From: Terriglobus tenax
Lineage (GTDB): Bacteria > Acidobacteriota > Terriglobia > Terriglobales > Acidobacteriaceae
Reading direction: 5' to 3'
DNA length: 64,000 nucleotides
NCBI RefSeq assembly: GCF_025685395.1
Contig: NZ_JAGSYA010000004.1
Location: forward strand, 682,001-746,000
Shown: one piece after another, positions 1 through 64,000 of the stretch
Position numbering within the stretch: position 1 is the first letter of the stretch
How the letters are laid out: the number at the start of each line of letters is the position of its first letter
Position numbers and translations under genes: made by a program
The notes under the pieces: model-generated
What the model was told of the DNA's origin: nothing
What the model saw: only the letters and a program-made list of their open reading frames with translations
The model's database searches: none

Positions 1-168
1 TGGAGCCACATCAAGCTGGGCAACATCTTTGACGTAACCGGGCAGCGCGACCGCGCCGTCAACGAGTACCGCCTGGCTATCCAGACCAACGACAATACGC
101 AGGGCGCTGTCAACGAGGCCCGCGCTCGCATGGCTTCGCCGTACAAGCGGCCGAAGGCTGACGAGTAA
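1..168 (+). CDS. C-terminal end of a TPR-repeat protein (5' end outside window)
   Basis: Frame 1 is open from the first base to a TAA at 166-168 and gives 55 residues. The segment HIKLGNIFDVTGQRDRAVNE followed by YRLAIQT has the helix-turn-helix spacing of a tetratricopeptide repeat (small residues at the packing positions, then a Y/A pair). Only the last repeat and a basic tail (YKRPKADE) are visible, so the function of the whole protein cannot be told. TPR proteins act as protein-protein scaffolds; many in this phylum are exported peptidases or glycosyl hydrolases with a TPR tail. The gap to the next gene is 39 bases with no hairpin. Confidence 0.7.
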   Translation, partial: WSHIKLGNIFDVTGQRDRAVNEYRLAIQTNDNTQGAVNEARARMASPYKRPKADE

Positions 169-207
169 ACTGTACCTCCATAAGAAGCGAACGTATATCG
201 CATCTCC

Positions 208-736
208 ATGCAGTTATCAGACCTGGGTGAACGCATCTGTATTTGGGGGCCATCGAACAGCGGAAAATCGACGCTCGCCAATGCTATTGCACGCAAACGC
301 GGGCTCACGGCGATTCACCTGGATCAACTCCATCATGCTCCGTACACCAATTGGCAAAAACGTCCTGAAGATGAGTTCCGGGCATTGCATGACAAAGCAA
401 TCAGCGGCAACCAATGGGTGATGGACGGAAACTACTCCAGGTATTTTCCCGAACGTTTGCAACGCGCCACCGGGGTGATCCTGCTGGATGTCTCTACGCT
501 TGCGAGTCTGTTTCGATACGGTCGACGGACGCTGTTTGAACAAAATTGGATTGGCGCACTGGATGGGGGGCACGACAGCATTAAGCTGGCAATGATTCAT
601 CACATCGCGATGGTTACACCCAAAAATCGAAAACGCTACGCAGAGATATTTTCAGCAGCTCAATTTACCCAAGGTCTATTTGCCATCCATGCGATCCATC
701 AAGGCCTGCTACCGGGATTGGGAGCTAGAGCGTTAG
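208..736 (+). pseudogene. Frameshifted P-loop kinase-like protein (FlaR/topology-modulation family)
   Basis: Residues 14-22 read GPSNSGKST, a Walker A P-loop, followed by HLDQLHHAPYTNWQKRP and WVMDGNYSR, the pattern of the adenylate-kinase-like family annotated as topology modulation protein (about 170-180 residues). From ATG 208 the open frame continues to 927, but its last 60 or so residues lie antisense to the convergent permease gene and have no family resemblance. Removing one T from the TTTT at 649-652 restores a normal end: YAEIF QQLNLPKVYLPSMRSIK ACYRDWELER, then TAG at 734-736, 12 bases before the permease stop. So the gene carries a one-base insertion or there is a base-call error in the T run. 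Function of the family is not established; a nucleotide kinase fold is expected. Confidence 0.7.
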
Positions 737-748
737 CGAACGTGTTCC

Positions 749-1987
749 CTACTCGTACCGCAGGGCATCAATCGGGTTCAGCCGCGAAGCCTTCAGCGCC
801 GGCACCAGACCGCTCACCAGACCGACCAAAACCAGGATGCTGGTCGAGACGATCACAATGGTGGGGGAGAGAATCAGGCGAATGTCCGCCGCCTCTCCGC
901 CCTTGGCAATGGCCGAGTAGAAGGTGATGCGCGGCACGCAGACGCTGACCAGCCATGCCAGCAGCATGCCGCCCGCTCCGCCGACACCGGTAATCACCAT
1001 GGCCTCGGACAGGAACTGCAGCAGGATGTCACGCCGCCGCGCGCCCAGTGCTTTTTCTACGCCAATTTCCTTGGTCCGCTGCTGCACGCTCACCAGCATG
1101 ATGTTCATCAGGCCAATGCCTGCGATGCCAAGCGTGAGCGCTCCGATGAACGTGAGCAGTACCTGCAGCGCGATGGTGATGATCTGGAACTGCGCGAGCT
1201 GTTCCATGATGTCGGCAACGTAGATGGCGGTCTTGTCCGTGGCTTTAAAGCCATGGCTCTGCCCCAGGGTTTTACGCAGCGCCTGCGCCACCTGGGTATG
1301 GTTGCCCTGGTAGCTCATCCAGATGCCGTCCGGGTACTTGATGTCCTTGATATCGGACATCGTCGAGTACGGGATATTGATGATGCGGTTGACGTTGTCG
1401 TCGCCCTCCTGCATCTTCGGCTTCAACACTCCGACGATCTGAAAACCGATGCCGCTGACGCGGATGGTCTGCCCCAGCACGTCCACTCCCCCGAAGAGCT
1501 TGTCCTTCGCCTCCGGGCCAATCACGGCCACATGGGCGCGAGCGTTTACATCGTCGGCAGAGATGAACCGACCTTCTGCAATCTCCCACTTCTGCACGTC
1601 GGCAATCTCCGGCATCACGCCGTCGGTCTCCCAGGTGAAGATATGCAGGTCGTTCTTTACGGGAACCTGCTTCCAGAGCACGGGTGTAGCGCGCAGCACG
1701 CCGGGGACGGTCTCCATGATGCGCTCCACGTCGTCCAGGTGGAACTTGATGATGACGCCTGCCTTGGAACCGCCGGTCTGCTCGCTGGTCTTGCCGGGGA
1801 AGGTGCCCATGATGTTGGTTCCCCACTGCGAGAATATGGCCTCAATCGCCTTGCCGAAGCCGTTGCCATAGGCCAGTAGCAGCACCACGGTGGCAATGCC
1901 CCATGCCATGCCGATGATCGTGATCATGGTGCGCCGCAGGTTATGGCGCATCGCTTCCACGGCCTGTCCAAAGATATCTCGCAACAT
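749..1987 (-). CDS. MacB-like ABC transporter permease (FtsX domain)
   Basis: The 412-residue product has one N-terminal membrane segment (about 20-40, TMITIIGMAWGIATVVLLLA), a periplasmic MacB_PCD-type domain, and three C-terminal FtsX helices with the family segment GIGLMNIMLVSVQQRTKEIG. MacB-type permeases use a cytoplasmic ATPase to drive periplasmic export or lipoprotein handling by mechanotransmission. It begins 3 bases after the stop of a sister permease (1991-3241), with GGAAGGA 7 bases before the ATG, so the two are co-transcribed and probably form a heterodimer. No ATPase gene is adjacent; it must be supplied from elsewhere. Substrate unknown. Confidence 0.88.
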   Translation of the reverse strand: MLRDIFGQAVEAMRHNLRRTMITIIGMAWGIATVVLLLAYGNGFGKAIEAIFSQWGTNIMGTFPGKTSEQTGGSKAGVIIKFHLDDVERIMETVPGVLRATPVLWKQVPVKNDLHIFTWETDGVMPEIADVQKWEIAEGRFISADDVNARAHVAVIGPEAKDKLFGGVDVLGQTIRVSGIGFQIVGVLKPKMQEGDDNVNRIINIPYSTMSDIKDIKYPDGIWMSYQGNHTQVAQALRKTLGQSHGFKATDKTAIYVADIMEQLAQFQIITIALQVLLTFIGALTLGIAGIGLMNIMLVSVQQRTKEIGVEKALGARRRDILLQFLSEAMVITGVGGAGGMLLAWLVSVCVPRITFYSAIAKGGEAADIRLILSPTIVIVSTSILVLVGLVSGLVPALKASRLNPIDALRYE

Positions 1988-1990
1988 GGG

Positions 1991-3241
1991 CTAATCCTTC
2001 CTCAGAGCCTCGACCGGCTCCAGCATCGACGCTTTATGCGCCGGGTACAGGCAGGCCAGCACGCCACACAGCGTCAAGGTCCCCATCGCCAGAGCAGCCG
2101 ACCACGGAACGATCCGTGGCGGGTCAAAGCCGATCTGACTGTCGCCCATCATCAATCCAAGTACGCCCATGAAGATCGCCGCGCCAGTGATACCAACAAA
2201 ACCGCTGACACCGGTGAGCACCAGCCCCTCCATCATGATCTGGCCAAGGATGCTGGAGCGCGTCGCTCCAAGCGCCTTCAGCAGGCCAATCTCGCGCGTG
2301 CGCTCGGAGACTGTGACCAGCATGATGTTCACGATGCCCACCGCGCCCAGCGCCAGCGTGACAATGCCAACACCGCCCAGAAAGACATCCATGGCGGTGA
2401 AGATCTTGCCGACCGTCTGCTGGCTCTTGATGGTGTCCCACTCCTCGATCGACTCTTCATCGGTGGGGTCAAAATTATGGTTTTCCGCGACGATGCGCCG
2501 CACTTCGGTCTTGGCTTCCGTGTTCCGCGAAGGATCGAAAGGCTGGTACTGGATCGAGGTCAACGCGTCCTGCGGAATGTTCTCGCCCTTCATCGGGAAG
2601 ATGTTCTGCATTACGGACAAGGGGATATAGACACGCTGATTATCGCCGTCGCGGTTGCCGCGGCCGATCCACTGCGCCACGCCGACCACCTGGAAACGGT
2701 AGCCGTTGATCGTGATGAACTCGTTCAGCCCGTTGCCGCCGTTGGGAAACAGCAGTGTCTCACTCTTTTTGCCGATCACCGCCACCATGCGGCGTTCCTT
2801 CATGTCGGCTTCGTTCAGGTAACGGCCTTTGCCGAGCGGCAGAGCGCGCACCGTGGGATAGTTGGCCTCAATGCCCATCACCGTGCCGCCGGCGCTCTGG
2901 AACTGGCTCTGCTGCTTCAGGTCGCCGCGCTGCAAAAAGCCGGTGACATTGGCCACATCCGGCGCCTGGGTACGGATCTCGGCTTCGTCTTCCAGAGTGA
3001 GCTTATAGGGCCGCAGGTTTCCCTGGTTGGAGAGCAGCGTGCCTCCCCACATCATGATGATGTTTTCACCCAGGCTCTTCAGTTGCCGCTGCTGGCCCGA
3101 ACGAAAGCCCTCTCCCATGCCGATGAGCAGAAGCAGCGAGGCGACGCCCCAGGCAATACCGAACATGGTGAGGAACGAACGCAGCTTGTGCGCCCAGATA
3201 GCACGAAAGACCTGCCCGACAATGTCACCGAATAAACCCAT
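1991..3241 (-). CDS. MacB-like ABC transporter permease (FtsX domain)
   Basis: This 416-residue protein has the same architecture as its downstream neighbour: one helix near residues 20-42 (FLTMFGIAWGVASLLLLIG), a MacB_PCD-like periplasmic region, and a C-terminal FtsX block with AVGIVNIMLVTVSERTREIG. The order upstream/downstream with only a 3-base gap indicates one transcription unit and a heterodimeric transporter core. The family exports antibiotics, peptides or lipoproteins; the sequence does not show which. The ATP-binding subunit is missing locally, which is common for tandem MacB-like permeases of acidobacteria. Confidence 0.88.
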   Translation of the reverse strand: MGLFGDIVGQVFRAIWAHKLRSFLTMFGIAWGVASLLLLIGMGEGFRSGQQRQLKSLGENIIMMWGGTLLSNQGNLRPYKLTLEDEAEIRTQAPDVANVTGFLQRGDLKQQSQFQSAGGTVMGIEANYPTVRALPLGKGRYLNEADMKERRMVAVIGKKSETLLFPNGGNGLNEFITINGYRFQVVGVAQWIGRGNRDGDNQRVYIPLSVMQNIFPMKGENIPQDALTSIQYQPFDPSRNTEAKTEVRRIVAENHNFDPTDEESIEEWDTIKSQQTVGKIFTAMDVFLGGVGIVTLALGAVGIVNIMLVTVSERTREIGLLKALGATRSSILGQIMMEGLVLTGVSGFVGITGAAIFMGVLGLMMGDSQIGFDPPRIVPWSAALAMGTLTLCGVLACLYPAHKASMLEPVEALRKD

Positions 3242-3254
3242 ACCAAGGACGAAT

Positions 3255-3290
3255 AAAAAACTCTACGCAAATCCCAGTAAAAGAGTTCCG
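3255..3290 (-). terminator. Possible weak intrinsic terminator
   Basis: Read on the minus strand, AACTCT (3287-3282) pairs with AGAGTT (3264-3259) and is followed directly by a T run. It would end transcription of the 3295-3997 gene pair ahead of the permease operon. The stem is only 6 bp with a long loop, so confidence is low. Confidence 0.35.
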
Positions 3291-3294
3291 TAGT

Positions 3295-3813
3295 TTACAG
3301 GTTCTTGGTCAGCATGGGAGCCATGGTGTCCGTTTCGAGACGGACGGTGCGGCCCAGGCGTTCCAGCAATCCCTGAACCAGGGCAATGGTCTCGTCAGAG
3401 GAGTCAGTTCCGCGCACCAGCGTGACATCGCCGCCGCCAAGCCCCTTCAGGGCGGCACAGCGCTCCGAGCGGTAGGTGCAACTGGCCAGATCACTGATGC
3501 TCAGCGCATCGGAGGGGGTACAAATAATGGTCTTTGGGGGAGCCATGCGGTCGATCAGTGAGAAGATCTCGAGCTTCGACTCCAGTTCATCGGGCACAAA
3601 ATCGATGGCGATATCGGCTTCGCGGACTGCAGCTTCCACCGTGCTGACCAGCTCTACTTCGAGCCCGGCCTGCTCAATCTGCTCCCCGGCACGGCGAAGC
3701 TTGTGCGGCATTACGTCTTCCAGCACCGTGGAGAAGCCGGCGCGGGCGCACTCCAGCGCAAAGCTGGGTCCCAGGCGTCCGGCTCCAATCACGGCCACAC
3801 GTAACGGCTGCAT
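3295..3813 (-). CDS. Short NAD-binding protein, 3-hydroxyacyl-CoA dehydrogenase N-domain-like
   Basis: The 172-residue product starts with a Rossmann dinucleotide motif VIGAGRLG (residues 8-15) and continues with ADIAIDFVPDELESKLEIF and a TPSDALSIS segment, which follows the NAD-binding domain of 3-hydroxyacyl-CoA dehydrogenases (where the family has ICTNTSSLSI). The C-terminal dimerisation/substrate domain of about 100 residues that completes the fold in the enzyme is absent; the protein stops at PMLTKNL. It may bind NAD(H) as a stand-alone domain or act in a different reaction. It is the second gene of a pair, 1 base after the stop of a 60-residue protein. Confidence 0.65.
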   Translation of the reverse strand: MQPLRVAVIGAGRLGPSFALECARAGFSTVLEDVMPHKLRRAGEQIEQAGLEVELVSTVEAAVREADIAIDFVPDELESKLEIFSLIDRMAPPKTIICTPSDALSISDLASCTYRSERCAALKGLGGGDVTLVRGTDSSDETIALVQGLLERLGRTVRLETDTMAPMLTKNL

Positions 3814-3814
3814 C

Positions 3815-3997
3815 TTACTTGGCCTTGACGGCGCTCAGAACAGATTCAAAGCTCGGCTCAGACTTGGCAAAGTGGTCCGCCAGGCGCTGCTTTTCCTCCG
3901 CATTCAGCGTCGGCAGCACGGCCAGAATCCGGCGCAGGGTTACAGCAATATCGTCAACGTAGTTCATGGTGCGGATGGCTTCGCCGGACAGAGGCAT
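3815..3997 (-). CDS. Small conserved-looking hypothetical protein (60 aa)
   Basis: The start at 3997 (MPLSGEAIRTMNYVDDIAVT) is preferred over an in-frame ATG at 4030 because AGGAG lies about 10 bases upstream on the minus strand. The product is soluble, helical and acidic-basic alternating (LPTLNAEEKQRLADHFAKSE). No domain is recognised. It sits between malQ upstream and the NAD-binding protein downstream, with 1 base separating the stop from the next ATG, so it is translated with that gene. Confidence 0.6.
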   Translation of the reverse strand: MPLSGEAIRTMNYVDDIAVTLRRILAVLPTLNAEEKQRLADHFAKSEPSFESVLSAVKAK

Positions 3998-4039
3998 GTC
4001 TTTGACTTCTCCTGGTGAATCTCTCACCAACAGTCTACG

Positions 4040-5620
4040 TCAATCCTCGGTGCCCTGCTCTTCCGGAGGCCCCAGTGTCTCAGGGTCCACCCATCCATCG
4101 CGGTCGGTCATCTCCATCAACGCCGCAAGCTGTCTGACAAAGTCAGGGTGCAGAGCATCCGGCTCGTAACGCCAGCTCCAGTTGCCGTCCGGCAGCGCCG
4201 GCGTGTTCATGCGTGCGCTGCTGCCCAGGTGCAGCACATCCTGCAGCGGCAAAATGCAAATACGCGAGATCGATGCCTCCGCCGCACGGATCATCGCCCA
4301 CACGATCTGCGCATCGTGGGTGAAGCCGCCAAGGTACGTCTGCACATGCTGCTTCTCTTCGTCGCCAACGTTTTCCAGCCACCAGCCCAGCGTGGTGTTG
4401 TTGTCATGGGTGCCGGTGTAGACCACCGAGTTCTCTTCATAGAGGTGCGGCAGGTAGCCATGCGCTCCGCGATCGCCGAAGCCAAACTGCAGAATCTTCA
4501 TGCCCGGCATGTCGAACTTCATACGAAGCGCGTCGACCTCCGGCGTGATCATGCCGAGGTCTTCCGCCACAAACGGCAGCGAACCCAGCTCACGCCGCAG
4601 CACGGTAAACAAGGCATCGCCCGGAGCCTCCACCCACTGGCCGTTGATCGCCGTCTCATCCTTTGCGGGAACCGACCAGTAGGCCTCAAACCCGCGGAAA
4701 TGGTCGAGGCGGATCAGATCATAGAGCTGCGTTGCGCGGCGGGCGCGATCCACCCACCAGGAGAAGCCGTCCTTCTCCATCGCTTCCCAGTCATACAGCG
4801 GGTTGCCCCACTTCTGCCCCGTTTCGGAGAAGTAGTCCGGCGGCACACCGGAGACCTCTACCGGGCGCAGATCCTTGTCCAGGGCAAACTGCTTCGGATG
4901 TGTCCAGACATCGGCGCTGTCGTAGTTCACAAAGATGGCGACATCGCCCATCACACGCACATCGCGCTCATGGCAGTAGGCCAGCAACTGCCCCCACTGG
5001 TGGGCGAAGAAGAACTGGATCACCTGCTCAATGGCCAGTTCGCGGCCACTCTCTGCCCGCAACCGGGCCAGCGCCTCCGGCTGGCGCGTAGCCAGCTCCT
5101 GCGGCCAGTCATTCCAGCAGGCATAGTCATAACGCAGACGCAGGACGGCATACATCACCCAGTCGTTCAGCCAGTCCTTGTGCTCTTCGCAGAAGCCTTC
5201 AAAAAGCTGCCATGCCTGGCCTTTCGGCGCATCCAGAAAATGAGCGGCGGCTTCCGCCAGCAGATGGCGCTTCTGCTCCGCGGCACCAAAGTCCACCGGG
5301 CCGCCCGCCGGAGTAAGCCCTTGCAGGCGTTCCCACGGCAGCCAGCCGTCTTCGGCCAGCTTCTCCAGGCTGATAAGCAGAGGATTGCCCGCGAAGGCCG
5401 ACAGCGCCGCATACGGCGAGTTGCCATAGCCTACCGGGCTAAGCGGCAACACCTGCCACAGGCGCTGTTTGGCGCCGTGCAGGAAGTCAACAAAAGCATA
5501 GGCAGCAGGCCCCATGTCGCCGATACCGCCCAGCGATGGAAGCGATGTGAGATGAAGCAGGATTCCTGAAATTCTCTGTGTACGGTCCACACTCAATCTG
5601 ATGCACCCCGCCTTCATCAT
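4040..5620 (-). CDS. malQ: 4-alpha-glucanotransferase (amylomaltase, GH77)
   Basis: The 526-residue product is the usual length for MalQ. It carries ISGILLHLTSLPS at the N-terminus, SPVGYGNSPYAALSAFAGNP, the nucleophile region IRLDHFRGFEAYW, the acid/base region VAEDLGMI and GTHDNNTTLGWW, all GH77 landmarks. The enzyme transfers alpha-1,4-glucan segments between maltodextrins in the cytoplasm and feeds glycogen/maltodextrin metabolism. Two adjacent ATG codons open the frame; no strong ribosome site precedes them, and the conserved part begins near residue 17, so a slightly later start is possible. A strong hairpin lies between it and the upstream foldase gene, so it has its own promoter. Confidence 0.93.
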   Translation of the reverse strand: MMKAGCIRLSVDRTQRISGILLHLTSLPSLGGIGDMGPAAYAFVDFLHGAKQRLWQVLPLSPVGYGNSPYAALSAFAGNPLLISLEKLAEDGWLPWERLQGLTPAGGPVDFGAAEQKRHLLAEAAAHFLDAPKGQAWQLFEGFCEEHKDWLNDWVMYAVLRLRYDYACWNDWPQELATRQPEALARLRAESGRELAIEQVIQFFFAHQWGQLLAYCHERDVRVMGDVAIFVNYDSADVWTHPKQFALDKDLRPVEVSGVPPDYFSETGQKWGNPLYDWEAMEKDGFSWWVDRARRATQLYDLIRLDHFRGFEAYWSVPAKDETAINGQWVEAPGDALFTVLRRELGSLPFVAEDLGMITPEVDALRMKFDMPGMKILQFGFGDRGAHGYLPHLYEENSVVYTGTHDNNTTLGWWLENVGDEEKQHVQTYLGGFTHDAQIVWAMIRAAEASISRICILPLQDVLHLGSSARMNTPALPDGNWSWRYEPDALHPDFVRQLAALMEMTDRDGWVDPETLGPPEEQGTED

Positions 5621-5655
5621 GCCGCTTTGGCGGATGAAATCCCAACGAAAAGCGA

Positions 5656-5681
5656 AAGGGCCGGGAGAATTCCCGGCCCTT
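5656..5681 (-). terminator. Intrinsic terminator of the PpiD-like gene
   Basis: An 11-bp perfect stem AAGGGCCGGGA / TCCCGGCCCTT with a GAAT loop is followed on the minus strand by TTCGCTTTTCG. It lies 22 bases after the stop of the 5703-7655 gene. Confidence 0.75.
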
Positions 5682-5702
5682 CTCGGTGATTTATTTCCTG
5701 GT

Positions 5703-7655
5703 TTACGGTTGAACCGGTGCGGCTGCCTGCTTATTCAGCTTGATGGCGCCGGCCTTCTCATACTCCTCCACGCGCTTGGTGACGTAGACGGCGAAGACCT
5801 CCTGACGCTGCTGGTTCAGCATGGCATCACGGGTCTTGGTGAAGTTCTTGGCGATCTCCTCAGCCGAGGGCTCCTGCTTGTCCAGGATGACCAGGACAAC
5901 GCCGTTGGGTCCAAGGTTGATGGGACCCGAAACACCGCCCTGCGGCAGGGTAAAGGCTACCGATGCCGGGCCGCTCATGCTGCCGATATCCGGAACCGTA
6001 CCCGTTGCGCCCACCAGTTCGCTGGTCTTGACGGTGACCTTCTCCTCAGCCGCGGCCTTCTTCAGGTCGTTGAGCACCTTGGCGCGATCAGCAAGCTGCT
6101 TCAGCTTGGCATTCACGACCTGCGGAGCGCGCTCGGACTTGAAGTCATCGGCAACATGCGACTTCCAGTCTGCAAAGGCTGGAGCATGCGCCGCGCGGAT
6201 GTCGTCCACCTGGAAGACCGCGAAGCCGTCGCCGGTTGCAACCGAAGCCGGAGCGTCGCCCTTCTTGACGGAGAAAGCCTTGCTCAGCATGGACGAACCA
6301 TCGGGAACACCGGCGATGACGCCGTCGGCGCCCAGGTAATCCGTGGTCTGAACCTTCAGACCGTGCGCGGATGCGGTAGCAGCCAGGCCCTGCTTGGCGG
6401 CCTCAGCCGAAAGCTTGTTAGCGAAGTCCTGCATGGCGCCGCCCACCTTCTGCTGCTCCAGGAGCGGACGGATCGAGTCCTTCACCTCGGCCAGCGGCCG
6501 GGTGCGCTCATCCTGCTTCTCCGTTACCTGCAGGAAGTGGTAACCGAACTGCGTCTTGAAGACATCGGAGGTCTGACCGGCAGCCGTCGAGAACGACTGC
6601 TTCTCGAACTCGGGAACCATCTGGCCCTTGCGAACCATGCCCAGATCGCCGCCCTTTTCCTTACTGCCCGGGTCGTCCGAGTTTTCCCTGGCCAGCTTGG
6701 CGAAGTCCGCTCCACCCTTTACCTGCTTCTGCAGGCTTTCGGCCTTGGCCTTGGCTGCGGCATCCGTCTTGGCATCCGCGCCCTGCGGCACGGCGATCAG
6801 GATGTGGCGAACCTTCACCTGCGCCTCAACCTTGTACTCGGCCAGGTGCTGGTTGTAGTAGCTCTGGATGTCCGCGTCGGAGATCTGCGGGCGTCCGCCG
6901 GGCAGATTCGAGGCGTCGAAGGCAATGTAGCTCAGCTTGCGAGCCTCAGGTACGGCCGAAGCATAGCGGGCAGCGTTGTTCTTGAAGAACGACTCCAGTT
7001 CACTGTCGGAGGGATTCAGGCTCTTCTTGATCTCCTCGCCGTCAACCACTGCGTAGTCGAACTTCACCTTCACGCCCTGCTTGCGATACGCCTCGCGCAC
7101 GGCGTTGTCGCTGACAGAGACTCCGCCGGTGATCATCGACTGCAGACGATCCAGCAGAAGGCCGTCACGAACGTCCTTCTCGAAATCCTGCACCGAGATG
7201 CCCTGCGAGGTGATCAGCTGCTTGTATTTCTCTTCTCCGATGAAGTTGCCGCCGGGGAAAAAGATCTGGGCGTAGCGCGTGCGCAGCTCGTTGCGAACGT
7301 CCTGCTGCGTTACTTCCAGGTGCAGGCGGTTCGCCTCCTGCTTCAGGACGGCGCGCTGGATCAGGCCCTGGGCCACGCGCTGTGCCATGAACGGCAGAGC
7401 GAAGTCCGGCAGACGCTGTGACTGGAGCTGACGCTCGGCAATTGAGTTGACCTGTGCGGTGGGAATGTCTTCCGACTCACCGAGGCGGCCGAAGATGCCA
7501 GGACGGCGGACGCTGGCGTACACACCGCTGGTGGTTGCATCGTTGTCAAAGATACCCGGAACCAGGGTAATGACCATGGTGACAACGGCGGCGCCAATAA
7601 TGATGGCGAAGAGAGCTTTCGTGAGGCGATTGTCTTTTTGAAGAATGCGGATCAT
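5703..7655 (-). CDS. SurA/PpiD-like peptidyl-prolyl isomerase, membrane anchored
   Basis: The 650-residue protein has a short cytoplasmic N-terminus, one membrane helix (about 15-35, ALFAIIIGAAVVTMVITLVP), a SurA-type N-terminal chaperone region with a RVAQGLIQRAVLKQEANRL helix, and a parvulin (rotamase) domain at about 280-375, including VRHILIAVP, GGDLGMVRKGQMVPEFE and QFGYHFLQV. A second rotamase-like region follows. This is the PpiD architecture: a periplasmic folding factor that receives proteins leaving the Sec translocon. The C-terminus is rich in Lys, Ala and Gln. It is monocistronic, with its own terminator. PpiD of E. coli is 623 residues, a close match. Confidence 0.85.
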   Translation of the reverse strand: MIRILQKDNRLTKALFAIIIGAAVVTMVITLVPGIFDNDATTSGVYASVRRPGIFGRLGESEDIPTAQVNSIAERQLQSQRLPDFALPFMAQRVAQGLIQRAVLKQEANRLHLEVTQQDVRNELRTRYAQIFFPGGNFIGEEKYKQLITSQGISVQDFEKDVRDGLLLDRLQSMITGGVSVSDNAVREAYRKQGVKVKFDYAVVDGEEIKKSLNPSDSELESFFKNNAARYASAVPEARKLSYIAFDASNLPGGRPQISDADIQSYYNQHLAEYKVEAQVKVRHILIAVPQGADAKTDAAAKAKAESLQKQVKGGADFAKLARENSDDPGSKEKGGDLGMVRKGQMVPEFEKQSFSTAAGQTSDVFKTQFGYHFLQVTEKQDERTRPLAEVKDSIRPLLEQQKVGGAMQDFANKLSAEAAKQGLAATASAHGLKVQTTDYLGADGVIAGVPDGSSMLSKAFSVKKGDAPASVATGDGFAVFQVDDIRAAHAPAFADWKSHVADDFKSERAPQVVNAKLKQLADRAKVLNDLKKAAAEEKVTVKTSELVGATGTVPDIGSMSGPASVAFTLPQGGVSGPINLGPNGVVLVILDKQEPSAEEIAKNFTKTRDAMLNQQRQEVFAVYVTKRVEEYEKAGAIKLNKQAAAPVQP

Positions 7656-7769
7656 GCCTGGTGACTAAACCTTCACTTCACACGCAGCCTCTGGTCTGAG
7701 GCGCATTGCCCGGAATTTGCTACGCGCCGTTATTCGGCATTTGGCAGGGCAAGCAACAAGTATAAATCA

Positions 7770-7785
7770 GGCGGCGCAAGCCGCC
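7770..7785 (-). terminator. Short hairpin after the DUF4126 gene
   Basis: GGCGGC and GCCGCC pair around a 4-base loop. On the minus strand TGATTTATACTT follows. The 6-bp stem is short, so this is only a possible terminator. Confidence 0.35.
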
Positions 7786-7810
7786 GAATGCCGCAAATTT
7801 ACAGGGAAGA

Positions 7811-8272
7811 TCAGCGCAGCAGACCGCTCGCCACCAATCCCAGCGCAATCGCGACCACATCCTCCGTCAGCGCCGCCGGAAGATCCTTTCCATACACCCC
7901 GGCCAGCTTGCCGCGGGCCCAGGCAAACAGCAGCGTGCCCGCAATGGCGCCCGCCAGGCCACCACACAGACCCAGCGCCACGGAACCGCTCGCCAGCCCC
8001 AGCGCAATGCCGGCGAAGGTGCCGGTAATAATACGTGCGCCAAACTGCGGCGGCGTTTTGCGGCTGGGGGTCACCGGCAGCTTGTCCGCTACCAGCTCCG
8101 CCAAAGCCGCCACGGTGAAAAACACGACTGCCCACGGACGGCCCAGAAATGCCAGGCTCGTACCCTTCAGCGGCAGAATATCCAGGTTCACGGCCCAGCT
8201 CAGCATCACCAGCGGCATCATGGTGCGCATGCCTGCCACCAGTCCAATTGCAAACGCCTGCAACAGAAGCAT
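7811..8272 (-). CDS. DUF4126-type membrane protein
   Basis: Start chosen at 8272 (MLLLQAFAIGLVAGMRTMMP) because GGAGG lies 8 bases upstream. The 153-residue product has four or five hydrophobic segments, the signature GMRTMMPL near the N-terminus, and alternating Gly/Ala-rich helices (IITGTFAGIALGLASGSVAL). This matches the DUF4126 family of small integral membrane proteins of unknown function. It stands between the PpiD-like gene and the Lol operon with its own ribosome site; nothing in the context assigns a role. Confidence 0.75.
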   Translation of the reverse strand: MLLLQAFAIGLVAGMRTMMPLVMLSWAVNLDILPLKGTSLAFLGRPWAVVFFTVAALAELVADKLPVTPSRKTPPQFGARIITGTFAGIALGLASGSVALGLCGGLAGAIAGTLLFAWARGKLAGVYGKDLPAALTEDVVAIALGLVASGLLR

Positions 8273-8331
8273 CTCTTTCCCTCCGTGCGACCCGTGGAAC
8301 AACCTTACCCCAGCCGGCAGCCGTTCCCGAC

Positions 8332-9018
8332 TTAAATTGTGTCCGGATTCAGGCCGCCGTCACGCAGCCGCAGCAGGCGGTCACAGCGTCCGGCGAACTC
8401 AAGATTATGCGTCACCAGGACGGAGGTAAGCCCATGCGCCTGGTGCAGACGCTGGATCAGGCCAAAGACGACCTCCGCGGTACGGTTGTCCAGATCACCG
8501 GTCGGCTCGTCGGCAAACAGAAGCTTGGGCTCGGTGACCAGGGCCCGCGCCAGCGAGACCCTCTGCTGCTCGCCCCCGGAAAGCTCTCCGGTGCGGTGCG
8601 AAGCGCGGTCGGCCAGCTCCACCTCCGCCAGCCACTTGCGGGCAGTAGCCAATGCAGCGGCCCGGGCGACTCCCCGCGCCAGCAGTGGCATAGCCACATT
8701 TTCTTCCGCGGTGAACTCCGGCAGCAGGTAGTGGAACTGCCAGACGTAGCCGATCTCGCGGTTGCGGAACTCCGCCTGCTCGCGCAGGGTCAACTGATCC
8801 ACGCGACGGCCACCCAGGTACACTTCGCCGGCATCCGGCTTATCCAGAGCGGCCAATAGATGCAGCAGGGACGACTTCCCCGCCCCGGACTCGCCGACGA
8901 TCGCAATCATCTCGCCCGTGGCTACCTCAAACGAAAGCTCGCGGAAGAGCTCCAGGCGGCCACGGCCCGTGCTGTAGGACTTCGAAAGCGCTCGCACACT
9001 CAACATCGCATTACTCAT
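8332..9018 (-). CDS. lolD: Lipoprotein-releasing ABC transporter ATP-binding protein
   Basis: The 228-residue product from ATG 9018 has Walker A GESGAGKSS, the Q-loop region YVWQFHYLLPEFTAEENVAM (the LolD-type Q-loop), signature LSGGEQQR, Walker B LLFADEP and the switch histidine in VLVTHN. The ATG overlaps the stop of the upstream permease gene by 8 bases, so translation is coupled. With the LolC/E-like permease it would extract lipoproteins from the inner membrane for transfer to the outer membrane. MacB-type systems have similar ATPases, but the partner permease favours Lol. Confidence 0.88.
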   Translation of the reverse strand: MSNAMLSVRALSKSYSTGRGRLELFRELSFEVATGEMIAIVGESGAGKSSLLHLLAALDKPDAGEVYLGGRRVDQLTLREQAEFRNREIGYVWQFHYLLPEFTAEENVAMPLLARGVARAAALATARKWLAEVELADRASHRTGELSGGEQQRVSLARALVTEPKLLFADEPTGDLDNRTAEVVFGLIQRLHQAHGLTSVLVTHNLEFAGRCDRLLRLRDGGLNPDTI

Positions 9019-10243
9019 AGCGCAACGCCTCCGCAGGCAGCACCCGCGCCGCCGAGGTGGAGGGATAGATCGTCGCCAGCAGCGAAACTCCCAGCGACAC
9101 CCCAGCCACAATCAGGCCGTCCAGCAGGCTCGGAGCAAACGGCAGGTAGTCGATGGAATAGACCGAGGCATCCAGATGAATGAAACGGTAATGGCCGCCG
9201 ATCAACGACACGCCATAGCCCAGCACCAGTCCGATCACTGTGCCCAGCACGCTGATCAGCAGCCCCTGCAGCAGGAAGATACGCCGTACCTGATCGGCAC
9301 GCACACCAAAGCTCATCAGGACGGCAATGTCCTTGGTCTTCTCCATCACCATCATGGTCAGCGCAATCAGGATATTGAGCGCGGCAACGCAGACAATCAG
9401 CCCCAGCACAATAAAGGTGACCACCTGCTCCAGCTTCAGCGCACGGAAAAGCTCGCGGTTCTGCTCCATCCAGTTGGTGGTCTGGAAGCCCTGCCCGGCG
9501 GCAGATTCAATCTCGCGTCCCACCTGATCTGCCTTATAGAGGTCGTCCACCTTGAAGCTGATGACCGAGACCAGGTCCGGCTCCGAAAAGAGCCGCTGCG
9601 CGTCGGCCAGCCGCAGAAAGGAGTAGCTGGAGTCGTACTGGTAGAAGCCCGAGTGGAAGATGCCCGTCACTGTGTACCGCTGGTACTTCGGGACAAGGCC
9701 CATCGGCGTCAGCTCTCCCTGCGGGCTGGTGACCAGCACCGTATCCCCTACACCGGCACCGATGGTCTCCGCCAAGTCTTTGCCGATGACGATGGGCGGC
9801 ACGGCAAGCGGTCCGGTCTTCTCAAGAGCCTGCGCCGACCCCTGCTTCACCTGCTGCAGCAGGTCGCTGACCGTGCGCTCGTCGGCCGGGACCACTCCTT
9901 TAATAAGAGCGCCGCCGGACTTCGCTCCACGCGAGACCAGCACCTGCCCATACAGACCGGGAGCTGCGGCCGTAACGTGTGGCTGCTGCCTCAGCTTCGC
10001 CAGCAGTGGCTGCCAGTCCTGAATACCGTCCGAAGCAATGCGCATCAGCTCCACATGCGCGGTGGAACCCAGCAAGCGCTCCTGCAGGTCGCGCCGCATA
10101 CCGTTGGTAATGGCCAGGGCGATAATCAGCGAGGCCACGCCCGCCGCGACACCCGCGACCGAGATGCCCGTGATGACGCCAATGACCGCCTGCCGCCGCT
10201 TGGCCCGCAGATATCGCGATGCGATGAAGAGTTCGAATCTCAC
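9011..10243 (-). CDS. Lipoprotein-releasing system permease (LolC/LolE family)
   Basis: Start at GTG 10243 is preferred: it overlaps the upstream stop as GTGA and gives the conserved opening VRFELFIASRYLRAKRRQ, as in LolC/LolE. An ATG five codons earlier is the alternative. The 410-residue product has one N-terminal helix, a large periplasmic MacB_PCD domain, and a three-helix FtsX C-terminal domain (LGLIVCVAALNILIALTMMV). It forms the membrane part of the exporter with the overlapping lolD. Only one permease gene is present, so it may form a homodimer (LolF-like arrangement). It is co-transcribed with pyrimidine-catabolism genes, an odd pairing. Confidence 0.87.
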   Translation of the reverse strand: MRFELFIASRYLRAKRRQAVIGVITGISVAGVAAGVASLIIALAITNGMRRDLQERLLGSTAHVELMRIASDGIQDWQPLLAKLRQQPHVTAAAPGLYGQVLVSRGAKSGGALIKGVVPADERTVSDLLQQVKQGSAQALEKTGPLAVPPIVIGKDLAETIGAGVGDTVLVTSPQGELTPMGLVPKYQRYTVTGIFHSGFYQYDSSYSFLRLADAQRLFSEPDLVSVISFKVDDLYKADQVGREIESAAGQGFQTTNWMEQNRELFRALKLEQVVTFIVLGLIVCVAALNILIALTMMVMEKTKDIAVLMSFGVRADQVRRIFLLQGLLISVLGTVIGLVLGYGVSLIGGHYRFIHLDASVYSIDYLPFAPSLLDGLIVAGVSLGVSLLATIYPSTSAARVLPAEALRYE

Positions 10244-11481
10244 GCACTTGCCATCCATGCCAGAGTCTTGCGCGCCAGCCGGTCAAAGGCCAGGCAGGCC
10301 AGTTCCAGGTGCTCCACCTTCGTGTCCTCAATCTTGTTGTGACTGATGCCGTGCAACGACTGCACGAACATCATCACCGTTGGAATGCCAAGCCGCGCTA
10401 CTTCGGCGGCATCATGCAGAGGGCCGGAAGGAAGGCGGTGCGATGTCCCTGCCACCTCTCGAACGGCCTCGTCGCACAGATTCACCAGCTCCGGATGAAA
10501 TGGGATCGGCTCAATGCTCCAGATGCGCGACCACTCGACCGTGCACTTCTCTTCCGCTGCAAAGCGCTCGCTGGCGGACTTCGCCTCGGCGTACATCTGC
10601 GCCAGAACTCCGGCATCCAGATCGCGCTGGTCCAGCGTGGCTTCACAGCGGCCTACGACCGCCGTGACGATTCCCGGGAAGGTCTTTACGCTGCCCATCG
10701 TGCAGACAGCATCCGGATGCTTGCCCGCAATGGAGCGAATCTCCAGCGCCAGCTTCGCGGCGGCCGCCAGGGCATCGCGGCGATCGCCCATCGGGGTTGA
10801 GCCGGAGTGCGCCTCCTGGCCATGAAAGGTCATGGCATGCCGCTCCACACCCTTGGTTCCGAGCACCACGCCCAGCGGCAGCCCGAGCCGTTCCAGCACG
10901 GGGCCCTGCTCAATATGAAGTTCCAGATAGGCGGCAAGGTTCGCGCGTTCCACCGACGCATCGCCCACCTTTTCTACCTCAACACCACACTGTCGAAGGG
11001 CAGCTTCCAGCGTGACGCCATCGCGGTCCGTGCGCACGCGGTCGGCTTCAATCGACTGCGTGCCGGCGAAGGCCGATGAACCGAACAGGCTGCGGCCAAA
11101 ACGCGCGCCCTCTTCATCGGCCCAGTCCACCAGCTTCACGGTGAACGGCGGATTGCCGTCGTGATCTTCACTCAGCGCGCGCAGCACCTCAAGCCCGCAC
11201 AATACGCCCAGGCAGCCATCCAGCCAGCCGCCGTTCGGCACCGAGTCCAGGTGACTGCCCAGCACCAGAGCTTTCTCACTTCTACCCTTCAGTGTTACCC
11301 AGTTGTTGCCGGCTGCATCCAGATGCTGCGTGACCGGGAGGCTCTTCAGCTTGCCGTAGAACCACTCCCGCGCCTTCAGCCACACCGGAGTCCACGCGAC
11401 GCGCTGCGCTCCGTTGCTATCGCCGGTCAGCGCACGCAGTTCGTTCAGGTCCGCAACCATGCGCTTCGGATCAATCGGCAT
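10240..11481 (-). CDS. Zn-dependent N-carbamoyl amino acid/beta-alanine amidohydrolase (M20 family, AllC-like)
   Basis: Start at ATG 11481 (MPIDPKRMVADLNELRALTG) gives 413 residues, the normal size. Motifs of the allantoate/carbamoyl amidohydrolase branch of M20 are clear: GSHLDSVPNGGWLDG (metal ligands), DEEGARFG, HIEQGPVLE and GQEAHSGSTPMGDR. These enzymes hydrolyse N-carbamoyl compounds to the amine, CO2 and ammonia. The gene overlaps the upstream dihydropyrimidinase by 11 bases, so the natural substrate is probably N-carbamoyl-beta-alanine (beta-ureidopropionase step), though hydantoin-derived N-carbamoyl amino acids are also possible. Confidence 0.88.
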   Translation of the reverse strand: MPIDPKRMVADLNELRALTGDSNGAQRVAWTPVWLKAREWFYGKLKSLPVTQHLDAAGNNWVTLKGRSEKALVLGSHLDSVPNGGWLDGCLGVLCGLEVLRALSEDHDGNPPFTVKLVDWADEEGARFGRSLFGSSAFAGTQSIEADRVRTDRDGVTLEAALRQCGVEVEKVGDASVERANLAAYLELHIEQGPVLERLGLPLGVVLGTKGVERHAMTFHGQEAHSGSTPMGDRRDALAAAAKLALEIRSIAGKHPDAVCTMGSVKTFPGIVTAVVGRCEATLDQRDLDAGVLAQMYAEAKSASERFAAEEKCTVEWSRIWSIEPIPFHPELVNLCDEAVREVAGTSHRLPSGPLHDAAEVARLGIPTVMMFVQSLHGISHNKIEDTKVEHLELACLAFDRLARKTLAWMASA

Positions 11482-12859
11482 GCACGGCCTCCGGCTTGCG
11501 GCGCAGGAATTCGCCCCGGCCAATCGTGCCAACAAACTCACCGTCGCGGACCTGTACCTGTCCCCGCACCGTCACGACAGACGCGCGGCCATCGACTTCA
11601 AAGCCTTCAAAACCGCTGTAGTCGGTATTCGTCTTGTGCGTTTTGGCGGAGATTACACCACAATACGCAGGGTCATAGACGACCAGGTCAGCGTCCGAAC
11701 CCAGTGCAATGGTTCCCTTCTTCGGATACAGCCCAAAGAGCTTCGCGGCGCGCGTGCTCAACGCGTCCACAAAACGGTGCAGCCCAAGGCTTCCGCGGCT
11801 GACGCCATAGGTATAGATCAGTGGCACACGTTCTTCGATGCCGGGGATGCCGTTCGGGATGGCGGTAAAGGCATCCTTGCCCATCCACTTCTGCTCCGTT
11901 GTGAACGGACAATGGTCGGTGCCGACGGTATCGACCTCGCCCTGCTCCAGCGCCTTCCAAAGCACCTTCTGGTTGCGCTTGTGGCGCAGTGGAGGAGACA
12001 TCACATGCTTCATCCCCTCCACACCTTCACGTTCGGCCATCGTCTTGTCCAACAGAAAGTGCGGCAGCACGGTTTCCACCGAAACCTTCACACCGCGCTT
12101 CTTTGCGTCGACCGCAGCCTTCAGCGCCGGCTCGCAGGAGAGATGCACGATATACCCCGTCGCCCCCGTTGTCTCCAGGAAGGTACAGAAGCGCGTCGTG
12201 CCTTCCATCTCCACCGTCTCCGGACGGCTGGGCTCATGCCATTCCGGTCCGGTCTTGCCTTCGGCGAGAAGCTGCTGCTGCAGACGCCCTACCAGCTCCG
12301 CATTCTCGCAATGCGCGGTGACAGTCACGCCGAGCTCCGCGGCAAGCTTCAGCGTCTGATACATTTCGTCATCGGTCACGCCGAAGAAGTTCTTATAGGA
12401 GAGGAAGATCTTGAAGCTCGCTGTGCCGTCCGCGACGATCTCACGAAGCTGGGCCTCCGTCTGCTCATCAAAGCGGCTTACGGCCATGTGGAAGGTGTAG
12501 TCGCACGCCGACTGTCCCTCGGCCTTCGACTTCCAGAGCTTGTAGCCCTCCAGAGCGTCTTCTCCGCGCGATGGGCAGCACATCTCAATCAGCGTTGTGG
12601 TTCCACCGGTCAGCGCGGCGACCGAGGCCGTCTGATACGTGTCGCGCGCAAAGGTTCCCATGAACGGCAGATAGATATGGACGTGGGGATCAATAAAACC
12701 CGGAAAGACAAACTTGCCCGTGCAGTCGATCACCTCGGTACCATCTGGCGTATCCAGCTTTTGACCGATGCGGGTGATGGTCTCATTCTCAATATAGATA
12801 TCGGCGACATAACGCTCGGTCGCCGTCACAATCTCACCGTTCTTCAGCAGAAGCCCCAT
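11471..12859 (-). CDS. hydA: Dihydropyrimidinase / D-hydantoinase
   Basis: The 462-residue product keeps the full metal site of this amidohydrolase family at the canonical positions: H59 and H61 (DPHVH), carbamylated K150 (SFKIFLSYK), H183 (TAHCEN), H239 (IVHLSCEP) and D315 (GTDHCPF). It opens the six-membered ring of dihydrouracil/dihydrothymine, or hydantoins, giving N-carbamoyl products for the next gene in the operon. Dihydropyrimidine dehydrogenase is not in the window. No promoter was identified; a strong terminator separates it from the receptor gene. Confidence 0.93.
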   Translation of the reverse strand: MGLLLKNGEIVTATERYVADIYIENETITRIGQKLDTPDGTEVIDCTGKFVFPGFIDPHVHIYLPFMGTFARDTYQTASVAALTGGTTTLIEMCCPSRGEDALEGYKLWKSKAEGQSACDYTFHMAVSRFDEQTEAQLREIVADGTASFKIFLSYKNFFGVTDDEMYQTLKLAAELGVTVTAHCENAELVGRLQQQLLAEGKTGPEWHEPSRPETVEMEGTTRFCTFLETTGATGYIVHLSCEPALKAAVDAKKRGVKVSVETVLPHFLLDKTMAEREGVEGMKHVMSPPLRHKRNQKVLWKALEQGEVDTVGTDHCPFTTEQKWMGKDAFTAIPNGIPGIEERVPLIYTYGVSRGSLGLHRFVDALSTRAAKLFGLYPKKGTIALGSDADLVVYDPAYCGVISAKTHKTNTDYSGFEGFEVDGRASVVTVRGQVQVRDGEFVGTIGRGEFLRRKPEAVHAD

Positions 12860-12901
12860 GGTGGAACCATCTTTACACAGCCTACGCGGCAGCTAAAGCA
12901 A

Positions 12902-12931
12902 AACAGCCTCCGGCGGTTACCGGAGGCTGTT
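12902..12931 (-). terminator. Intrinsic terminator of the Oar-like receptor gene
   Basis: A perfect 12-bp stem AACAGCCTCCGG / CCGGAGGCTGTT with a 6-base loop, followed on the minus strand by TTGCTTT, begins 26 bases after the receptor stop codon. Confidence 0.85.
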
Positions 12932-12956
12932 CTGGTTGAGGTTGGCTACAGAAGCG

Positions 12957-15900
12957 TCAGAATGTGACCTTTCCACCCATCTGGATCAGGCGGTTGAAGC
13001 CGATCTGCGAGTTGATGTTTCCGAAGCTGCTGTTGGTGATGTTGCTGGAACCAGGTGCCGCGAGCTGCACCGTGTTGAAGGCGTTCAGAGCTTCCGCCCG
13101 GAACTCCACCTTGACACGCTCGGTGACGTGGAATGCCTTGTTGACCGAGATGTCGTTGTTGAAGTAGCCCGGTCCCTGGCAGGGCAGCGTGCGGGGCACG
13201 TTGCCATACGCATAGGCGCCTGTTGTGTAGAACTTCTTCGGGTCGAGACGCTGCAGCAGAGTTGCACCCTGGCAAACACTGTAGGGTGTTTCCCCTGGAG
13301 CGAACGACGGCCGCTGCGCGCCATAACCAGCATCGTTGCTGGTGCTGGTCTGGGTTACAGCCAGGGGAGAACCCGACTGCAGGATCATGACGTGGTTGTA
13401 GTTCCATCCGCCGATCACAATATCGAGCAGGCGGCTGGAAGCCAGGTACTTGCGTCCACGTCCGAACGGAAGCTCATAGCTTCCGTTCAGCGTGAAGCGC
13501 CGCGGCGAACCAGTCGTGGAACGTGCCCACTCCTGTGCTAGGTTGCCAGTGTCCTGCGGACCTGCTCCCGAGTTGGTCAGCGAGCTGCTCGCGCCCCACA
13601 GGTTGTCCCACGAAGACGCCCAGGTATAGGTCGCCATCATGTTCAGACCGTTGGTAAAGCGCTTCTGCAGCTTGACGGCCATGGAGTTGTAGCGGGTACC
13701 GCCCAGCGAGGAAGCGTAGGTGATGTCCGTGAACTGAGGGAACGGACGAAGGGTCTGAGCACGGCGCACGGTGGTCTGGTTCAGAATATTGTTGCCACCG
13801 GAGGAATAGACAGGATTCGTTACCTGGGTTCCGAGACCAGTTGATGTGTCACTGTAAACACCTGCGCACCCATTAACCGCCGTCGCCGCACATCCGCCGA
13901 CTCCTGGATTACGAGCTGCAGTCGTAACGCCTGCCGAAGGTCCAGAAACATAGTTATAGCCATTGGCTGCACGCGTCTGGGTTGAGAGTTGGTTGTAGTT
14001 GAAGCTGTTGGCCAGGTTACGACCGTGGGCTCCCACGTAACCGATCTTCAGAGCGAAGCCAGCAGGCAGCTCGTACTGCAGATCGGCCGAGTACTGATAG
14101 ACGAACGGTGAGCGACGGGCCGGGTCAATGAAGCTGAGTGAACCGCCGATGCCGGCAGCATATCCCAGCGAGTTACCCGAGGGAACCAGCGCCGAAGCGC
14201 TATACAGATTCTGCGGATTGTCCAGAGGATGGGAGTTGACCGGAAGAGCAGCGACGCCCGAAGGACCCGAATAGGACGCCGACGGAGCGTAGCCCGGCGA
14301 GTAGGTGGTTGATGGGCTGAAGCTGGACGGTGCGAAGAAGATACCGAAGCCGCCACGTACCGTCATCTTCGGCAGGATGCCGTAAGCAACACCGATACGA
14401 GGAGCAAGTTTCAGAGAGCTGTAGTTGCTGGTATAAGTCTTGGCGCCATTGATGCCTGCGTACTGCACACCGCCGCGAAGACCGGAGAGCGCACCATAGT
14501 TATAGACAGCCAGGGGGTCAAGACCAATAGTCAGCTTATTGTTTGCTTCATGGAAGCCGGGTTCCATCTCCAGGCGGACGCCGGCGTTCACCGTAAGGCG
14601 CTGGTTTACACGAAAGTCATCTTGAAAATAGACCGCGTTGTACTTGGTATTGAACTGGAAGGAGCCCGGTGTGACGCCAAGAGAGGCGGTGGTGGGCAGT
14701 CCCATGAGCATATCAGCCACATCAGAGCCTCTCGCTCCCGTGAGGGTGCTCGATGTGTTTGTGAGGTTTGTGTACCCTCCGTTGAAGACAAAGGTACCGC
14801 CACCCGAGCTGGTGCTCCAGATGATGTTTGAGATAGAGCGGAAGACATAACCGGTCTTGAAGGTGTGCTTGCCGTAGCTCTTGGAGAGACCCACAACAAA
14901 GCTGCGCGACCAGTAATTCGAGGGACCGGAGTCGCTGCCGCCAAGAACACTGGTCGTACCTCCATTGGTGGTGATTGTTGGAAATGTCTTCGAAGAGAGC
15001 TGCGATACATACGCGGATGGAAACAACTGCGTCTGGTCATAGCCGGTGTGGATACGGCGAGTTTCATTCGGGAAGCGGTTGAAGCCCCATCCGGCGTTCA
15101 GAATCATCGTGGGGCTCAGCGTTACGACGCTAGTGACGTTGACCGCATCGACCTTACGGTACAGCAGGTTCGCAGTCGAATACGGGATCTGGTACACGTT
15201 GCCCGAAGGCTCCTTCGATCCGTAGTGCAGGTAAGAAGCTGAAGCTCCCCACCACTTGGTGATCTGGTGATCGAGCTTAAGGCTGAACTCATCGGCTCGG
15301 TCGCCGAGAGTATCGTTTCCGAAGGTATTGTTACCGGTTTGAGAGATCGTCGTGGGCAAAGGAAGCGCATTGGCAATCTTCAAGCCTGCAGGCGAAAGGT
15401 AAGACGTTGGGATTCGGTTCTGTACACCGCCGCTGGAGATAATTACCGCACGCTGCTGCGTAGTCGTAGTGACTCCGTTGGTCGTTGTGGTCACCGTGAT
15501 CGGAGCCGCATATGGGTCATACAGAGTGACGCCGCTCAAGCTGAAATCACCGGTGCGCTCCAGTGCTGTCGGGAAGTGAGCGCCGGTGCTTGACAGAGGC
15601 GAACGCTGGCGGTAGCCCTCTTCCGTAACCCAGAAGAAGGTCCGGTCCTTGCCGTTGTAGAGGAACGGAATCCGCACTGGTCCCCCCAGCGAACCGGCAT
15701 AGCTGTACCACTCAGCGGCGCCGCGCGGAGTCTGCGGAGCGACTGTTACACCATTCACGACATAGGGCGTGCGGTTGTAGGCCCAGCTGTTCGCCGTCCA
15801 GTTGGTCTGGCGGGTCAGACCCAGCAGGCTGCCGTGCAGGGTGTTCGAACCCGACTTCAACGACGTGTTGAACATGCCGCCGCCGGTACGTCCCATTTCG

Positions 15901-16601
15901 GCGTCGAAGGTGTTGGCCTGGATCTTCATTTCGCCCGTCGCTTCCAGCGAGGGAATGATTACGGCGCGGTTGGTCGAGTCAGTGATCGGCACGCCGTCCA
16001 GCAGGTAGTTGTTGGTGCCCGTGGGGCCGCCGGCAATGGAGATCTGCGACGATCCCGACTGATCCTGGAAGCGCACAAAGCGCGGATCGCCGGTGAAGGT
16101 CACATTGGTATCGAGTTTGGCGAAGAGGAAGGGGTTGCGGCCCATGTTGGGCAGTGTCTGCAGCTTCTGCTGGTCGAAGGTCTGGCCGTTGGAGGCCGAC
16201 GCGTTATCAATCAGCGGAACTTCGGCGGTGACTTCCACCGTTTCTGCCGTGGAACCGGTCGTCAGCGGCATGTCCGCCGTCGACGTGACGCCAATGGTTA
16301 CCGTAACGTGCGTCTTGCTCAGCTTGGTGAATCCGGGAGCCACGATCGTCACCGTGTAGGTGCCCGGATCAACCGCGGTGAAGGTGTATTCACCCGCGCT
16401 GGTGGTTACCGCGGTACGCGAGATGTTCGTGCTTTCATCGGTCAGCGTTACGCTGGCGCCGGAGACAACAGCTCCTGTCGCGTCCGTAGCAAGACCGCGG
16501 ACACCACCATAGTTAGTCTGCGCCAACAGCGCAGAGGTACTCATCAAAGCGACAGCAAGTATCGCAAGTAAGATACGGAATCGAAACGGATGCACAGACA
16601 C
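12957..16601 (-). CDS. Oar-like TonB-dependent outer-membrane protein with carboxypeptidase-regulatory domain
   Basis: GTG at 16601 is chosen because AGGAGG lies 8 bases upstream; an open frame extends further 5' but lacks a signal. The 1214-residue product has a signal peptide (HPFRFRILLAILAVALMSTS, cut near ALLAQ), a CarboxypepD_reg-like Ig domain (about 27-110: GGVRGLATDATGAVVSGA, GEYTFTAVDPGTYTVTI), a plug-like region (PNMGRNPFLFAKLD, GTNNYLLDGVPITD), then a long beta-barrel ending in a terminal Phe (GGKVTF), as outer-membrane barrels do. It belongs to the Oar/TonB-dependent receptor group greatly expanded in acidobacteria, thought to take up large substrates such as glycans. No classic TonB box is obvious. 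Monocistronic; substrate unknown. Confidence 0.9.
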   Translation of the reverse strand: MSVHPFRFRILLAILAVALMSTSALLAQTNYGGVRGLATDATGAVVSGASVTLTDESTNISRTAVTTSAGEYTFTAVDPGTYTVTIVAPGFTKLSKTHVTVTIGVTSTADMPLTTGSTAETVEVTAEVPLIDNASASNGQTFDQQKLQTLPNMGRNPFLFAKLDTNVTFTGDPRFVRFQDQSGSSQISIAGGPTGTNNYLLDGVPITDSTNRAVIIPSLEATGEMKIQANTFDAEMGRTGGGMFNTSLKSGSNTLHGSLLGLTRQTNWTANSWAYNRTPYVVNGVTVAPQTPRGAAEWYSYAGSLGGPVRIPFLYNGKDRTFFWVTEEGYRQRSPLSSTGAHFPTALERTGDFSLSGVTLYDPYAAPITVTTTTNGVTTTTQQRAVIISSGGVQNRIPTSYLSPAGLKIANALPLPTTISQTGNNTFGNDTLGDRADEFSLKLDHQITKWWGASASYLHYGSKEPSGNVYQIPYSTANLLYRKVDAVNVTSVVTLSPTMILNAGWGFNRFPNETRRIHTGYDQTQLFPSAYVSQLSSKTFPTITTNGGTTSVLGGSDSGPSNYWSRSFVVGLSKSYGKHTFKTGYVFRSISNIIWSTSSGGGTFVFNGGYTNLTNTSSTLTGARGSDVADMLMGLPTTASLGVTPGSFQFNTKYNAVYFQDDFRVNQRLTVNAGVRLEMEPGFHEANNKLTIGLDPLAVYNYGALSGLRGGVQYAGINGAKTYTSNYSSLKLAPRIGVAYGILPKMTVRGGFGIFFAPSSFSPSTTYSPGYAPSASYSGPSGVAALPVNSHPLDNPQNLYSASALVPSGNSLGYAAGIGGSLSFIDPARRSPFVYQYSADLQYELPAGFALKIGYVGAHGRNLANSFNYNQLSTQTRAANGYNYVSGPSAGVTTAARNPGVGGCAATAVNGCAGVYSDTSTGLGTQVTNPVYSSGGNNILNQTTVRRAQTLRPFPQFTDITYASSLGGTRYNSMAVKLQKRFTNGLNMMATYTWASSWDNLWGASSSLTNSGAGPQDTGNLAQEWARSTTGSPRRFTLNGSYELPFGRGRKYLASSRLLDIVIGGWNYNHVMILQSGSPLAVTQTSTSNDAGYGAQRPSFAPGETPYSVCQGATLLQRLDPKKFYTTGAYAYGNVPRTLPCQGPGYFNNDISVNKAFHVTERVKVEFRAEALNAFNTVQLAAPGSSNITNSSFGNINSQIGFNRLIQMGGKVTF

Positions 16602-17376
16602 GTCGGGATCCTCCTGGCGAAGCGTTAAGACACGTCTGCGGATGCTCCCAGCCAGACACTTCGGCTGTGGCGCTGCGCGGACGCGCGTCGGCGAAAGCGT
16701 GAAAACCCGCTTCTTCGCGCCGCAGAGGCCAGATACACCACGGGGCGAAGGCGCTGATGCCCTCACGCAAAAAAATTCGTTTGTACAGATAAAAGCTGGG
16801 AACAACTTACTGCTTGGCCTAATGCTCGAAACGGCACCGCATCCTGCCAAAGGACACGGCCTACTTCCGTACAGCGGTCACAACAGTCCGGTATGGGCCC
16901 GGGGCACAGCTTCGGGTCTCCGGGAAGACACTTCGCCAGGACGGCGAAAGCTCCCTCAGGAACCTCTTTGTATTGTGGTGATGACCAGATGGTGCCATTG
17001 GAGTGAATTTTCTGTCAAATCAAATCCAGCTATCTTTTGGTCACATTCTGCCGTGGTGACTCGTCCAACCCTGCAACAGCCAGATATTCCTGTGACGGGA
17101 AACACTGTTCGAACAGCATTTCGGTGCCATGATTTTCACAGTGGATGGTGCAGCCGTTTGCTGGTATGTTTGGCGGTAAGTTTTCCAGCCAGTAGGGTTT
17201 CCGGTGAACGGATACACTACTGGAAGTAGTGGTTGTGGGCGGTGATCCGGCGTTTGAGCGGCACCCAACCTGAGTGTCCCTGCATCAAATCTGTAGCAGG
17301 GACGGTCAAACGTACCGAAGGCACCGCATATTCCGGCGGAAAGTTGCCGGGACGTCTGGTGGGCTGCAGGGGGAAC
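16602..17376. other. 775-base divergent intergenic region between the receptor gene and clpC
   Basis: No convincing gene is present; a 195-codon frame on the plus strand (16642-17229) has no domain, no ribosome site and unusual composition. The region must hold the promoters of the receptor gene and clpC. No CIRCE (inverted repeat of HrcA type) or CtsR heptad repeat was seen before clpC. It contains a 12-bp perfect palindrome at 17105-17116. Confidence 0.6.
17105..17116. promoter_or_regulatory. Perfect palindrome, operator-like
   Basis: CTGTTCGAACAG is a 12-bp perfect inverted repeat about 260 bases upstream of clpC in non-coding DNA. It could be a regulator site; GTTCGAAC resembles the core of some LexA boxes, but the regulator is not known. 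Confidence 0.25.
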
Positions 17377-19836
17377 ATGTTCGAACGGTATACGGAAAAA
17401 GCGCGCAGGGTGATCTTTTTCGCCCGGTACGAGGCCAGTCAGTTCGGGTCACCTTACATCGAGACGGAGCACCTGCTGCTGGGCCTGCTCCGCGAGGACA
17501 AGGCGCTGACCAACCGCTTCCTGCGGTCGCACGCCTCTGTCGAGTCGATTCGCAAGCAGATTGAAGGACATACCACCATTCGCGAGAAGGTTTCGACCTC
17601 GGTCGACCTGCCTCTCTCCAACGAATGCAAGCGTGTGCTGGCCTACGCCGCCGAAGAGGCGGAGCGCCTATCGCACAAGCACATCGGCACGGAGCACCTG
17701 CTCCTCGGTCTCCTTCGCGAAGAAAAGTGCTTCGCCGCGGAGATTCTGCAGGAGCGCGGTCTGCGCCTCCCCGCCATCCGCGAGGAGTTGCAGCGCACCA
17801 CCCAGGAGAAGCCGCAACAGCGACAGCAGCAGCAGCGCGAACAGTCCATGCTGGCGGAGTTCTCCCGCGACCTGACCCAGGCCGCCATGGACCAGCAGCT
17901 TGATCCGCTGGTCGGCCGCGACGGCGAGGTCGACCGTGTCATTCAGATCCTGTGCCGCCGCACCAAGAACAACCCGGTGCTCATCGGCGAACCCGGCGTG
18001 GGGAAGACCGCCATCGTCGAGGGCCTGGCCCAGAAGATCGCCGACGGCGAAGTCCCCAGCTTCCTGGCAGACAAGCGCGTCCTGTCTCTCGATCTGTCGC
18101 TCATCGTGGCCGGCACCAAGTATCGCGGCCAGTTTGAAGAGCGCCTGAAGACCATCATGAAAGAGCTGATGGAGAACCAGAACTCCATCGTCTTTATCGA
18201 CGAGCTGCACACCCTTGTAGGCGCCGGCTCTGCCGAGGGATCGCTCGACGCCGCTAACATCCTGAAGCCCGCGCTCAGCCGTGGCGAGATTCAGTGCATC
18301 GGAGCCACCACCCCCGCGGAGTACCGCAAGTCCATCGAAAAGGACCGCTCGCTTGAGCGCCGTTTCCAGGCTGTCAAGGTTCCGCCGCCGAACGAGGAAG
18401 ATGCCATCAAGATCATCATGGGCATCAAGGAGAAGTACGAGAAGTTCCACGCCGTCAGCTATACCGACGAGGCGATCAACTTCTCCGTCTCGCACTCGAA
18501 CCGTTATATTCCGGACCGCTTCCTGCCCGACAAAGCCATCGATCTGATCGACGAGGCGGGCGCACGCGTGAAGCTGAAGCAGACCTCACTGCCCGACGAG
18601 ATCACCGAGGTGCAGAAGCGCATCAAGTTCATCGTGCACCGCATGGAAAATGCCATTGCGAACCACGAATTCGAGAAGGCGCGCTTCTACTCCGACGAAG
18701 AACGCAAGGAGCGCGAGAACCTGCGCACCCTGCGCGATAAGTACCACCTCGACGACTCCTCGGCCGGCATCGTGACCAAGGAAGATATTGAGGACGTGGT
18801 CAGCCGCTGGACCGGCGTGCCGATTACGGCCATCAAGGAAGAAGAGACGCAGAAGCTGCTCCGAGTGGAAGCCGAGCTGCACAAGCGCGTTATCTCGCAG
18901 GAGAAGGCCATCAGCGCCCTCGCCCGCGCCATTCGCCGCTCGCGTGCAGGCCTCAAGAACCCCGGCCGCCCCATCGGAAGCTTCCTGTTCCTTGGACCGA
19001 CCGGCGTTGGTAAAACCGAAATGGCTCGCACGCTTGCCCAGTTCCTCTTCGGCAGCGAGAAGTCACTAATCCGCTTCGATATGTCGGAGTTCATGGAGAA
19101 GCACTCCGTCAGCAAGCTGATCGGTTCGCCTCCGGGATACGTGGGCTACGAGGAGGGCGGTCAGCTCACGGAGCGCGTCAAGCGCTCGCCCTACTCCGTC
19201 GTCCTGCTCGACGAGATCGAAAAGGCTCACCCGGACGTCTTCAACCTGCTTCTGCAGGTGTTTGAAGACGGCCAGCTGACTGACGGTCTCGGCAACACGG
19301 TCGACTTCAAGAACACGATCCTCATCATGACCTCGAACATTGGCGCCAAGCACCTGATGAAGCGTGAAGGTCTTGGCTTCCAGTCGAGCAAGGAAGATGT
19401 CGTGCTCGAGAAGATGGAAGAGCTGGTGAAGAACGAGGTGAAGCGCACCTTCAACCCCGAGTTCCTCAACCGTCTGGACGAGATCATCGTCTTCACGGCG
19501 CTCTCGGACAGCGACCTGATGCAGATCCTGGAACTGCTTGTGCAGCAGCTGAACACCAACCTGGTGCACAAGGCGATCACCATCTCGGTCAACGACGAGG
19601 CCAAAAAGTGGATTCTCGACAAGACCCTGGTCGACCGTACCTACGGAGCACGTCCTCTGCGCCGCGCACTGCAGCGCTACATTGAGGACCCGCTCTCAGA
19701 GGCGCTGATCGCCGGCAACATCACGGCGCGTCCGGCGTTCCTCGAGGTCTACCTGGATGGCGACAAGCTGTTCTACCGCCCGGTCTCGTCAGAAGGCGAA
19801 GAGAAGCTTTCCGGTGAAGCACTCTCCATCCTGTAA
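17377..19836 (+). CDS. clpC: ATP-dependent Clp protease ATP-binding subunit ClpC
   Basis: Start at 17377 gives [20 protein letters not shown], the classic ClpC opening, and a total of 819 residues. There are two Clp-N repeats ([15 protein letters not shown] and [15 protein letters not shown]), a first AAA domain with GEPGVGKTA near residue 204, a middle UVR-type segment ([15 protein letters not shown]), and a second AAA domain with GPTGVGKTE near residue 540 and [12 protein letters not shown]. The protein unfolds substrates for ClpP. It has its own strong terminator; clpP lies 5 kb downstream in a separate unit. Confidence 0.97.
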
Positions 19837-19862
19837 CCACATTGCGTCGACATCAGACCAGA

Positions 19863-19887
19863 AGCCCCGGAGAACTCCGGGGCTTTT
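19863..19887 (+). terminator. Intrinsic terminator of clpC
   Basis: Perfect 10-bp stem AGCCCCGGAG / CTCCGGGGCT with an AA loop followed by TTTGCTTTT, starting 27 bases after the clpC stop. Confidence 0.88.
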
Positions 19888-19923
19888 GCTTTTCTGCTAG
19901 CGTGGTTGACCGGAGAGAAAATC

Positions 19924-20361
19924 ATGAACCGACGGGAATTTGGAACCTTGCTGCCCGCCCTGATGGCCGGCCTGGCCCTCACAGAAACCGCCAGTGCCGC
20001 GGAGCTGAAAGAACTGACCAGCGGCGGCTACAAACAGGGCACGCTCAAGCCCACGCCACAGAAGGGGCGCACCTCCGGCCCTATCCTGAGCGCGGGAATG
20101 CTCAAGGCCGGCAATATCCGTCTGGAGAGCCATTACACCTCGATTGAGCCGGGATCGGAGCATGAGGCAGTCGGCACGCACCTGCACAGCGAGATGTGGC
20201 TGGTGACCGAAGGCACGCTGGAGCTGAACCTCAACGGCACACCCCACCTGCTGAAGGCGGGCGATGTGGGCCTGTGCGTGGCCGGAGACAAGCACTTTGT
20301 CGCGAACGCGGGCGACACACGCGTCTCGTACTTTGTCGTCACGGTCGGGCCGCCGGAATAA
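19924..20361 (+). CDS. Exported cupin-domain protein
   Basis: ATG 19924 follows GGAGA at a normal distance and gives 145 residues. The N-terminus MNRREFGTLLPALMAGLALT has paired arginines followed by a hydrophobic stretch and ASA cleavage site, which suggests Tat export. The mature part is a single cupin barrel with motif 1 HLHSEMWLVTEGTLEL and motif 2 near GDVGLCVAGDKHF. The histidines and Glu of the metal site are present. Enzymatic role unknown; small cupins may be isomerases, dioxygenases or sugar binders. Tat export would suit a metal loaded in the cytoplasm. Flanked on both sides by terminators, so it is monocistronic. Confidence 0.8.
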   Translation: MNRREFGTLLPALMAGLALTETASAAELKELTSGGYKQGTLKPTPQKGRTSGPILSAGMLKAGNIRLESHYTSIEPGSEHEAVGTHLHSEMWLVTEGTLELNLNGTPHLLKAGDVGLCVAGDKHFVANAGDTRVSYFVVTVGPPE

Positions 20362-20390
20362 AGAAAGCCCCGGCATAACCGGGGCTTTCT
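20362..20390. terminator. Bidirectional terminator between cupin and YtxH genes
   Basis: AGAAAGCCCCGG pairs perfectly with CCGGGGCTTTCT around a 5-base loop. The stem starts directly at the cupin stop codon and lies 22 bases from the end of the convergent YtxH gene; it has A/T-rich flanks inside the stem for both directions. Confidence 0.8.
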
Positions 20391-20412
20391 CAACTGCGGA
20401 AGCAAAGTGTGT

Positions 20413-20715
20413 TTACATCAGGGTCTGTACGGACTTCACCGCGGAGTTCACGGCATCGCCAGCGGTTTCAATCGCATCTTCCACCTGCGAGCGGGTCTTC
20501 TTGTACAGCTTCTGGGACTCCTTGGCGACCTTGTCAGCCTGCTTTTTCAGCGAATCGGCTGCGTCTTCCAGGTAGTCCCCTGCCTCGTCAATTCCCTTCT
20601 TCAGCTGGCGGCGGGTGCGTTCTCCCGACTGCGGAGCATACAGCAGCGCCACCGTTGCGCCTGCCGCGACACCTACTCCAAAAGCGATCCAGATACCTTT
20701 CGCGCTCATATCCAT
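20413..20715 (-). CDS. YtxH-like membrane-anchored protein
   Basis: ATG 20715 follows GAGAGGG on the minus strand and gives 100 residues. One N-terminal helix (IWIAFGVGVAAGATVALLYA) is followed by the YtxH signature PQSGERTRRQLKKG and a long amphipathic, Lys/Ala/Asp-rich helix (LEDAADSLKKQADKVAKESQ). Such proteins are common stress-associated membrane proteins of unknown biochemical role; the helical tail resembles LEA/apolipoprotein-like membrane surface helices. It is a single gene facing the cupin gene. Confidence 0.8.
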   Translation of the reverse strand: MDMSAKGIWIAFGVGVAAGATVALLYAPQSGERTRRQLKKGIDEAGDYLEDAADSLKKQADKVAKESQKLYKKTRSQVEDAIETAGDAVNSAVKSVQTLM

Positions 20716-20943
20716 TGCCCTCTCTAGCAAATTATGCGGGAACGTCTTAAATCCCATTCTCTCTGCTTAGTGTGATGGATGAAGCTTCTCAGGGGTTGGT
20801 TCTAAAGAAATATCCGCAAAGAATGCGTTTGGGGCGGGTGTGCCCCAAAGGTGGGATGGCGGCACAGTGCGACAGCCTTGATTCTGAGCCTGCAACCGAC
20901 AATCAGACTCACCGGGAAACCCAGCCCGAAAGGATCCACCACC

Positions 20944-21033
20944 ATGATGCACGACCTCATTCTTGGCGCAATCTTCCTTCTCATGCTGATCGGCCCGGCC
21001 TTCGTCGCCTTGCGTAGCAGCGACAAGAGTTAG
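20944..21033 (+). CDS. Putative single-helix membrane peptide (29 aa)
   Basis: ATG at 20944 is preceded by GAAAGGATCC at ribosome-site distance. The predicted peptide MMHDLILGAIFLLMLIGPAF ends in VALRSSDKS: one hydrophobic helix with a short polar tail. It is too short for domain recognition. The support for it being real is its likeness to the 32-residue peptide at 50284-50382, which starts MSHTLILG and has the same helix-Pro-polar-tail layout with a good ribosome site. Confidence 0.55.
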   Translation: MMHDLILGAIFLLMLIGPAFVALRSSDKS

Positions 21034-21116
21034 CATCTTTCTCGCCAATATCCGCGCGAGTGCCTCCCACGCAGAACCATCTGGCAACAGCCAACCCGGC
21101 AAAGTAAAGTGCAACC

Positions 21117-21323
21117 ATGCTCGACCTCGTGCAGGTGGCAGTTTATCTCGTGCTGATTCTGCTCCCCGTCATCATTGCCACTCGCTGCACCCAGGAGAAA
21201 TCCGGTAAGGGCCCCGCGGATGCGAACCTTCCCAGCCTGGAAAGCATGCAACTTACGCCCAGGCCGAGGCCTACCCGGAAAAGTACGTTGACGCGGCATA
21301 GCATCACCACGCTGCGGCGCTAG
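21117..21323 (+). CDS. Small putative membrane protein (68 aa)
   Basis: The product opens with one hydrophobic helix (MLDLVQVAVYLVLILLPVII) followed by a polar, Pro/Arg/Thr-rich tail. The ribosome site is weak (AAAGTGCAACC). It ends 4 bases inside the 3' end of the convergent uracil-DNA glycosylase gene. No family recognised; the tail after residue 45 has unremarkable composition and could be non-coding, but the helix and the neighbouring small membrane peptide make a real gene plausible. Confidence 0.4.
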   Translation: MLDLVQVAVYLVLILLPVIIATRCTQEKSGKGPADANLPSLESMQLTPRPRPTRKSTLTRHSITTLRR

Positions 21324-22021
21324 AGCCCCGCCAGCTCCCTGGCTCGCACAAAGACTTTCGCAAACATGGCCGCATTCAACAGTCCGGTCAACGTGTTGCG
21401 CAGCGATGGATGGTAGCTGGCCAGCAGTCGGATGCCGCTGGGCAACGTGTACTCCGCGCCGTGGCCAAAGATGAAGCCACGCTTGTTGGGCAGCTCACCC
21501 GCGTTCACCAGGTGCGCCAGGTAGCCGTCAAAGGCAATCTTCCCCAGGCACACAACTACCTTCACCTGCGTCAGAGCAGCAATCTCCGCCGTCAGGTGAG
21601 GCGAGCAGTTGCGGATCTCCTGCGGTGTCGGCTTGTCCCCCGGAGGCGCGCAACGCACCACCGACGCAATGTAACTGTGCTTCAGCTTCATGCCGTCGTC
21701 GCGATGCACCGCCGTGGGCTGCGAGGCAAGCCCCAGGGAATGCAGCACCGGGTACATAAAATCGCCGGAACCATCGCCCGTAAACGGCCGCCCCGTGCGG
21801 TTCGCTCCATGGGCTCCCGGAGCAAGACCGAGGATCAGGATGCGTGCGCCTGGGTCACCAAACCCGGGCACCGGTCTGGCCCAGTACTCCTGGTCGCGGT
21901 AGGCGCGACGACGGGTTTCGCCGATTCCCTTGCAGTAGGTGCGGAGCCGTTCGCACTGTTCGCAGTCGATGATCGATTGCACAACCTGATCCAGCACCGT
22001 GAGGGGCGCGCGTGAAGACAT
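21320..22021 (-). CDS. Uracil-DNA glycosylase, family 5 (UdgB-like)
   Basis: The 233-residue protein has the iron-sulfur-type N-terminus with spaced cysteines (CEQCERLRTYC), the base-pocket motif LGLAPGAHGANRTGRPFTGD, SVVRCAPPGDKPTPQE with a further Cys, and the leucine-loop-type motif SYHPSLRNTLTG. These identify a family 4/5 glycosylase; GLAPGAHGAN without the catalytic Asp/Asn of family 1 is typical of UDGb (family 5), which removes uracil and other deaminated bases in GC-rich bacteria. Acts in cytoplasmic base-excision repair. Single gene, divergent from the lipoprotein gene. Confidence 0.88.
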   Translation of the reverse strand: MSSRAPLTVLDQVVQSIIDCEQCERLRTYCKGIGETRRRAYRDQEYWARPVPGFGDPGARILILGLAPGAHGANRTGRPFTGDGSGDFMYPVLHSLGLASQPTAVHRDDGMKLKHSYIASVVRCAPPGDKPTPQEIRNCSPHLTAEIAALTQVKVVVCLGKIAFDGYLAHLVNAGELPNKRGFIFGHGAEYTLPSGIRLLASYHPSLRNTLTGLLNAAMFAKVFVRARELAGL

Positions 22022-22162
22022 GGCTCTAACAGGATAGCGGGGACGGCACGAGTCGCGGCGCTGCGTATACTAGCGGGAAGATTGGCCATACCATGAGGAG
22101 TGCAACCTTTGCCTGAAGATTTGCGGATAGACGCTGCCTGCCCCCAGCCCGTTTGGGACCGT

Positions 22163-23404
22163 ATGCGGTCAGGAGTTTTGCTTGTCCTTTGCGGTGCGAT
22201 GTTGCTCTCCGTGGCAGGATGCAAGCAGACCAGTTCCGACGCTCCAGCAACCACGGCCCCTCCTCCTCCTACCTTTGGCGGCAAAGAAGCGATCGTTCTG
22301 AAGCGCCTGCAGACCTACAGCGGCGAAGTTCCGGAGTTTACCGGGATGACCGTTCTTCCGGGCCGAGGCATGGACGTGGTTTCCATCAAGGCCTACCTTC
22401 CCGGTCGCGGGGAGACAGAGATTCTCAGCGTTCCGCCCCTGGATAAACTTTCCGCCAGCATGTCGGGCACCGGCATCAGCAGCCAGGGAGCAGCCAGCGC
22501 GCTGGCGGGCGGGGTCTTTATGGCACCCTTCGCCAACCCTCTTTCCGGAACAGTGAGCGCAGACGGAAACGCCGTGACCCTTGGCCCCCGCGGCAAGTCG
22601 GTCACCCTGCCCGTCGTCGGCGATCCGGACCGTCCATCCGCTCCGCCCCTGGCTCGTTTTGGCCTGCTTGGCCCCCTTGCGGCGACGCAGACGCAGTTCA
22701 ACAACATGCCGGACGGAAGCGAATTCAAAGCGACCTTTGAGAGCGAGGGCTTCCATGGCCGCTGGCCCGGAAAACTCGAGTTCACCGTCTCCACGCTGCT
22801 GAGCGGACGTGCGATCGACCTGGTGATGACCGCCACCAATAATGGCCAGGAAGCTGTCCCGGTCAGCCTTGGCTGGTACCCGCGGTTTGCGATTCCGAGC
22901 GGAAAGCGGGCGCAGGCCCGTCTGCGGCTACCCATGTCCGTCTCAATGCGGCCCTATACCGCCTCCAAAGGCTCGTCAGCCACTTCCGGAAACGAGATCA
23001 AGGCTGAAACCGGCTTGAACCTTCGTGGAGGAAGCGAGCTCGGAGCGCAGGATATCGACGCCACCCTGGTTCACCTGAGGCCTGCGCTCTTCGACAATGG
23101 TCCTACGGTGGAAATCCGTGATCCTGCGGCCGATTACGGCCTGAAGATTGTCGGCATGTCGACCTCGGTGAACGGAATCCTCGTTTCGGCACCCACCGAT
23201 AAGCCCTGGATCGTGATTGCCCCGGTCGCGAACCTGACTGACCTCGCCAGCAAACCCCTGGATAACGACAAAGCCGACGACCTGATGCTGGCTCCTGGAA
23301 AAACCATGCAGTGGCGCGTCCGCCTGGAACTGTTCTCCCCTTCTGCACAGGCAAAGCCCGGAACAGCCCCCTCGCCGTTTGACCCGGCTCCGGCGCGGCC
23401 ATAG
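22163..23404 (+). CDS. Lipoprotein, aldose 1-epimerase-like fold
   Basis: From ATG 22163 the product is 413 residues and begins with a textbook lipoprotein signal (MRSGVLLVLCGAMLLSVAGC). A TTG at 22109 with GAGG upstream would add 18 residues, some acidic, and fits a signal peptide less well. The body (ADGNAVTLGPRGKSVTLP, then WPGKLEFTVSTLLSGRAIDL and VSLGWYPRF) resembles galactose mutarotase-like proteins, but the catalytic His pair is not evident, so it may only bind sugars. A TATACT hexamer at 22066-22071 could be its -10 box. It is upstream of tig with a gap of 84 bases. Confidence 0.65.
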   Translation: MRSGVLLVLCGAMLLSVAGCKQTSSDAPATTAPPPPTFGGKEAIVLKRLQTYSGEVPEFTGMTVLPGRGMDVVSIKAYLPGRGETEILSVPPLDKLSASMSGTGISSQGAASALAGGVFMAPFANPLSGTVSADGNAVTLGPRGKSVTLPVVGDPDRPSAPPLARFGLLGPLAATQTQFNNMPDGSEFKATFESEGFHGRWPGKLEFTVSTLLSGRAIDLVMTATNNGQEAVPVSLGWYPRFAIPSGKRAQARLRLPMSVSMRPYTASKGSSATSGNEIKAETGLNLRGGSELGAQDIDATLVHLRPALFDNGPTVEIRDPAADYGLKIVGMSTSVNGILVSAPTDKPWIVIAPVANLTDLASKPLDNDKADDLMLAPGKTMQWRVRLELFSPSAQAKPGTAPSPFDPAPARP

Positions 23405-23488
23405 GATAGAGAGAGTCGTTTCTGTGCGCCGACCGGTCCTTATGACCCGCGCCACGACGTGAGATTTTCAACCCTGGAAGGCACTGTT

Positions 23489-24928
23489 TTGACCCCTACT
23501 GAGACCAATGAGTTGACCCCGGCGGAGACGCCCCAGAGCGAGACCCCGACCACCGAAGCTGCTGCGCATGAGCACACGCACGACCACGATCATGACCATG
23601 ACCACGCGCATCACCACCACGGCCCGGTCCTGAACCCCGAGCTGACGCGTGAGATCCAGGTCGAAGCGCCGGTTGAAGCCGTGGATGCCGCGTTCGATAA
23701 GGTGGTCCGCAAGTTCCAGAAGCTGGCTCGCATTCCGGGCTTCCGTCCCGGCAAGGTTCCGGCCGCGGTCATCAAGCGCAAGTTCGCGCAGGATGTTCGC
23801 CAGGAAGTGATGGAGTCGCTGGTCAGCGAGCGCTTCCGCGCCGCCCTGGAAGAGCAGAAGGTCAACCCGGTCTCGCAGCCGCAGATCGTGGAGCTGACCC
23901 TGTTCGAAGGCCAGCCGCTGAAGTTCAAGGCCGCCTTTGAAGTTCTGCCGGAGCTGGACATCACCGGCTACGACACCGTGAAGGTGGAGAAGCCGAACGT
24001 GGAAGTGACCGAGGAAGAGTATCAGTCCGAGCTGGACCGCACGCTGGATTCGCAGGCCACCATCGAGCCCGTCACCGAAGACCGCACGCTGACCACGGGC
24101 GACCTGGCCGAGATCAGCTTCACCGGCACCGTCAAGCCTGTGGCGCAGACCGTCGGCGAAGAGGGTCTGGAGAACGCCGAGCAGTCTGAGCCGATCACCG
24201 GCGAGGATGTTCCCGTGGAGCTGGGCGGCAAGAACACCCTGCCCGCCTTCAGCGATGCCCTGCAGGGCAAGAAGCCCGGCGACGAGCTGACCCTCGAGGT
24301 CGACTACCCCGCCGAGTTCGGCGAGCCCCGCCTGGCCGGCAAGACCGTCGCCTACGACGTCACCGTCAAGGCGATCAAGAAGAAGACCCTGCCGGAGCAG
24401 AACGACGAGCTGGCCAAGCAGATGGGCGACTACGAGACCTGGGATGAGTTCACCGCCAAGCTGCGTGAACACGTTGCCGACCGCAAGAAGAGCGCGCTCG
24501 AGGGCGAGGCCAAGGAGAAGCTGGTCGAAGAGCTGATCGCCAAGTTCACCTTCCCGGTTCCCGAGTCCTTTGTGCAGCAGCAGATCGATGCCCGCCTGGA
24601 TCGCGGTCTCCGCGCTCTGGCGCAGCAGGGCATGAAGGCTGAGGACATGCGCAAGCTGGACTTCGGCCGCCTGCGCGAGGCACAGCGCGACCAGGCCGTC
24701 AGCGAAGTGAAGGCCTCGCTGATCCTGGACAAGATTGCCGCAACCGAGAATATTGAGGTCAGCGATGAGGATGTGGATCGTGAGCTGTTGATCCTGTCGA
24801 TCCAGTCGCGCGAGCCGCTGGAAGCGCTGAAGGAGCGTTTGACGGCGGATGGCGGCCTCAATAGAATCCGGGAACAACTTCGTCGCGAAAAGACCGGAAA
24901 CGTGCTCTACGAGAAGCTGACTTCGTAA
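23489..24928 (+). CDS. tig: Trigger factor (ribosome-associated chaperone/PPIase)
   Basis: TTG at 23489 with GGAAGG 7 bases upstream is the best start (479 residues); a GTG at 23459 has no ribosome site. The ribosome-binding domain has the signature IPGFRPGKVPAAVIKRKF, followed by an FKBP-like PPIase domain (LAEISFTGTV, ELGGKNTLPAFSDALQGK) and a helical C-terminal chaperone domain. Unusually, the first 45 or so residues before the ribosome-binding domain contain a His/Asp-rich run (HEHTHDHDHDHDHAHHHH), not part of the standard fold and likely metal binding. It heads the order tig-clpP-clpX-lon, so nascent-chain folding and degradation are adjacent. Confidence 0.95.
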   Translation: MTPTETNELTPAETPQSETPTTEAAAHEHTHDHDHDHDHAHHHHGPVLNPELTREIQVEAPVEAVDAAFDKVVRKFQKLARIPGFRPGKVPAAVIKRKFAQDVRQEVMESLVSERFRAALEEQKVNPVSQPQIVELTLFEGQPLKFKAAFEVLPELDITGYDTVKVEKPNVEVTEEEYQSELDRTLDSQATIEPVTEDRTLTTGDLAEISFTGTVKPVAQTVGEEGLENAEQSEPITGEDVPVELGGKNTLPAFSDALQGKKPGDELTLEVDYPAEFGEPRLAGKTVAYDVTVKAIKKKTLPEQNDELAKQMGDYETWDEFTAKLREHVADRKKSALEGEAKEKLVEELIAKFTFPVPESFVQQQIDARLDRGLRALAQQGMKAEDMRKLDFGRLREAQRDQAVSEVKASLILDKIAATENIEVSDEDVDRELLILSIQSREPLEALKERLTADGGLNRIREQLRREKTGNVLYEKLTS

Positions 24929-24979
24929 GCGCAATCAACCCGCGCCAATGGCGCCGCTACAGGTGAGAAGAGGAGAAGT

Positions 24980-25576
24980 ATGGGACTTGTACCCATGGTG
25001 ATTGAGCAGACGAGTCGTGGCGAGCGCGCCTACGACATTTACAGCCGTCTGCTTCGCGACAACATCATCTTTCTGGGAACTCCGATTGATGACCAGATCG
25101 CGAACGTGATCATTGCTCAGCTGCTGTTTCTCTCCGGCGAGGACCCGGAGAAGGACATCATGCTGTACATCAACTCGCCGGGCGGCTCCGTCAGCGCCGG
25201 CATGGCGATCTACGACACGATGCAGTACATCAAGAACGACGTGCAGACACTGTGCATCGGCCAGGCGGCCAGCATGGGCGCGTTTCTCCTGATGGCCGGA
25301 ACCAAGGGCAAGCGTTTCACTCTTCCCAACTCGCGCATCCTGATCCACCAGCCGCTGATCATGGGCCACGGTATTCAGGGACAGGCGACGGAGATTGATA
25401 TCCATGCCCGCGAGATCCTGCGTCTGCGTGAGCGCATGAACATCATCATGGCGAGCCACACCGGTCAGAGCTTCGAGCAGATCGAACGCGATACCGACCG
25501 CGACTTCACCATGAGCGCACAACAGGCCAAGGACTACGGCATTATCGACGACATCATCGATCGCACACGCAGCTGA
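24980..25576 (+). CDS. clpP: ATP-dependent Clp protease proteolytic subunit
   Basis: The 198-residue product has the catalytic triad S98 (GQAASMGAF), H123 (ILIHQPL) and D172 (ERDTDRDF) and the oxyanion loop [17 protein letters not shown]. The ATG follows AGGAG by 4-5 bases. It forms the tetradecameric protease chamber used by ClpX and ClpC, both encoded in this window. It lies 51 bases after tig, so it is probably co-transcribed with it, and is followed by a hairpin that separates it from clpX. Confidence 0.97.
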
Positions 25577-25608
25577 TTTGAATTGCCGGGACAATCGGCG
25601 TACATTGA

Positions 25609-25637
25609 AACGCCCGGGGACAAACTCCCCGGGCGTT
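25609..25637 (+). terminator. Hairpin between clpP and clpX
   Basis: A perfect 12-bp GC-rich stem AACGCCCGGGGA / TCCCCGGGCGTT with a CAAAC loop. No T run follows, so it may be a partial terminator or an mRNA-stability element for tig-clpP. Confidence 0.6.
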
Positions 25638-25760
25638 CTCACATCACAACAGATGTGGGAAACGCGGCCGATACCCCTCTCATAAGGGACATGGGAACGG
25701 GTGTAAACTTGGAGCAAGATTTCCAGCACGTCCCGTTTGTAACCAGGAGTAGCCTTACCG

Positions 25761-27047
<1,287 letters not shown>

Positions 27048-27236
27048 TTCCGCGCTTCCACGCAACGACACCATCGCCGTGGCCTCAGTTTGGGCTACGG
27101 CGATTTTCTTTGCCGGCGCAAATCGTGCACTCGCCCCGCATAGCCTGGCAAAGCGAATTACAATCATCGGAAAGTTGGCGGAGCCGCCCCGCATCGAAGC
27201 AGCACGCTGGGGCGTCTAATGGGAGGAATGACAGAT

Positions 27237-29648
27237 ATGAGCTCAAAAGAAGCCCTGAGCAGCGAAGTGCAAAAGCTGCCCATGATGCCCATCCGCGATA
27301 TGGTCATCTTCCCGCACATGATGACGCCGTTTGTCGTCGGACGCGAGTCGAGCGTACGCGCTCTGGAAGAGGCCCTCAACGGCGACCGCCGTATCTTTCT
27401 GGCAACGCAGCATGACGCTACGGTAGACGACCCGGGCACCGACGATATCTACCAGGTCGGCACCATCGGCAACATCGTGCAAAGCGTGAAGATGCCAGAC
27501 GGCAACATCAAGGTTCTGGTGGAAGGCGTGGAACGCGCCCGTGCCACCGAACTGAACGATGAGGATGGATTCTTCGTCGCCTCCGTTCGCACCGGCAGCG
27601 CCCTGCTGGAGATGACGCCGCAGGTCGAGGCGCTGGTCCAGAAGGTGCACTCCCTGTTTGAGCAGTACGTGAAGCTGCAGCAGTCGCTCAACTACGAGAC
27701 GATGGCCGCCAGCGTCCGCCTGGACGAGCCCGCGAAGCTGGCCGACATGATCGCCGCCAACCTGCAGCTCCGAATTGACGAGAAGCAGGAGCTGCTGGAG
27801 GTCTTCGCTCCGGAACAGCGCCTGTCGCGCGTTGCCGATACGCTTGAGACCGCCATCGAGAAGCTGAACATGGACCGCACCATCCAGTCGCGCGTGAAGC
27901 GCCAGATGGAGCGCGCGCAGAAAGAGTACTACCTCAACGAGAAGATCAAGGCCATCCAGAAGGAACTGGGCCGCGGCGAGAAGAACGAGTTCGACGATCT
28001 GAAGAAGAAGATCGAAGCCGCCGGCATGCCCAAGGAAGCTTTCGACAAGGCGATGCAGGAGCTGAAGAAGCTCGAGGCCATGCCACCCATGTCGGCCGAG
28101 TCCACCGTCAGCCGCAACTACCTTGACTGGCTGCTGGCCGTGCCGTGGAAGAAGAAGTCCAAGGAGATCCGCTCCATTGAGCACGCCGAGAAGGTGCTGA
28201 ACCTGGACCACTATGGCCTGGACAAGATCAAGGACCGCATCCTCGAGTTTCTGGCCGTGCGTCAGCTGGTCAAGAATCCCAAGGGATCGATCCTCTGCTT
28301 CGTCGGGCCTCCGGGCGTCGGCAAGACCTCGCTTGGCATGTCGATCGCCAAGGCCACCGGCCGCAAGTTCGTCCGCATGTCGCTGGGCGGCGTGCGCGAC
28401 GAGGCTGAGATCCGCGGCCATCGCCGGACGTACATTGGCGCCCTGCCCGGACAGATCATCCAGTCGATGAAGAAGGCCGGAACCAAGAACCCGGTCATCA
28501 TGCTCGACGAAATTGACAAGATGGCCTCGGACTTCCGCGGCGATCCGGCCTCGGCCATGCTTGAAGTGTTGGACCCGGAGCAGAACAACAGCTTCCAGGA
28601 CCACTACCTCGACGTGGAGTACGACCTGTCGCAGGTCCTGTTCGTTGCTACGGCCAATGTGCTGCACACCATCCCCGGCCCGCTGCAGGACCGCATGGAG
28701 ATCCTCCGCCTCTCGGGCTACACCGAGATTGAGAAGCTGGAGATCGCCAAGCAGTACCTGCTGAAGAAGCAGTTGGAAGGTACCGGCCTGACCGAAAAGC
28801 AGATCGTCTTCTCCGACGATGCGCTCAGAGAGATCATCCGCTCGTACACGCGCGAAGCCGGCGTCCGCTCCCTGGAGCGGGAGATCGGCAACGTGTGCCG
28901 CAAGGTCGCCCGTCGCGTGGTGAAGAACGGACCGAAGCACAAGGAAGAGGTCACCAAGGACAATCTTGCGGACTTCCTCGGCGTGGCTCGCTTCCGCGAT
29001 TCGCAGGTGCACGAGAAGAGCGAAGTCGGCCTGGTTACCGGCCTTGCATGGACCGAAGTCGGCGGCAGCATTCTGCAGACGGAAGTCCAGGTGCTGGATG
29101 GCAAGGGCAAGCTGACCACCACCGGCCAGCTTGGCGACGTGATGCAGGAGTCGGCGCAGGCCGCTCTCAGCTACGTCCGATCGCGTGCGCACCACCTCGG
29201 CCTGGGTAAGGACTTCTACCGCAACATCGACATCCACGTCCACGTTCCCGAAGGCGCTATCCCCAAGGACGGCCCCTCGGCAGGCATCACGCTGGCCACG
29301 GCGCTCTCCTCGGCCCTGACCAAGATTCCTGTCCGCCGCGAGGTCGCCATGACCGGCGAAGTCACGCTGCGCGGCAAGGTACTTGCCATCGGTGGACTGA
29401 AGGAGAAGCTGCTCGCGGCCCATCGCGCCGGCATCTTTGAAGCCATTCTTCCCGCGGACAACCGCAAGGACCTGGCCGACCTGCCGGAGCTGCTGAAGAG
29501 CAGCATGAAGTTGCACTTTGTCGAGAACATGGACGAGGTGCTGCAGATTGCGCTCGAAGGCAAGCTGCCTGAACTGAAGGAAGAGACCCCGGAAGCCATC
29601 GGCGTCCCTCTGACCGGAAGCGTACAGACCGTGGTCACCCACCAGTAA
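27237..29648 (+). CDS. lon: ATP-dependent Lon protease
   Basis: Three in-frame ATGs lie at 27219, 27228 and 27237; the last is preferred because GGAGG (27222-27226) is then 10 bases upstream. The 803-residue product has a LON N-domain ([17 protein letters not shown]), an AAA domain with GPPGVGKTS, and a C-terminal protease domain with the Ser-Lys dyad S681 (KDGPSAG) and K722 ([14 protein letters not shown]). Positions match E. coli Lon closely. It degrades misfolded and regulatory proteins in the cytoplasm. It lies 189 bases after clpX and ends at a very strong terminator. Confidence 0.97.
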
Positions 29649-29666
29649 GCTTTCGTCGGCAACATC

Positions 29667-29706
29667 AATGACAAAGGCCCAACGCGAGCGTTGGGCCTTT
29701 GTCATT
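29667..29706 (+). terminator. Strong intrinsic terminator of lon
   Basis: A perfect 19-bp stem (AATGACAAAGGCCCAACGC and its complement) with a GA loop, followed by TTCTCTT. It starts 19 bases after the lon stop and could also serve the convergent small membrane gene. Confidence 0.9.
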
Positions 29707-29771
29707 TTCTCTTCCCCATGAAAGAGTGCGGGAATGTTCACATCCGCCCTCATTCGATTACGGAAGAAACT

Positions 29772-29921
29772 CTATGCGGTCTTCCGCCCGCCGATAAAGT
29801 GCATGATCAGGGAGATCACCGCGAAGATCAGCAGCAGATGGATCAGCAGGCTGGAGACATGCATCAGCGTGAAACCGCCGAGCCATGCAAGAACCAGAAT
29901 GATTGCCAGAAGCAGAAACAT
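29772..29921 (-). CDS. Lmo0937/DUF5670-type small membrane protein (49 aa)
   Basis: ATG 29921 follows AAGGAAA on the minus strand. The peptide begins MFLLLAIILVLAWLGGFTLM and ends LIMHFIGGRKTA: two hydrophobic helices with the HVSSLLIHLLLIFAVI segment. This pattern (LLLAIILVLAWLGGF, HVSS.LIH.LL) is that of the lmo0937 family of very small membrane proteins, often stress-related but without known biochemical function. Single gene divergent from the DUF3309 peptide. Confidence 0.8.
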   Translation of the reverse strand: MFLLLAIILVLAWLGGFTLMHVSSLLIHLLLIFAVISLIMHFIGGRKTA

Positions 29922-30116
29922 AATCGTATTTCCTTTCGCGACAAGGTACGCATCGTAGTGCGCCTTACGGAGAAATAGGAGGCGCAAACCGGCAATTTCG
30001 TTGCCTCGCCGTCTGTGCATTCTGGCGGATACGTCTCCGGGCAGCCGAAATCGATCGCGCCGCATCTACTTTTCCCGACGCACGATTTCAGTCACGCGCT
30101 TTCACGGAGGTTCCCT

Positions 30117-30266
30117 ATGCTGATCCTGCTGATTATTCTGCTTCTCCTGATGTTCGGTGCCTTTCCTTCCTGGCCCTACAGCCGCGGCTGGGGCTATTAC
30201 CCCACCGGCGGACTCGGCCTGATCGTTCTCATCGTCCTGGTGCTGCTGCTGACGCGCGGCGTCTAA
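30117..30266 (+). CDS. DUF3309-type small membrane protein (49 aa)
   Basis: ATG 30117 follows GGAGG by 6 bases. The peptide has a leucine/isoleucine-rich first helix (MLILLIILLLLMFGAFPSWP), an aromatic linker (YSRGWGYYPTGG) and a second helix (LIVLIVLVLLLTRGV). This is the DUF3309 layout. Function unknown. It forms a divergent pair with the lmo0937-type gene, sharing a 195-base promoter region. Confidence 0.8.
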   Translation: MLILLIILLLLMFGAFPSWPYSRGWGYYPTGGLGLIVLIVLVLLLTRGV

Positions 30267-30285
30267 AATCATTCCGGCTCTGGGT

Positions 30286-30316
30286 GTCCCATCCATCGCA
30301 AAACGATGGATGGGAC
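30286..30316 (+). terminator. Hairpin after the DUF3309 gene
   Basis: A perfect 13-bp stem GTCCCATCCATCG / CGATGGATGGGAC with a CAAAA loop, 19 bases after the stop. It is followed by CTCTCTTCCCC rather than a T run, so termination may be partial. Confidence 0.5.
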
Positions 30317-30371
30317 GCCTCTCTTCCCCTTGTTATCATCGAAGGCAATCCTCTGCCGGAGATTGCCTTCG

Positions 30372-31547
30372 ATGCCTACCGCTTCCACCACCTCGTCCCT
30401 GCGTCTCAGCAAGCTGGCGCCGTCCATCGTGCAGTCTGAGATTCGCGCGATGACCATCGCCTGCAACGCCATCGACGGCATCAACATGAGCCAGGGTGTC
30501 TGCGACACTGACCCGCCGCATCCCGTCATTGAAGGCGCGGTGGAGGCCATGCGCAACGGCTTCAACATCTACGCCCGCATGGACGGCATCGACAGCCTGC
30601 GCCACGCCATCGCCCGCAAGTTCGCGCACTACAACGCGCTTACCGCTGATCCTGACGGCGAGATCCTGGTCACTACCGGCACCACCGGAGCCATGCTCGC
30701 CACCTGCATGGCGTTGTTTGATCCCGGCGACGAGATCATCGTCTTTGAGCCCTTCTACGGCTACCACGTCAACATGCTCATTGGTCTGAACCTGAAGCCG
30801 GTCATCGTCCCGCTTTCCGCGCCGCGCTGGGACTTCGATCCCGAAACCCTCGCCGCTGCCATCACGCCAAAGACGCGCGCCATTATCGTGAACACGCCGG
30901 GCAATCCCTCGGGCAAGGTCTTCACACGCACCGAGTTGGAAGCTCTTGCGCAGATCGCCGTCGACAACGACCTGTTCGTCATCACCGACGAGATCTATGA
31001 GTACTTCCTCTACGACGGCCGCGAGCACATCTCGCCCGCAACGTTGCCTGGCATGGCCGAACGCACCATCACCATCGCCGGCTTCTCGAAGACCTTCTCT
31101 GTGACCGGCTGGCGGCTTGGCTACCTGCACGCCAGCAAGCGCTGGACGCCGTCGATTGCTTACTTCCACGATCTGCTCTTCATCTCAGCGCCAGCGCCGC
31201 TGCAGCATGGTGTCGCCGCTGGCCTCTGCGACCTGCCTGACAGCTTCTACACTGACATGCTGGCCGAGTATGCCACCAAACGCGACAAGACCGTCACCGC
31301 CCTCACAGACGCCGGTCTAACACCGACCATCCCGCAGGGCGCGTACTACATCCTCGCCGACGTCACCCGCGTTGAAGGTACGACCGCCAAAGAGAAGGCA
31401 CGTAACCTGCTGAAGCAGGTTGGCGTAGCCGCCGTCGCAGGCTCCGCCTTCTTCCGCCCCGGACATGGCGAGAACCTGCTGCGGTTCTGCTATGCGAAGA
31501 AGGATGATGCTCTGGATGAGGCCTGCCGGAGACTCAGGTCGCTGTAG
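30372..31547 (+). CDS. PLP-dependent class I/II aminotransferase
   Basis: ATG 30372 gives MPTASTTSSLRLSKLAPSIV and 391 residues, normal for fold-type I AspB-like enzymes. Landmarks are the INMSQGVCDTDPP opening, the TTGTTGAMLATCMAL phosphate-binding region, NTPGNPSGKVF, DEIYEYFLYD, the Schiff-base lysine K240 in GFSKTFSVTGWRLGY and the carboxylate arginine in ENLLRFCYAK. It transfers an amino group between an amino acid and a 2-oxo acid; substrate not readable, though the INMSQGV pattern is like kynurenine/methionine aminotransferases. It is single, ended by a bidirectional terminator. Its closeness to the SAM-riboswitch locus is suggestive only. Confidence 0.85.
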   Translation: MPTASTTSSLRLSKLAPSIVQSEIRAMTIACNAIDGINMSQGVCDTDPPHPVIEGAVEAMRNGFNIYARMDGIDSLRHAIARKFAHYNALTADPDGEILVTTGTTGAMLATCMALFDPGDEIIVFEPFYGYHVNMLIGLNLKPVIVPLSAPRWDFDPETLAAAITPKTRAIIVNTPGNPSGKVFTRTELEALAQIAVDNDLFVITDEIYEYFLYDGREHISPATLPGMAERTITIAGFSKTFSVTGWRLGYLHASKRWTPSIAYFHDLLFISAPAPLQHGVAAGLCDLPDSFYTDMLAEYATKRDKTVTALTDAGLTPTIPQGAYYILADVTRVEGTTAKEKARNLLKQVGVAAVAGSAFFRPGHGENLLRFCYAKKDDALDEACRRLRSL

Positions 31548-31555
31548 CTTTTCTG

Positions 31556-31596
31556 TTTGTCATTTCGGAGCGAAGCGGAGAAATCCGCTTCGCAAG
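31556..31596. repeat. REP-like dispersed palindromic repeat, copy 1
   Basis: The segment TTGTCATTTCGGAGCGAAGC continuing GGAGAAATCCGCTTC has the same pattern as the copy at 31997-32034. Partly self-complementary; lies between the aminotransferase stop and the terminator. Confidence 0.5.
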
Positions 31597-31632
31597 ATAT
31601 AGCAGATCCCTATGGGATAGGGAACAAAAAAC

Positions 31633-31660
31633 AAAGCCCGCCAACCGGCGGGCTTTTCTG
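31633..31660. terminator. Bidirectional intrinsic terminator
   Basis: Stem AAAGCCCGCC / GGCGGGCTTT with AACC loop; TTTTCTG on the plus side and a run of A (T on the minus side) upstream. It serves both the aminotransferase gene and the convergent sulfur-carrier gene. Confidence 0.87.
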
Positions 31661-31685
31661 ACAACTTACAACCGAGCACTGTGAA

Positions 31686-31967
31686 CTAGCAGCACCCACC
31701 GGCAATGCTCGGGATCAGCATGATCTCATCGCCATCTTCAAACGTATGCGACTCTCCGCCGAGAAAGCGGATGTCCTCATCGTTCACATACACGTTGATG
31801 AACTGGCGCAGCTTGCCGCTCTCGTCCTTGATGTGCGATCCCAGCGCCGGGAACTTCACGCCAAGATCTTCCACCAGTGCGGGCAGATTGGCAGCGGTCG
31901 AATCAACCTTCTTAACACCATCCGTGTGACGAACAAACGCAGTCGGCAACAATACTTTTATAGACAT
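31686..31967 (-). CDS. ThiS/MoaD-like sulfur carrier protein
   Basis: The 93-residue product is a ubiquitin-like beta-grasp protein: IKVLLPTAFVRHTDG, LPALVEDLGVKFPAL, INVYVNDEDIRFL and GDEIMLIPSIAGG. Members carry sulfur as a C-terminal Gly-Gly thiocarboxylate formed by an E1-like adenylyltransferase. Here the tail is GGCC, so either two cysteines must be clipped off first or the family works differently. GAAGGGAAG precedes the ATG. It lies 93 bases after a threonine-synthase-like PLP gene under a SAM-type riboswitch, which suggests a role in sulfur transfer to a homoserine derivative rather than in molybdopterin or thiamine synthesis. No E1 or protease gene is adjacent. Confidence 0.85.
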   Translation of the reverse strand: MSIKVLLPTAFVRHTDGVKKVDSTAANLPALVEDLGVKFPALGSHIKDESGKLRQFINVYVNDEDIRFLGGESHTFEDGDEIMLIPSIAGGCC

Positions 31968-31996
31968 CGCGTACTTCCCTTCTTCTCATGCGCTTT

Positions 31997-32034
31997 TATT
32001 TGTCATTCCGCAGCGCAGCGGAGGAATCTGCTTT
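31997..32034. repeat. REP-like dispersed palindromic repeat, copy 2
   Basis: TTGTCATTCCGCAGCGCAGC continuing GGAGGAATCTGCTTTT: inner arms (CCGC..GCGG, GATTCC-like ends) are self-complementary. It matches copy 1 at 31556-31596 at most positions. It lies between thrC and the carrier gene. Confidence 0.55.
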
Positions 32035-32060
32035 TCCTGACAACTAAGAGCTAACAACTG

Positions 32061-33341
32061 TTACCGGGCTACCAGTTCGGCTTCTTCCGCCGCAACCCCG
32101 TTGATCTCCTTCAGATACGCATCGAACTCGGCCAGCTTCGGCTTTACTGCGCGTCCAAAGTCATAGCGGCTGGTCAGCACGTCGGTCGTCTTCAGGCCAT
32201 TGCCGGTAATGCAAACCACCGTCGTCTGGTCCTTGTCGATGCGGCCCTCGGCAATCAGCTTCGCCGTCACGGCAGTGGTGACGCCGCCGGCCGTCTCCGT
32301 GAAGATGCCTTCCGTCTCCGCCAGTTCCTGCATGCCGCTGACAATCTCCACGTCCGAAACATCCTCAGCCCAGCCACCGCTCTCGCGGCACAGCTTTGCT
32401 GCAAACGGGCCATCAGCCGGGTTGCCAATCGCCAGTGAGCGGGCAATCGTGTCCGGCTTCTGCGGCTCGTGGCGGTCCAGGTTGTTCTTTACCGCGTGCG
32501 AGATCGGGGAGCAGCCCGTGGCCTGCGCTCCAAAGAACTTCACATGCTTTGCCTCGACCAGCCCCAGGTACACCAGCTCGTCAAAGGCCTTCTTGATCTT
32601 GCGAATCAGTGAGCCGCCGGCCATCGGAACGACAACGTTATCCGGCAGCTTCCATCCCAGCTGCTCGGCAATCTCATAGCCCACGGTCTTTGAGCCCTCG
32701 GCATAGTACGGCCGCAGGTTCACGTTTACAAAGCCCCAGTTGTACTCATCGGCAATCTGCGAGCACAGGCGATTCACGTGGTCATAGTTACCATCGATCC
32801 GCACCAGGCGCGCGCCATACACCAGCGTGTTGATAATCTTCGCCGGCTCCAGGTCAGCCGGCACCAGGATGCAGCTCTTCAGTCCAAGGCGCGCCGCCTG
32901 CGCCGCCACGGAGTTGGCCAGGTTGCCGGTTGAGCTTGCGCCCACCGTCTCAAAGCCGAAGAAACGGGCATTCGCCAGCGCCACGGCGACAACACGATCC
33001 TTGAAGCTCAGCGTCGGGAAGCACACCGCGTCGTTCTTGACATACAGATTCGCCGCACCCAGGCGCTTGCCCAGGTTATTTGCCTTCACCAGCGGCGTAA
33101 AGCCAACCGGCAGGTCGGGCTGAAAGCCCTCGGGAATGGGAAGCAGAGCGCGATAGCGCCAGATGCTGGCCGGGCCAGAGGAAATGGACTCACGGGTGAC
33201 CTTGCCCTTCACGGCATCCAGGTCATACTCCAGCTCCAGCGGATAGAAGCACTCGTCACAGGCAGACAGCGGCTGGTTGCCATAGTTCTTGCCGCAGCTC
33301 TTGCACTTCAATACGTACGTGACACACGCACCATCGGACAT
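32061..33341 (-). CDS. thrC: Threonine synthase-like PLP enzyme with N-terminal zinc ribbon
   Basis: The 426-residue product has an N-terminal rubredoxin-like ribbon (C13, C16, C28, C31), the fold-type II PLP lysine K114 in LSFKDR, SSTGNLANSVAAQAARLG, the phosphate-binding loop PMAGGSLIRKI and a late TGNGLKTTD segment. This matches the zinc-ribbon threonine synthase group, which converts O-phosphohomoserine to threonine. GGGGAG precedes the ATG. The leader (33483-33560) folds as a SAM-I/IV-type riboswitch and the next gene is a ThiS/MoaD-like sulfur carrier. Both point to sulfur metabolism, so the enzyme may instead use the same substrate for gamma-replacement to homocysteine. By family alone, threonine synthase is the conservative call. 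Confidence 0.85.
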   Translation of the reverse strand: MSDGACVTYVLKCKSCGKNYGNQPLSACDECFYPLELEYDLDAVKGKVTRESISSGPASIWRYRALLPIPEGFQPDLPVGFTPLVKANNLGKRLGAANLYVKNDAVCFPTLSFKDRVVAVALANARFFGFETVGASSTGNLANSVAAQAARLGLKSCILVPADLEPAKIINTLVYGARLVRIDGNYDHVNRLCSQIADEYNWGFVNVNLRPYYAEGSKTVGYEIAEQLGWKLPDNVVVPMAGGSLIRKIKKAFDELVYLGLVEAKHVKFFGAQATGCSPISHAVKNNLDRHEPQKPDTIARSLAIGNPADGPFAAKLCRESGGWAEDVSDVEIVSGMQELAETEGIFTETAGGVTTAVTAKLIAEGRIDKDQTTVVCITGNGLKTTDVLTSRYDFGRAVKPKLAEFDAYLKEINGVAAEEAELVAR

Positions 33342-33717
33342 ACGTTCTTACTCCCCATGGCGGAGGAAGTCCGGTCCGGTGACGTTGTCTCTCTGGAAGC
33401 TGGCCTCAGACCCTGGAACGAGGAGGCACGGGGAAGGAATTGAAAACGTTCCTTACTCCGAATCTCATGTTCCCTGTCGCCAGGAGAGAGTTGACACCGG
33501 TACGCCTTTGTTCTGTCCGGTTGTCGTGGCGTCACAGGGCTCGTCCCTCAACCACTCTTCATGAAATTCGCGCTGGACCTTGCGACCCAGCTTGAATGTA
33601 TTGTTTGTATCACCGCGCTGCCCGGCGGCACAACCTGGAGTGCAGCCAATGGGGATTGGGCGCAGTGAATGGCATCAAACATGTGGAAATCGGCTCCCGC
33701 CGGACCTCATGGAGGTT
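33342..33717. other. 376-base region upstream of thrC: riboswitch, leader and promoter
   Basis: It holds the SAM-type aptamer (33483-33560, minus), then a downstream leader of about 140 bases with a 6-bp hairpin AAGGAA/TTCCTT near 33432-33455 that might act in the expression platform, and the presumed promoter between 33561 and 33717. No protein gene was recognised here. Confidence 0.6.
33483..33560 (-). promoter_or_regulatory. SAM riboswitch aptamer (SAM-I/SAM-IV clan, P4 absent)
   Basis: Reading the minus strand from 33560: AGAG starts P1; GTGG (33555-33552) pairs with CCAC (33529-33526) as P2; inside it GAGGGA...GCCC...TGACG is the SAM-I kink-turn core. Then CAACCGG pairs with CCGGTG as P3, with the conserved CAACC and GGTGTCAA strands (family CAACC and GGTGCCAA), and CTCT closes P1. 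No P4 stem is present, and a GCGA-tetraloop hairpin (CCTG/CAGG) follows P1 at once, as P5 does in SAM-IV. SAM binding would switch the downstream thrC-carrier unit. P1 is short (about 4 bp), the weakest point. Confidence 0.72.
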
Positions 33718-34086
33718 CTACTCGGGCTGGACCATCTCTTTTACGCCCTCGACGAACCGCGCCGGGTCAAACTCCGTCCGCAGGATCTCATCCGGGCAGT
33801 CGGTCATCAGAGCTACGCGCCAGTTGCAGACAAAGGCCACCATCTGCTCCGGCTGGGCTGTCTTGATCTCGCTGCACAGCGTTTCGGCGTCATGCACGCC
33901 GCTTTCGCCTTCGACATCGATCAGCACCAGGTCATAGTGCCTTTGCCAGAACGCAACCCGCCCCTCGGCCAGATCCATAACGGAGTCGACGTCATAGCCG
34001 GAGAGACGCAGAATCTGGTCCCGCAGGGGACGCAGCATGTCCCGCTTGCAGAAATGGAGAATCGTTTTCTTGTGAGGTGCAGACAT
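33718..34086 (-). CDS. Receiver-like protein lacking the acidic pair
   Basis: The 122-residue product follows a CheY-like receiver fold: strand 1 TILHFCKRD, helix MLRPLRDQILRLSG, strand 3 DLVLIDVEGE with a phospho-acceptor-like D57, and strand 4 QMVAFVCNW. The usual D-D pair after strand 1 is replaced by CKRD, and the T/S and K of strands 4 and 5 are not evident. It probably does not accept phosphate in the normal way and may be a pseudo-receiver. No output domain and no kinase gene nearby. It lies downstream of nuoI (32-base gap). Confidence 0.65.
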   Translation of the reverse strand: MSAPHKKTILHFCKRDMLRPLRDQILRLSGYDVDSVMDLAEGRVAFWQRHYDLVLIDVEGESGVHDAETLCSEIKTAQPEQMVAFVCNWRVALMTDCPDEILRTEFDPARFVEGVKEMVQPE

Positions 34087-34118
34087 ATGGGGAATCGCTT
34101 CCCCTATTTTACGCTGTC

Positions 34119-34622
34119 CTAAGCGAGAACTTCAGCTTTCTCGGTCGACGATGCCGCACGCGCCGGCAGGATCTGCGAGGGCACCAGAAGATCGTCCTTA
34201 CGCATCACCAGGCTGGTCGCATTCAGGCTGGCCAGCTCAAAGCCGTGACCGTGCGTGATGGCGTCGGTCGGACATGCCTCGACACAGTAACCGCAGAAGA
34301 TGCAGCGGTTGTAGTCGATGTTGTAGACCTTCGCGTAACGCTCCGACGAGCTGATGCGCTTCTCTTCCGTATTGTCCGCCGCTTCAATAAAAATGCAGTT
34401 CGACGGGCATGCCGCAGCGCACAGGAAGCAGGCAACGCACTTCTCCAGGCCGTTTTCATCGCGCTGCAGCTGGTGCTTGCCGCGGAAACGCTCCTGGAAC
34501 TGCGCGCCACGCATCGGCCCCTTCCCGTCAGGGTAGTTCTCAACCTCGGTGGGCTGGAACATTTCCTTCAGGGTGATGCTCATACCTTTGGCGATCGCGG
34601 CTGCGTTGCTGACGATGGACAT
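34119..34622 (-). CDS. nuoI: NADH-quinone oxidoreductase subunit I (8Fe ferredoxin), orphan
   Basis: The 167-residue product has two 4Fe-4S motifs: C62-C65-C68-C72 (CVACFLCAAAC, followed by PSNC) and C107-C110-C113-C117 (CIFCGYCVEAC, followed by PTDAI), with the NuoI-type opening AIAKGMSITLKEMFQ and FRGKHQLQRDENGLEKC. NuoI links the peripheral arm of complex I to the quinone site. None of the other 13 subunit genes is here, so this is a detached copy. There is no clear ribosome site, and a TATACT hexamer lies only 9 bases before the ATG on the minus strand, so the mRNA might be nearly leaderless. Confidence 0.9.
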   Translation of the reverse strand: MSIVSNAAAIAKGMSITLKEMFQPTEVENYPDGKGPMRGAQFQERFRGKHQLQRDENGLEKCVACFLCAAACPSNCIFIEAADNTEEKRISSSERYAKVYNIDYNRCIFCGYCVEACPTDAITHGHGFELASLNATSLVMRKDDLLVPSQILPARAASSTEKAEVLA

Positions 34623-34664
34623 GCTTTGAGTATATGACACAGGTGGGCTAGGCTGGTAACCACC

Positions 34665-35183
34665 ATGCGCGACAGCTGCCTTGCCCTCGTCCTCACTCTT
34701 GCTTCCCTTCCCGTCCTGGCGCAAAGTGCACAGCCCATGGCGCATGCCCCCGCCAGCGCCTCCACCTCGCTCACCATCACCGGCCCCGGCGGTAAAGTGC
34801 TGAAGCTATCGCCCGAAGATCTGAAAGCCATGCCGCACAAGACCGCCGAGGTCTTCAACGAGCATGCCAAGGCCAAGGAAAGCTACTCCGGCGTGCCACT
34901 CTCCGATCTGTTGAAGCAGGTTGATGCCCCCACCGGCGAAAAGCTGCGCGGCAAACTCTACCTGCTTGGCGTTATTGCCGAGGGCGCTGACCACTACCGC
35001 GTGCTCTACTCCCTGGCCGAAACCGATCCTGCCAATCACACGGGTGACGTGCTGATCGCCGACCAGGTGGACGGCAAACCGATCGACAAGGACGGAGCCT
35101 TCAAACTGATCAGCACGGAAGAAAAACGCCCGGCGCGCTGGGTCCGCAACCTGACAGCGATCACCGTCAAGCCGGTCGAATAG
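34665..35183 (+). CDS. Exported small protein with molybdopterin-oxidoreductase-like fold
   Basis: The 172-residue product has a signal peptide (CLALVLTLASLPVLAQ) and a body with LTITGPGGKVLKLSPEDLKA, YSGVPLSDLLKQV and VLYSLAETDP. This is the shortened sulfite-oxidase/molybdopterin-binding-like fold found in many exported proteins (YSGVPLSDLL corresponds to the family Y-x-G-V-x-L-x-x-L-L). The conserved cofactor cysteine is absent, so it probably does not hold molybdopterin and may be a binding protein. Divergent from nuoI and convergent with the PhyH gene, 3 bases apart. Confidence 0.7.
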   Translation: MRDSCLALVLTLASLPVLAQSAQPMAHAPASASTSLTITGPGGKVLKLSPEDLKAMPHKTAEVFNEHAKAKESYSGVPLSDLLKQVDAPTGEKLRGKLYLLGVIAEGADHYRVLYSLAETDPANHTGDVLIADQVDGKPIDKDGAFKLISTEEKRPARWVRNLTAITVKPVE

Positions 35184-35186
35184 CGC

Positions 35187-36167
35187 CTACAGCCACGTCT
35201 CCGTACGCTCCCACCGCGTGGGCCGCATGGACAGGTACTGCACCACCCTTGGCAGCACGCCCCTATTTGGGCTGCTGCCGTGCGGCAGCATTGCGTGCCA
35301 GATCACCAGGTCGCCAGCGCCGGCTGCGATGGGCTGCGCTCCCGCATGACCGAGAATTGCCTCGCGCGGATGACTTCCCTCCGGCAGTGCATCCAGCCAG
35401 TCGCCCAGCGTGCGATGAAACCCCGGGATGCAGCAGAACGCTCCCTGGTGCGCCGGTGTGTCCGTCAGGTAGAGAATTCCCTGGATATCCAGTGTGTGCG
35501 GCCGCGCCAGCGAATAATCCCAATGGAGATGCGGCCCCGGAAACAGCCATCCCGGCTTCTCCGGGGGATTCAGGCCGCCCTGATCGATGGTGGGCCACAG
35601 GTCCTCGCGTCCCCAGAGCTGCGCAAACGCCTTCACCACACGCGGAGTCTTCCGGTTCGCCACAAACGCAGGATTCATCAGCGTGCGTACCCAGATGCTA
35701 TGTCCCTGCGGATTGCGGTACCAGCTCCCGGGGTCATCCGGGACGGCCCCAAGATGCTCATACACGGCTGCCGCGGCGGCGGCGGCCTGCTCCGGCGAGA
35801 CCGCATTGCGCAGGATCACATAGCCGTACTCATCCCAGTGCCGCAGGTCCTCCTCAGAAAGCCCTTCGACATTGTCCAGGTTTCCCGCAGCCGATCCGAC
35901 GGTCTCACCGGCAAGCGCGCGGCGCAGGCGCTCCAACTCGCCCTCGTCCATCTGGCCGTTATGGCCATCGAGAATCCACTGTTCAAACGCATCGAAGGCA
36001 GGCCGCTTCTCCAGGACGAACCGGCTGACCTCCAGCCCGTTTACCCCAAGCGCACTGAACAACGCCTGTTGCAGATCCCAGGCAGGCGCCGGGCGCCTCT
36101 CGGATAGATGTTCCCAATACTCCCGCAGCAGCGGAATCTCAAAGATGCTTTCCTTAACCGCTCCCAT
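35187..36167 (-). CDS. Phytanoyl-CoA dioxygenase family protein (PhyH)
   Basis: The 326-residue product has the non-haem iron triad of Fe(II)/2-oxoglutarate dioxygenases: H215-x-D217 (HLHWDY) and H296 (MLPHGSSPNRG), with R303 placed for 2-oxoglutarate. Other family segments are EYGYVILRNAVSPEQ and GILYLTDTPAHQGAFCCIPG. It would hydroxylate a small molecule or lipid; substrate unknown. The first 100 residues form an extension before the catalytic core. Single gene, 43 bases upstream of which lies the Nudix gene end. Confidence 0.85.
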   Translation of the reverse strand: MGAVKESIFEIPLLREYWEHLSERRPAPAWDLQQALFSALGVNGLEVSRFVLEKRPAFDAFEQWILDGHNGQMDEGELERLRRALAGETVGSAAGNLDNVEGLSEEDLRHWDEYGYVILRNAVSPEQAAAAAAAVYEHLGAVPDDPGSWYRNPQGHSIWVRTLMNPAFVANRKTPRVVKAFAQLWGREDLWPTIDQGGLNPPEKPGWLFPGPHLHWDYSLARPHTLDIQGILYLTDTPAHQGAFCCIPGFHRTLGDWLDALPEGSHPREAILGHAGAQPIAAGAGDLVIWHAMLPHGSSPNRGVLPRVVQYLSMRPTRWERTETWL

Positions 36168-36210
36168 CGTTCCCTCTCAGCACAAGCAGCAGGCGCAGCA
36201 ACGCGCGGCA

Positions 36211-36648
36211 CTAGCGTAACAGCAAGGCCTTCTCCAGTACCGTCAGCGTGAACTCCGCGATTGCGATCTCAGGGCTGCGAAGGTTAGCAACCGGCACCCA
36301 GGCGACATCCATGGCATCGTCATCGCATTCGAGCACACCGCCGCGCAATTCGCACAGGTAGTCCACCAGCACATAGTGATAGAGAACCCGCCCGTCGCGA
36401 TCGCGGACAACCCGGTCCAGGGTCTCAACGTGCCTGAGCGGCACCACGGTCAGGCCGGTCTCTTCTCTGACCTCGCGGGCAACGCCCTCCTGCAGGCTCT
36501 CGCCCAGTTCCAGGCGGCCACCCGGCAGGCTCCACTCGCCCTTCAGCGGTTCGCGGCCACGACGCACCAGCAGAACGTTGTTGTCCTGAAAGACAATCGC
36601 CCCCACTCCGACGATGGGGGCGCTGGGATATTCGCGGTTATCGCTCAT
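36211..36648 (-). CDS. Nudix hydrolase
   Basis: The 145-residue protein has an intact Nudix box, GGRLELGESLQEGVAREV followed by REETGL (G-x5-E-x7-REUxEExGU). The domain opens with VGVGAIVFQDNNVLLVRRG. It hydrolyses a nucleoside diphosphate linked to another group; the exact substrate is not readable, but size and the LVRRGREPLKGEW segment resemble ADP-ribose or NADH-type pyrophosphatases. Its ATG overlaps the stop of the upstream nitroreductase (ATGA), so the two are translationally coupled. Confidence 0.88.
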   Translation of the reverse strand: MSDNREYPSAPIVGVGAIVFQDNNVLLVRRGREPLKGEWSLPGGRLELGESLQEGVAREVREETGLTVVPLRHVETLDRVVRDRDGRVLYHYVLVDYLCELRGGVLECDDDAMDVAWVPVANLRSPEIAIAEFTLTVLEKALLLR

Positions 36649-37295
36649 TTCAGCGGTTTGCCAAACTCCTCGCAGAAGACCGTGTGCGAAAACGGAAAAC
36701 GTCCCCCATTGAACTTCTCCTGCCCATGCGCGCTTCCAACCGCCAGCAACGCCACGACCCAGTAGCTCATGGGAAGGCGCAGCACCTCATGCACCTTGTC
36801 CTGCTCAAAGCCTTCCATCGGAGCCGTATCGTAGCCCAGCACCTCAGCCATCATCAGCATGTGGGTAAAGGCGATCATCACCTGCTTGTTCAGCCAGCCG
36901 TGCATCTGGTCAGAGTTGAACTCAGCAAAGTACTGCGGAATGCTCTCGCGCGAGGCCGCGGCAAAGCTCTCGCTCATGCCGCCCTTCAGGCCGGAGTCAA
37001 TCACATCGTCCAGGTCCTTGCGCCAGGCATCCACATCGCCGCAGGCCACAATCACGGCACTTGCCTCTTCCACCTTGGCCTGGTTGAAACAGGCTCCGCG
37101 CAGGCGGCGCTTCTGTTCCGGCTGCTGCACCACTACAAAGCGCCAGGGCTGCAGGTTATAGCTGCTGGGAGCCTGCAGACCGGCCTCTAAAATTTTGCGC
37201 AGATCATCCTGCGGCATGGGTTCGCCGTCAAAGCTCTGGCTTGCACGACGCTCGCGAATTGCCTGTGCGAGCGATTTGATTTCGGCGCGGCTCAT
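36645..37295 (-). CDS. Nitroreductase family protein (FMN)
   Basis: The 216-residue product has RRASQSFDGEPMP and the APSSYNLQPWRFVVV FMN-binding segment at about 42-56, plus the C-terminal ALLAVGSAHG region where the family has L..GYP. These dimeric FMN enzymes reduce nitro compounds, quinones or flavins with NAD(P)H. Overlap with the Nudix gene suggests a shared role, perhaps cofactor housekeeping. Start ATG 37295 lies 10 bases after AAGG. No redox regulator nearby. Confidence 0.85.
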   Translation of the reverse strand: MSRAEIKSLAQAIRERRASQSFDGEPMPQDDLRKILEAGLQAPSSYNLQPWRFVVVQQPEQKRRLRGACFNQAKVEEASAVIVACGDVDAWRKDLDDVIDSGLKGGMSESFAAASRESIPQYFAEFNSDQMHGWLNKQVMIAFTHMLMMAEVLGYDTAPMEGFEQDKVHEVLRLPMSYWVVALLAVGSAHGQEKFNGGRFPFSHTVFCEEFGKPLK

Positions 37296-37344
37296 TCGTT
37301 GCTTTACCTTGCTCCTTCAAAACGTGGCCGTGGCCCGTACCCGC

Positions 37345-38346
37345 TCAGCGCAGGTTTTCCATGGGCTCTTCCGTCGCAAAGGCAGACGCACCTGCGGCCT
37401 CCGACGACACCCAGACTCCATGAAAGGCTGAACGAAGCTCAGGATACGCGAGGACAAGCGTTCGTGCAGCCTCGGTATTCCGTTTGCGGGCCGCCACGGA
37501 GTCGCCCATCGTCTCTACCTTCAGATGAACCACAAGGTCCACCTTGTCTTTGCTGACGCTGTCATTGAAGCCAAAACCTGTAATGCGGTACTCGCTGCCA
37601 TCCGTAGCGCGCAGCACCAGCGGCTGCTCCGCGGAAAGCCCCTTCTGTACCACCGGAGGCGCGGCGGCAGAGGCCTCCGTACGCAGCTTTTCCAGGTGCG
37701 TGCTGCCTACAAACCCAACGGGCTGCAGCAGTTCCGCAGCCTGCTGGTAATACAGCCATGCGTTCCACGGCTGGTTCTGCCTGGCCATGGTGCGCGCCGT
37801 CGTCCAGTAGTACAGCCCGTCTTTGCCTGCGGAGGTCGTCGCCTTGGGGTAGATACCCGCAAGCTTCCATCCGCCCTCGTTGCGCAGCAGCATGCTGATA
37901 CGCCACGGGTTCGCTCCCCCGGCATTCACAATGGCAAAGGCGTACTTGCCTGCCGGCAGGCCGTCGATGATGAAATCCGTTTCTGTCGAACTCTGATTCA
38001 GGGTGCAGAAAAACTGCCCGGTCGCGGGTGAGCCGTCCGTATTGGGCTTCAGGCCGGTCGCATCCAGCAGCCACACGCTCTCCACCGCCAGAGGAGATCC
38101 CTTCAGCTTTGGAGACGTATCGCCGGTCAGCGAGGCCACCGCGGCGAAGTTGCTCGCCAGATCTGCGCTGCTCTGAGCCTTAATTGCCGCCGGATCGTTG
38201 GCCTGCATCGCCAGCGCCAGCGTCCGCGCCGCCTGCGCAATTCCATCGCGGTCAATGGCCTGCATCTGCGACTGGGTGGTACATGTCTCCGCCGCCAGCG
38301 GACCGGCAGCTAACAGAACAGCAAACACGGCAGACAAACGCTTCAT
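37345..38346 (-). CDS. Exported hypothetical protein (333 aa)
   Basis: ATG 38346 starts a clear signal peptide (MKRLSAVFAVLLAAGPLAA). The mature protein has no recognised domain. Visible parts are an Ala/Gln-rich N-terminal helix region (AQAARTLALAMQANDPAAIK), a central beta-rich part (FIIDGLPAGKYAFAIVNAGG), a tetratricopeptide-like stretch (YYWTTARTMARQNQPWNAW LYYQQAAELL) and a C-terminal part with ATDGSEYRITGFGF. It is probably periplasmic. It is divergent from the STN-domain gene at 38472, sharing a 125-base promoter region. Confidence 0.65.
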   Translation of the reverse strand: MKRLSAVFAVLLAAGPLAAETCTTQSQMQAIDRDGIAQAARTLALAMQANDPAAIKAQSSADLASNFAAVASLTGDTSPKLKGSPLAVESVWLLDATGLKPNTDGSPATGQFFCTLNQSSTETDFIIDGLPAGKYAFAIVNAGGANPWRISMLLRNEGGWKLAGIYPKATTSAGKDGLYYWTTARTMARQNQPWNAWLYYQQAAELLQPVGFVGSTHLEKLRTEASAAAPPVVQKGLSAEQPLVLRATDGSEYRITGFGFNDSVSKDKVDLVVHLKVETMGDSVAARKRNTEAARTLVLAYPELRSAFHGVWVSSEAAGASAFATEEPMENLR

Positions 38347-38471
38347 TCCGGAACCCCGGCCGCGAAATTCCGGGGCTTTGCACCTGCCAACCCCTCGCGG
38401 CATTGATTAGTCTAGTTGAGATAGACGCAGTCTGCGCTCGTTTCCGGCTCAACCAGCGTCTAATCCTTTGT

Positions 38472-39209
38472 ATGCAGCGCAAAACCATCGTCTTCGGAGT
38501 TTGCCTCCTTCTGTCCGGCCTCGCACTCCACGCCCAGCAGAAGCCTTCGGCTGCCTTGCCGGCCACGCCTCCGACAGCCCTGGCTCCCACCGCACCGGCA
38601 CCGGTTGCGCCCGCTACCACTCCGCCGCAGGTGACCTATCAGAATGGCATCCTCACTGTAACCACGGACAACTCCAGCCTGAACCAGACCCTGCGCGAGA
38701 TCGCCCGCAAGACCGGCATGAACATTACCGGTGGAGTCAACGAAGAACGCATCTTCGGAAGCTATGGCCCGGCCAAGACGGGCGCGGTACTGCGCCAACT
38801 GCTCGACGGCACAACCAGCAACATGCTCTTCCAGGAGGCGACGGCCACGCAGGCCGCACACCTGACGCTCAGCGCTCGCCAAGGCTCTCCCACGCCGCCC
38901 AGCGTCTTCGCCGCCAACCAGCGCCGCGACCAGGAAGACTCCTTCATCCGTTCCACGCCACCGGAGCAGAACAATGTTCCCAGGCCTGCTTCGCCGCCTC
39001 CACCGCAGCAGGGTGGTGTTCCCATCGGCTCCTTTGGCCCGCCAGCGCAGGCCGATGGCTCCCAGCCGTCTCAACAGGTGAACGATGGCAATGACAACGG
39101 CGACAACAACCAGCAACAGGATCAGCAACAGTCGCCCAACGGTGTGAAGACTCCTGAACAGCTACTGCAGCAGTTGATGCAGATGCGCCAGCAGCAGAAC
39201 GGCAAATAA
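38472..39209 (+). CDS. Exported protein with an STN (secretin/TonB N-terminus)-like domain and Gln/Asn-rich tail
   Basis: The 245-residue product has a signal peptide (MQRKTIVFGVCLLLSGLALH), a Pro/Ala linker, then at about 57-115 ILTVTTDNSSLNQTLREIAR with KTGMNITG and GAVLRQLLDGT, the beta-alpha-beta pattern of the short domain at the N-terminus of secretins and FecA-type receptors. The remainder is Pro-rich and ends in a Gln/Asn-rich tail (NDNGDNNQQQDQQQ) and a final Q/M helix. There is no secretin or barrel domain, so it is a free-standing STN protein, perhaps a periplasmic adaptor. Own terminator follows. Confidence 0.65.
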   Translation: MQRKTIVFGVCLLLSGLALHAQQKPSAALPATPPTALAPTAPAPVAPATTPPQVTYQNGILTVTTDNSSLNQTLREIARKTGMNITGGVNEERIFGSYGPAKTGAVLRQLLDGTTSNMLFQEATATQAAHLTLSARQGSPTPPSVFAANQRRDQEDSFIRSTPPEQNNVPRPASPPPPQQGGVPIGSFGPPAQADGSQPSQQVNDGNDNGDNNQQQDQQQSPNGVKTPEQLLQQLMQMRQQQNGK

Positions 39210-39211
39210 GA

Positions 39212-39237
39212 AACGGGAACCCCTAAGGGCTCCCGTT
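39212..39237 (+). terminator. Intrinsic terminator of the STN-domain gene
   Basis: AACGGGA and CCC pair with GGG and TCCCGTT with a single internal mismatch; CTCTTTCT follows. It starts 2 bases after the stop codon. Confidence 0.7.
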
Positions 39238-39267
39238 CTCTTTCTGATCGAATACCTTGGAAAATCA

Positions 39268-39420
39268 CTAGCCCGCAATCGTCCGCGCCGGCGCCGAGGC
39301 GACCCGTGTGGCCGCCACCGAACGCGCATGGACACGGAAGATGGCGAATAGCGCCTGGCAAACACCATAAGCCAGCAGAACACCTGCCGCCAGCGATGCC
39401 AGAACCGCACTCAGAATCAT
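39268..39420 (-). CDS. Small membrane protein (50 aa)
   Basis: Reading the minus strand from ATG 39420 gives MILSAVLASLAAGVLLAYGV, then CQALFAIFRVHARSVAATRV and a short tail ending TIAG, with a stop at 39270-39268. One hydrophobic helix is followed by an amphipathic basic segment (FRVHARSVAATR). The frame is intact, codon use matches the neighbourhood and the fall in hydrophobicity after residue 28 is typical of one-helix proteins. The ribosome site is weak. Function unknown. Confidence 0.55.
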   Translation of the reverse strand: MILSAVLASLAAGVLLAYGVCQALFAIFRVHARSVAATRVASAPARTIAG

Positions 39421-39630
39421 GACTGATGTCACCACGCCAACTCCCCGCCGGGATCACTGCCCGGCGTTCTTATTATTTCAACACATCCGCATTGCGCAAG
39501 CATGACTTAGCGGCATCTGTTGATGCTTCAGATACAGTCTTTCCGCGCCGTGTTGCCTCACCCGTCGCCCTACCGGGGGTGACAAAGGATGTACTCTAGA
39601 GTTTTGCGGCCAGCCCGCGATTGCTTGCCT

Positions 39631-42459
39631 ATGAGCATTACTCACATCACGGTCCGCGGTGCCCGCCAGCACAACCTGAAGAACATCTCCGTCTCCATTC
39701 CTCGCAACACGCTGACGGTGGTTACCGGCCTCTCCGGTTCGGGCAAGTCCTCACTCGCCTTTGACACCATCTACGCCGAGGGCCAGCGCCGCTACGTCGA
39801 GACGCTCTCCGCCTACGCCCGCCAGTTCCTGGACCAGATGGAGCGGCCGGACGTCGACGCCATCGAGGGACTCTCCCCGGCCATCTCCATCGAGCAGAAG
39901 ACCACCTCGCGCTCGCCGCGCTCCACCGTTGGCACCATCACGGAGATCTACGACTACCTGCGCCTGCTCTATGCCTCGGTCGGCCAGCCGCACTGCCCCA
40001 ACTGCGGACGCCCCATCAGCCGACAGAGCGCCGACCAGATTGTCGAGCGCATCGTCGCCCTCTCCCCCGGCGAACGCATCACCGTCTTCGCCCCCATCGT
40101 CCGCGGACGCAAGGGCGAGTTCCGCGAAGAACTCGAAGCGCTGGACCAGCAGGGCTTCCGAGCCCGCATCGACGGCGAAGTTACTGAGATCACCGAGGGC
40201 ATGCGCCTGGAGAAGCGCAAAAACCACACCGTCGAGGCCATCGTCGACCGCGTCATTCTGAAGCTTGGCGCGGACGGAAAGCCGGACACCCGCCGCCTGG
40301 AGGCCTCCGTCGCCAAGGCTCTGCAGATGGCCAACGGTCTGGTTCTGATCGGCATCGCGGGCATGGACGAGACGCTCTACTCCTCGTCCATGGCCTGCCC
40401 GGAGTGCGGCATCAATGTGCCCAAGCTGGAGCCGCGCAGCTTCAGCTTCAACTCCACCTACGGCGCCTGCCCGGAGTGCCACGGCCTGGGCAGCATCTAC
40501 GATTTCGACCCCGCCAAGACCATCACCGACTGGTCCAAGCCCCTGCTCGACGGCGCCATGGGTCCGGGTTCTGCCTCGCAATACCTGCTCAAGCTCATCA
40601 AGCTGGCGGCGGAGAAGTACAAGATCGACCTGAAGAAGCCTTTCGAGTCGCTTTCAGACGCGCATCAGAAGCTGCTTTTGTACGGTCCTCCAAAGGGCGA
40701 GACCAGCCGTACCGGCTTCCACGGCATCCTGAGCTACCTGCGCGATTCGCTGGAAGAGACCAAGTCCGACGGCTACCGCGAATACATGATGCAGTACATG
40801 TCGGCTTCGCTGTGCCCCGCCTGCAAAGGAGCACGCCTGCGCCCGGAGTCGCTCGCCGTTCGTGTCGATGGCAAGTCCATCGCCGACTTCACCTCCATGG
40901 CGCTGGACATCGCGCTCGACACTGCGCGCACCCTCAAGTTCACCGGCCGCGAGCAGATCATCGCCGACCGCCTGCAACGCGAAGTCATCGAGCGCCTCGA
41001 GTTCCTGAATGCCGTTGGCCTCAGCTATCTCTCCCTCGATCGCTCCGCGGCGACCCTATCCGGCGGTGAAGGTCAGCGCATCCGTCTCGCTACGCAGATC
41101 GGCTCCCGCCTGCGCGGTGTGCTCTATGTGCTGGACGAGCCCTCCATCGGTCTGCACCAGCGCGACAATCAGCGCCTGATCACCGCGCTGGAAAGCCTGC
41201 GCGACCTGGGCAACACCGTCCTTGTGGTGGAGCACGACGAAGACACCATCCGCAAGGCCGACTACGTCATCGACATCGGCCCCGGCGCCGGCAAGAACGG
41301 CGGCCACCTGCTGCTGCAGGGCACGCCACAGCAGATGATGGAGGACCCGCACTCGCTCACGGGGCTCTACCTGTCGAACCAGATCGCCATCTCCGCCCGC
41401 ACCGAGCCGCGTCCTCTGACGGGCAAATGGGTCACGATTGACGGAGCAAAAGGCCACAACCTGAAGGACGTCACGGCCAAGGTCCCTGTCGGCATCATGA
41501 CGGTGGTCACCGGCGTCTCGGGCTCCGGCAAGTCGACGCTGATCAACGACACTCTTTACCGCGCGCTGGCGAAGGAGCTCTACGGCAGCCGCGAGGAGCC
41601 CGAGCCTTACAAGTCCATCAAGGGCTTTGAGGAGTTCGACAAGGTCATCCAGATTGACCAGTCACCCATTGGACGCAGCCCGCGCTCGAATCCGGCCACC
41701 TACACCGGAGTCTTCACCGCCATCCGCGACCTGTTCGCCATGCTGCCCGAAAGTCGCGAACGCGGCTACAAGCCCGGCCGCTTCAGCTTCAACGTACAGG
41801 GCGGACGCTGCGAGGCCTGCCAGGGCGACGGTCAGAGGCGCATTGAGATGAACTTCCTGCCGGACGTCTATGTGCTGTGCGAGGTCTGCAACGGCCGCCG
41901 CTACAACCAGGAGACGCTGGCCGTAAAGTTCAAGGGCTACTCCATCGCGGACATTTTGGAACTCGCCATCGAAGACGCTTTGCCCATCCTCGAAGACATT
42001 CCCAACGTGAAGGTAAAGCTGCAGACGCTGGTGGATGTCGGCCTTGGCTACATTCACCTGGGGCAGTCGGCCACGACGCTCTCTGGCGGCGAGGCGCAGC
42101 GCATGAAGCTGGCCCGCGAGCTGAGCAAGCGGCAGACGGGCCGCACCATGTACATGCTGGACGAGCCCACTACCGGCCTGCACTTTGACGACGTCCGCAA
42201 GCTGCTGGACGTGCTGCACAAGCTGGCCGACCTGGGCAATACGGTGCTGATCATCGAGCACAACCTTGACATCATCCGCAACGCCGACTGGATTATCGAC
42301 ATGGGTCCCGAAGGCGGTTCCGGCGGTGGTACGGTGGTTGCTGCCGGCATCCCGGCAGAGGTGGCGAAGGTCAAGGGCTCGCATACCGCGGAGTTCCTGA
42401 GCCGCTACTTCGTGGAAACAAAAACACCCGCCAGACCGGCTAAGAAGGCGAAGAAGTGA
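39631..42459 (+). CDS. uvrA: Excinuclease ABC subunit A
   Basis: ATG 39631 gives [20 protein letters not shown] and 942 residues. It has two ABC ATPase modules with Walker [10 protein letters not shown] and GVSGSGKST, signature motifs [11 protein letters not shown] and [11 protein letters not shown], and zinc-finger cysteines (CPNCG, CPECG...CPEC, CEAC...CEVC) with the UvrB-interaction region between. UvrA scans DNA for bulky lesions and loads UvrB. It overlaps the next gene by 4 bases (GTGA). Confidence 0.98.
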
Positions 42460-43364
42460 GCGAGAACAACAACGGCTTCGAGATCGACCAGGAGCGCGCG
42501 GAAGAGAACTTTCGCCGCCTGGAAGAGGCGTTGCAGTCCAGCCAGCCAATACGGCGGCAGCCGCACCTGGGCTATGGCGTTGTCTTTGCCGCCTCCGCCT
42601 TTTTACTACTGCTCGTCGCCACCTCGGCGCTGGTTTTCCTTGTTGGCCTGCACGACCACAAGCTGCAGAAGGACGCTCTGGAGAAAATCGCCAACCTGCC
42701 GCGCATCTCGGTCTACGCCATGGGCATCGCCTACGCGGGCACCTTCTCCTGGGCCTTCTTCCTCTATCCGCGCTTCTGGCAGCGGCCCTACTTCGACGTA
42801 CTGCAGTGGAACTTCGCCGCTGTGCGCCGTTACTGGCGCCTGCTTTTGCTGGGCGGCGTTGGCCTTTCCGCCGCTGCCGGCCTTGCGGAGCGCTTTGTCA
42901 CCGTGCCGGACACGGCCCCGATGAACGCTTTCTTCAAGAATCCGCTGGACCTGTGGCTGATCACGATCTTCGGCTCGACCATCGCCCCGTTTTTTGAGGA
43001 GATGATCTTCCGCGGCTACCTTCTGCCGGGCGTCGCCATCGCCTTTGACTGGCTGCGTATGGAGCGGTCCGATACCGCCCGCGCCCACTGGGAATCGACC
43101 GATACCCTCAGCCTGCAGGCCATTCTCTTCTCAGGCATCGTCACCAGCATTGGCTTCGCGTCCCTGCATGCCTCGCAACTGGCAGACACCTGGGGCGCCG
43201 TTGCACTGCTGTTCTGCGTCAGTTGCGTGCTGACTACCGTCCGCGTCCGCCTGCGCTCGCTGGCGGCTTCCACGCTGCTGCACGCCGCTTACAACGGCAC
43301 GCTGTTCCTGCTGACCTTCATTGCGACCGGCGGCTACCGGCATCTGGATAAGCTGCAGCAGTAA
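42456..43364 (+). CDS. CPBP family intramembrane glutamic protease
   Basis: The 302-residue protein starts at a GTG overlapping the uvrA stop. It has a cytoplasmic acidic N-terminus, about eight hydrophobic segments, and the CPBP motifs: FFEEMIFRG (EExxxR), FASLHASQ and TLLHAAYN (HxxxN/B-like). Such Abi/CPBP proteins cleave within membranes (Rce1-like) or act in bacteriocin self-immunity. The overlap with uvrA suggests joint transcription, but a functional link is not evident. Confidence 0.87.
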
Positions 43365-43413
43365 GCATTCCTTCCTGTTTTTCCTTCTCATCCTGACTAA
43401 AATCAATCCTGAG

Positions 43414-44019
43414 ATGACCGACCGTAACGCCGCCTCCGAAAAGCAAGACCTTCTAGATCTGATCGCCACCCTCTCCTTCCGCCTGGGCGACTTCACCTTG
43501 TCGTCGGGAGCGAAGTCCGATTACTACATCGACTGCCGCATCACTACGCTGCACGCCGAGGGTGGCCGCCTGACCGGCCTGGTGCTCTATGACCTGATCC
43601 GCGAGAACTTTCCGGAGGCCGAGGCTGTGGGTGGGCTGACAATGGGCGCTGACCCGGTCGTCTCCAACACCGCCAGCGCCTCCGCCTGGTACGCCAAAGA
43701 TCACCCCGGCCATCCCTTGCTGAACGGCTTTCTTGTCCGCAAGCAACCCAAGGGGCATGGAGCGGGTCGCCAGGTGGAGGGTTTCCTGAAGCAGGGTGCG
43801 AAGGTTGTGATTGTGGACGATGTTTGCACCACCGGCGGCAGCACCATCACCGCAATTGAGGCCGTCAAAGCCGCAGGCATGGAGATCATCGGCATCCTCT
43901 GTCTGGTGGATCGCGAGCAGGGCGGACGCGCCAACATCGAAGCCGCAGCTGCGGGAGCACCGTTTATCGCGGCCTTCACTGCGAATGATGTGCGGGCAGC
44001 GCATGTGGCGTTGCAGTAG
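43414..44019 (+). CDS. pyrE: Orotate phosphoribosyltransferase
   Basis: ATG 43414 gives 201 residues. The PRPP-binding loop VVIVDDVCTTGGS, the FTLSSGAKSDYYIDCR opening and the GLTMGADPV segment identify OPRT, which joins orotate and PRPP to OMP in pyrimidine synthesis. It is 49 bases after the CPBP gene, so probably in the uvrA unit. KQPKGHGAGRQVEG is the catalytic flexible loop. Confidence 0.93.
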   Translation: MTDRNAASEKQDLLDLIATLSFRLGDFTLSSGAKSDYYIDCRITTLHAEGGRLTGLVLYDLIRENFPEAEAVGGLTMGADPVVSNTASASAWYAKDHPGHPLLNGFLVRKQPKGHGAGRQVEGFLKQGAKVVIVDDVCTTGGSTITAIEAVKAAGMEIIGILCLVDREQGGRANIEAAAAGAPFIAAFTANDVRAAHVALQ

Positions 44020-44025
44020 CAGTTT

Positions 44026-44353
44026 CTAGATATCCAGACTCATTTTCTTATGAGTCTGGATCGAATCGTAGATCAAGCGAATCACCCAGCCCAGAAACAA
44101 CCACCAGGCGCTCCCGCCAATCCCCCACAACAAGATTCCGAACGCCAACTTCCCATCCCACATGGCCGAAAAAGCCACGAGTGCAACGGGAATATCTACG
44201 AAGAAGAGGATGCAGACAAGCCATCCCTTCGGCCCATCCAAGTAAGGCTCTTGAGGTACCTGCTCCCAGAAAAGCAATTGCAAACAATACGACATGTAGT
44301 GTGGGAGCAAACCACCAAGTGCGGCTTATTGTCAGGATCGTCTGGGAGTTCAC
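44026..44353 (-). pseudogene. Hypothetical membrane protein, probably frameshifted
   Basis: Two overlapping minus-strand frames complement each other. From GTG 44353 (GGAGG 12 bases upstream) the frame gives TISRTWWFAPTLHVVLFAIAF, a convincing first membrane helix, but then becomes basic and featureless. The other frame, from 44310, gives VPQEPYLDGPKGW, LVCILFFVDIPVALVAFSAM and WGIGGSAWWLFLGWVIRLIY, clear further helices. Removing one base in the TTTT near 44271-44275 joins them into a single protein of about 107 residues with four helices. So a one-base insertion or a base-call error is likely. No family recognised. Confidence 0.5.
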
Positions 44354-44401
44354 ATCGGCATCTTACCTCCACGCCGACGACCTTCGATAGAATAAAAGGC
44401 G

Positions 44402-45469
44402 ATGATTCCTACCCTCGAATGGACCCCCGAAGGCGTCCGCTTCATCGACCAGACGAAGCTGCCGCTCGATGAAATCTACGTCACCGCCACCAGCTACCAG
44501 GACGTCGCCACCATCATCCGCGACATGATCGTTCGCGGAGCACCTGCCATCGGCGTCTCCGCCGCCATGGGCATTGCGCTTGGCGTTGACCGCAGTTCCG
44601 CCACCACTCTCGGTGCCCTGACCGCCGAGGTCGAAGAGATGAGCAAGGTGCTGGCCGCAACGCGCCCCACCGCCGTCAACCTCTTCTGGGCCATCGACCG
44701 CATGAACGATGTCTACAAGGCGTTGATCGCTAAGCCCGGCATCACCATCCCCGAGATCAAGTCTGCCCTCATCGCCGAAGCCCAGGCCATGTACGACGAA
44801 GACATTGCCGCCTGCAAGCGGATGGGCGCGCACGGCGCCGCTCTGCTGCCAAAGGAAGGTACTGTTCTGACCCACTGTAACGCCGGGGCCCTGGCCACCT
44901 GCGGTTACGGCACCGCGCTGGGAGTGATTCGTGCGGCAGTTGAGGCCGGACACAAGATTGACGTTCTGGCCGACGAGACCCGGCCCTACCTTCAGGGTGC
45001 CCGTCTAACGGCGTGGGAGTTGCTGTATGACAATATTCCCACCACGGTGCTGTGCGACAACATGGCAGGCGCACTGATGCGTCAGGGCCGCATCCAGGCT
45101 GTCATTGTGGGCTCGGACCGCATTGCCGCCAATGGCGACGTGGCCAACAAGATCGGCACCTACTCGGTCGCCGTTCTGGCCAAGGAACACGGGATCCCGT
45201 TCTACGTGGCCGCTCCGTGGTCGACGGTGGATATGAACACCGCCCATGGCGACCTGATTCCGATTGAGCAGCGCTCGGCCTACGAGGTGACGCACTCAAA
45301 CGGCAAGCAGATGACCCCCAACGGAGCCGGAATTGAGAACCCGGCCTTCGACGTCACCCCTGCAAAGTATGTGACGGCGATCATAACGGAGCGCGGCGTC
45401 CTTCGGGCACCCTATGAGGTGTCCATGAAGGAGATGCGTGATGCGGAGTCTGCCGTACCAGCCAATTAG
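44402..45469 (+). CDS. mtnA: S-methyl-5-thioribose-1-phosphate isomerase
   Basis: The 355-residue product has the family motifs [42 protein letters not shown] (catalytic Cys), [19 protein letters not shown] and [19 protein letters not shown] (catalytic Asp). The enzyme isomerises methylthioribose 1-phosphate to the ribulose form in the methionine salvage pathway, or acts in the related DHAP shunt. It is followed with overlap by a small membrane gene. No other mtn gene is here. Confidence 0.95.
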
Positions 45470-45797
45470 CTATACCCGGAGTGAGGCAACCGTCTTTGCC
45501 CTGTTCCAGCCCCGTATCAAATCCCTGCTGCGAGGCTCGCTGTTGTCCATGGCGAGTTTCACGGCAGGGATTCTGCTTTCCGGCTTCCCGAACAGCCGTC
45601 CGTCGCCCTGGATCATCCTTCCCCTTCTTGGCTCCTGCTGGGGCACGTGGGAGACCGCCCGCTGCATGAAGCGCCGCTGGGACTGGTATCACGGCGGCGT
45701 CCTGTTCCTGGTCTACGCCGACCTGATGGTCATCATGATGCTGCTGCTCTTCCTCGTCTACCCGTATGCCCACTGGCTGACCCGCGCCGCGTGGTGA
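45438..45797 (+). CDS. Small membrane protein, first of a tandem paralogous pair
   Basis: GTG 45438 overlaps the mtnA 3' end by 32 bases; the next codon is ATG, so MM opens the 119-residue protein. It has three hydrophobic helices and the segment [20 protein letters not shown] followed by YPYAHWLT. The following gene (45858) has the same segments in the same order with nearly identical spacing. No family recognised; the conserved WYHGGVL, YADLMV and YPYAHWLT motifs can serve as search probes. Confidence 0.7.
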
Positions 45798-45857
45798 TGG
45801 CATCAAAACGCACTTTCGTCCTAATCAAGCCTTTCTCCGCGGCGGTACCATAGATCT

Positions 45858-46166
45858 ATGGCAGTACCCGCCTTGTTCGACCTTCGCCGGAAGTCTCTGT
45901 TGCGCGGACTCATCCTCCCCATCGCGGCGCTGGTAGCAGGTGCGTGGCTCTCCGATTTCCCCAACAATCGCGCGACCCTGTGGCTGCTCCTGCCCAATCT
46001 CGTGGCGCTGATCGGAACCGTGGACTGTATCCGCTGCATGCAACGCACATGGTCCTGGTACCACGGCGGAGTGTTATTGATCATCTACGCCGACCTGATG
46101 GTTCTCACTCTGTTGCTCTTCTTTCTTCTGTATCCTTATGCCCATTGGTTAACAAGTTCGCGCTGA
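45858..46166 (+). CDS. Small membrane protein, second of a tandem paralogous pair
   Basis: The 102-residue product shares with the previous gene KSLLRG, AG..LS.FPN.R, RCM.R.W.WYHGGVL, IYADLMV and YPYAHWLT, and the same three-helix layout. It clearly arose by tandem duplication; the DNA copies have diverged well beyond recent duplication. TATGCCCATTGGTTAACA ends the gene. Function unknown; both copies are kept intact, so both are probably used, perhaps as a heteromer. Confidence 0.75.
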   Translation: MAVPALFDLRRKSLLRGLILPIAALVAGAWLSDFPNNRATLWLLLPNLVALIGTVDCIRCMQRTWSWYHGGVLLIIYADLMVLTLLLFFLLYPYAHWLTSSR

Positions 46167-46204
46167 CACAGCGCGCATCGAACCACGGGTAAGGAGACCA
46201 GCAC

Positions 46205-46606
46205 ATGCTCAAAGGATTTCGCGACTTTATTCTTCGCGGCAACGTCGTCGATCTTGCCGTCGCCGTCATCATCGGTGCGGCCTTTGGCGCCATTACTACC
46301 TCTCTCGTCACGGATGTCATCACTCCGCTGCTCGCGGCCACCGTGGGGAAACCGAACTTCTCGTATCTTGAGTGGCACGTCGGAACAGGCATCATCAAGT
46401 ATGGCAATTTCCTCAATGCCGCCATCTCCTTCCTGCTGATCGCATCCGTTGTCTACTTCTTCGTCGTCGTTCCCACGACCTATCTGCTGAAGAAGTTCAA
46501 CCCGCCGCCGCCGGCCGACACCAAGGCCTGCCCGGAGTGCAAGAGCGATATTCCAATGACCGCCACCCGCTGCAAGTTCTGCACGCAGCCGGTTTCGGCC
46601 TCGTAG
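46205..46606 (+). CDS. mscL: Large-conductance mechanosensitive channel with zinc-ribbon tail
   Basis: The 133-residue protein opens with FRDFILRGNVVDLAVAVIIG, the MscL N-terminal helix and TM1 (GxxxG pore constriction), followed by a periplasmic loop and TM2 (FLLIASVVYFFVVVPTTYLL). Unlike E. coli MscL, the cytoplasmic C-terminal helix ends in a two-CxxC zinc-ribbon-like tail (CPECKSDIPMTATRCKFC). It opens under osmotic downshock to release solutes. GGAGA precedes the ATG. A strong terminator follows. Confidence 0.95.
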   Translation: MLKGFRDFILRGNVVDLAVAVIIGAAFGAITTSLVTDVITPLLAATVGKPNFSYLEWHVGTGIIKYGNFLNAAISFLLIASVVYFFVVVPTTYLLKKFNPPPPADTKACPECKSDIPMTATRCKFCTQPVSAS

Positions 46607-46672
46607 GGCATACCACCCTCTCGACCGAAACGCAGCGCGGTGAAGAGACCTGCATGAGAACTTTTTCGCGCT

Positions 46673-46704
46673 AACAGGGCATGACTTCGGTCATGCCCTG
46701 TTTT
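46673..46704 (+). terminator. Intrinsic terminator of mscL
   Basis: A perfect 13-bp stem AACAGGGCATGAC / GTCATGCCCTGTT closed by a stable TTCG tetraloop and followed by TTCTGCTT, 67 bases after the mscL stop. Confidence 0.87.
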
Positions 46705-46793
46705 CTGCTTCCTGCCCCGTAGTCCGGCACAACCGGCCGAGGTGCGGTACTCTGTCCTTCACAAAGCTTTAACAACAGGAAGGACCCTCACGA

Positions 46794-48935
46794 GTGCATC
46801 GCACCCAGGCCGCAGCCGTCTCTCTTGTCTTCGTCAGCGTCGCCGCCGCTGCTCAGTCTCCGTCCGTCTTCGGATATCGTGACTTCTCGCAGCAGCAGAA
46901 GTGGGATACCACCTTCCTTGCCGTGCCGGACCCCAAGCTGGCCGGCCAGCACCTGAAAATCCTGACCGCCGAGCCCCACTGGGCCAGTTCCCCCGAAGAC
47001 CTGAAGACCGCGCAGTACGTCGCCGGCAAGTTCAAAGAAGCGGGTCTGCAGACCGAGATCGTCCCCTACCGCGTCCTGCTCAATAAGCCAAAAAAGATCA
47101 GTATTGAGGCCTTTGACCACAAGGGTAAAAAGATCATGTCCGGCCCGACGAAGGAACACGTCGACGGCGACCCCTTCCAGGACGATCCGCGCGTTCTGCC
47201 CGCCTTCAACGGCTCCTCCCCCTCGGGTGACGTTACCGGCGAGGTCATCTACTGCAACTACGGCACGCTGGCTGACTTCCGCAAGATCAAGGAACTCGGC
47301 ATCGACATGCACGGCAAGATTGCCCTGGTGCGCTACGGGCAGAACTTCCGCGGCGTGAAGGTTTATATCGCGCAGCAGATGGGCGCCGCCGGCGTGCTCA
47401 TCTACTCTGACCCTGCCGATGACGGCTGGGTGCGCGGTGACAAGTACCCCGTCGGGGCCTTCCGCCCGGACAACGCCGTGCAGCGCGGCAGCGTGCAGTT
47501 CATCGCCAAGTACACCGGCGACCCGGAGACGCCGGGCGTCGCCTCCACCGAGAAGCTGCCCGACTCTGCCCGCCTGACCGCAAACAAGCTGCAGGACGAT
47601 CAGCCCAGCATCCCCTCCAATCCCATCAGCTACCAGGACGCATGGCCGATCCTGCAGTCGCTGGGCGGGCCGGAGACACCCCGTCCGTGGCAGGGGGCCC
47701 TGCCCTTCACCTACCACCTGGGAGGCAAAGGTGCGACGGTCCACATGCACCTGGAACAGGACTACGCCGTTCGCACCATCTGGAACGTAATCGGCAAGAT
47801 CCCCGGCACCGATGCTCCGGATGAGTGGGTCATCGCCGGGAACCATCGCGATGCCTGGGTCTACGGCGCGGTCGATCCTAACAGCGGCACCGCCGCCATG
47901 CTTGAAACTGTCCACGGCCTGGGAGAGTTGCTGAAGCAGGGCTGGAAGCCCAAGCGCACCATCGTCATCGGCAGCTGGGACGCGGAAGAAGAAGGCCTTA
48001 TCGGCTCCACCGAGTGGGTGGAAGACCACGCCGCCGAGCTGCAGCACGCCGTCGCCTACTTCAACACCGATGTGGGCGTCAGCGGCCCAAACTTCGGCGC
48101 GGCCTCTGTGCCCTCGCTGCAGCAGTTCGTACGCGAGGCAACCAAGCAGGTACCCAGCCCCAAGGGCGGCACCGTCTACGAGCAGTGGAAGCGCGACCAG
48201 GCCGAAGGCCTTGGCCGTGGCTCCTCCACCAGCGCCAGCGATGTGGTTACGTCAGTGGATAACGATGTGAAGGTGGACGCGCTTGGCTCCGGCTCCGACT
48301 ACACGCCCTTCATCCAGCACATCGGCGTGCCGTCGACCGACATTGGCTCCAGCGGCCGCTATGGCGTCTACCACTCGGTCTTCGATAACTATGCATGGTT
48401 CATCAAGAACGCTGACCCGAACTTCGTCTATGAACAGCAGCAGGCCCGCGTCTTCGGTCTTGAGATTCTGCACATGGCCGATGCGGACGTTCTTCCTTAC
48501 GACTACCAGGCCTATGGGCGCTCCGTGGGCGAGTACATTGCCACCGCGCAGAAGAAGGCTCTTACTGACGGCCTGACACTGAACTTTGCTGCGGCAGCCG
48601 CCGCAGCCAGGCGCTTCGAGAATGCAGGCTCGGCGATCCGCACGCGGCAGAACAGCTTCACCGGCAACCTGAAGGCGCTGAACGACAGCCTCCGCTCCGT
48701 AGAAGGGGCCTTCGCCCCGCCGCAGGGCCTGCCCAACCGTCCGTGGTACAAGCACCTGATCTACGCTCCGGGCGAGTACACCGGCTACGCCGCCGTGGTC
48801 ATTCCCGGCGTCAACGAGGCCATGGAAGGCGGCATCAATACCAGGCCGGATGCAGCCACCGCGCAGATCCAGCTCGGCACCCTGACGGAGTCTCTGAACA
48901 AGGCCGCGCAGATCCTGGAAGGAGCCGGGCAGTAA
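46794..48935 (+). CDS. Exported M28 peptidase, glutamate carboxypeptidase II-like
   Basis: GTG 46794 with AGGAAGG 10 bases upstream gives 713 residues with a short signal peptide (AAAVSLVFVSVAAAAQ). The order is that of human GCPII: N-terminal protease portion, PA-type insert (GVKVYIAQQMGAAGVLIYSD), zinc-binding core (GNHRDAWVYGAVDPNSGT, WDAEEEGLIGSTEWVE, and YHSVFDNY) and a transferrin-receptor-like helical dimerisation domain (about 590-710). All binuclear zinc ligands appear present. It would cleave C-terminal acidic or other residues from peptides in the periplasm. Confidence 0.9.
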   Translation: MHRTQAAAVSLVFVSVAAAAQSPSVFGYRDFSQQQKWDTTFLAVPDPKLAGQHLKILTAEPHWASSPEDLKTAQYVAGKFKEAGLQTEIVPYRVLLNKPKKISIEAFDHKGKKIMSGPTKEHVDGDPFQDDPRVLPAFNGSSPSGDVTGEVIYCNYGTLADFRKIKELGIDMHGKIALVRYGQNFRGVKVYIAQQMGAAGVLIYSDPADDGWVRGDKYPVGAFRPDNAVQRGSVQFIAKYTGDPETPGVASTEKLPDSARLTANKLQDDQPSIPSNPISYQDAWPILQSLGGPETPRPWQGALPFTYHLGGKGATVHMHLEQDYAVRTIWNVIGKIPGTDAPDEWVIAGNHRDAWVYGAVDPNSGTAAMLETVHGLGELLKQGWKPKRTIVIGSWDAEEEGLIGSTEWVEDHAAELQHAVAYFNTDVGVSGPNFGAASVPSLQQFVREATKQVPSPKGGTVYEQWKRDQAEGLGRGSSTSASDVVTSVDNDVKVDALGSGSDYTPFIQHIGVPSTDIGSSGRYGVYHSVFDNYAWFIKNADPNFVYEQQQARVFGLEILHMADADVLPYDYQAYGRSVGEYIATAQKKALTDGLTLNFAAAAAAARRFENAGSAIRTRQNSFTGNLKALNDSLRSVEGAFAPPQGLPNRPWYKHLIYAPGEYTGYAAVVIPGVNEAMEGGINTRPDAATAQIQLGTLTESLNKAAQILEGAGQ

Positions 48936-48937
48936 CC

Positions 48938-50191
48938 ATGATGTATCGCCGTATCGGGCCGCCCTCAGCCCTGTTCCTTTGCCTTGCCGCAACCGCGTGC
49001 AAGCACGGTGCGGGAACCGCCCCTGTCGCCTCGCCCTTCCACTTTGAGCCGCAGGCTCACGTCCTGCCCCTCACGCTGGTGCGTCCAGTGGTGGCCTCCG
49101 GCGTCAATGGCGATCTTTACCTGCTGGGCGTCGACCGCTCCGGCGGCGCCTCGAAGCTTGCTCTCGCTGTCAGCAACGATTCCGGCGACCACTGGGGCCA
49201 GCCAGCAGTGCTGAACCCGGACGGCACCACCATCTCCACCTCCGCGGAAAACGCTCCGCAGGTAGCTGCGCGCGGCATGTACGCCTACGCCCTGTGGCAG
49301 CAGCGCGACGCCGCAGGAGCCACCACGCTGCAGTTCGCGCGGTCCATGCCCGCCATGTCGCATCCGCCGCACATCGCCTCGCCCGTCGATAAACCCGCGA
49401 CCGACACCAGCTACACGGGCTTTGCCAGCTTTACCGTCGCTCCCAACGGCGACATTTATGCCGTGTGGCTGGACGGCCGCGCCCCGGCATCCGCTCCCGG
49501 AACCTTCTCGGTCTACCTGGCCCGCTCCACCGACAAGGGCATGAGCTTCCAGCCCAATGTGCGGGTCGCTACCACCTCCTGCCCCTGCTGCCGCCCCGCC
49601 GCGGCCATTGCGCCAGACGGCACTGTTTATGTCGCTTATCGCCATGTCTATGACGACAACGAGCGCGACATCGCCCTGGTCACTTCGCACGACGGCGGCC
49701 AGCACTTTGGCGAGCCGGTTCGTGTCTCCACCGACCGCTGGAAGCTCTTCGGTTGCCCGGAGTCCGGCCCGGTCGTCGCTGTGCAGAATAACCAGCCTCT
49801 GGTGAGCTGGTACACCGCCTCCGAGCAGAAGCCCGGCATCCGCTTCGCCGCTTCAACCGACGGTGGCCGCACCTTCGGCCCGGCACGGCAGGTGAGCGAA
49901 GGCATTCTCTCCGCCAATCACCCCTATCTCTCGCAGCGGGAGGATGGCTCCATCGCCATCTCCTTCTCCGGACGCGCCGCCGGTCAGACCGGCACATGGT
50001 CGCCGCTGGTGCCTTACCTGTACAGCGTGAACGCAAAGGGCGCGCTCTCCCGCGCCGCCACCCTGCCTTCCGTCCTCTCCGGAGGACGCTATCCCGCCGC
50101 TGCCATCGCGCAGGACGGAGCCACCTATGTTGTATGGAGCAGCGAAGACGACCAGCCGAAGACTTACCTGCAGCGCGCCACCGCGCAATAG
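48938..50191 (+). CDS. Lipoprotein with sialidase-like BNR repeats
   Basis: ATG 48938 lies 2 bases after the peptidase stop, so the two are co-transcribed. The 417-residue protein has a lipobox (LFLCLAATAC) and several Asp-box-type turns: LAVSNDSGDHWGQP, LARSTDKGMSFQP, VTSHDGGQHFGEP, FAASTDGGRTFGP. These mark a six-bladed beta-propeller of the sialidase/BNR type. A TSCPCCRPAAAIA segment gives three closely spaced cysteines, possibly a metal or disulfide site. The catalytic residues of sialidases are not recognisable; it may bind glycans or other ligands. Confidence 0.8.
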   Translation: MMYRRIGPPSALFLCLAATACKHGAGTAPVASPFHFEPQAHVLPLTLVRPVVASGVNGDLYLLGVDRSGGASKLALAVSNDSGDHWGQPAVLNPDGTTISTSAENAPQVAARGMYAYALWQQRDAAGATTLQFARSMPAMSHPPHIASPVDKPATDTSYTGFASFTVAPNGDIYAVWLDGRAPASAPGTFSVYLARSTDKGMSFQPNVRVATTSCPCCRPAAAIAPDGTVYVAYRHVYDDNERDIALVTSHDGGQHFGEPVRVSTDRWKLFGCPESGPVVAVQNNQPLVSWYTASEQKPGIRFAASTDGGRTFGPARQVSEGILSANHPYLSQREDGSIAISFSGRAAGQTGTWSPLVPYLYSVNAKGALSRAATLPSVLSGGRYPAAAIAQDGATYVVWSSEDDQPKTYLQRATAQ

Positions 50192-50283
50192 CAATGCCAC
50201 CTTCGTGTCATCGCTCTGCCGCCACCTGGGGATACAGATCGCAGTGAATATGGCCAATCCTTACCTTAAGGAGTATCCCGGCC

Positions 50284-50382
50284 ATGTCTCACACCCTCAT
50301 CCTCGGCATCGTGATACTGGCCTTGGTCTGGGTTCCCGCACTTCTCGTGCGTCCTGAGACTGAGCCGGAGAACGATATCTAA
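50284..50382 (+). CDS. Putative single-helix membrane peptide (32 aa)
   Basis: ATG 50284 follows AAGGAG by 11 bases. The peptide MSHTLILGIVILALVWVPAL ends in LVRPETEPENDI: a hydrophobic helix, a proline near its end and an acidic tail. It is followed by a strong terminator, a sign of a real transcript. It resembles the 29-residue peptide at 20944-21033 (M-x-H-x-LILG then helix, Pro, polar tail). Confidence 0.6.
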   Translation: MSHTLILGIVILALVWVPALLVRPETEPENDI

Positions 50383-50411
50383 ACACTCCAGAACGTCTTT
50401 ACAACGGTAAA

Positions 50412-50443
50412 AGGCCGCCCCATCCGGAGCGGCCTCTTTTTTT
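50412..50443. terminator. Bidirectional terminator between the 32-aa peptide gene and thiC
   Basis: AGGCCGC / GCGGCCT stem with an 11-base loop, then eight T residues (50436-50443) on the plus side. The convergent thiC ends 18 bases further on. Confidence 0.85.
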
Positions 50444-50460
50444 GCCTTGCAGGCTGGTGT

Positions 50461-51963
<1,503 letters not shown>

Positions 51964-51980
51964 CTAGGTATTAAACTCCG

Positions 51981-51986
51981 AGTATA
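51981..51986 (-). promoter_or_regulatory. Possible -10 box of thiC
   Basis: TATACT on the minus strand, preceded by GGG, 45 bases before the thiC ATG. No good -35 hexamer was found at the usual distance, so this is tentative. Confidence 0.3.
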
Positions 51987-52072
51987 CCCCCGCCCACGCC
52001 GCGAAGCACCGCCCCGCAACCCCGGGGAAACGGTAAACAGCAACTCCAGGAAAGCGGTAAAATGATTTTGCT

Positions 52073-52522
52073 ATGAACAGCACTACCCGTATCGGTCTTG
52101 CCTGCGCTGTTGTGATTGCTGCCGTCGTCTACCTTGCCGTCTCCGGCATTGGAGATTCGAAGAGCTACTACGTCACCATCAGCGAGCTGCAAAAGCTGGG
52201 AAACAAGGCCTACACACGCCACCTGCGTGTGGCCGGCAACGTGCAGCCCGGTTCGGTCACCCGCTCCGGCACCCACGCAGACTTTACGCTGGTAGAGCTC
52301 GATAAGACCATCCGCGTCAGCTATCAGGGCATGGAACCGCTGCCGGACACCTTCAAGGACGACGCCCAGGCGCTCGCCATGGGCACCTACGGCCGCGACG
52401 GCGTCTTCCACGCCACCCAGATCCAGGCCAAGTGCGCCAGCAAGTACGCCCCCGCCCAGCCGGGACAGGCACCGGCAGGTGCAGCCCCCAAGACCACCGC
52501 GGCGATTCTTCCGGCGCAGTAA
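52073..52522 (+). CDS. ccmE: Cytochrome c-type biogenesis protein CcmE, CXXXY variant
   Basis: The 149-residue product has one N-terminal helix (IGLACAVVIAAVVYLAVSG) and an OB-fold domain (LRVAGNVQPGSVTRSGTHAD, FTLVELDKTIRVSYQG). The haem-binding motif HxxxY of E. coli CcmE is replaced by C121-ASK-Y125 (AKCASKY), the CXXXY type known in archaea and Desulfovibrio. It takes haem from CcmC in the periplasm and hands it to the lyase. It is separated from the ccmA-ybaK-ccmB-ccmC-ccmD unit by three minus-strand genes. Confidence 0.9.
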   Translation: MNSTTRIGLACAVVIAAVVYLAVSGIGDSKSYYVTISELQKLGNKAYTRHLRVAGNVQPGSVTRSGTHADFTLVELDKTIRVSYQGMEPLPDTFKDDAQALAMGTYGRDGVFHATQIQAKCASKYAPAQPGQAPAGAAPKTTAAILPAQ

Positions 52523-52532
52523 GCACCGCTTC

Positions 52533-53612
52533 CTACCGGGTTGCAGCAAGAACCTTCAGCAGAATCTCCTGCGAGCGCCGCTGGCCATATCCGTGTCCAT
52601 AGGCGCTGGACGTAATCGCTACGACCATGTGCCGCGACGGAACGATGTAGATTTTGTTCCCGCCATTGCCGGACGCGAAATGGACCTCGACGCGTTGGTC
52701 GCCAACCGGCTCCGCCCGCGTGTACCACATATAGCCATAGGCATCCGCGTACGGATCACTCTTTCCGATCGCCACCTGGCTCGCAATACTCCTCGTAATC
52801 CAACTCTGGGCAACGATCCGTTTGCCATCCACCCTGCCGCCCTTGCGAACCATCTCCCCGATAGCGGCCGCATCCCGTGCGGTGATAGAGAGATTTCCCT
52901 GACCTGTCGTCCGGTTGACCGGCACATGCCGCCATTCGTACCTGGAAATGCCCAATGGACGGAAGAGATTCGCCTGGGCAAAGGTGTCCAATGACATACC
53001 ACTCGCATTCTCAACAATCGCGCCCGTCAGAAACGCGTTGAGAGAGCAGTACAGATAGAGCTCACCTGGCCTGCCTCGCGACGGCACGGCATACACCGTC
53101 TTCATCCAGTCCTGCGACTCGTCCAGCCTGTCTTCATTGCCGGCCGTTGCAGGGTCGTCATCGTCCGCGTCCAGGCCAGACCGCATATTCAGCAGGTCCT
53201 GGATGGTGATCTTCTCTTTTCCGTCCTTCGGAAGGCCGGGCAGGTACTGGGCAATCGAATCACCCACACCGTGAACCAGTCTCTTGTCGATCGCCATCCC
53301 CATCAGCAACGACGTAATACTCTTGGTCGCCGAACGGATATCGTGCAAGGAAGCCGCTGAGTCGCCATTGAAATAGCGCTCGCTCACCAGTTGCCCGTTC
53401 CGCAAAATAACGATGCCCTTCAGATCGCGGTGTTCGTCCTTTTCCAGACCGGCATAGAGTGCTTCAAGCCGTTGCCCGTCCACTGCCGCCGCGTCCGTGA
53501 CCTTCGCCCAACGAACGCCTCGCGGATGCGGCACATCTGCGTCCTGCGCTGCGCCATGCGGCACAGCCACAGTGCATAAAAGCGCCAGGCCTACCCACCA
53601 CGTTGTTTTCAT
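52533..53612 (-). CDS. Exported serine hydrolase (beta-lactamase/class C type)
   Basis: ATG 53612 gives a signal peptide (MKTTWWVGLALLCTVAVPHG) and 359 residues. The nucleophile motif S94-x-x-K97 (IRSATKSITS) is present, followed by LYLYCSLNAFLTGAIVE where the family has the YxN element, and a C-terminal FASGNGGNKIYIVP (the KTG-like position). Such enzymes are D-amino peptidases, esterases or beta-lactamase-like proteins; no substrate is evident. It converges with ccmE, 10 bases away. Confidence 0.85.
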   Translation of the reverse strand: MKTTWWVGLALLCTVAVPHGAAQDADVPHPRGVRWAKVTDAAAVDGQRLEALYAGLEKDEHRDLKGIVILRNGQLVSERYFNGDSAASLHDIRSATKSITSLLMGMAIDKRLVHGVGDSIAQYLPGLPKDGKEKITIQDLLNMRSGLDADDDDPATAGNEDRLDESQDWMKTVYAVPSRGRPGELYLYCSLNAFLTGAIVENASGMSLDTFAQANLFRPLGISRYEWRHVPVNRTTGQGNLSITARDAAAIGEMVRKGGRVDGKRIVAQSWITRSIASQVAIGKSDPYADAYGYMWYTRAEPVGDQRVEVHFASGNGGNKIYIVPSRHMVVAITSSAYGHGYGQRRSQEILLKVLAATR

Positions 53613-53671
53613 GCAGCGGAGTACGCAGACTGGCGCTTCCGGTTCCATCATGTTCCAGAAGCGCCGTCCAA

Positions 53672-54616
53672 CTACCCCTTGAACGGGGTGGAGTAATGCG
53701 TGGACCACTGCGTTCGCGACTCGTCCAGCCACGCAATCCTGCCGCTCTTCGGATCTGCCTCAAACAGCATGAACGCATTCGGGTCATACCGCGTCGCTCC
53801 GGACACAATATGGCGCGGGCCGTAGGTATGCGCAAAGTCCACCCACTTGTGCCAGTGACCGGCAACCACCATCTGGATATTGTCCTGGTACTTGCGCAGC
53901 ATCGGGTGCAGGCCATAGTCCTTCACCTCGGTGGGCGACTGCAGCCACAGCGGATAGTGGATGAAAATCACGGTCGGCTTGCGCTCGGCCAGCTGCGCCT
54001 CCGCCCAGTTCAACTGCTCTTCGCCCAGCGATCCCAGCTGCTTCATCTTCGGAGTCGCCTTCGGCCCCCAGGTCTCGCCCAGGAAGTTGTTCAGCTGCAG
54101 GAAGCGAAAACCCTTGTAGTCCACCGCGTAGTAGGGCCTGGTCTTCAGCTTGGCTTCAAACAGCCGGTTCGACATCTCGCGCGACACGCCCGGCGTCTGG
54201 TGCTCGTCGTAGTCGTGGTTGCCAAAGCCAATGTGAACCGGCGCCTTGAAACCCTGCACCATCTCGTACGCAATATCGATGCGCGTTTTGTTCTTGAAGT
54301 AGAAGTCGTAATCCGCCGACGGATAATTATGGAAGAAGTCGCCGGCGTGAAAGACCTGCTCCACCGCCGGGGTAATCGCGTTAATCGTCTCCCGTGTCTT
54401 CAGCAGGTTCCCATTCGCCTCAAAGATCGTCTTCGTATCCTCCGGACTTCCCTCCGGGCCGCGATAGAAGTCATCAATGATGTGCGTGTCGGTAATCAGG
54501 GCGAAGCGGAAGGTTCCGGGCTTTGCAGGAGTCAGTGCACGCGCTGAGGGAGTAACTATAAGCCCACCTGCAGCAGCAGCAGCCATCTGGTGAAACGCAC
54601 GACGAGAGACGATCAT
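53672..54616 (-). CDS. Tat-exported calcineurin-like metallophosphoesterase
   Basis: The 314-residue product opens with SRRAFHQMAAAAAGGLIV, a twin-arginine signal. The metal-binding motifs are in order: ALITDTHI, HAGDFF, GFGNHDYD, FIHYPL and VAGHWHKW, giving all dimetal ligands. It probably hydrolyses phosphate esters or nucleotides outside the cytoplasm. It lies 59 bases upstream of the serine hydrolase in the same direction, so the two may be co-transcribed. Confidence 0.87.
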   Translation of the reverse strand: MIVSRRAFHQMAAAAAGGLIVTPSARALTPAKPGTFRFALITDTHIIDDFYRGPEGSPEDTKTIFEANGNLLKTRETINAITPAVEQVFHAGDFFHNYPSADYDFYFKNKTRIDIAYEMVQGFKAPVHIGFGNHDYDEHQTPGVSREMSNRLFEAKLKTRPYYAVDYKGFRFLQLNNFLGETWGPKATPKMKQLGSLGEEQLNWAEAQLAERKPTVIFIHYPLWLQSPTEVKDYGLHPMLRKYQDNIQMVVAGHWHKWVDFAHTYGPRHIVSGATRYDPNAFMLFEADPKSGRIAWLDESRTQWSTHYSTPFKG

Positions 54617-54739
54617 TTCTGGAGAGACCTTTCGGGAAAAGAAGCAGTGTACTCACGCTAAAGCGTCTCCGTTACAGGCGCGTTACCCACCCATCCGGTC
54701 AGCCCGGCTGCCTTTGCTTTTTTGCTCGACCGGAGTGAA

Positions 54740-56152
54740 CTACTTCGCTACAGCCTTCAGATACCGGTAGAAGAACTCCACACCCGCATCAAAATCCACC
54801 ACTTTGATGCGCTCATCTCGGCCATGCGCGCGGTTCTCATCGCGGTCCATTCCCATCCCCGCAATGCCGTAGCTCGGCATGCCCGCCGCGGTCGTGTAAA
54901 TCGAGTCACTCGCACCCGCCACCATTCCCGGAACAATCGGCAACCCGGGCCACATCTGCTCGGTCACTTCCTTCAGCGGCCCAAACACAGCAGGCATTGG
55001 CGGTGGCGGCGGTGTGCTCTTCCGATCCGGCGCTGTATCGCTCACTACACCGTTATCGCTCTTGTACTTCACCGTTACATCCTTATCCCCAATCACCCTG
55101 ATCAGCGCCATCCGCACCTCCTCCTGCGTATGCCCCGGCAGAATGCGGCAGTTCACATTCGCCTCCGCACTGCCCGGCAGTGCATTCGGAGCATGTCCTC
55201 CGTGAATCATCGTCGCCACACAGGTTGTCCGCAGACTGGGATTGATCGACGGCTTCGCGCTCAACCGCTTCACCGCCGCGGCATCCGGAGGAGTCTTCAG
55301 CACCGCCAGCCGGTCCACCGCGTCCTGCCCCTTCTCCAGCTTCGCCGTCGCCGCAAACTCGGCGCGGGTCACTTCGTTCAACTCAAACGGGAACTCGTAG
55401 CTCTCAATCTTTTCCAGCGCCTTCGCCAGCCGATAAATCGCGTTGCCCGGCATCGGCTCCGACGAGTGCCCTCCCGGCGAGGTGGTAGATACCATGTAAT
55501 CCGCATAGGTCTTCTCCGTGGCCTCCACACCCAGCAGAAACGGCTTGCCCTTGTCCGTCATCAGGCCGCCCGCATCCGGATTTATCACGAACTCCGCCTT
55601 CATCGCCTCGGGATGGTTCTTCAGCAGCCACTCCACACCGTTGATCGTGCCGCCTCCCTCTTCGTTGTCCGTCAGTGCCAGAATGATCTCGCGACCGGGC
55701 ACATATCCCTCGCGCTTCATGCGCAGAAACGCCGCCACCGCCGCCGCGTCCGAGTTCTTCATATCAATCGTGCCGCGACCGTAGAAGTATCCGTCCTTCT
55801 CCGTAAACTCGAACGGATCGGTATCCGCCCAGTCTTCCTTCTTCGCCTCCACCACATCCAGGTGGCAGATGATCAGCATCGGCTGCAGCGTGCCTCCTGC
55901 CCTGGCCGGATAACGCACTACCAGGTTCTGCGTCGTGGGTGTCGGCCCCAGCAGCTTCACACCCTCAGCCGCAAACCCCGCAGCCAGAAAACGCTTCCGC
56001 AATGCTTCCGATGCCTGGGTGATGCCATGCGTGTGCGTCGTATTGATCTCGATCAGCTCTTTGAAGATCGCGCGCGCTTCTTTCTGTTCCGCCGTCTGGG
56101 CCATACCGGCCACACTCACCACACACAACAACACGCCTGCAGCAATCTTCAT
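54740..56152 (-). CDS. Exported M20/M25/M40 family peptidase
   Basis: ATG 56152 gives a signal peptide (MKIAAGVLLCVVSVAGMAQ) and 470 residues. Metal and catalytic motifs are ICHLDVVEA, YGRGTIDMKNSDA and ALTDNEEGGG, and the dimerisation domain has SPGGHSSEP. This is the carboxypeptidase/dipeptidase group of M20. A Pro-rich insertion (STPPPPPMP) lies in the C-terminal part. It would trim peptides in the periplasm. It is divergent from ccmA. Confidence 0.9.
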   Translation of the reverse strand: MKIAAGVLLCVVSVAGMAQTAEQKEARAIFKELIEINTTHTHGITQASEALRKRFLAAGFAAEGVKLLGPTPTTQNLVVRYPARAGGTLQPMLIICHLDVVEAKKEDWADTDPFEFTEKDGYFYGRGTIDMKNSDAAAVAAFLRMKREGYVPGREIILALTDNEEGGGTINGVEWLLKNHPEAMKAEFVINPDAGGLMTDKGKPFLLGVEATEKTYADYMVSTTSPGGHSSEPMPGNAIYRLAKALEKIESYEFPFELNEVTRAEFAATAKLEKGQDAVDRLAVLKTPPDAAAVKRLSAKPSINPSLRTTCVATMIHGGHAPNALPGSAEANVNCRILPGHTQEEVRMALIRVIGDKDVTVKYKSDNGVVSDTAPDRKSTPPPPPMPAVFGPLKEVTEQMWPGLPIVPGMVAGASDSIYTTAAGMPSYGIAGMGMDRDENRAHGRDERIKVVDFDAGVEFFYRYLKAVAK

Positions 56153-56219
56153 TCTCGCGACCTCGTGCCTCCAAGCTAACCACACCTGCCCGGCGAACCC
56201 CTATACTTTCCTTTAGCGC

Positions 56220-56894
56220 ATGTCAGCAGCGGAACTCACCAACGTCACCAAACTCTACGGCCGCTTCGCCGCGCTGAAGAATCTTTCCCTCTCGCTCGAA
56301 GCAGGCGCGGTCTATCTCGTCCTGGGCGAGAACGGCGCTGGCAAGTCCTCACTTCTGCGGATGCTGGCCGGGCTCTCCACACCCACGCGTGGCAAGCTCA
56401 CCGTGCTTGGCGGACAAGCCAATCGCCAGCAGAAGCGTGTTGCCTATATGAGCCACGCCACCATGCTGTATGACGAGCTGACCGGCATGGAGAACCTGAC
56501 CTATTACACCGGCCTGCGCAAGGGCGCCGGCGACTGCGAGTGTGCCGGCTCGCCGGAGATGGCCCTGCGCGCCGTCGGTCTCGACCCGCACCTGAAGAAG
56601 CCGGTCAGCGAATACTCGCAGGGCATGCGCCAGCGCGTCTCGCTGGCCCGCGTGCTCGCCGCCGATCCCGAACTCCTGCTGCTCGATGAACCCTTCTCGA
56701 ACCTCGACGTCCAGTCCGTCGCCCAGATGCTCGATCTGCTCAAGGACTTCCGCACCTGGCCGCTGGCCAACGGCAACGCGCGCACCATTGTGCTGACCAC
56801 CCACCAGGCCGAGCTAGCCATGCCGCTCTGCGACCACGTGCTCCGTCTTCAGGCCGGGGAGTTCGTCTCCATGGAGGCCACCGTCTCCGCATGA
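56220..56894 (+). CDS. ccmA: Cytochrome c biogenesis ABC transporter ATP-binding protein
   Basis: The 224-residue product has Walker A GENGAGKSS, signature YSQGMRQR, Walker B LLLLDEP and switch His (TTHQAEL). It follows CcmA in length and in the short, compact nucleotide-binding domain. With CcmB and CcmC it drives release of holo-CcmE. TATACT at 56202-56207 might be a -10 box. The stop overlaps the next start (ATGA). The gene order shown here justifies ccmA rather than a generic ABC ATPase. Confidence 0.85.
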   Translation: MSAAELTNVTKLYGRFAALKNLSLSLEAGAVYLVLGENGAGKSSLLRMLAGLSTPTRGKLTVLGGQANRQQKRVAYMSHATMLYDELTGMENLTYYTGLRKGAGDCECAGSPEMALRAVGLDPHLKKPVSEYSQGMRQRVSLARVLAADPELLLLDEPFSNLDVQSVAQMLDLLKDFRTWPLANGNARTIVLTTHQAELAMPLCDHVLRLQAGEFVSMEATVSA

Positions 56895-57385
56895 AGCCTG
56901 TCAGCAAAACCAATGCCGCACGCATCCTCGATCAGCTTGGCATTCCATATGAGATTCGCACTTACGAGGTCGATCCGGCGGACCTGACCGCCATCTCCGT
57001 CGCCAAGAAGATCGATATGCCGCTGGAACAGGTCTTCAAGACGCTGCTCTCTCGCCTGCACTCGGGTGAGTATGTCTTCGCCGTCGTCCCGGGCGACTCC
57101 GAACTTGACCTGAAGAAGCTGGCCGCAGCGGCGGGAGAAAAAAAGGCCGAACTGGCCTCGCTCAAAGACGTCGAGCCGCTGACCGGCTACATCCGCGGCG
57201 GCGTCACCGTCATGGGCGCAAAGAAGGCCTTCCGCGCCTTTGCCGATGAGACCCTGGAGCTGTGGGACACCATCTCCGTCTCCGCCGGCCAGCGCGGCAT
57301 GCAGATTTTGCTCTCGCCCGCAGACTACCTGCGCGCCAGCGAAGCCGAGGTCGTTGACCTCACGAAAGCTCCGGTGCAGCCATGA
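56891..57385 (+). CDS. ybaK: Cys-tRNA(Pro)/Cys-tRNA(Cys) deacylase YbaK/EbsC-like
   Basis: The 164-residue protein has the editing-domain features NAARILDQLGIPYEIRTYEV, EQVFKTLLS, FAVVPGDSELDLKKLA and GVTVMGAKKAFRAF with a conserved Lys in KTL. It hydrolyses mis-charged Cys-tRNA(Pro). It overlaps ccmA (ATGA) and ccmB (ATGA) by four bases each, so it is firmly inside the ccm operon, where no tRNA-editing protein would be expected. Confidence 0.88.
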   Translation: MKPVSKTNAARILDQLGIPYEIRTYEVDPADLTAISVAKKIDMPLEQVFKTLLSRLHSGEYVFAVVPGDSELDLKKLAAAAGEKKAELASLKDVEPLTGYIRGGVTVMGAKKAFRAFADETLELWDTISVSAGQRGMQILLSPADYLRASEAEVVDLTKAPVQP

Positions 57386-58062
57386 ACTATCTCCGCACTA
57401 CCTGGTTGCACCTTCAACGGGAAATCCGCCTTGAACTGCGCTCCCGCGATGCCCTGCTGGGTATGGCCTTCTTCACCCTGCTGATCGTCGTGGTCTTTTC
57501 ACTGGCCTTCGACCCCACATCGCAGCCAACGCTGGCCCGGCAGATCGCCGGCGGCCTGCTGTGGACCGGCCTCCTCTTCGCCTCCACCACCGCCCTGAAC
57601 CAGTCCTGGTCCCGCGAGATGAGAAACGGCGTCCTGGACGCCCAGCGCATGTCGCCCTCCGCGCCCTCGGCGCTCTTTCTGGGCAAAGCCATCGCCAACT
57701 TTCTCTTCCTTACCGTGATCGAGGCCATCCTGGCCCCCATCTTCTTTCTCTTCTTCAATCTCCACATTCTCGGCCAGGCCTCTGCCCTGCTTCTTCTGCT
57801 TCCTCTAGGGACGTGGGCGATTACCGTCAACGGCACCTTCTTCGCCGCGCTGGGCCTCCGCTCCCGCAGCCGCGAACTTCTTCTGCCGCTTATTCTTTTC
57901 CCCATTGCTCTGCCCGCCCTGCTGGCCATGATCCAGGCCGCTACCGGCATCCTGACCGGCGATGCAGAACCCACCACGGGACTTCGCATTCTGGCGGCCT
58001 ACGACGCCGCCTACACCACAGTCTCCCTGCTGCTCTTCGATTCCATCCTCTCCGCCGAGTAG
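57382..58062 (+). CDS. ccmB: Cytochrome c biogenesis permease CcmB
   Basis: The 226-residue protein has six predicted membrane helices (for example LLGMAFFTLLIVVVFSLAFD, LLLLPLGTWAITVNGTFFAA) and the conserved ALNQSWSREMRNGVLDAQ loop with GALLLWTGLLF-type start, as in CcmB. It pairs with CcmA. It overlaps ybaK and is followed by a 70-base gap to ccmC. Confidence 0.88.
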   Translation: MNYLRTTWLHLQREIRLELRSRDALLGMAFFTLLIVVVFSLAFDPTSQPTLARQIAGGLLWTGLLFASTTALNQSWSREMRNGVLDAQRMSPSAPSALFLGKAIANFLFLTVIEAILAPIFFLFFNLHILGQASALLLLLPLGTWAITVNGTFFAALGLRSRSRELLLPLILFPIALPALLAMIQAATGILTGDAEPTTGLRILAAYDAAYTTVSLLLFDSILSAE

Positions 58063-58132
58063 ACTGGCCGCCGGCTGCTCGAATCGATATCCGCACAGCC
58101 TTTCCGTAGCGATTCGATACACTAAAAGCACT

Positions 58133-58831
58133 GTGCAAGCCCTTAAGAAACCCCTCGCGATTCTTTACCTGCTCGCGACCATCGGCGTCCTGATCTATGG
58201 CTTCCGCCTTGCGCTCTTCATTGTTCCGGAAGACGCCCTGCAGGGCGAAATCTCGCGCGCGTTCTACTATCACGTACCCAACGCGATCATCGCGCTCTGC
58301 TTCCCCTACGTGAACCTCGCTGGAGCGCTCGGCTACCTCTTCTTCCGTACGAAGGACACCGCCAAAGCCGCCGCATGGGACGCACTGGCCCTCGCCGCCG
58401 CTGAAGTCACCGTCGTCTTCTGCTCCATCGGTCTGGTCACCGGTTCCCTGTGGGGACGCGTCGCCTGGGGCATCTGGTGGACATGGGACGAACGCCTGAC
58501 CACCTTCCTCATCCTCTGGCTGCTCTACGTCAGTTATCTTCTGCTGCGCCGCTTCGCACAGCCCGGGCAGACCTCGACCTTGTCCTCGGTCCTCTCGGTC
58601 TTCGCCGCTGTCGATGTGCCCATCGTCTACTTCTCCATCCGCTGGTGGCGCACGCAGCATCCATCCCCCGTCTTCGGCGGCGGAGACGGTTCCGGCATGG
58701 ACCCGTCCATGAAGCCCGCCTTCTACTGGAACCTGCTCGGCTGGTTCCTCTGGGGCTGCTTTGTCATCGGCTTCCGCTACGTCAGCGCCCGTCGTGAACG
58801 CCTCGCCGAACTGCAGGAGGAGATCCTCTAA
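58133..58831 (+). CDS. ccmC: Cytochrome c biogenesis haem-handling protein CcmC
   Basis: GTG 58133 gives 232 residues with six helices. The WGxWWxWD haem-handling motif is WGIWWTWDERLT, with flanking conserved histidines (FYYHVPNA, and WWRTQHP). CcmC delivers haem to CcmE. Stop and next ATG overlap as TAATG. The tail RRERLAELQEEIL is cytoplasmic. Confidence 0.92.
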   Translation: MQALKKPLAILYLLATIGVLIYGFRLALFIVPEDALQGEISRAFYYHVPNAIIALCFPYVNLAGALGYLFFRTKDTAKAAAWDALALAAAEVTVVFCSIGLVTGSLWGRVAWGIWWTWDERLTTFLILWLLYVSYLLLRRFAQPGQTSTLSSVLSVFAAVDVPIVYFSIRWWRTQHPSPVFGGGDGSGMDPSMKPAFYWNLLGWFLWGCFVIGFRYVSARRERLAELQEEIL

Positions 58832-58929
58832 TGGCCCATCGCCACCTCATCCTCATCTACAGCTTTGTCATCGGAATCCAGGCCGCTTACTTCCTGTTCG
58901 CCCTGAACCGCTGGCGCAAGTCGCGCTAA
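58831..58929 (+). CDS. ccmD: Small CcmD-like membrane protein (32 aa)
   Basis: ATG 58831 overlaps the ccmC stop by one base. The peptide MAHRHLILIYSFVIGIQAAY ends in FLFALNRWRKSR: one helix with a basic cytoplasmic tail, the layout of CcmD, which holds holo-CcmE with CcmABC. Sequence is too short for a firm family call, so this rests on position, size and topology. Confidence 0.6.
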   Translation: MAHRHLILIYSFVIGIQAAYFLFALNRWRKSR

Positions 58930-59018
58930 GCCATACTCTTATTTGAGCAAGTTTAGTCAGATCTTCTGACGGATTAAACAGGGGCCTTCAGGCCACTGAA
59001 ATAGCCCTCGAAAATGGA

Positions 59019-59066
59019 AAGGCTTTAGCCCTGGCACTTTGCAAAAAGCCCAGGTCTAAAGCCCTT
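59019..59066. terminator. Hairpin between the ccm unit and the glycosyltransferase
   Basis: AAGGCTTTAG-CCTGG pairs with CCAGG-CTAAAGCCCTT with one mismatch and a loop of about 15 bases; CTTCTTCTTTTA follows on the plus side. It lies between convergent genes and can serve both. The stem also looks like a dispersed repeat. Confidence 0.55.
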
Positions 59067-59093
59067 CTTCTTTTATCCGCTGAAAAGTTAAAT

Positions 59094-59906
59094 CTACCGC
59101 CGCGCCGCTTCCGCCTGGACCGGCCGCTCGACCGGAGGCGTGACCATGCTGCTGGTGTCCTTCATCGCGGCAATGTCTTTGTCATAGCGGCCCACCAGCG
59201 AATTCCAGCGGATGATCGCCAGCTCTTCCAGCATCTTCGCGCCGTCCTTCAGGTAGCTCATCTGCGACCGCTCATCATGGCCCCAGGTCACCGGCACCTC
59301 GCGGATGCTGTACTTCAGCTTGCGCGCAATAAACAGCAGTTCCGGATCAAAGCCCCAGCGCTCAATGCGCTGCAGCCGGAAGATCACCTGCGCGGCGCTG
59401 CGGCGAAAGGCCTTGAAGCCACACTGCGTGTCCTTGTAAGGCAGACCCATCACCAGCCGGGTCATCGCGTTGAAGCAGCGTCCAAAGAAGCGGCGGTAGA
59501 GCGGCTGATGGATCGTCTGCCGCTGGCGCTCCAGCCAGCGCGAGCCGATGGCGACATCCGCCCCGGCCTCAAGTGAGGCAAACAGCAACTCCGCCTCTTC
59601 CATGGGAGCCGACAGGTCGGCATCGGTAAACATCACCATCTCGCCGGCGGCCTGCAGCAGTCCGTTGCGAACGCTGTAGCCCTTGCCGCGGTTTCCCTGG
59701 TTGTGGATCAACTGCAGGCGGGAATGATGTTCCATCCAGCGCTTTACAATCTCGGTGGTCTGGTCGGTGGAGCCATCGTCAACCACCAGCACTTCGGCAT
59801 CCCAGCCACGGTCGTTCACACAGGACAGTACCCGGTCGAGCGTGTGCTCAATCCGGGCCTGTTCGTTATAGGCCGGAATCACAATACTGATCTTCGGGTG
59901 CTGCAT
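59094..59906 (-). CDS. Family 2 glycosyltransferase, polyprenyl-phosphate sugar synthase-like
   Basis: The 270-residue protein has VIPAYNEQARIEHTL, VVDDGSTDQT, the DxD-type metal site FTDADLSAPMEEAE, GNRGKGYSVRNG and a TQCGFKAFRRSA acceptor-loop region. These are characteristic of dolichyl/undecaprenyl-phosphate glucose or mannose synthases (GT2). No C-terminal membrane helices are present, so it is a peripheral enzyme of the Alg5/DPM type. It is monocistronic. Confidence 0.87.
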   Translation of the reverse strand: MQHPKISIVIPAYNEQARIEHTLDRVLSCVNDRGWDAEVLVVDDGSTDQTTEIVKRWMEHHSRLQLIHNQGNRGKGYSVRNGLLQAAGEMVMFTDADLSAPMEEAELLFASLEAGADVAIGSRWLERQRQTIHQPLYRRFFGRCFNAMTRLVMGLPYKDTQCGFKAFRRSAAQVIFRLQRIERWGFDPELLFIARKLKYSIREVPVTWGHDERSQMSYLKDGAKMLEELAIIRWNSLVGRYDKDIAAMKDTSSMVTPPVERPVQAEAARR

Positions 59907-60019
59907 CTACTTCTTCACTCTCGCGCGGAACAGGGGTGCCGCCGTTCATCATACTCCTCCTTTTAGACGCAGGCGAAACGTCTTAAGACGGACTTTTGCG
60001 GTGTACACTCAACCTCATC

Positions 60020-61078
60020 ATGCAGGATGAGTTCCAGCCCCAGCCGCCCCAGGAAGCACCGCAGCCGCAGTCCCAACCTGCCCCGGCAGCACAGGCCTAC
60101 CGCTATGCGCCGCCGCCTCCGCCTGCACAATCTCCGTATAGCTATTACGCTGCGCCACCCCCGCCGCACCGGCCCCGTTCGCCGTGGTTCTGGCTGGGCA
60201 TCATCGGCGGTGCCGCCGTCGTCCTGGTCTGCCTCTTCTCCTTCTTTATCTACGCCATGATGAAGAGCGGCGACACGGAATCCTCCGGCGGTAGCGGTTC
60301 CGGCGGAAAGGTCGGCGTCATTGACCTGGGCGGCGTGATTCTCTCCGCCGATAAGTTCAACGAGCAGCTCCGTAAGATGGCCGACGATGACGACGTGAAG
60401 GTCATCATCCTGCACATCAACTCCCCCGGCGGCGGCGCAGCCGCATCGCAGGAGATCTATCACGAGGTCCTGCGCGTCCGGCAGGAGAAACACAAGAAGA
60501 TCATCGCCAGCATCGAGTCCGTCGGTGCCTCCGGCGCCTACTACATCGCCTCCGCCTGTGACCGCATCTACGCCAACCAGGCCTCCGTTGTCGGCTCCAT
60601 CGGCGTCATCATGGAGTGGATGAACTACGGCGACCTGATGCGCTGGGCCAAGCTCAAGAACGTCGTTCTGAAGGCCGGCGCCCTGAAAGACGCAGGCAGC
60701 CCCGCCCGCGACCTGACCCCGGAAGAGCAGGCCTACTTCCAGACCCTGGTCGACAACATGCACATCCAGTTCATCCACGACGTCGCTGCCGGCCGCCACG
60801 TGGCCGATGACAAAATCAAGCCGCTGGCTACCGGCCAGGTCTGGACCGGCGAACAGGCGCTTCCCTTGGGCCTGATCGACCGCCAGGGCGGTTTCCGTGT
60901 TGCCCTGATGGAAACGGCCAAAGAGGCCGGCATCAGTGGTGAGCCAGGCATCGTACGCCCAAAGAAGGATAAGACGGGCGTGCTGGGCGCTCTGCTCAGC
61001 TCTGACGCCGACGATCTGTTCCCAAACCCCAGCAAACTGCTCAATGAGGCCCCCGGCTTTTATTTCATGTGGAAGTAA
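60020..61078 (+). CDS. sppA: Signal peptide peptidase SppA (S49), short form
   Basis: ATG 60020 gives 352 residues. A Pro/Gln-rich cytoplasmic N-terminus (about 1-53) precedes one helix (WFWLGIIGGAAVVLVCLFSF). The protease core has INSPGGGAAASQEIYHEV, the nucleophile S171 in VGASGAYYIASAC and general base K223 in GALKDAGSP, a 52-residue separation as in Bacillus SppA. It degrades leftover signal peptides in the membrane. Monocistronic. Confidence 0.9.
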   Translation: MQDEFQPQPPQEAPQPQSQPAPAAQAYRYAPPPPPAQSPYSYYAAPPPPHRPRSPWFWLGIIGGAAVVLVCLFSFFIYAMMKSGDTESSGGSGSGGKVGVIDLGGVILSADKFNEQLRKMADDDDVKVIILHINSPGGGAAASQEIYHEVLRVRQEKHKKIIASIESVGASGAYYIASACDRIYANQASVVGSIGVIMEWMNYGDLMRWAKLKNVVLKAGALKDAGSPARDLTPEEQAYFQTLVDNMHIQFIHDVAAGRHVADDKIKPLATGQVWTGEQALPLGLIDRQGGFRVALMETAKEAGISGEPGIVRPKKDKTGVLGALLSSDADDLFPNPSKLLNEAPGFYFMWK

Positions 61079-61198
61079 GGGGGAAAATGTTTTGAAACTC
61101 CCCTTTGCCGTCGTTCGTCAAAACGTGTAAAGCTAGAGCTGTCTCGCATTTACACGCTTTCCCGGACCCCTGACACCGCAAGCCCCGAAAGGATGCTG

Positions 61199-61522
61199 AT
61201 GACCAAGGCCGACCTCGTTGAAAAAGTCACCGCACTCGGAGACCTGACCCGCCGTGATGGCGAAGTCATCGTAGATACCCTGTTCGACTCCGTGATCGGC
61301 GCCCTGAAGACCGGGGACAAGATTGAGATCCGCGGATTCGGCTCCTTCCGCACGCGCCAGAGAAAGCCGCGCATCGGCCGCAATCCCAAGACCGGAGCCA
61401 AGGTCGACGTCCCGGCCAAGCGTGTTCCCTACTTCAAACCCGCGAAAGAACTGCGCGATCTTGTGAACCCCAAGGACCACTCCGGCGGCGAGGTCGATGT
61501 CCATCACCCGCCCGCAATGTAA
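61199..61522 (+). CDS. HU/IHF family DNA-binding protein
   Basis: ATG 61199 with GAAAGG 6 bases upstream is favoured over the ATG at 61193. The 107-residue product has the HU fold (MTKADLVEKVTALGDLTRRD, IEIRGFGSFRTRQRK) and the DNA-binding arm with RIGRNPKTGAKVDVPAK. A short His/Gly tail (GGEVDVHHPPAM) is added. The arm PKTG fits IHF/HU subunits; which is not decided. It bends and packs DNA. Its own strong terminator follows. Confidence 0.92.
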   Translation: MTKADLVEKVTALGDLTRRDGEVIVDTLFDSVIGALKTGDKIEIRGFGSFRTRQRKPRIGRNPKTGAKVDVPAKRVPYFKPAKELRDLVNPKDHSGGEVDVHHPPAM

Positions 61523-61543
61523 GTTCGTTACAACCGGAACAAG

Positions 61544-61574
61544 AAAGCGCTTCCCCTGAGAGGAAGCGCTTTTT
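61544..61574 (+). terminator. Intrinsic terminator of the HU-like gene
   Basis: Perfect 11-bp stem AAAGCGCTTCC / GGAAGCGCTTT with a 7-base loop and TTATTT after it. Confidence 0.87.
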
Positions 61575-61647
61575 ATTTGCTGATTTCTGGTTGCCATTCC
61601 TGAAGCAGTGAAGGACCTGCTTCTTTTTGCAGGGTGCCACCTGGTCC

Positions 61648-62328
61648 TTATCCGGGCCACTTCTCCAGCACAATCGCCTCTGCCCGCGCCTTCACTTCAT
61701 CCAGGCTCAGCACAGTCGAGTCCACCAGGACAGCGTCTTCGGCTGGACGCAGCGGCGACTCGGTACGCGTGCGGTCACGTTCATCCCGCTCCCGCAGCTC
61801 GCGTTTGACGTCGTCGGCCGACGGCTGCCCCTGCGTTGGCCCGGTCTGGATAAAGCGGCGTTCTCCACGCGCATCCGGTGAGGCGTCGAGGAAGATTTTC
61901 ACCTCGGCCTTCGGAAAGACGACCGTGCCGATGTCACGCCCTTCCATCACCACGCCACCTTCGGCGCCCATCCGCTGCTGCGCGGCCACCATCAGGGCTC
62001 GCACCCTGGGGTGAACGCTTACTCTGGAGGCTGCCTGCGTTACGTCCTTCTCGCGAAGCTGTGTGGTCACATCCTCGCCATCCAGCAGAACGCGGTTCCC
62101 CCCCTCGGTGGGCTCCAGCGCAATCGCAGTCATCTCCGCCATGGCCGCAAGGGCTGCCTCGTCTTCCAGGGGAAGTCCGAGGCGCAGCGCCTTGAGTGCG
62201 GTGGCGCGATACATCGCGCCGCTTTCCAGGTTCAACAGGCCAAAGCGCTTTGCCAGGAAAGCGGCGATCGTGCTTTTTCCAGCTCCGGAAGGTCCATCGA
62301 TGGCAACGACGGGCTTACGTACAGCCAT
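61648..62328 (-). CDS. cmk: Cytidylate kinase
   Basis: The 226-residue product has the P-loop GPSGAGKST, the CMP-binding insert (ESGAMYRATALKALRLGLPL) and VMEGRDIGTVVFPKAEVKIF, hallmarks of the CMP/dCMP kinase. It phosphorylates CMP and dCMP for nucleotide supply. Its ATG immediately follows the stop of the repeat-rich gene at 62329, so it is co-transcribed with it. Confidence 0.95.
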   Translation of the reverse strand: MAVRKPVVAIDGPSGAGKSTIAAFLAKRFGLLNLESGAMYRATALKALRLGLPLEDEAALAAMAEMTAIALEPTEGGNRVLLDGEDVTTQLREKDVTQAASRVSVHPRVRALMVAAQQRMGAEGGVVMEGRDIGTVVFPKAEVKIFLDASPDARGERRFIQTGPTQGQPSADDVKRELRERDERDRTRTESPLRPAEDAVLVDSTVLSLDEVKARAEAIVLEKWPG

Positions 62329-63999
62329 TTACTCGCCGCCCTCACGCTTCTTGAACGGCTTGCGGGGTCCGGAAGGCTTGCTGCCAAACTTCTTGGGACC
62401 ACCAAAACTACCACCCGGCTTGCTGCCGAACTTCTTCGGGCCACCGAAGCCAGGCTTGCTGCCAAACTTCTTCGGACCAAACGACGGCTTGCGATCTCCG
62501 CCGAAGGAAGGCTTACGATCGCCACCAAAGCTGCGACGTTCACCACCACCTTCACCCTCGGTACGGGGACGGAAGGGCTTGCGCTCGCCATCAAATGGCT
62601 TCCGGGCAAAAGGCTTGCGGTCGCGGTCGCTGCCAAAGCTGCGACGCTCGCCACCGGCTCCCTCTTCGCGAGGACGGAACGGTTTACGCTCACCATCGAA
62701 TGGCTTGCGTACATACGGACGACGCTCACCCCCACCTTCACCCTCGGTACGAGGACGGAAGGGCTTGCGCTCGCCATCGAATGGCTTCCGGGCAAAAGGC
62801 TTGCGGTCGCGGTCGCCGCCAAAGCTGCGACGCTCACCGCCACCGGCTCCCTCTTCGCGAGGACGGAACGGTTTACGCTCACCGTCAAACGGCTTGCGTA
62901 CATACGGACGACGTTCACCGCCACCCTCACCCTCGGTGCGAGGGCGGAACGGCTTACGCTCACCATCAAACGGTTTGCGAGTATACGGACGACGCTCACC
63001 GCCACCTTCACCCTCGGTACGGGGACGGAAGGGCTTGCGCTCGCCATCAAATGGCTTCCGGGCAAAAGGCTTGCGGTCGCGGTCGCCGCCAAAGCTGCGA
63101 CGCTCGCCACCGGCTCCCTCTTCGCGAGGACGGAACGGTTTACGCTCACCATCGAATGGCTTGCGTACATACGGACGACGCTCACCCCCACCTTCACCCT
63201 CGGTACGAGGACGGAAGGGCTTGCGCTCGCCATCAAATGGCTTCCGGGCAAAAGGCTTGCGGTCGCGGTCGCCGCCAAAGCTGCGACGCTCGCCACCGGC
63301 TCCCTCTTCGCGAGGACGGAACGGCTTACGCTCACCATCGAATGGCTTGCGCACATACGGACGACGTTCACCGCCACCTTCACCCTCGGTACGAGGACGG
63401 AAGGGCTTGCGCTCACCATCGTACGGACGGCGGGCCGGGCGGTCGCCTTCGGCCGCGGGCTTGCGGACAAACGGCTTCTTCTCCGGGTCAAACGGACGGC
63501 GCGTGCGAACCGGCACCTTGCGCTCAAAATCGCCACGGCCTTCGCTGAAGGTCTTCTCGACGCGCTTTTTGCTGCGCTCCAGCAGGGCATCGCGGTTGGG
63601 CTCGGCCTCTCCGACATCGCCCAGGTCCGCTCCAGCGGTTTCCTCTGCGCCTTCGGCACCTTCCTCAACGGCAACAACAATCTCAGGCATCTCCGGCAGT
63701 TCGCCGCGAATATGCAGCAGCGTCTTGCCTTCGAGCACCACTTCGTCAATCTGGCGGGCGGCGTTCAGGCCGCTGACGGCATCGCGCACCTTGGAACGGG
63801 CCACCAGGGGCGACAGAAAAGATTCGATCTCTTCGCGTTCCGCCACCAGAACCGCACTCATGTAGAGCGAAATCATGGCCGAAAGCGCGGTGGGAACACC
63901 GGCGTTTCCGCCCGTCTTGATCTGCTTGGTAAAGCGCGCCGACATCAGCTCCCAGCGGGCTTCCTCGCCCTGCTGCGGAACGGGAACCACACGCAGCAT
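62329..63999 (-). CDS. Basic low-complexity protein with tandem 62-residue repeats (5' end may lie outside window)
   Basis: The frame runs 556 residues from ATG 63999, at the very window edge, so the true start may be upstream. Residues 1-110 form a globular part (WELMSARFTKQIKTGGNAG, ISLYMSAVLVAEREEIESF) that I do not recognise. An acidic linker follows, then from 201 to 476 four near-identical 62-residue units plus one 27-residue short unit, built from RPRTEGEGGGERRPY, KPFDGERKPF and RPREEGAGGERRSFGG. The end is FGGPKKFGSKP-rich and basic. Arg/Gly/Phe-rich disordered tails of this kind often bind RNA or ribosomes (as in some rRNA-modifying or DEAD-box proteins); that is an inference. It overlaps nothing and precedes cmk directly. 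Confidence 0.75.
   Translation of the reverse strand: MLRVVPVPQQGEEARWELMSARFTKQIKTGGNAGVPTALSAMISLYMSAVLVAEREEIESFLSPLVARSKVRDAVSGLNAARQIDEVVLEGKTLLHIRGELPEMPEIVVAVEEGAEGAEETAGADLGDVGEAEPNRDALLERSKKRVEKTFSEGRGDFERKVPVRTRRPFDPEKKPFVRKPAAEGDRPARRPYDGERKPFRPRTEGEGGGERRPYVRKPFDGERKPFRPREEGAGGERRSFGGDRDRKPFARKPFDGERKPFRPRTEGEGGGERRPYVRKPFDGERKPFRPREEGAGGERRSFGGDRDRKPFARKPFDGERKPFRPRTEGEGGGERRPYTRKPFDGERKPFRPRTEGEGGGERRPYVRKPFDGERKPFRPREEGAGGGERRSFGGDRDRKPFARKPFDGERKPFRPRTEGEGGGERRPYVRKPFDGERKPFRPREEGAGGERRSFGSDRDRKPFARKPFDGERKPFRPRTEGEGGGERRSFGGDRKPSFGGDRKPSFGPKKFGSKPGFGGPKKFGSKPGGSFGGPKKFGSKPSGPRKPFKKREGGE
62572..63399. repeat. Tandem repeat array, 186-bp unit, within the low-complexity gene
   Basis: Four copies of a 186-189-bp unit with an 81-bp partial unit between copies 2 and 3 (plus-strand numbering reversed). 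Copies differ at few, mostly silent positions, so the array has expanded recently or is being homogenised. A GAGGERR/GAGGGERR codon difference gives one copy three extra bases. The array explains very long open frames in other phases here. Confidence 0.88.
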
Positions 64000-64000
64000 C

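Follow-up and report, generated by a model that had tools for sequence, protein, structure and literature searches.

In Wolinella succinogenes, HcyS/HcyD and MetY make homocysteine by way of a protein thiocarboxylate, MetY being a fold type I enzyme with O-acetylhomoserine as its substrate and in this unlike the MetM enzyme considered here. A different arrangement comes from Streptomyces, where Hasebe et al. are said to have found metO directly downstream of metM and thiocarboxylated MetO acting as the sulfur donor. PMC12172450, citing Hasebe, Adachi, Maruyama, Hamano 2024 (AEM 90:e01247-24), describes MetM of Streptomyces as a homocysteine synthase with O-phosphohomoserine as its substrate and with homologues in cyanobacteria, and mentions for S. 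albulus both a metO carrier and a SAM riboswitch in front of metM. For cysteine, PMC3227635 describes the mycobacterial route, in which CysO receives its thiocarboxylate from MoeZR and is joined to O-phosphoserine by CysM, after which the adduct is hydrolysed by Mec+. Operons of related composition are given in PMC1779556: one type combines a carrier, a JAB protein, an E1 and an O-acetylhomoserine sulfhydrylase, with Wsuc listed, and another a carrier, an E1-rhodanese, a JAB protein and a cysteine synthase, in a listing that includes an acidobacterium.

The window analysed here is a 64-kb stretch of the Terriglobus tenax genome (4.36 Mb in 4 contigs, 98.41% complete), on the minus strand of which a SAM-I riboswitch, metM and metO follow one another in this order (Table 1). 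An initial annotation, made from the letters alone, had read a riboswitch leader, a PLP-enzyme gene and a sulfur-carrier gene at this place, and the layout was borne out by matches of the leader to RF00162 (69.7 bits, E 3.3e-14; gathering score 44.4; the whole model matched, positions 1-108 of 108), of MetM to Pfam PALP and to the thrC model TIGR00260 (278.9 bits, cut-off 167.1), and of MetO to the ThiS family PF02597, including its Gly-Gly motif. The region after metO contains 1 terminator-like site, and shuffled sequences on average give more (mean 2.1, sd 1.3).

Table 1. Features of the metM-metO locus, in window coordinates
Feature	Position	Strand	Basis or remark
SAM-I riboswitch aptamer (S box), metM leader	33462..33567	minus	RF00162 match
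Expression platform and ribosome-binding site	33342..33461	minus	SD-like GGGGAG ~9 nt before ATG
metM, 426 aa, threonine-synthase-family fold-type II PLP enzyme, MetM clade	32061..33341	minus	profiles, clade, MetM-class residues
metO, 93 aa, CysO/ThiS/MoaD-type sulfur carrier, ending PSIAGG-CC	31686..31967	minus	ThiS family match
Intrinsic-terminator-like hairpin 3' of metO	31633..31656	minus	consensus match only

We interpret this locus as a module for homocysteine synthesis that is akin to Streptomyces MetM/MetO and repressed by SAM, a reading to which we assign a probability of about 0.83. MetM is proposed, from its sequence, to be an O-phosphohomoserine-dependent homocysteine synthase: ThrB would make O-phosphohomoserine, MetM would take this substrate and eliminate its phosphate, and the thiocarboxylate of MetO would then attack the gamma-carbon, replacing the water addition that yields threonine. 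For this, a JAB protease would trim MetO to a Gly-Gly end and MoeZ (E1 plus rhodanese) would turn the C-terminus into the thiocarboxylate, and the resulting carrier-homocysteine adduct would be hydrolysed, probably by the same JAB protease that trims MetO. High SAM would fold the SAM-I aptamer and presumably lower the expression of metM. The O-phosphohomoserine/thiocarboxylate route to homocysteine under SAM repression had already been suggested in the initial annotation, and is still the best-supported reading of the locus; its further claim that the pairing of such an enzyme with a carrier was unreported has to be given up, MetM/MetO having been published for Streptomyces in 2024 according to PMC12172450.

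The RF00162 match is significant and is the sole Rfam match at gathering scores in the whole window. The initial annotation had spoken of a SAM-I/IV core; the SAM-type riboswitch stands, as SAM-I, whereas SAM-IV or a SAM-I/IV variant is set aside, Rfam giving SAM-I alone. No second RF00162 match at E <= 1 was encountered in the T. tenax genome among the 150 of 380 first-look candidates that were scored. Standard pairs fill 99.7% of the modelled-helix cells across the riboswitch alignment, to which the structure had itself been fitted. Two-sided changes were observed in the helices at 4 pairs and in 60 cells, where shuffles average 1.8 pairs and 17.1 cells, and the count of further pair types showed no excess over shuffles (210 of 500 shuffles reach it). 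The stretch from the aptamer to the metM ATG yielded no terminator-like site, and a transcription terminator was accordingly set aside as the expression platform of the window. The SD-like site is mostly paired in the predicted fold of the platform without the aptamer, which fits a translational control of metM that the leader may exert; the stability of the whole-leader fold is not above that of shuffles (z -0.07). In the leaders of four relatives (L053, L057, L088 and L096) inspection by eye showed a hairpin with a T-rich run behind it, and expression platforms may therefore differ among relatives.

To delineate the conservation of the module we used 80 named relatives, the best 80 of 149 obtained from a scan of genome contigs, all of which are labelled acidobacterial except L036 (Verrucomicrobia) and L027 (bacterium only). 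A carrier ORF accompanies metM in 78 of these 80, lying just downstream in 77 and within the same ORF in L084; the other two are L085, where the contig stops 5 bases beyond metM, and L072, in which none was detected. A covariance model, R1, built from 23 metM-locus leaders including 8 of the 80 loci, and hence scored in part on the leaders it came from, recovers the riboswitch in 75 of the 80, with 3 of these truncated at the end of the contig. It misses L067, which lacks upstream sequence, L052, which has 296 bases of it, and L070, L074 and L080. The seven ThrC-paralogue loci examined had neither a riboswitch nor an adjacent carrier. We also sampled the phylum as 99 acidobacterial genomes, each at least 90% complete, 25 of which contain MetM-class matches of at least 421 bits, the next match falling to 239.6. 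Within flanks of about 1-1.5 kb a carrier was detected beside metM in 12 of the 25 MetM genomes, and a riboswitch was found in 14, suggesting that neither is obligatory for metM. MetM might accordingly work with free sulfide, the adjacent carrier being dispensable or serving CysM, as the 13 of 25 genomes with no carrier detected in these flanks could indicate. We regard this as improbable, given that a CysO-like carrier occurs somewhere in all 25 MetM genomes, that in T. tenax CysM has a dedicated CysO next to it, distinct from the carrier linked to metM, and that the association of metM and carrier is so prevalent in the named relatives.

The best solved relative of MetO is M. tuberculosis CysO (E 5.8e-19). 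Its Gly-Gly is not at the very C-terminus, the residues CC coming after it, and this is the prevailing condition in the named relatives: among the 76 of 78 metM-linked carriers that were readable to the Gly-Gly motif, 74 have a tail of 1 to 24 residues, most commonly two (43 carriers), and 2 end at GG. In the phylum sample, the five metM-linked carriers of other families (L118, L119, L121, L122 and L123) are GG-terminal. Furthermore, 11 of 30 carrier loci retrieved encode a CysO-like carrier as the N-terminal part of an in-frame fusion with MoeZ, and in 9 of these 11 a JAB gene lies within the retrieved stretch. Carriers that are tailed or fused to MoeZ would therefore need cutting after GG to bear a thiocarboxylate, and the tails suggest that JAB trims the carrier. 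Iyer et al. 2006 proposed a cleavage role for JAB in fused proteins (PMC1779556), and an archaeal JAMM protease cuts a protein in which the carrier SAMP1 is linearly fused to MoaE (PMC4443979). The C-terminal tails are possibly a new maturation twist on the MetM/MetO kind of system, and together with the carrier-MoeZ fusions they offer a testable hint that bacterial sulfur carriers mature by proteolysis in the manner of ubiquitin precursors.

A candidate source of the required protease and activating enzyme is found elsewhere in the T. tenax genome, where its sole Prok-JAB match (C4:1939237) belongs to a cluster of four genes that encode a CysM-like protein (TIGR01138, 342.5 bits, under the cut-off of 394.2), the JAB protein, a second CysO-like carrier that ends PSIAGG-TGVRASRSLCCR, and MoeZ with a rhodanese domain. 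At least one Prok-JAB match is present in each of the 16 genomes of the genus that were searched. No JAB or E1/MoeZ gene adjoins the metM-metO pair of the window, and for this reason we can only infer that JAB and MoeZ are shared with MetO; the cysM-JAB-cysO-moeZ cluster could supply both. Tentatively, and with rather less than even confidence, we extend this to a scheme in which both sulfur amino acids are made on thiocarboxylates (CysM/CysO and MetM/MetO), both carriers being synthesized as precursors extended at the C-terminus, or in other acidobacteria even joined to MoeZ, and served by one JAB and one MoeZ, with the SAM riboswitch throttling the homocysteine branch only. If true, JAB and MoeZ would be a common control node of the cysteine and homocysteine branches.

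Searches of the T. tenax genome for other routes to homocysteine recovered, for MetX, a best match of merely 19.5 bits, no MetA/HTS (and none in 16 genus genomes at E 0.001) and no HcyBio at E 1e-10. Across the phylum sample MetX was counted at E <= 1e-40, because no genome, the 14 controls included, reaches the curated 500-bit cut-off. With this threshold MetX or MetA-type (HTS) enzymes occur in 1 of the 25 MetM genomes, compared with 34 of the 74 that lack MetM (Fisher p 6.8e-5, kinship ignored), and with six weaker MetX matches dropped in 1 of 25 and 28 of 74 (p 7.9e-4, kinship again ignored); the lone MetM genome with MetX, G084, has a partial match. HcyBio was detected in 4 of the 99 genomes, none of them with MetM. 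In the window's own family MetX is absent from the 8 MetM genomes and present in both of the 2 that lack MetM. The co-occurrence survey that the initial annotation had proposed thus reveals complementary distributions of MetM and MetX/MetA. It should be noted that the absence of MetX and HTS alone proves little, as 40 of the 74 non-MetM genomes have neither, and in 36 of these none of three other routes sought was found. Eight of the 16 genus genomes have MetX-like matches at 92-126 bits, which would fall below the counting threshold and are probably other alpha/beta hydrolases.

T. tenax also encodes three strong PF01053 (Cys/Met-metabolism PLP) enzymes, which could provide homocysteine by transsulfuration. 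One is CGS-like (PRK07811, 498.7 bits, just below the cut-off of 513) and another CBL-like (TIGR01329, 471.2 bits, cut-off 487.5), and these two underlie the main rival to the MetM reading, namely a plant-type cystathionine route in which an O-phosphohomoserine-accepting CGS (L006-like) and a CBL (L007-like) would make homocysteine, and MetM would be a minor or condition-specific path or else a second threonine synthase. Plant CGS uses O-phosphohomoserine, and the failure to find an acyl-homoserine synthase is equally explicable if the CGS-like enzyme does so. However, both enzymes can equally serve reverse transsulfuration, there is no riboswitch at their loci (L107 and L108), and the plant-type route leaves unexplained both the attachment of the genome's sole found SAM riboswitch to metM and the complementary distribution of MetM and MetX/MetA. 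We consider it quite improbable as the main source of homocysteine.

The relationship of MetM to threonine synthase is close, the best solved relatives of MetM being threonine synthases; an identity as cysteate synthase was rejected (TIGR03844, only 44.7 bits, cut-off 324.9). T. tenax has two other ThrC-like copies, to which MetM is 33% and 35% identical. One of them is a thrC (C3:1266626; TIGR00260, 270.2 bits) directly followed by a homoserine kinase (TIGR00191, 270.3 bits), forming a normal thrC-thrB operon, and the other matches PRK08197 (543.3 bits). The thought that metM might be the sole thrC of the genome, which the initial annotation had named as a finding that would refute its proposal, alongside a missing riboswitch or assays giving only threonine, can therefore be discarded. 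In a tree of 53 proteins, consisting of 46 MetM-class proteins out of 106 (one of them from the actinobacterium Nonomuraea gerenzanensis, and with S. albulus MetM left out) and seven ThrC paralogues, the branch separating the two groups has a support of 100/100 and the Nonomuraea protein falls inside the MetM clade; the tree program flags the ThrC rows and the Nonomuraea row as long branches.

The active-site comparison that had been proposed at the outset also separates the two groups. All 106 MetM-class proteins share N208, L209, R210 and Y213, and 95 have P211, whereas among the seven ThrC paralogues position 210 is N in four and E in three, and position 213 is R in four, L in two and T in one. 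MetM has Tyr213 in place of the ThrC-type Arg, although this comparison is only indicative given the mixture of residues in the paralogues themselves. The segment reads N-L-R-x-[YF]-Y in every MetM-class sequence and NPYR in the thrC of T. tenax, and we take it to align with the ThrC loop that binds the substrate phosphate. That MetM is an ordinary threonine synthase under a SAM riboswitch, its adjacent carrier working for another enzyme, is very unlikely: its TIGR00260 score above the curated cut-off and a report that a cyanobacterial MetM homologue acts as a threonine synthase (PMC12172450) speak for it, and are opposed by the thrC already adjoining thrB, by the want of logic in a SAM repression of threonine synthesis, by the class-specific loop, and by the presence of riboswitch and adjacent carrier at the MetM clade and at 0 of 7 ThrC-paralogue loci.

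With the MetM reading, a pathway published for Streptomyces is carried to the Acidobacteriota with independent genomic support from the complementary MetX/MetA distribution. It would explain methionine synthesis in Terriglobus-like genomes without acyl-homoserine synthases, and suggests that many 'threonine synthase' genes of soil bacteria are homocysteine synthases. In the partial literature searched, no paper was found on MetM in Acidobacteriota or on an enzyme assay for the clade. Against the MetM reading stands a cyanobacterial homologue with 51.6% identity to the Streptomyces protein.

Among the plasmid-collection matches listed (50 of 194), only that of Nonomuraea gerenzanensis exceeds 40% identity, at 57.2%. 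Its locus shows the same order, a SAM-I riboswitch of 68.7 bits being followed by the MetM-class gene and then by a carrier that terminates in VAGG; a groEL-like gene, recognised by eye, lies beyond. Given this locus and Streptomyces MetM/MetO, we view the module of the window as the acidobacterial version of the published one. Like the Streptomyces system, it combines a threonine-synthase-like PLP enzyme, a sulfur-carrier partner and a SAM riboswitch, and its MetM shares a clade with the actinobacterial copy of the same gene order. Unlike the GG-terminal carrier of Nonomuraea, however, the acidobacterial carriers are mostly tailed after Gly-Gly, and no groEL-like gene follows metO in the window. 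With the CysM-CysO-Mec+-MoeZ system of M. tuberculosis it shares a Gly-Gly carrier of the CysO type, a PLP enzyme and probably a phospho-amino-acid acceptor, and T. tenax has the full cysM-JAB-cysO-moeZ cluster of that cysteine pathway elsewhere; unlike CysM, the window enzyme belongs to the threonine-synthase family, its acceptor would be O-phosphohomoserine, and no JAB or MoeZ gene is adjacent. The likeness to HcyS/HcyD-MetY of Wolinella would lie in a thiocarboxylate as the sulfur donor for homocysteine and in a JAB-type protease. Finally, MetM resembles ThrC in lying within the family model TIGR00260, and is set apart from it by its loop residues, its carrier as genomic partner and its riboswitch.

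In other acidobacteria, at 11 of the 30 carrier loci covered, a CysO-like sulfur carrier is joined in frame to the N-terminus of MoeZ, the activating enzyme (L150, L152, L153, L155, L156, L157, L158, L161, L162, L163 and L168). The Gly-Gly of the carrier is internal in these fusions, which would be polyproteins in need of cleavage. Most of them lie next to the JAB protease gene and cysM, with JAB seen alongside 9 of the 11.

A single open reading frame of 532 aa spanning MetM and the carrier was observed in one MAG (L084), and may represent either a natural fusion or the loss of a stop codon. At two further loci (L129 and L130) metM lies under a riboswitch with a tRNA gene 3' of it, and a search for a carrier nearby detected none. 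In G022, a genome of the same family as the window, searches for MetM and the CysO-like carrier matched neither, and MetX is present; the whole carrier-based route appears to have been lost there. At the MetM locus L070 a SAM riboswitch was sought and not found; a fluoride riboswitch lies several kilobases 5' in this locus.

Within the window, the short palindromic element CCGCTGCGCTGCGGAATGACA has 2 matches against 0.01 expected, one in the metM-metO gap and the other 3' of metO.

Coordinates of the elements and of the MetM-carrier frame
Feature	Location	Details
Palindromic element	window 32001-32021	
Palindromic element, copy	window 31558-31578	3 mismatches
Fluoride riboswitch	L070:1330-1402	RF01734, 43.7 bits
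MetM-carrier frame	L084:5998-7596
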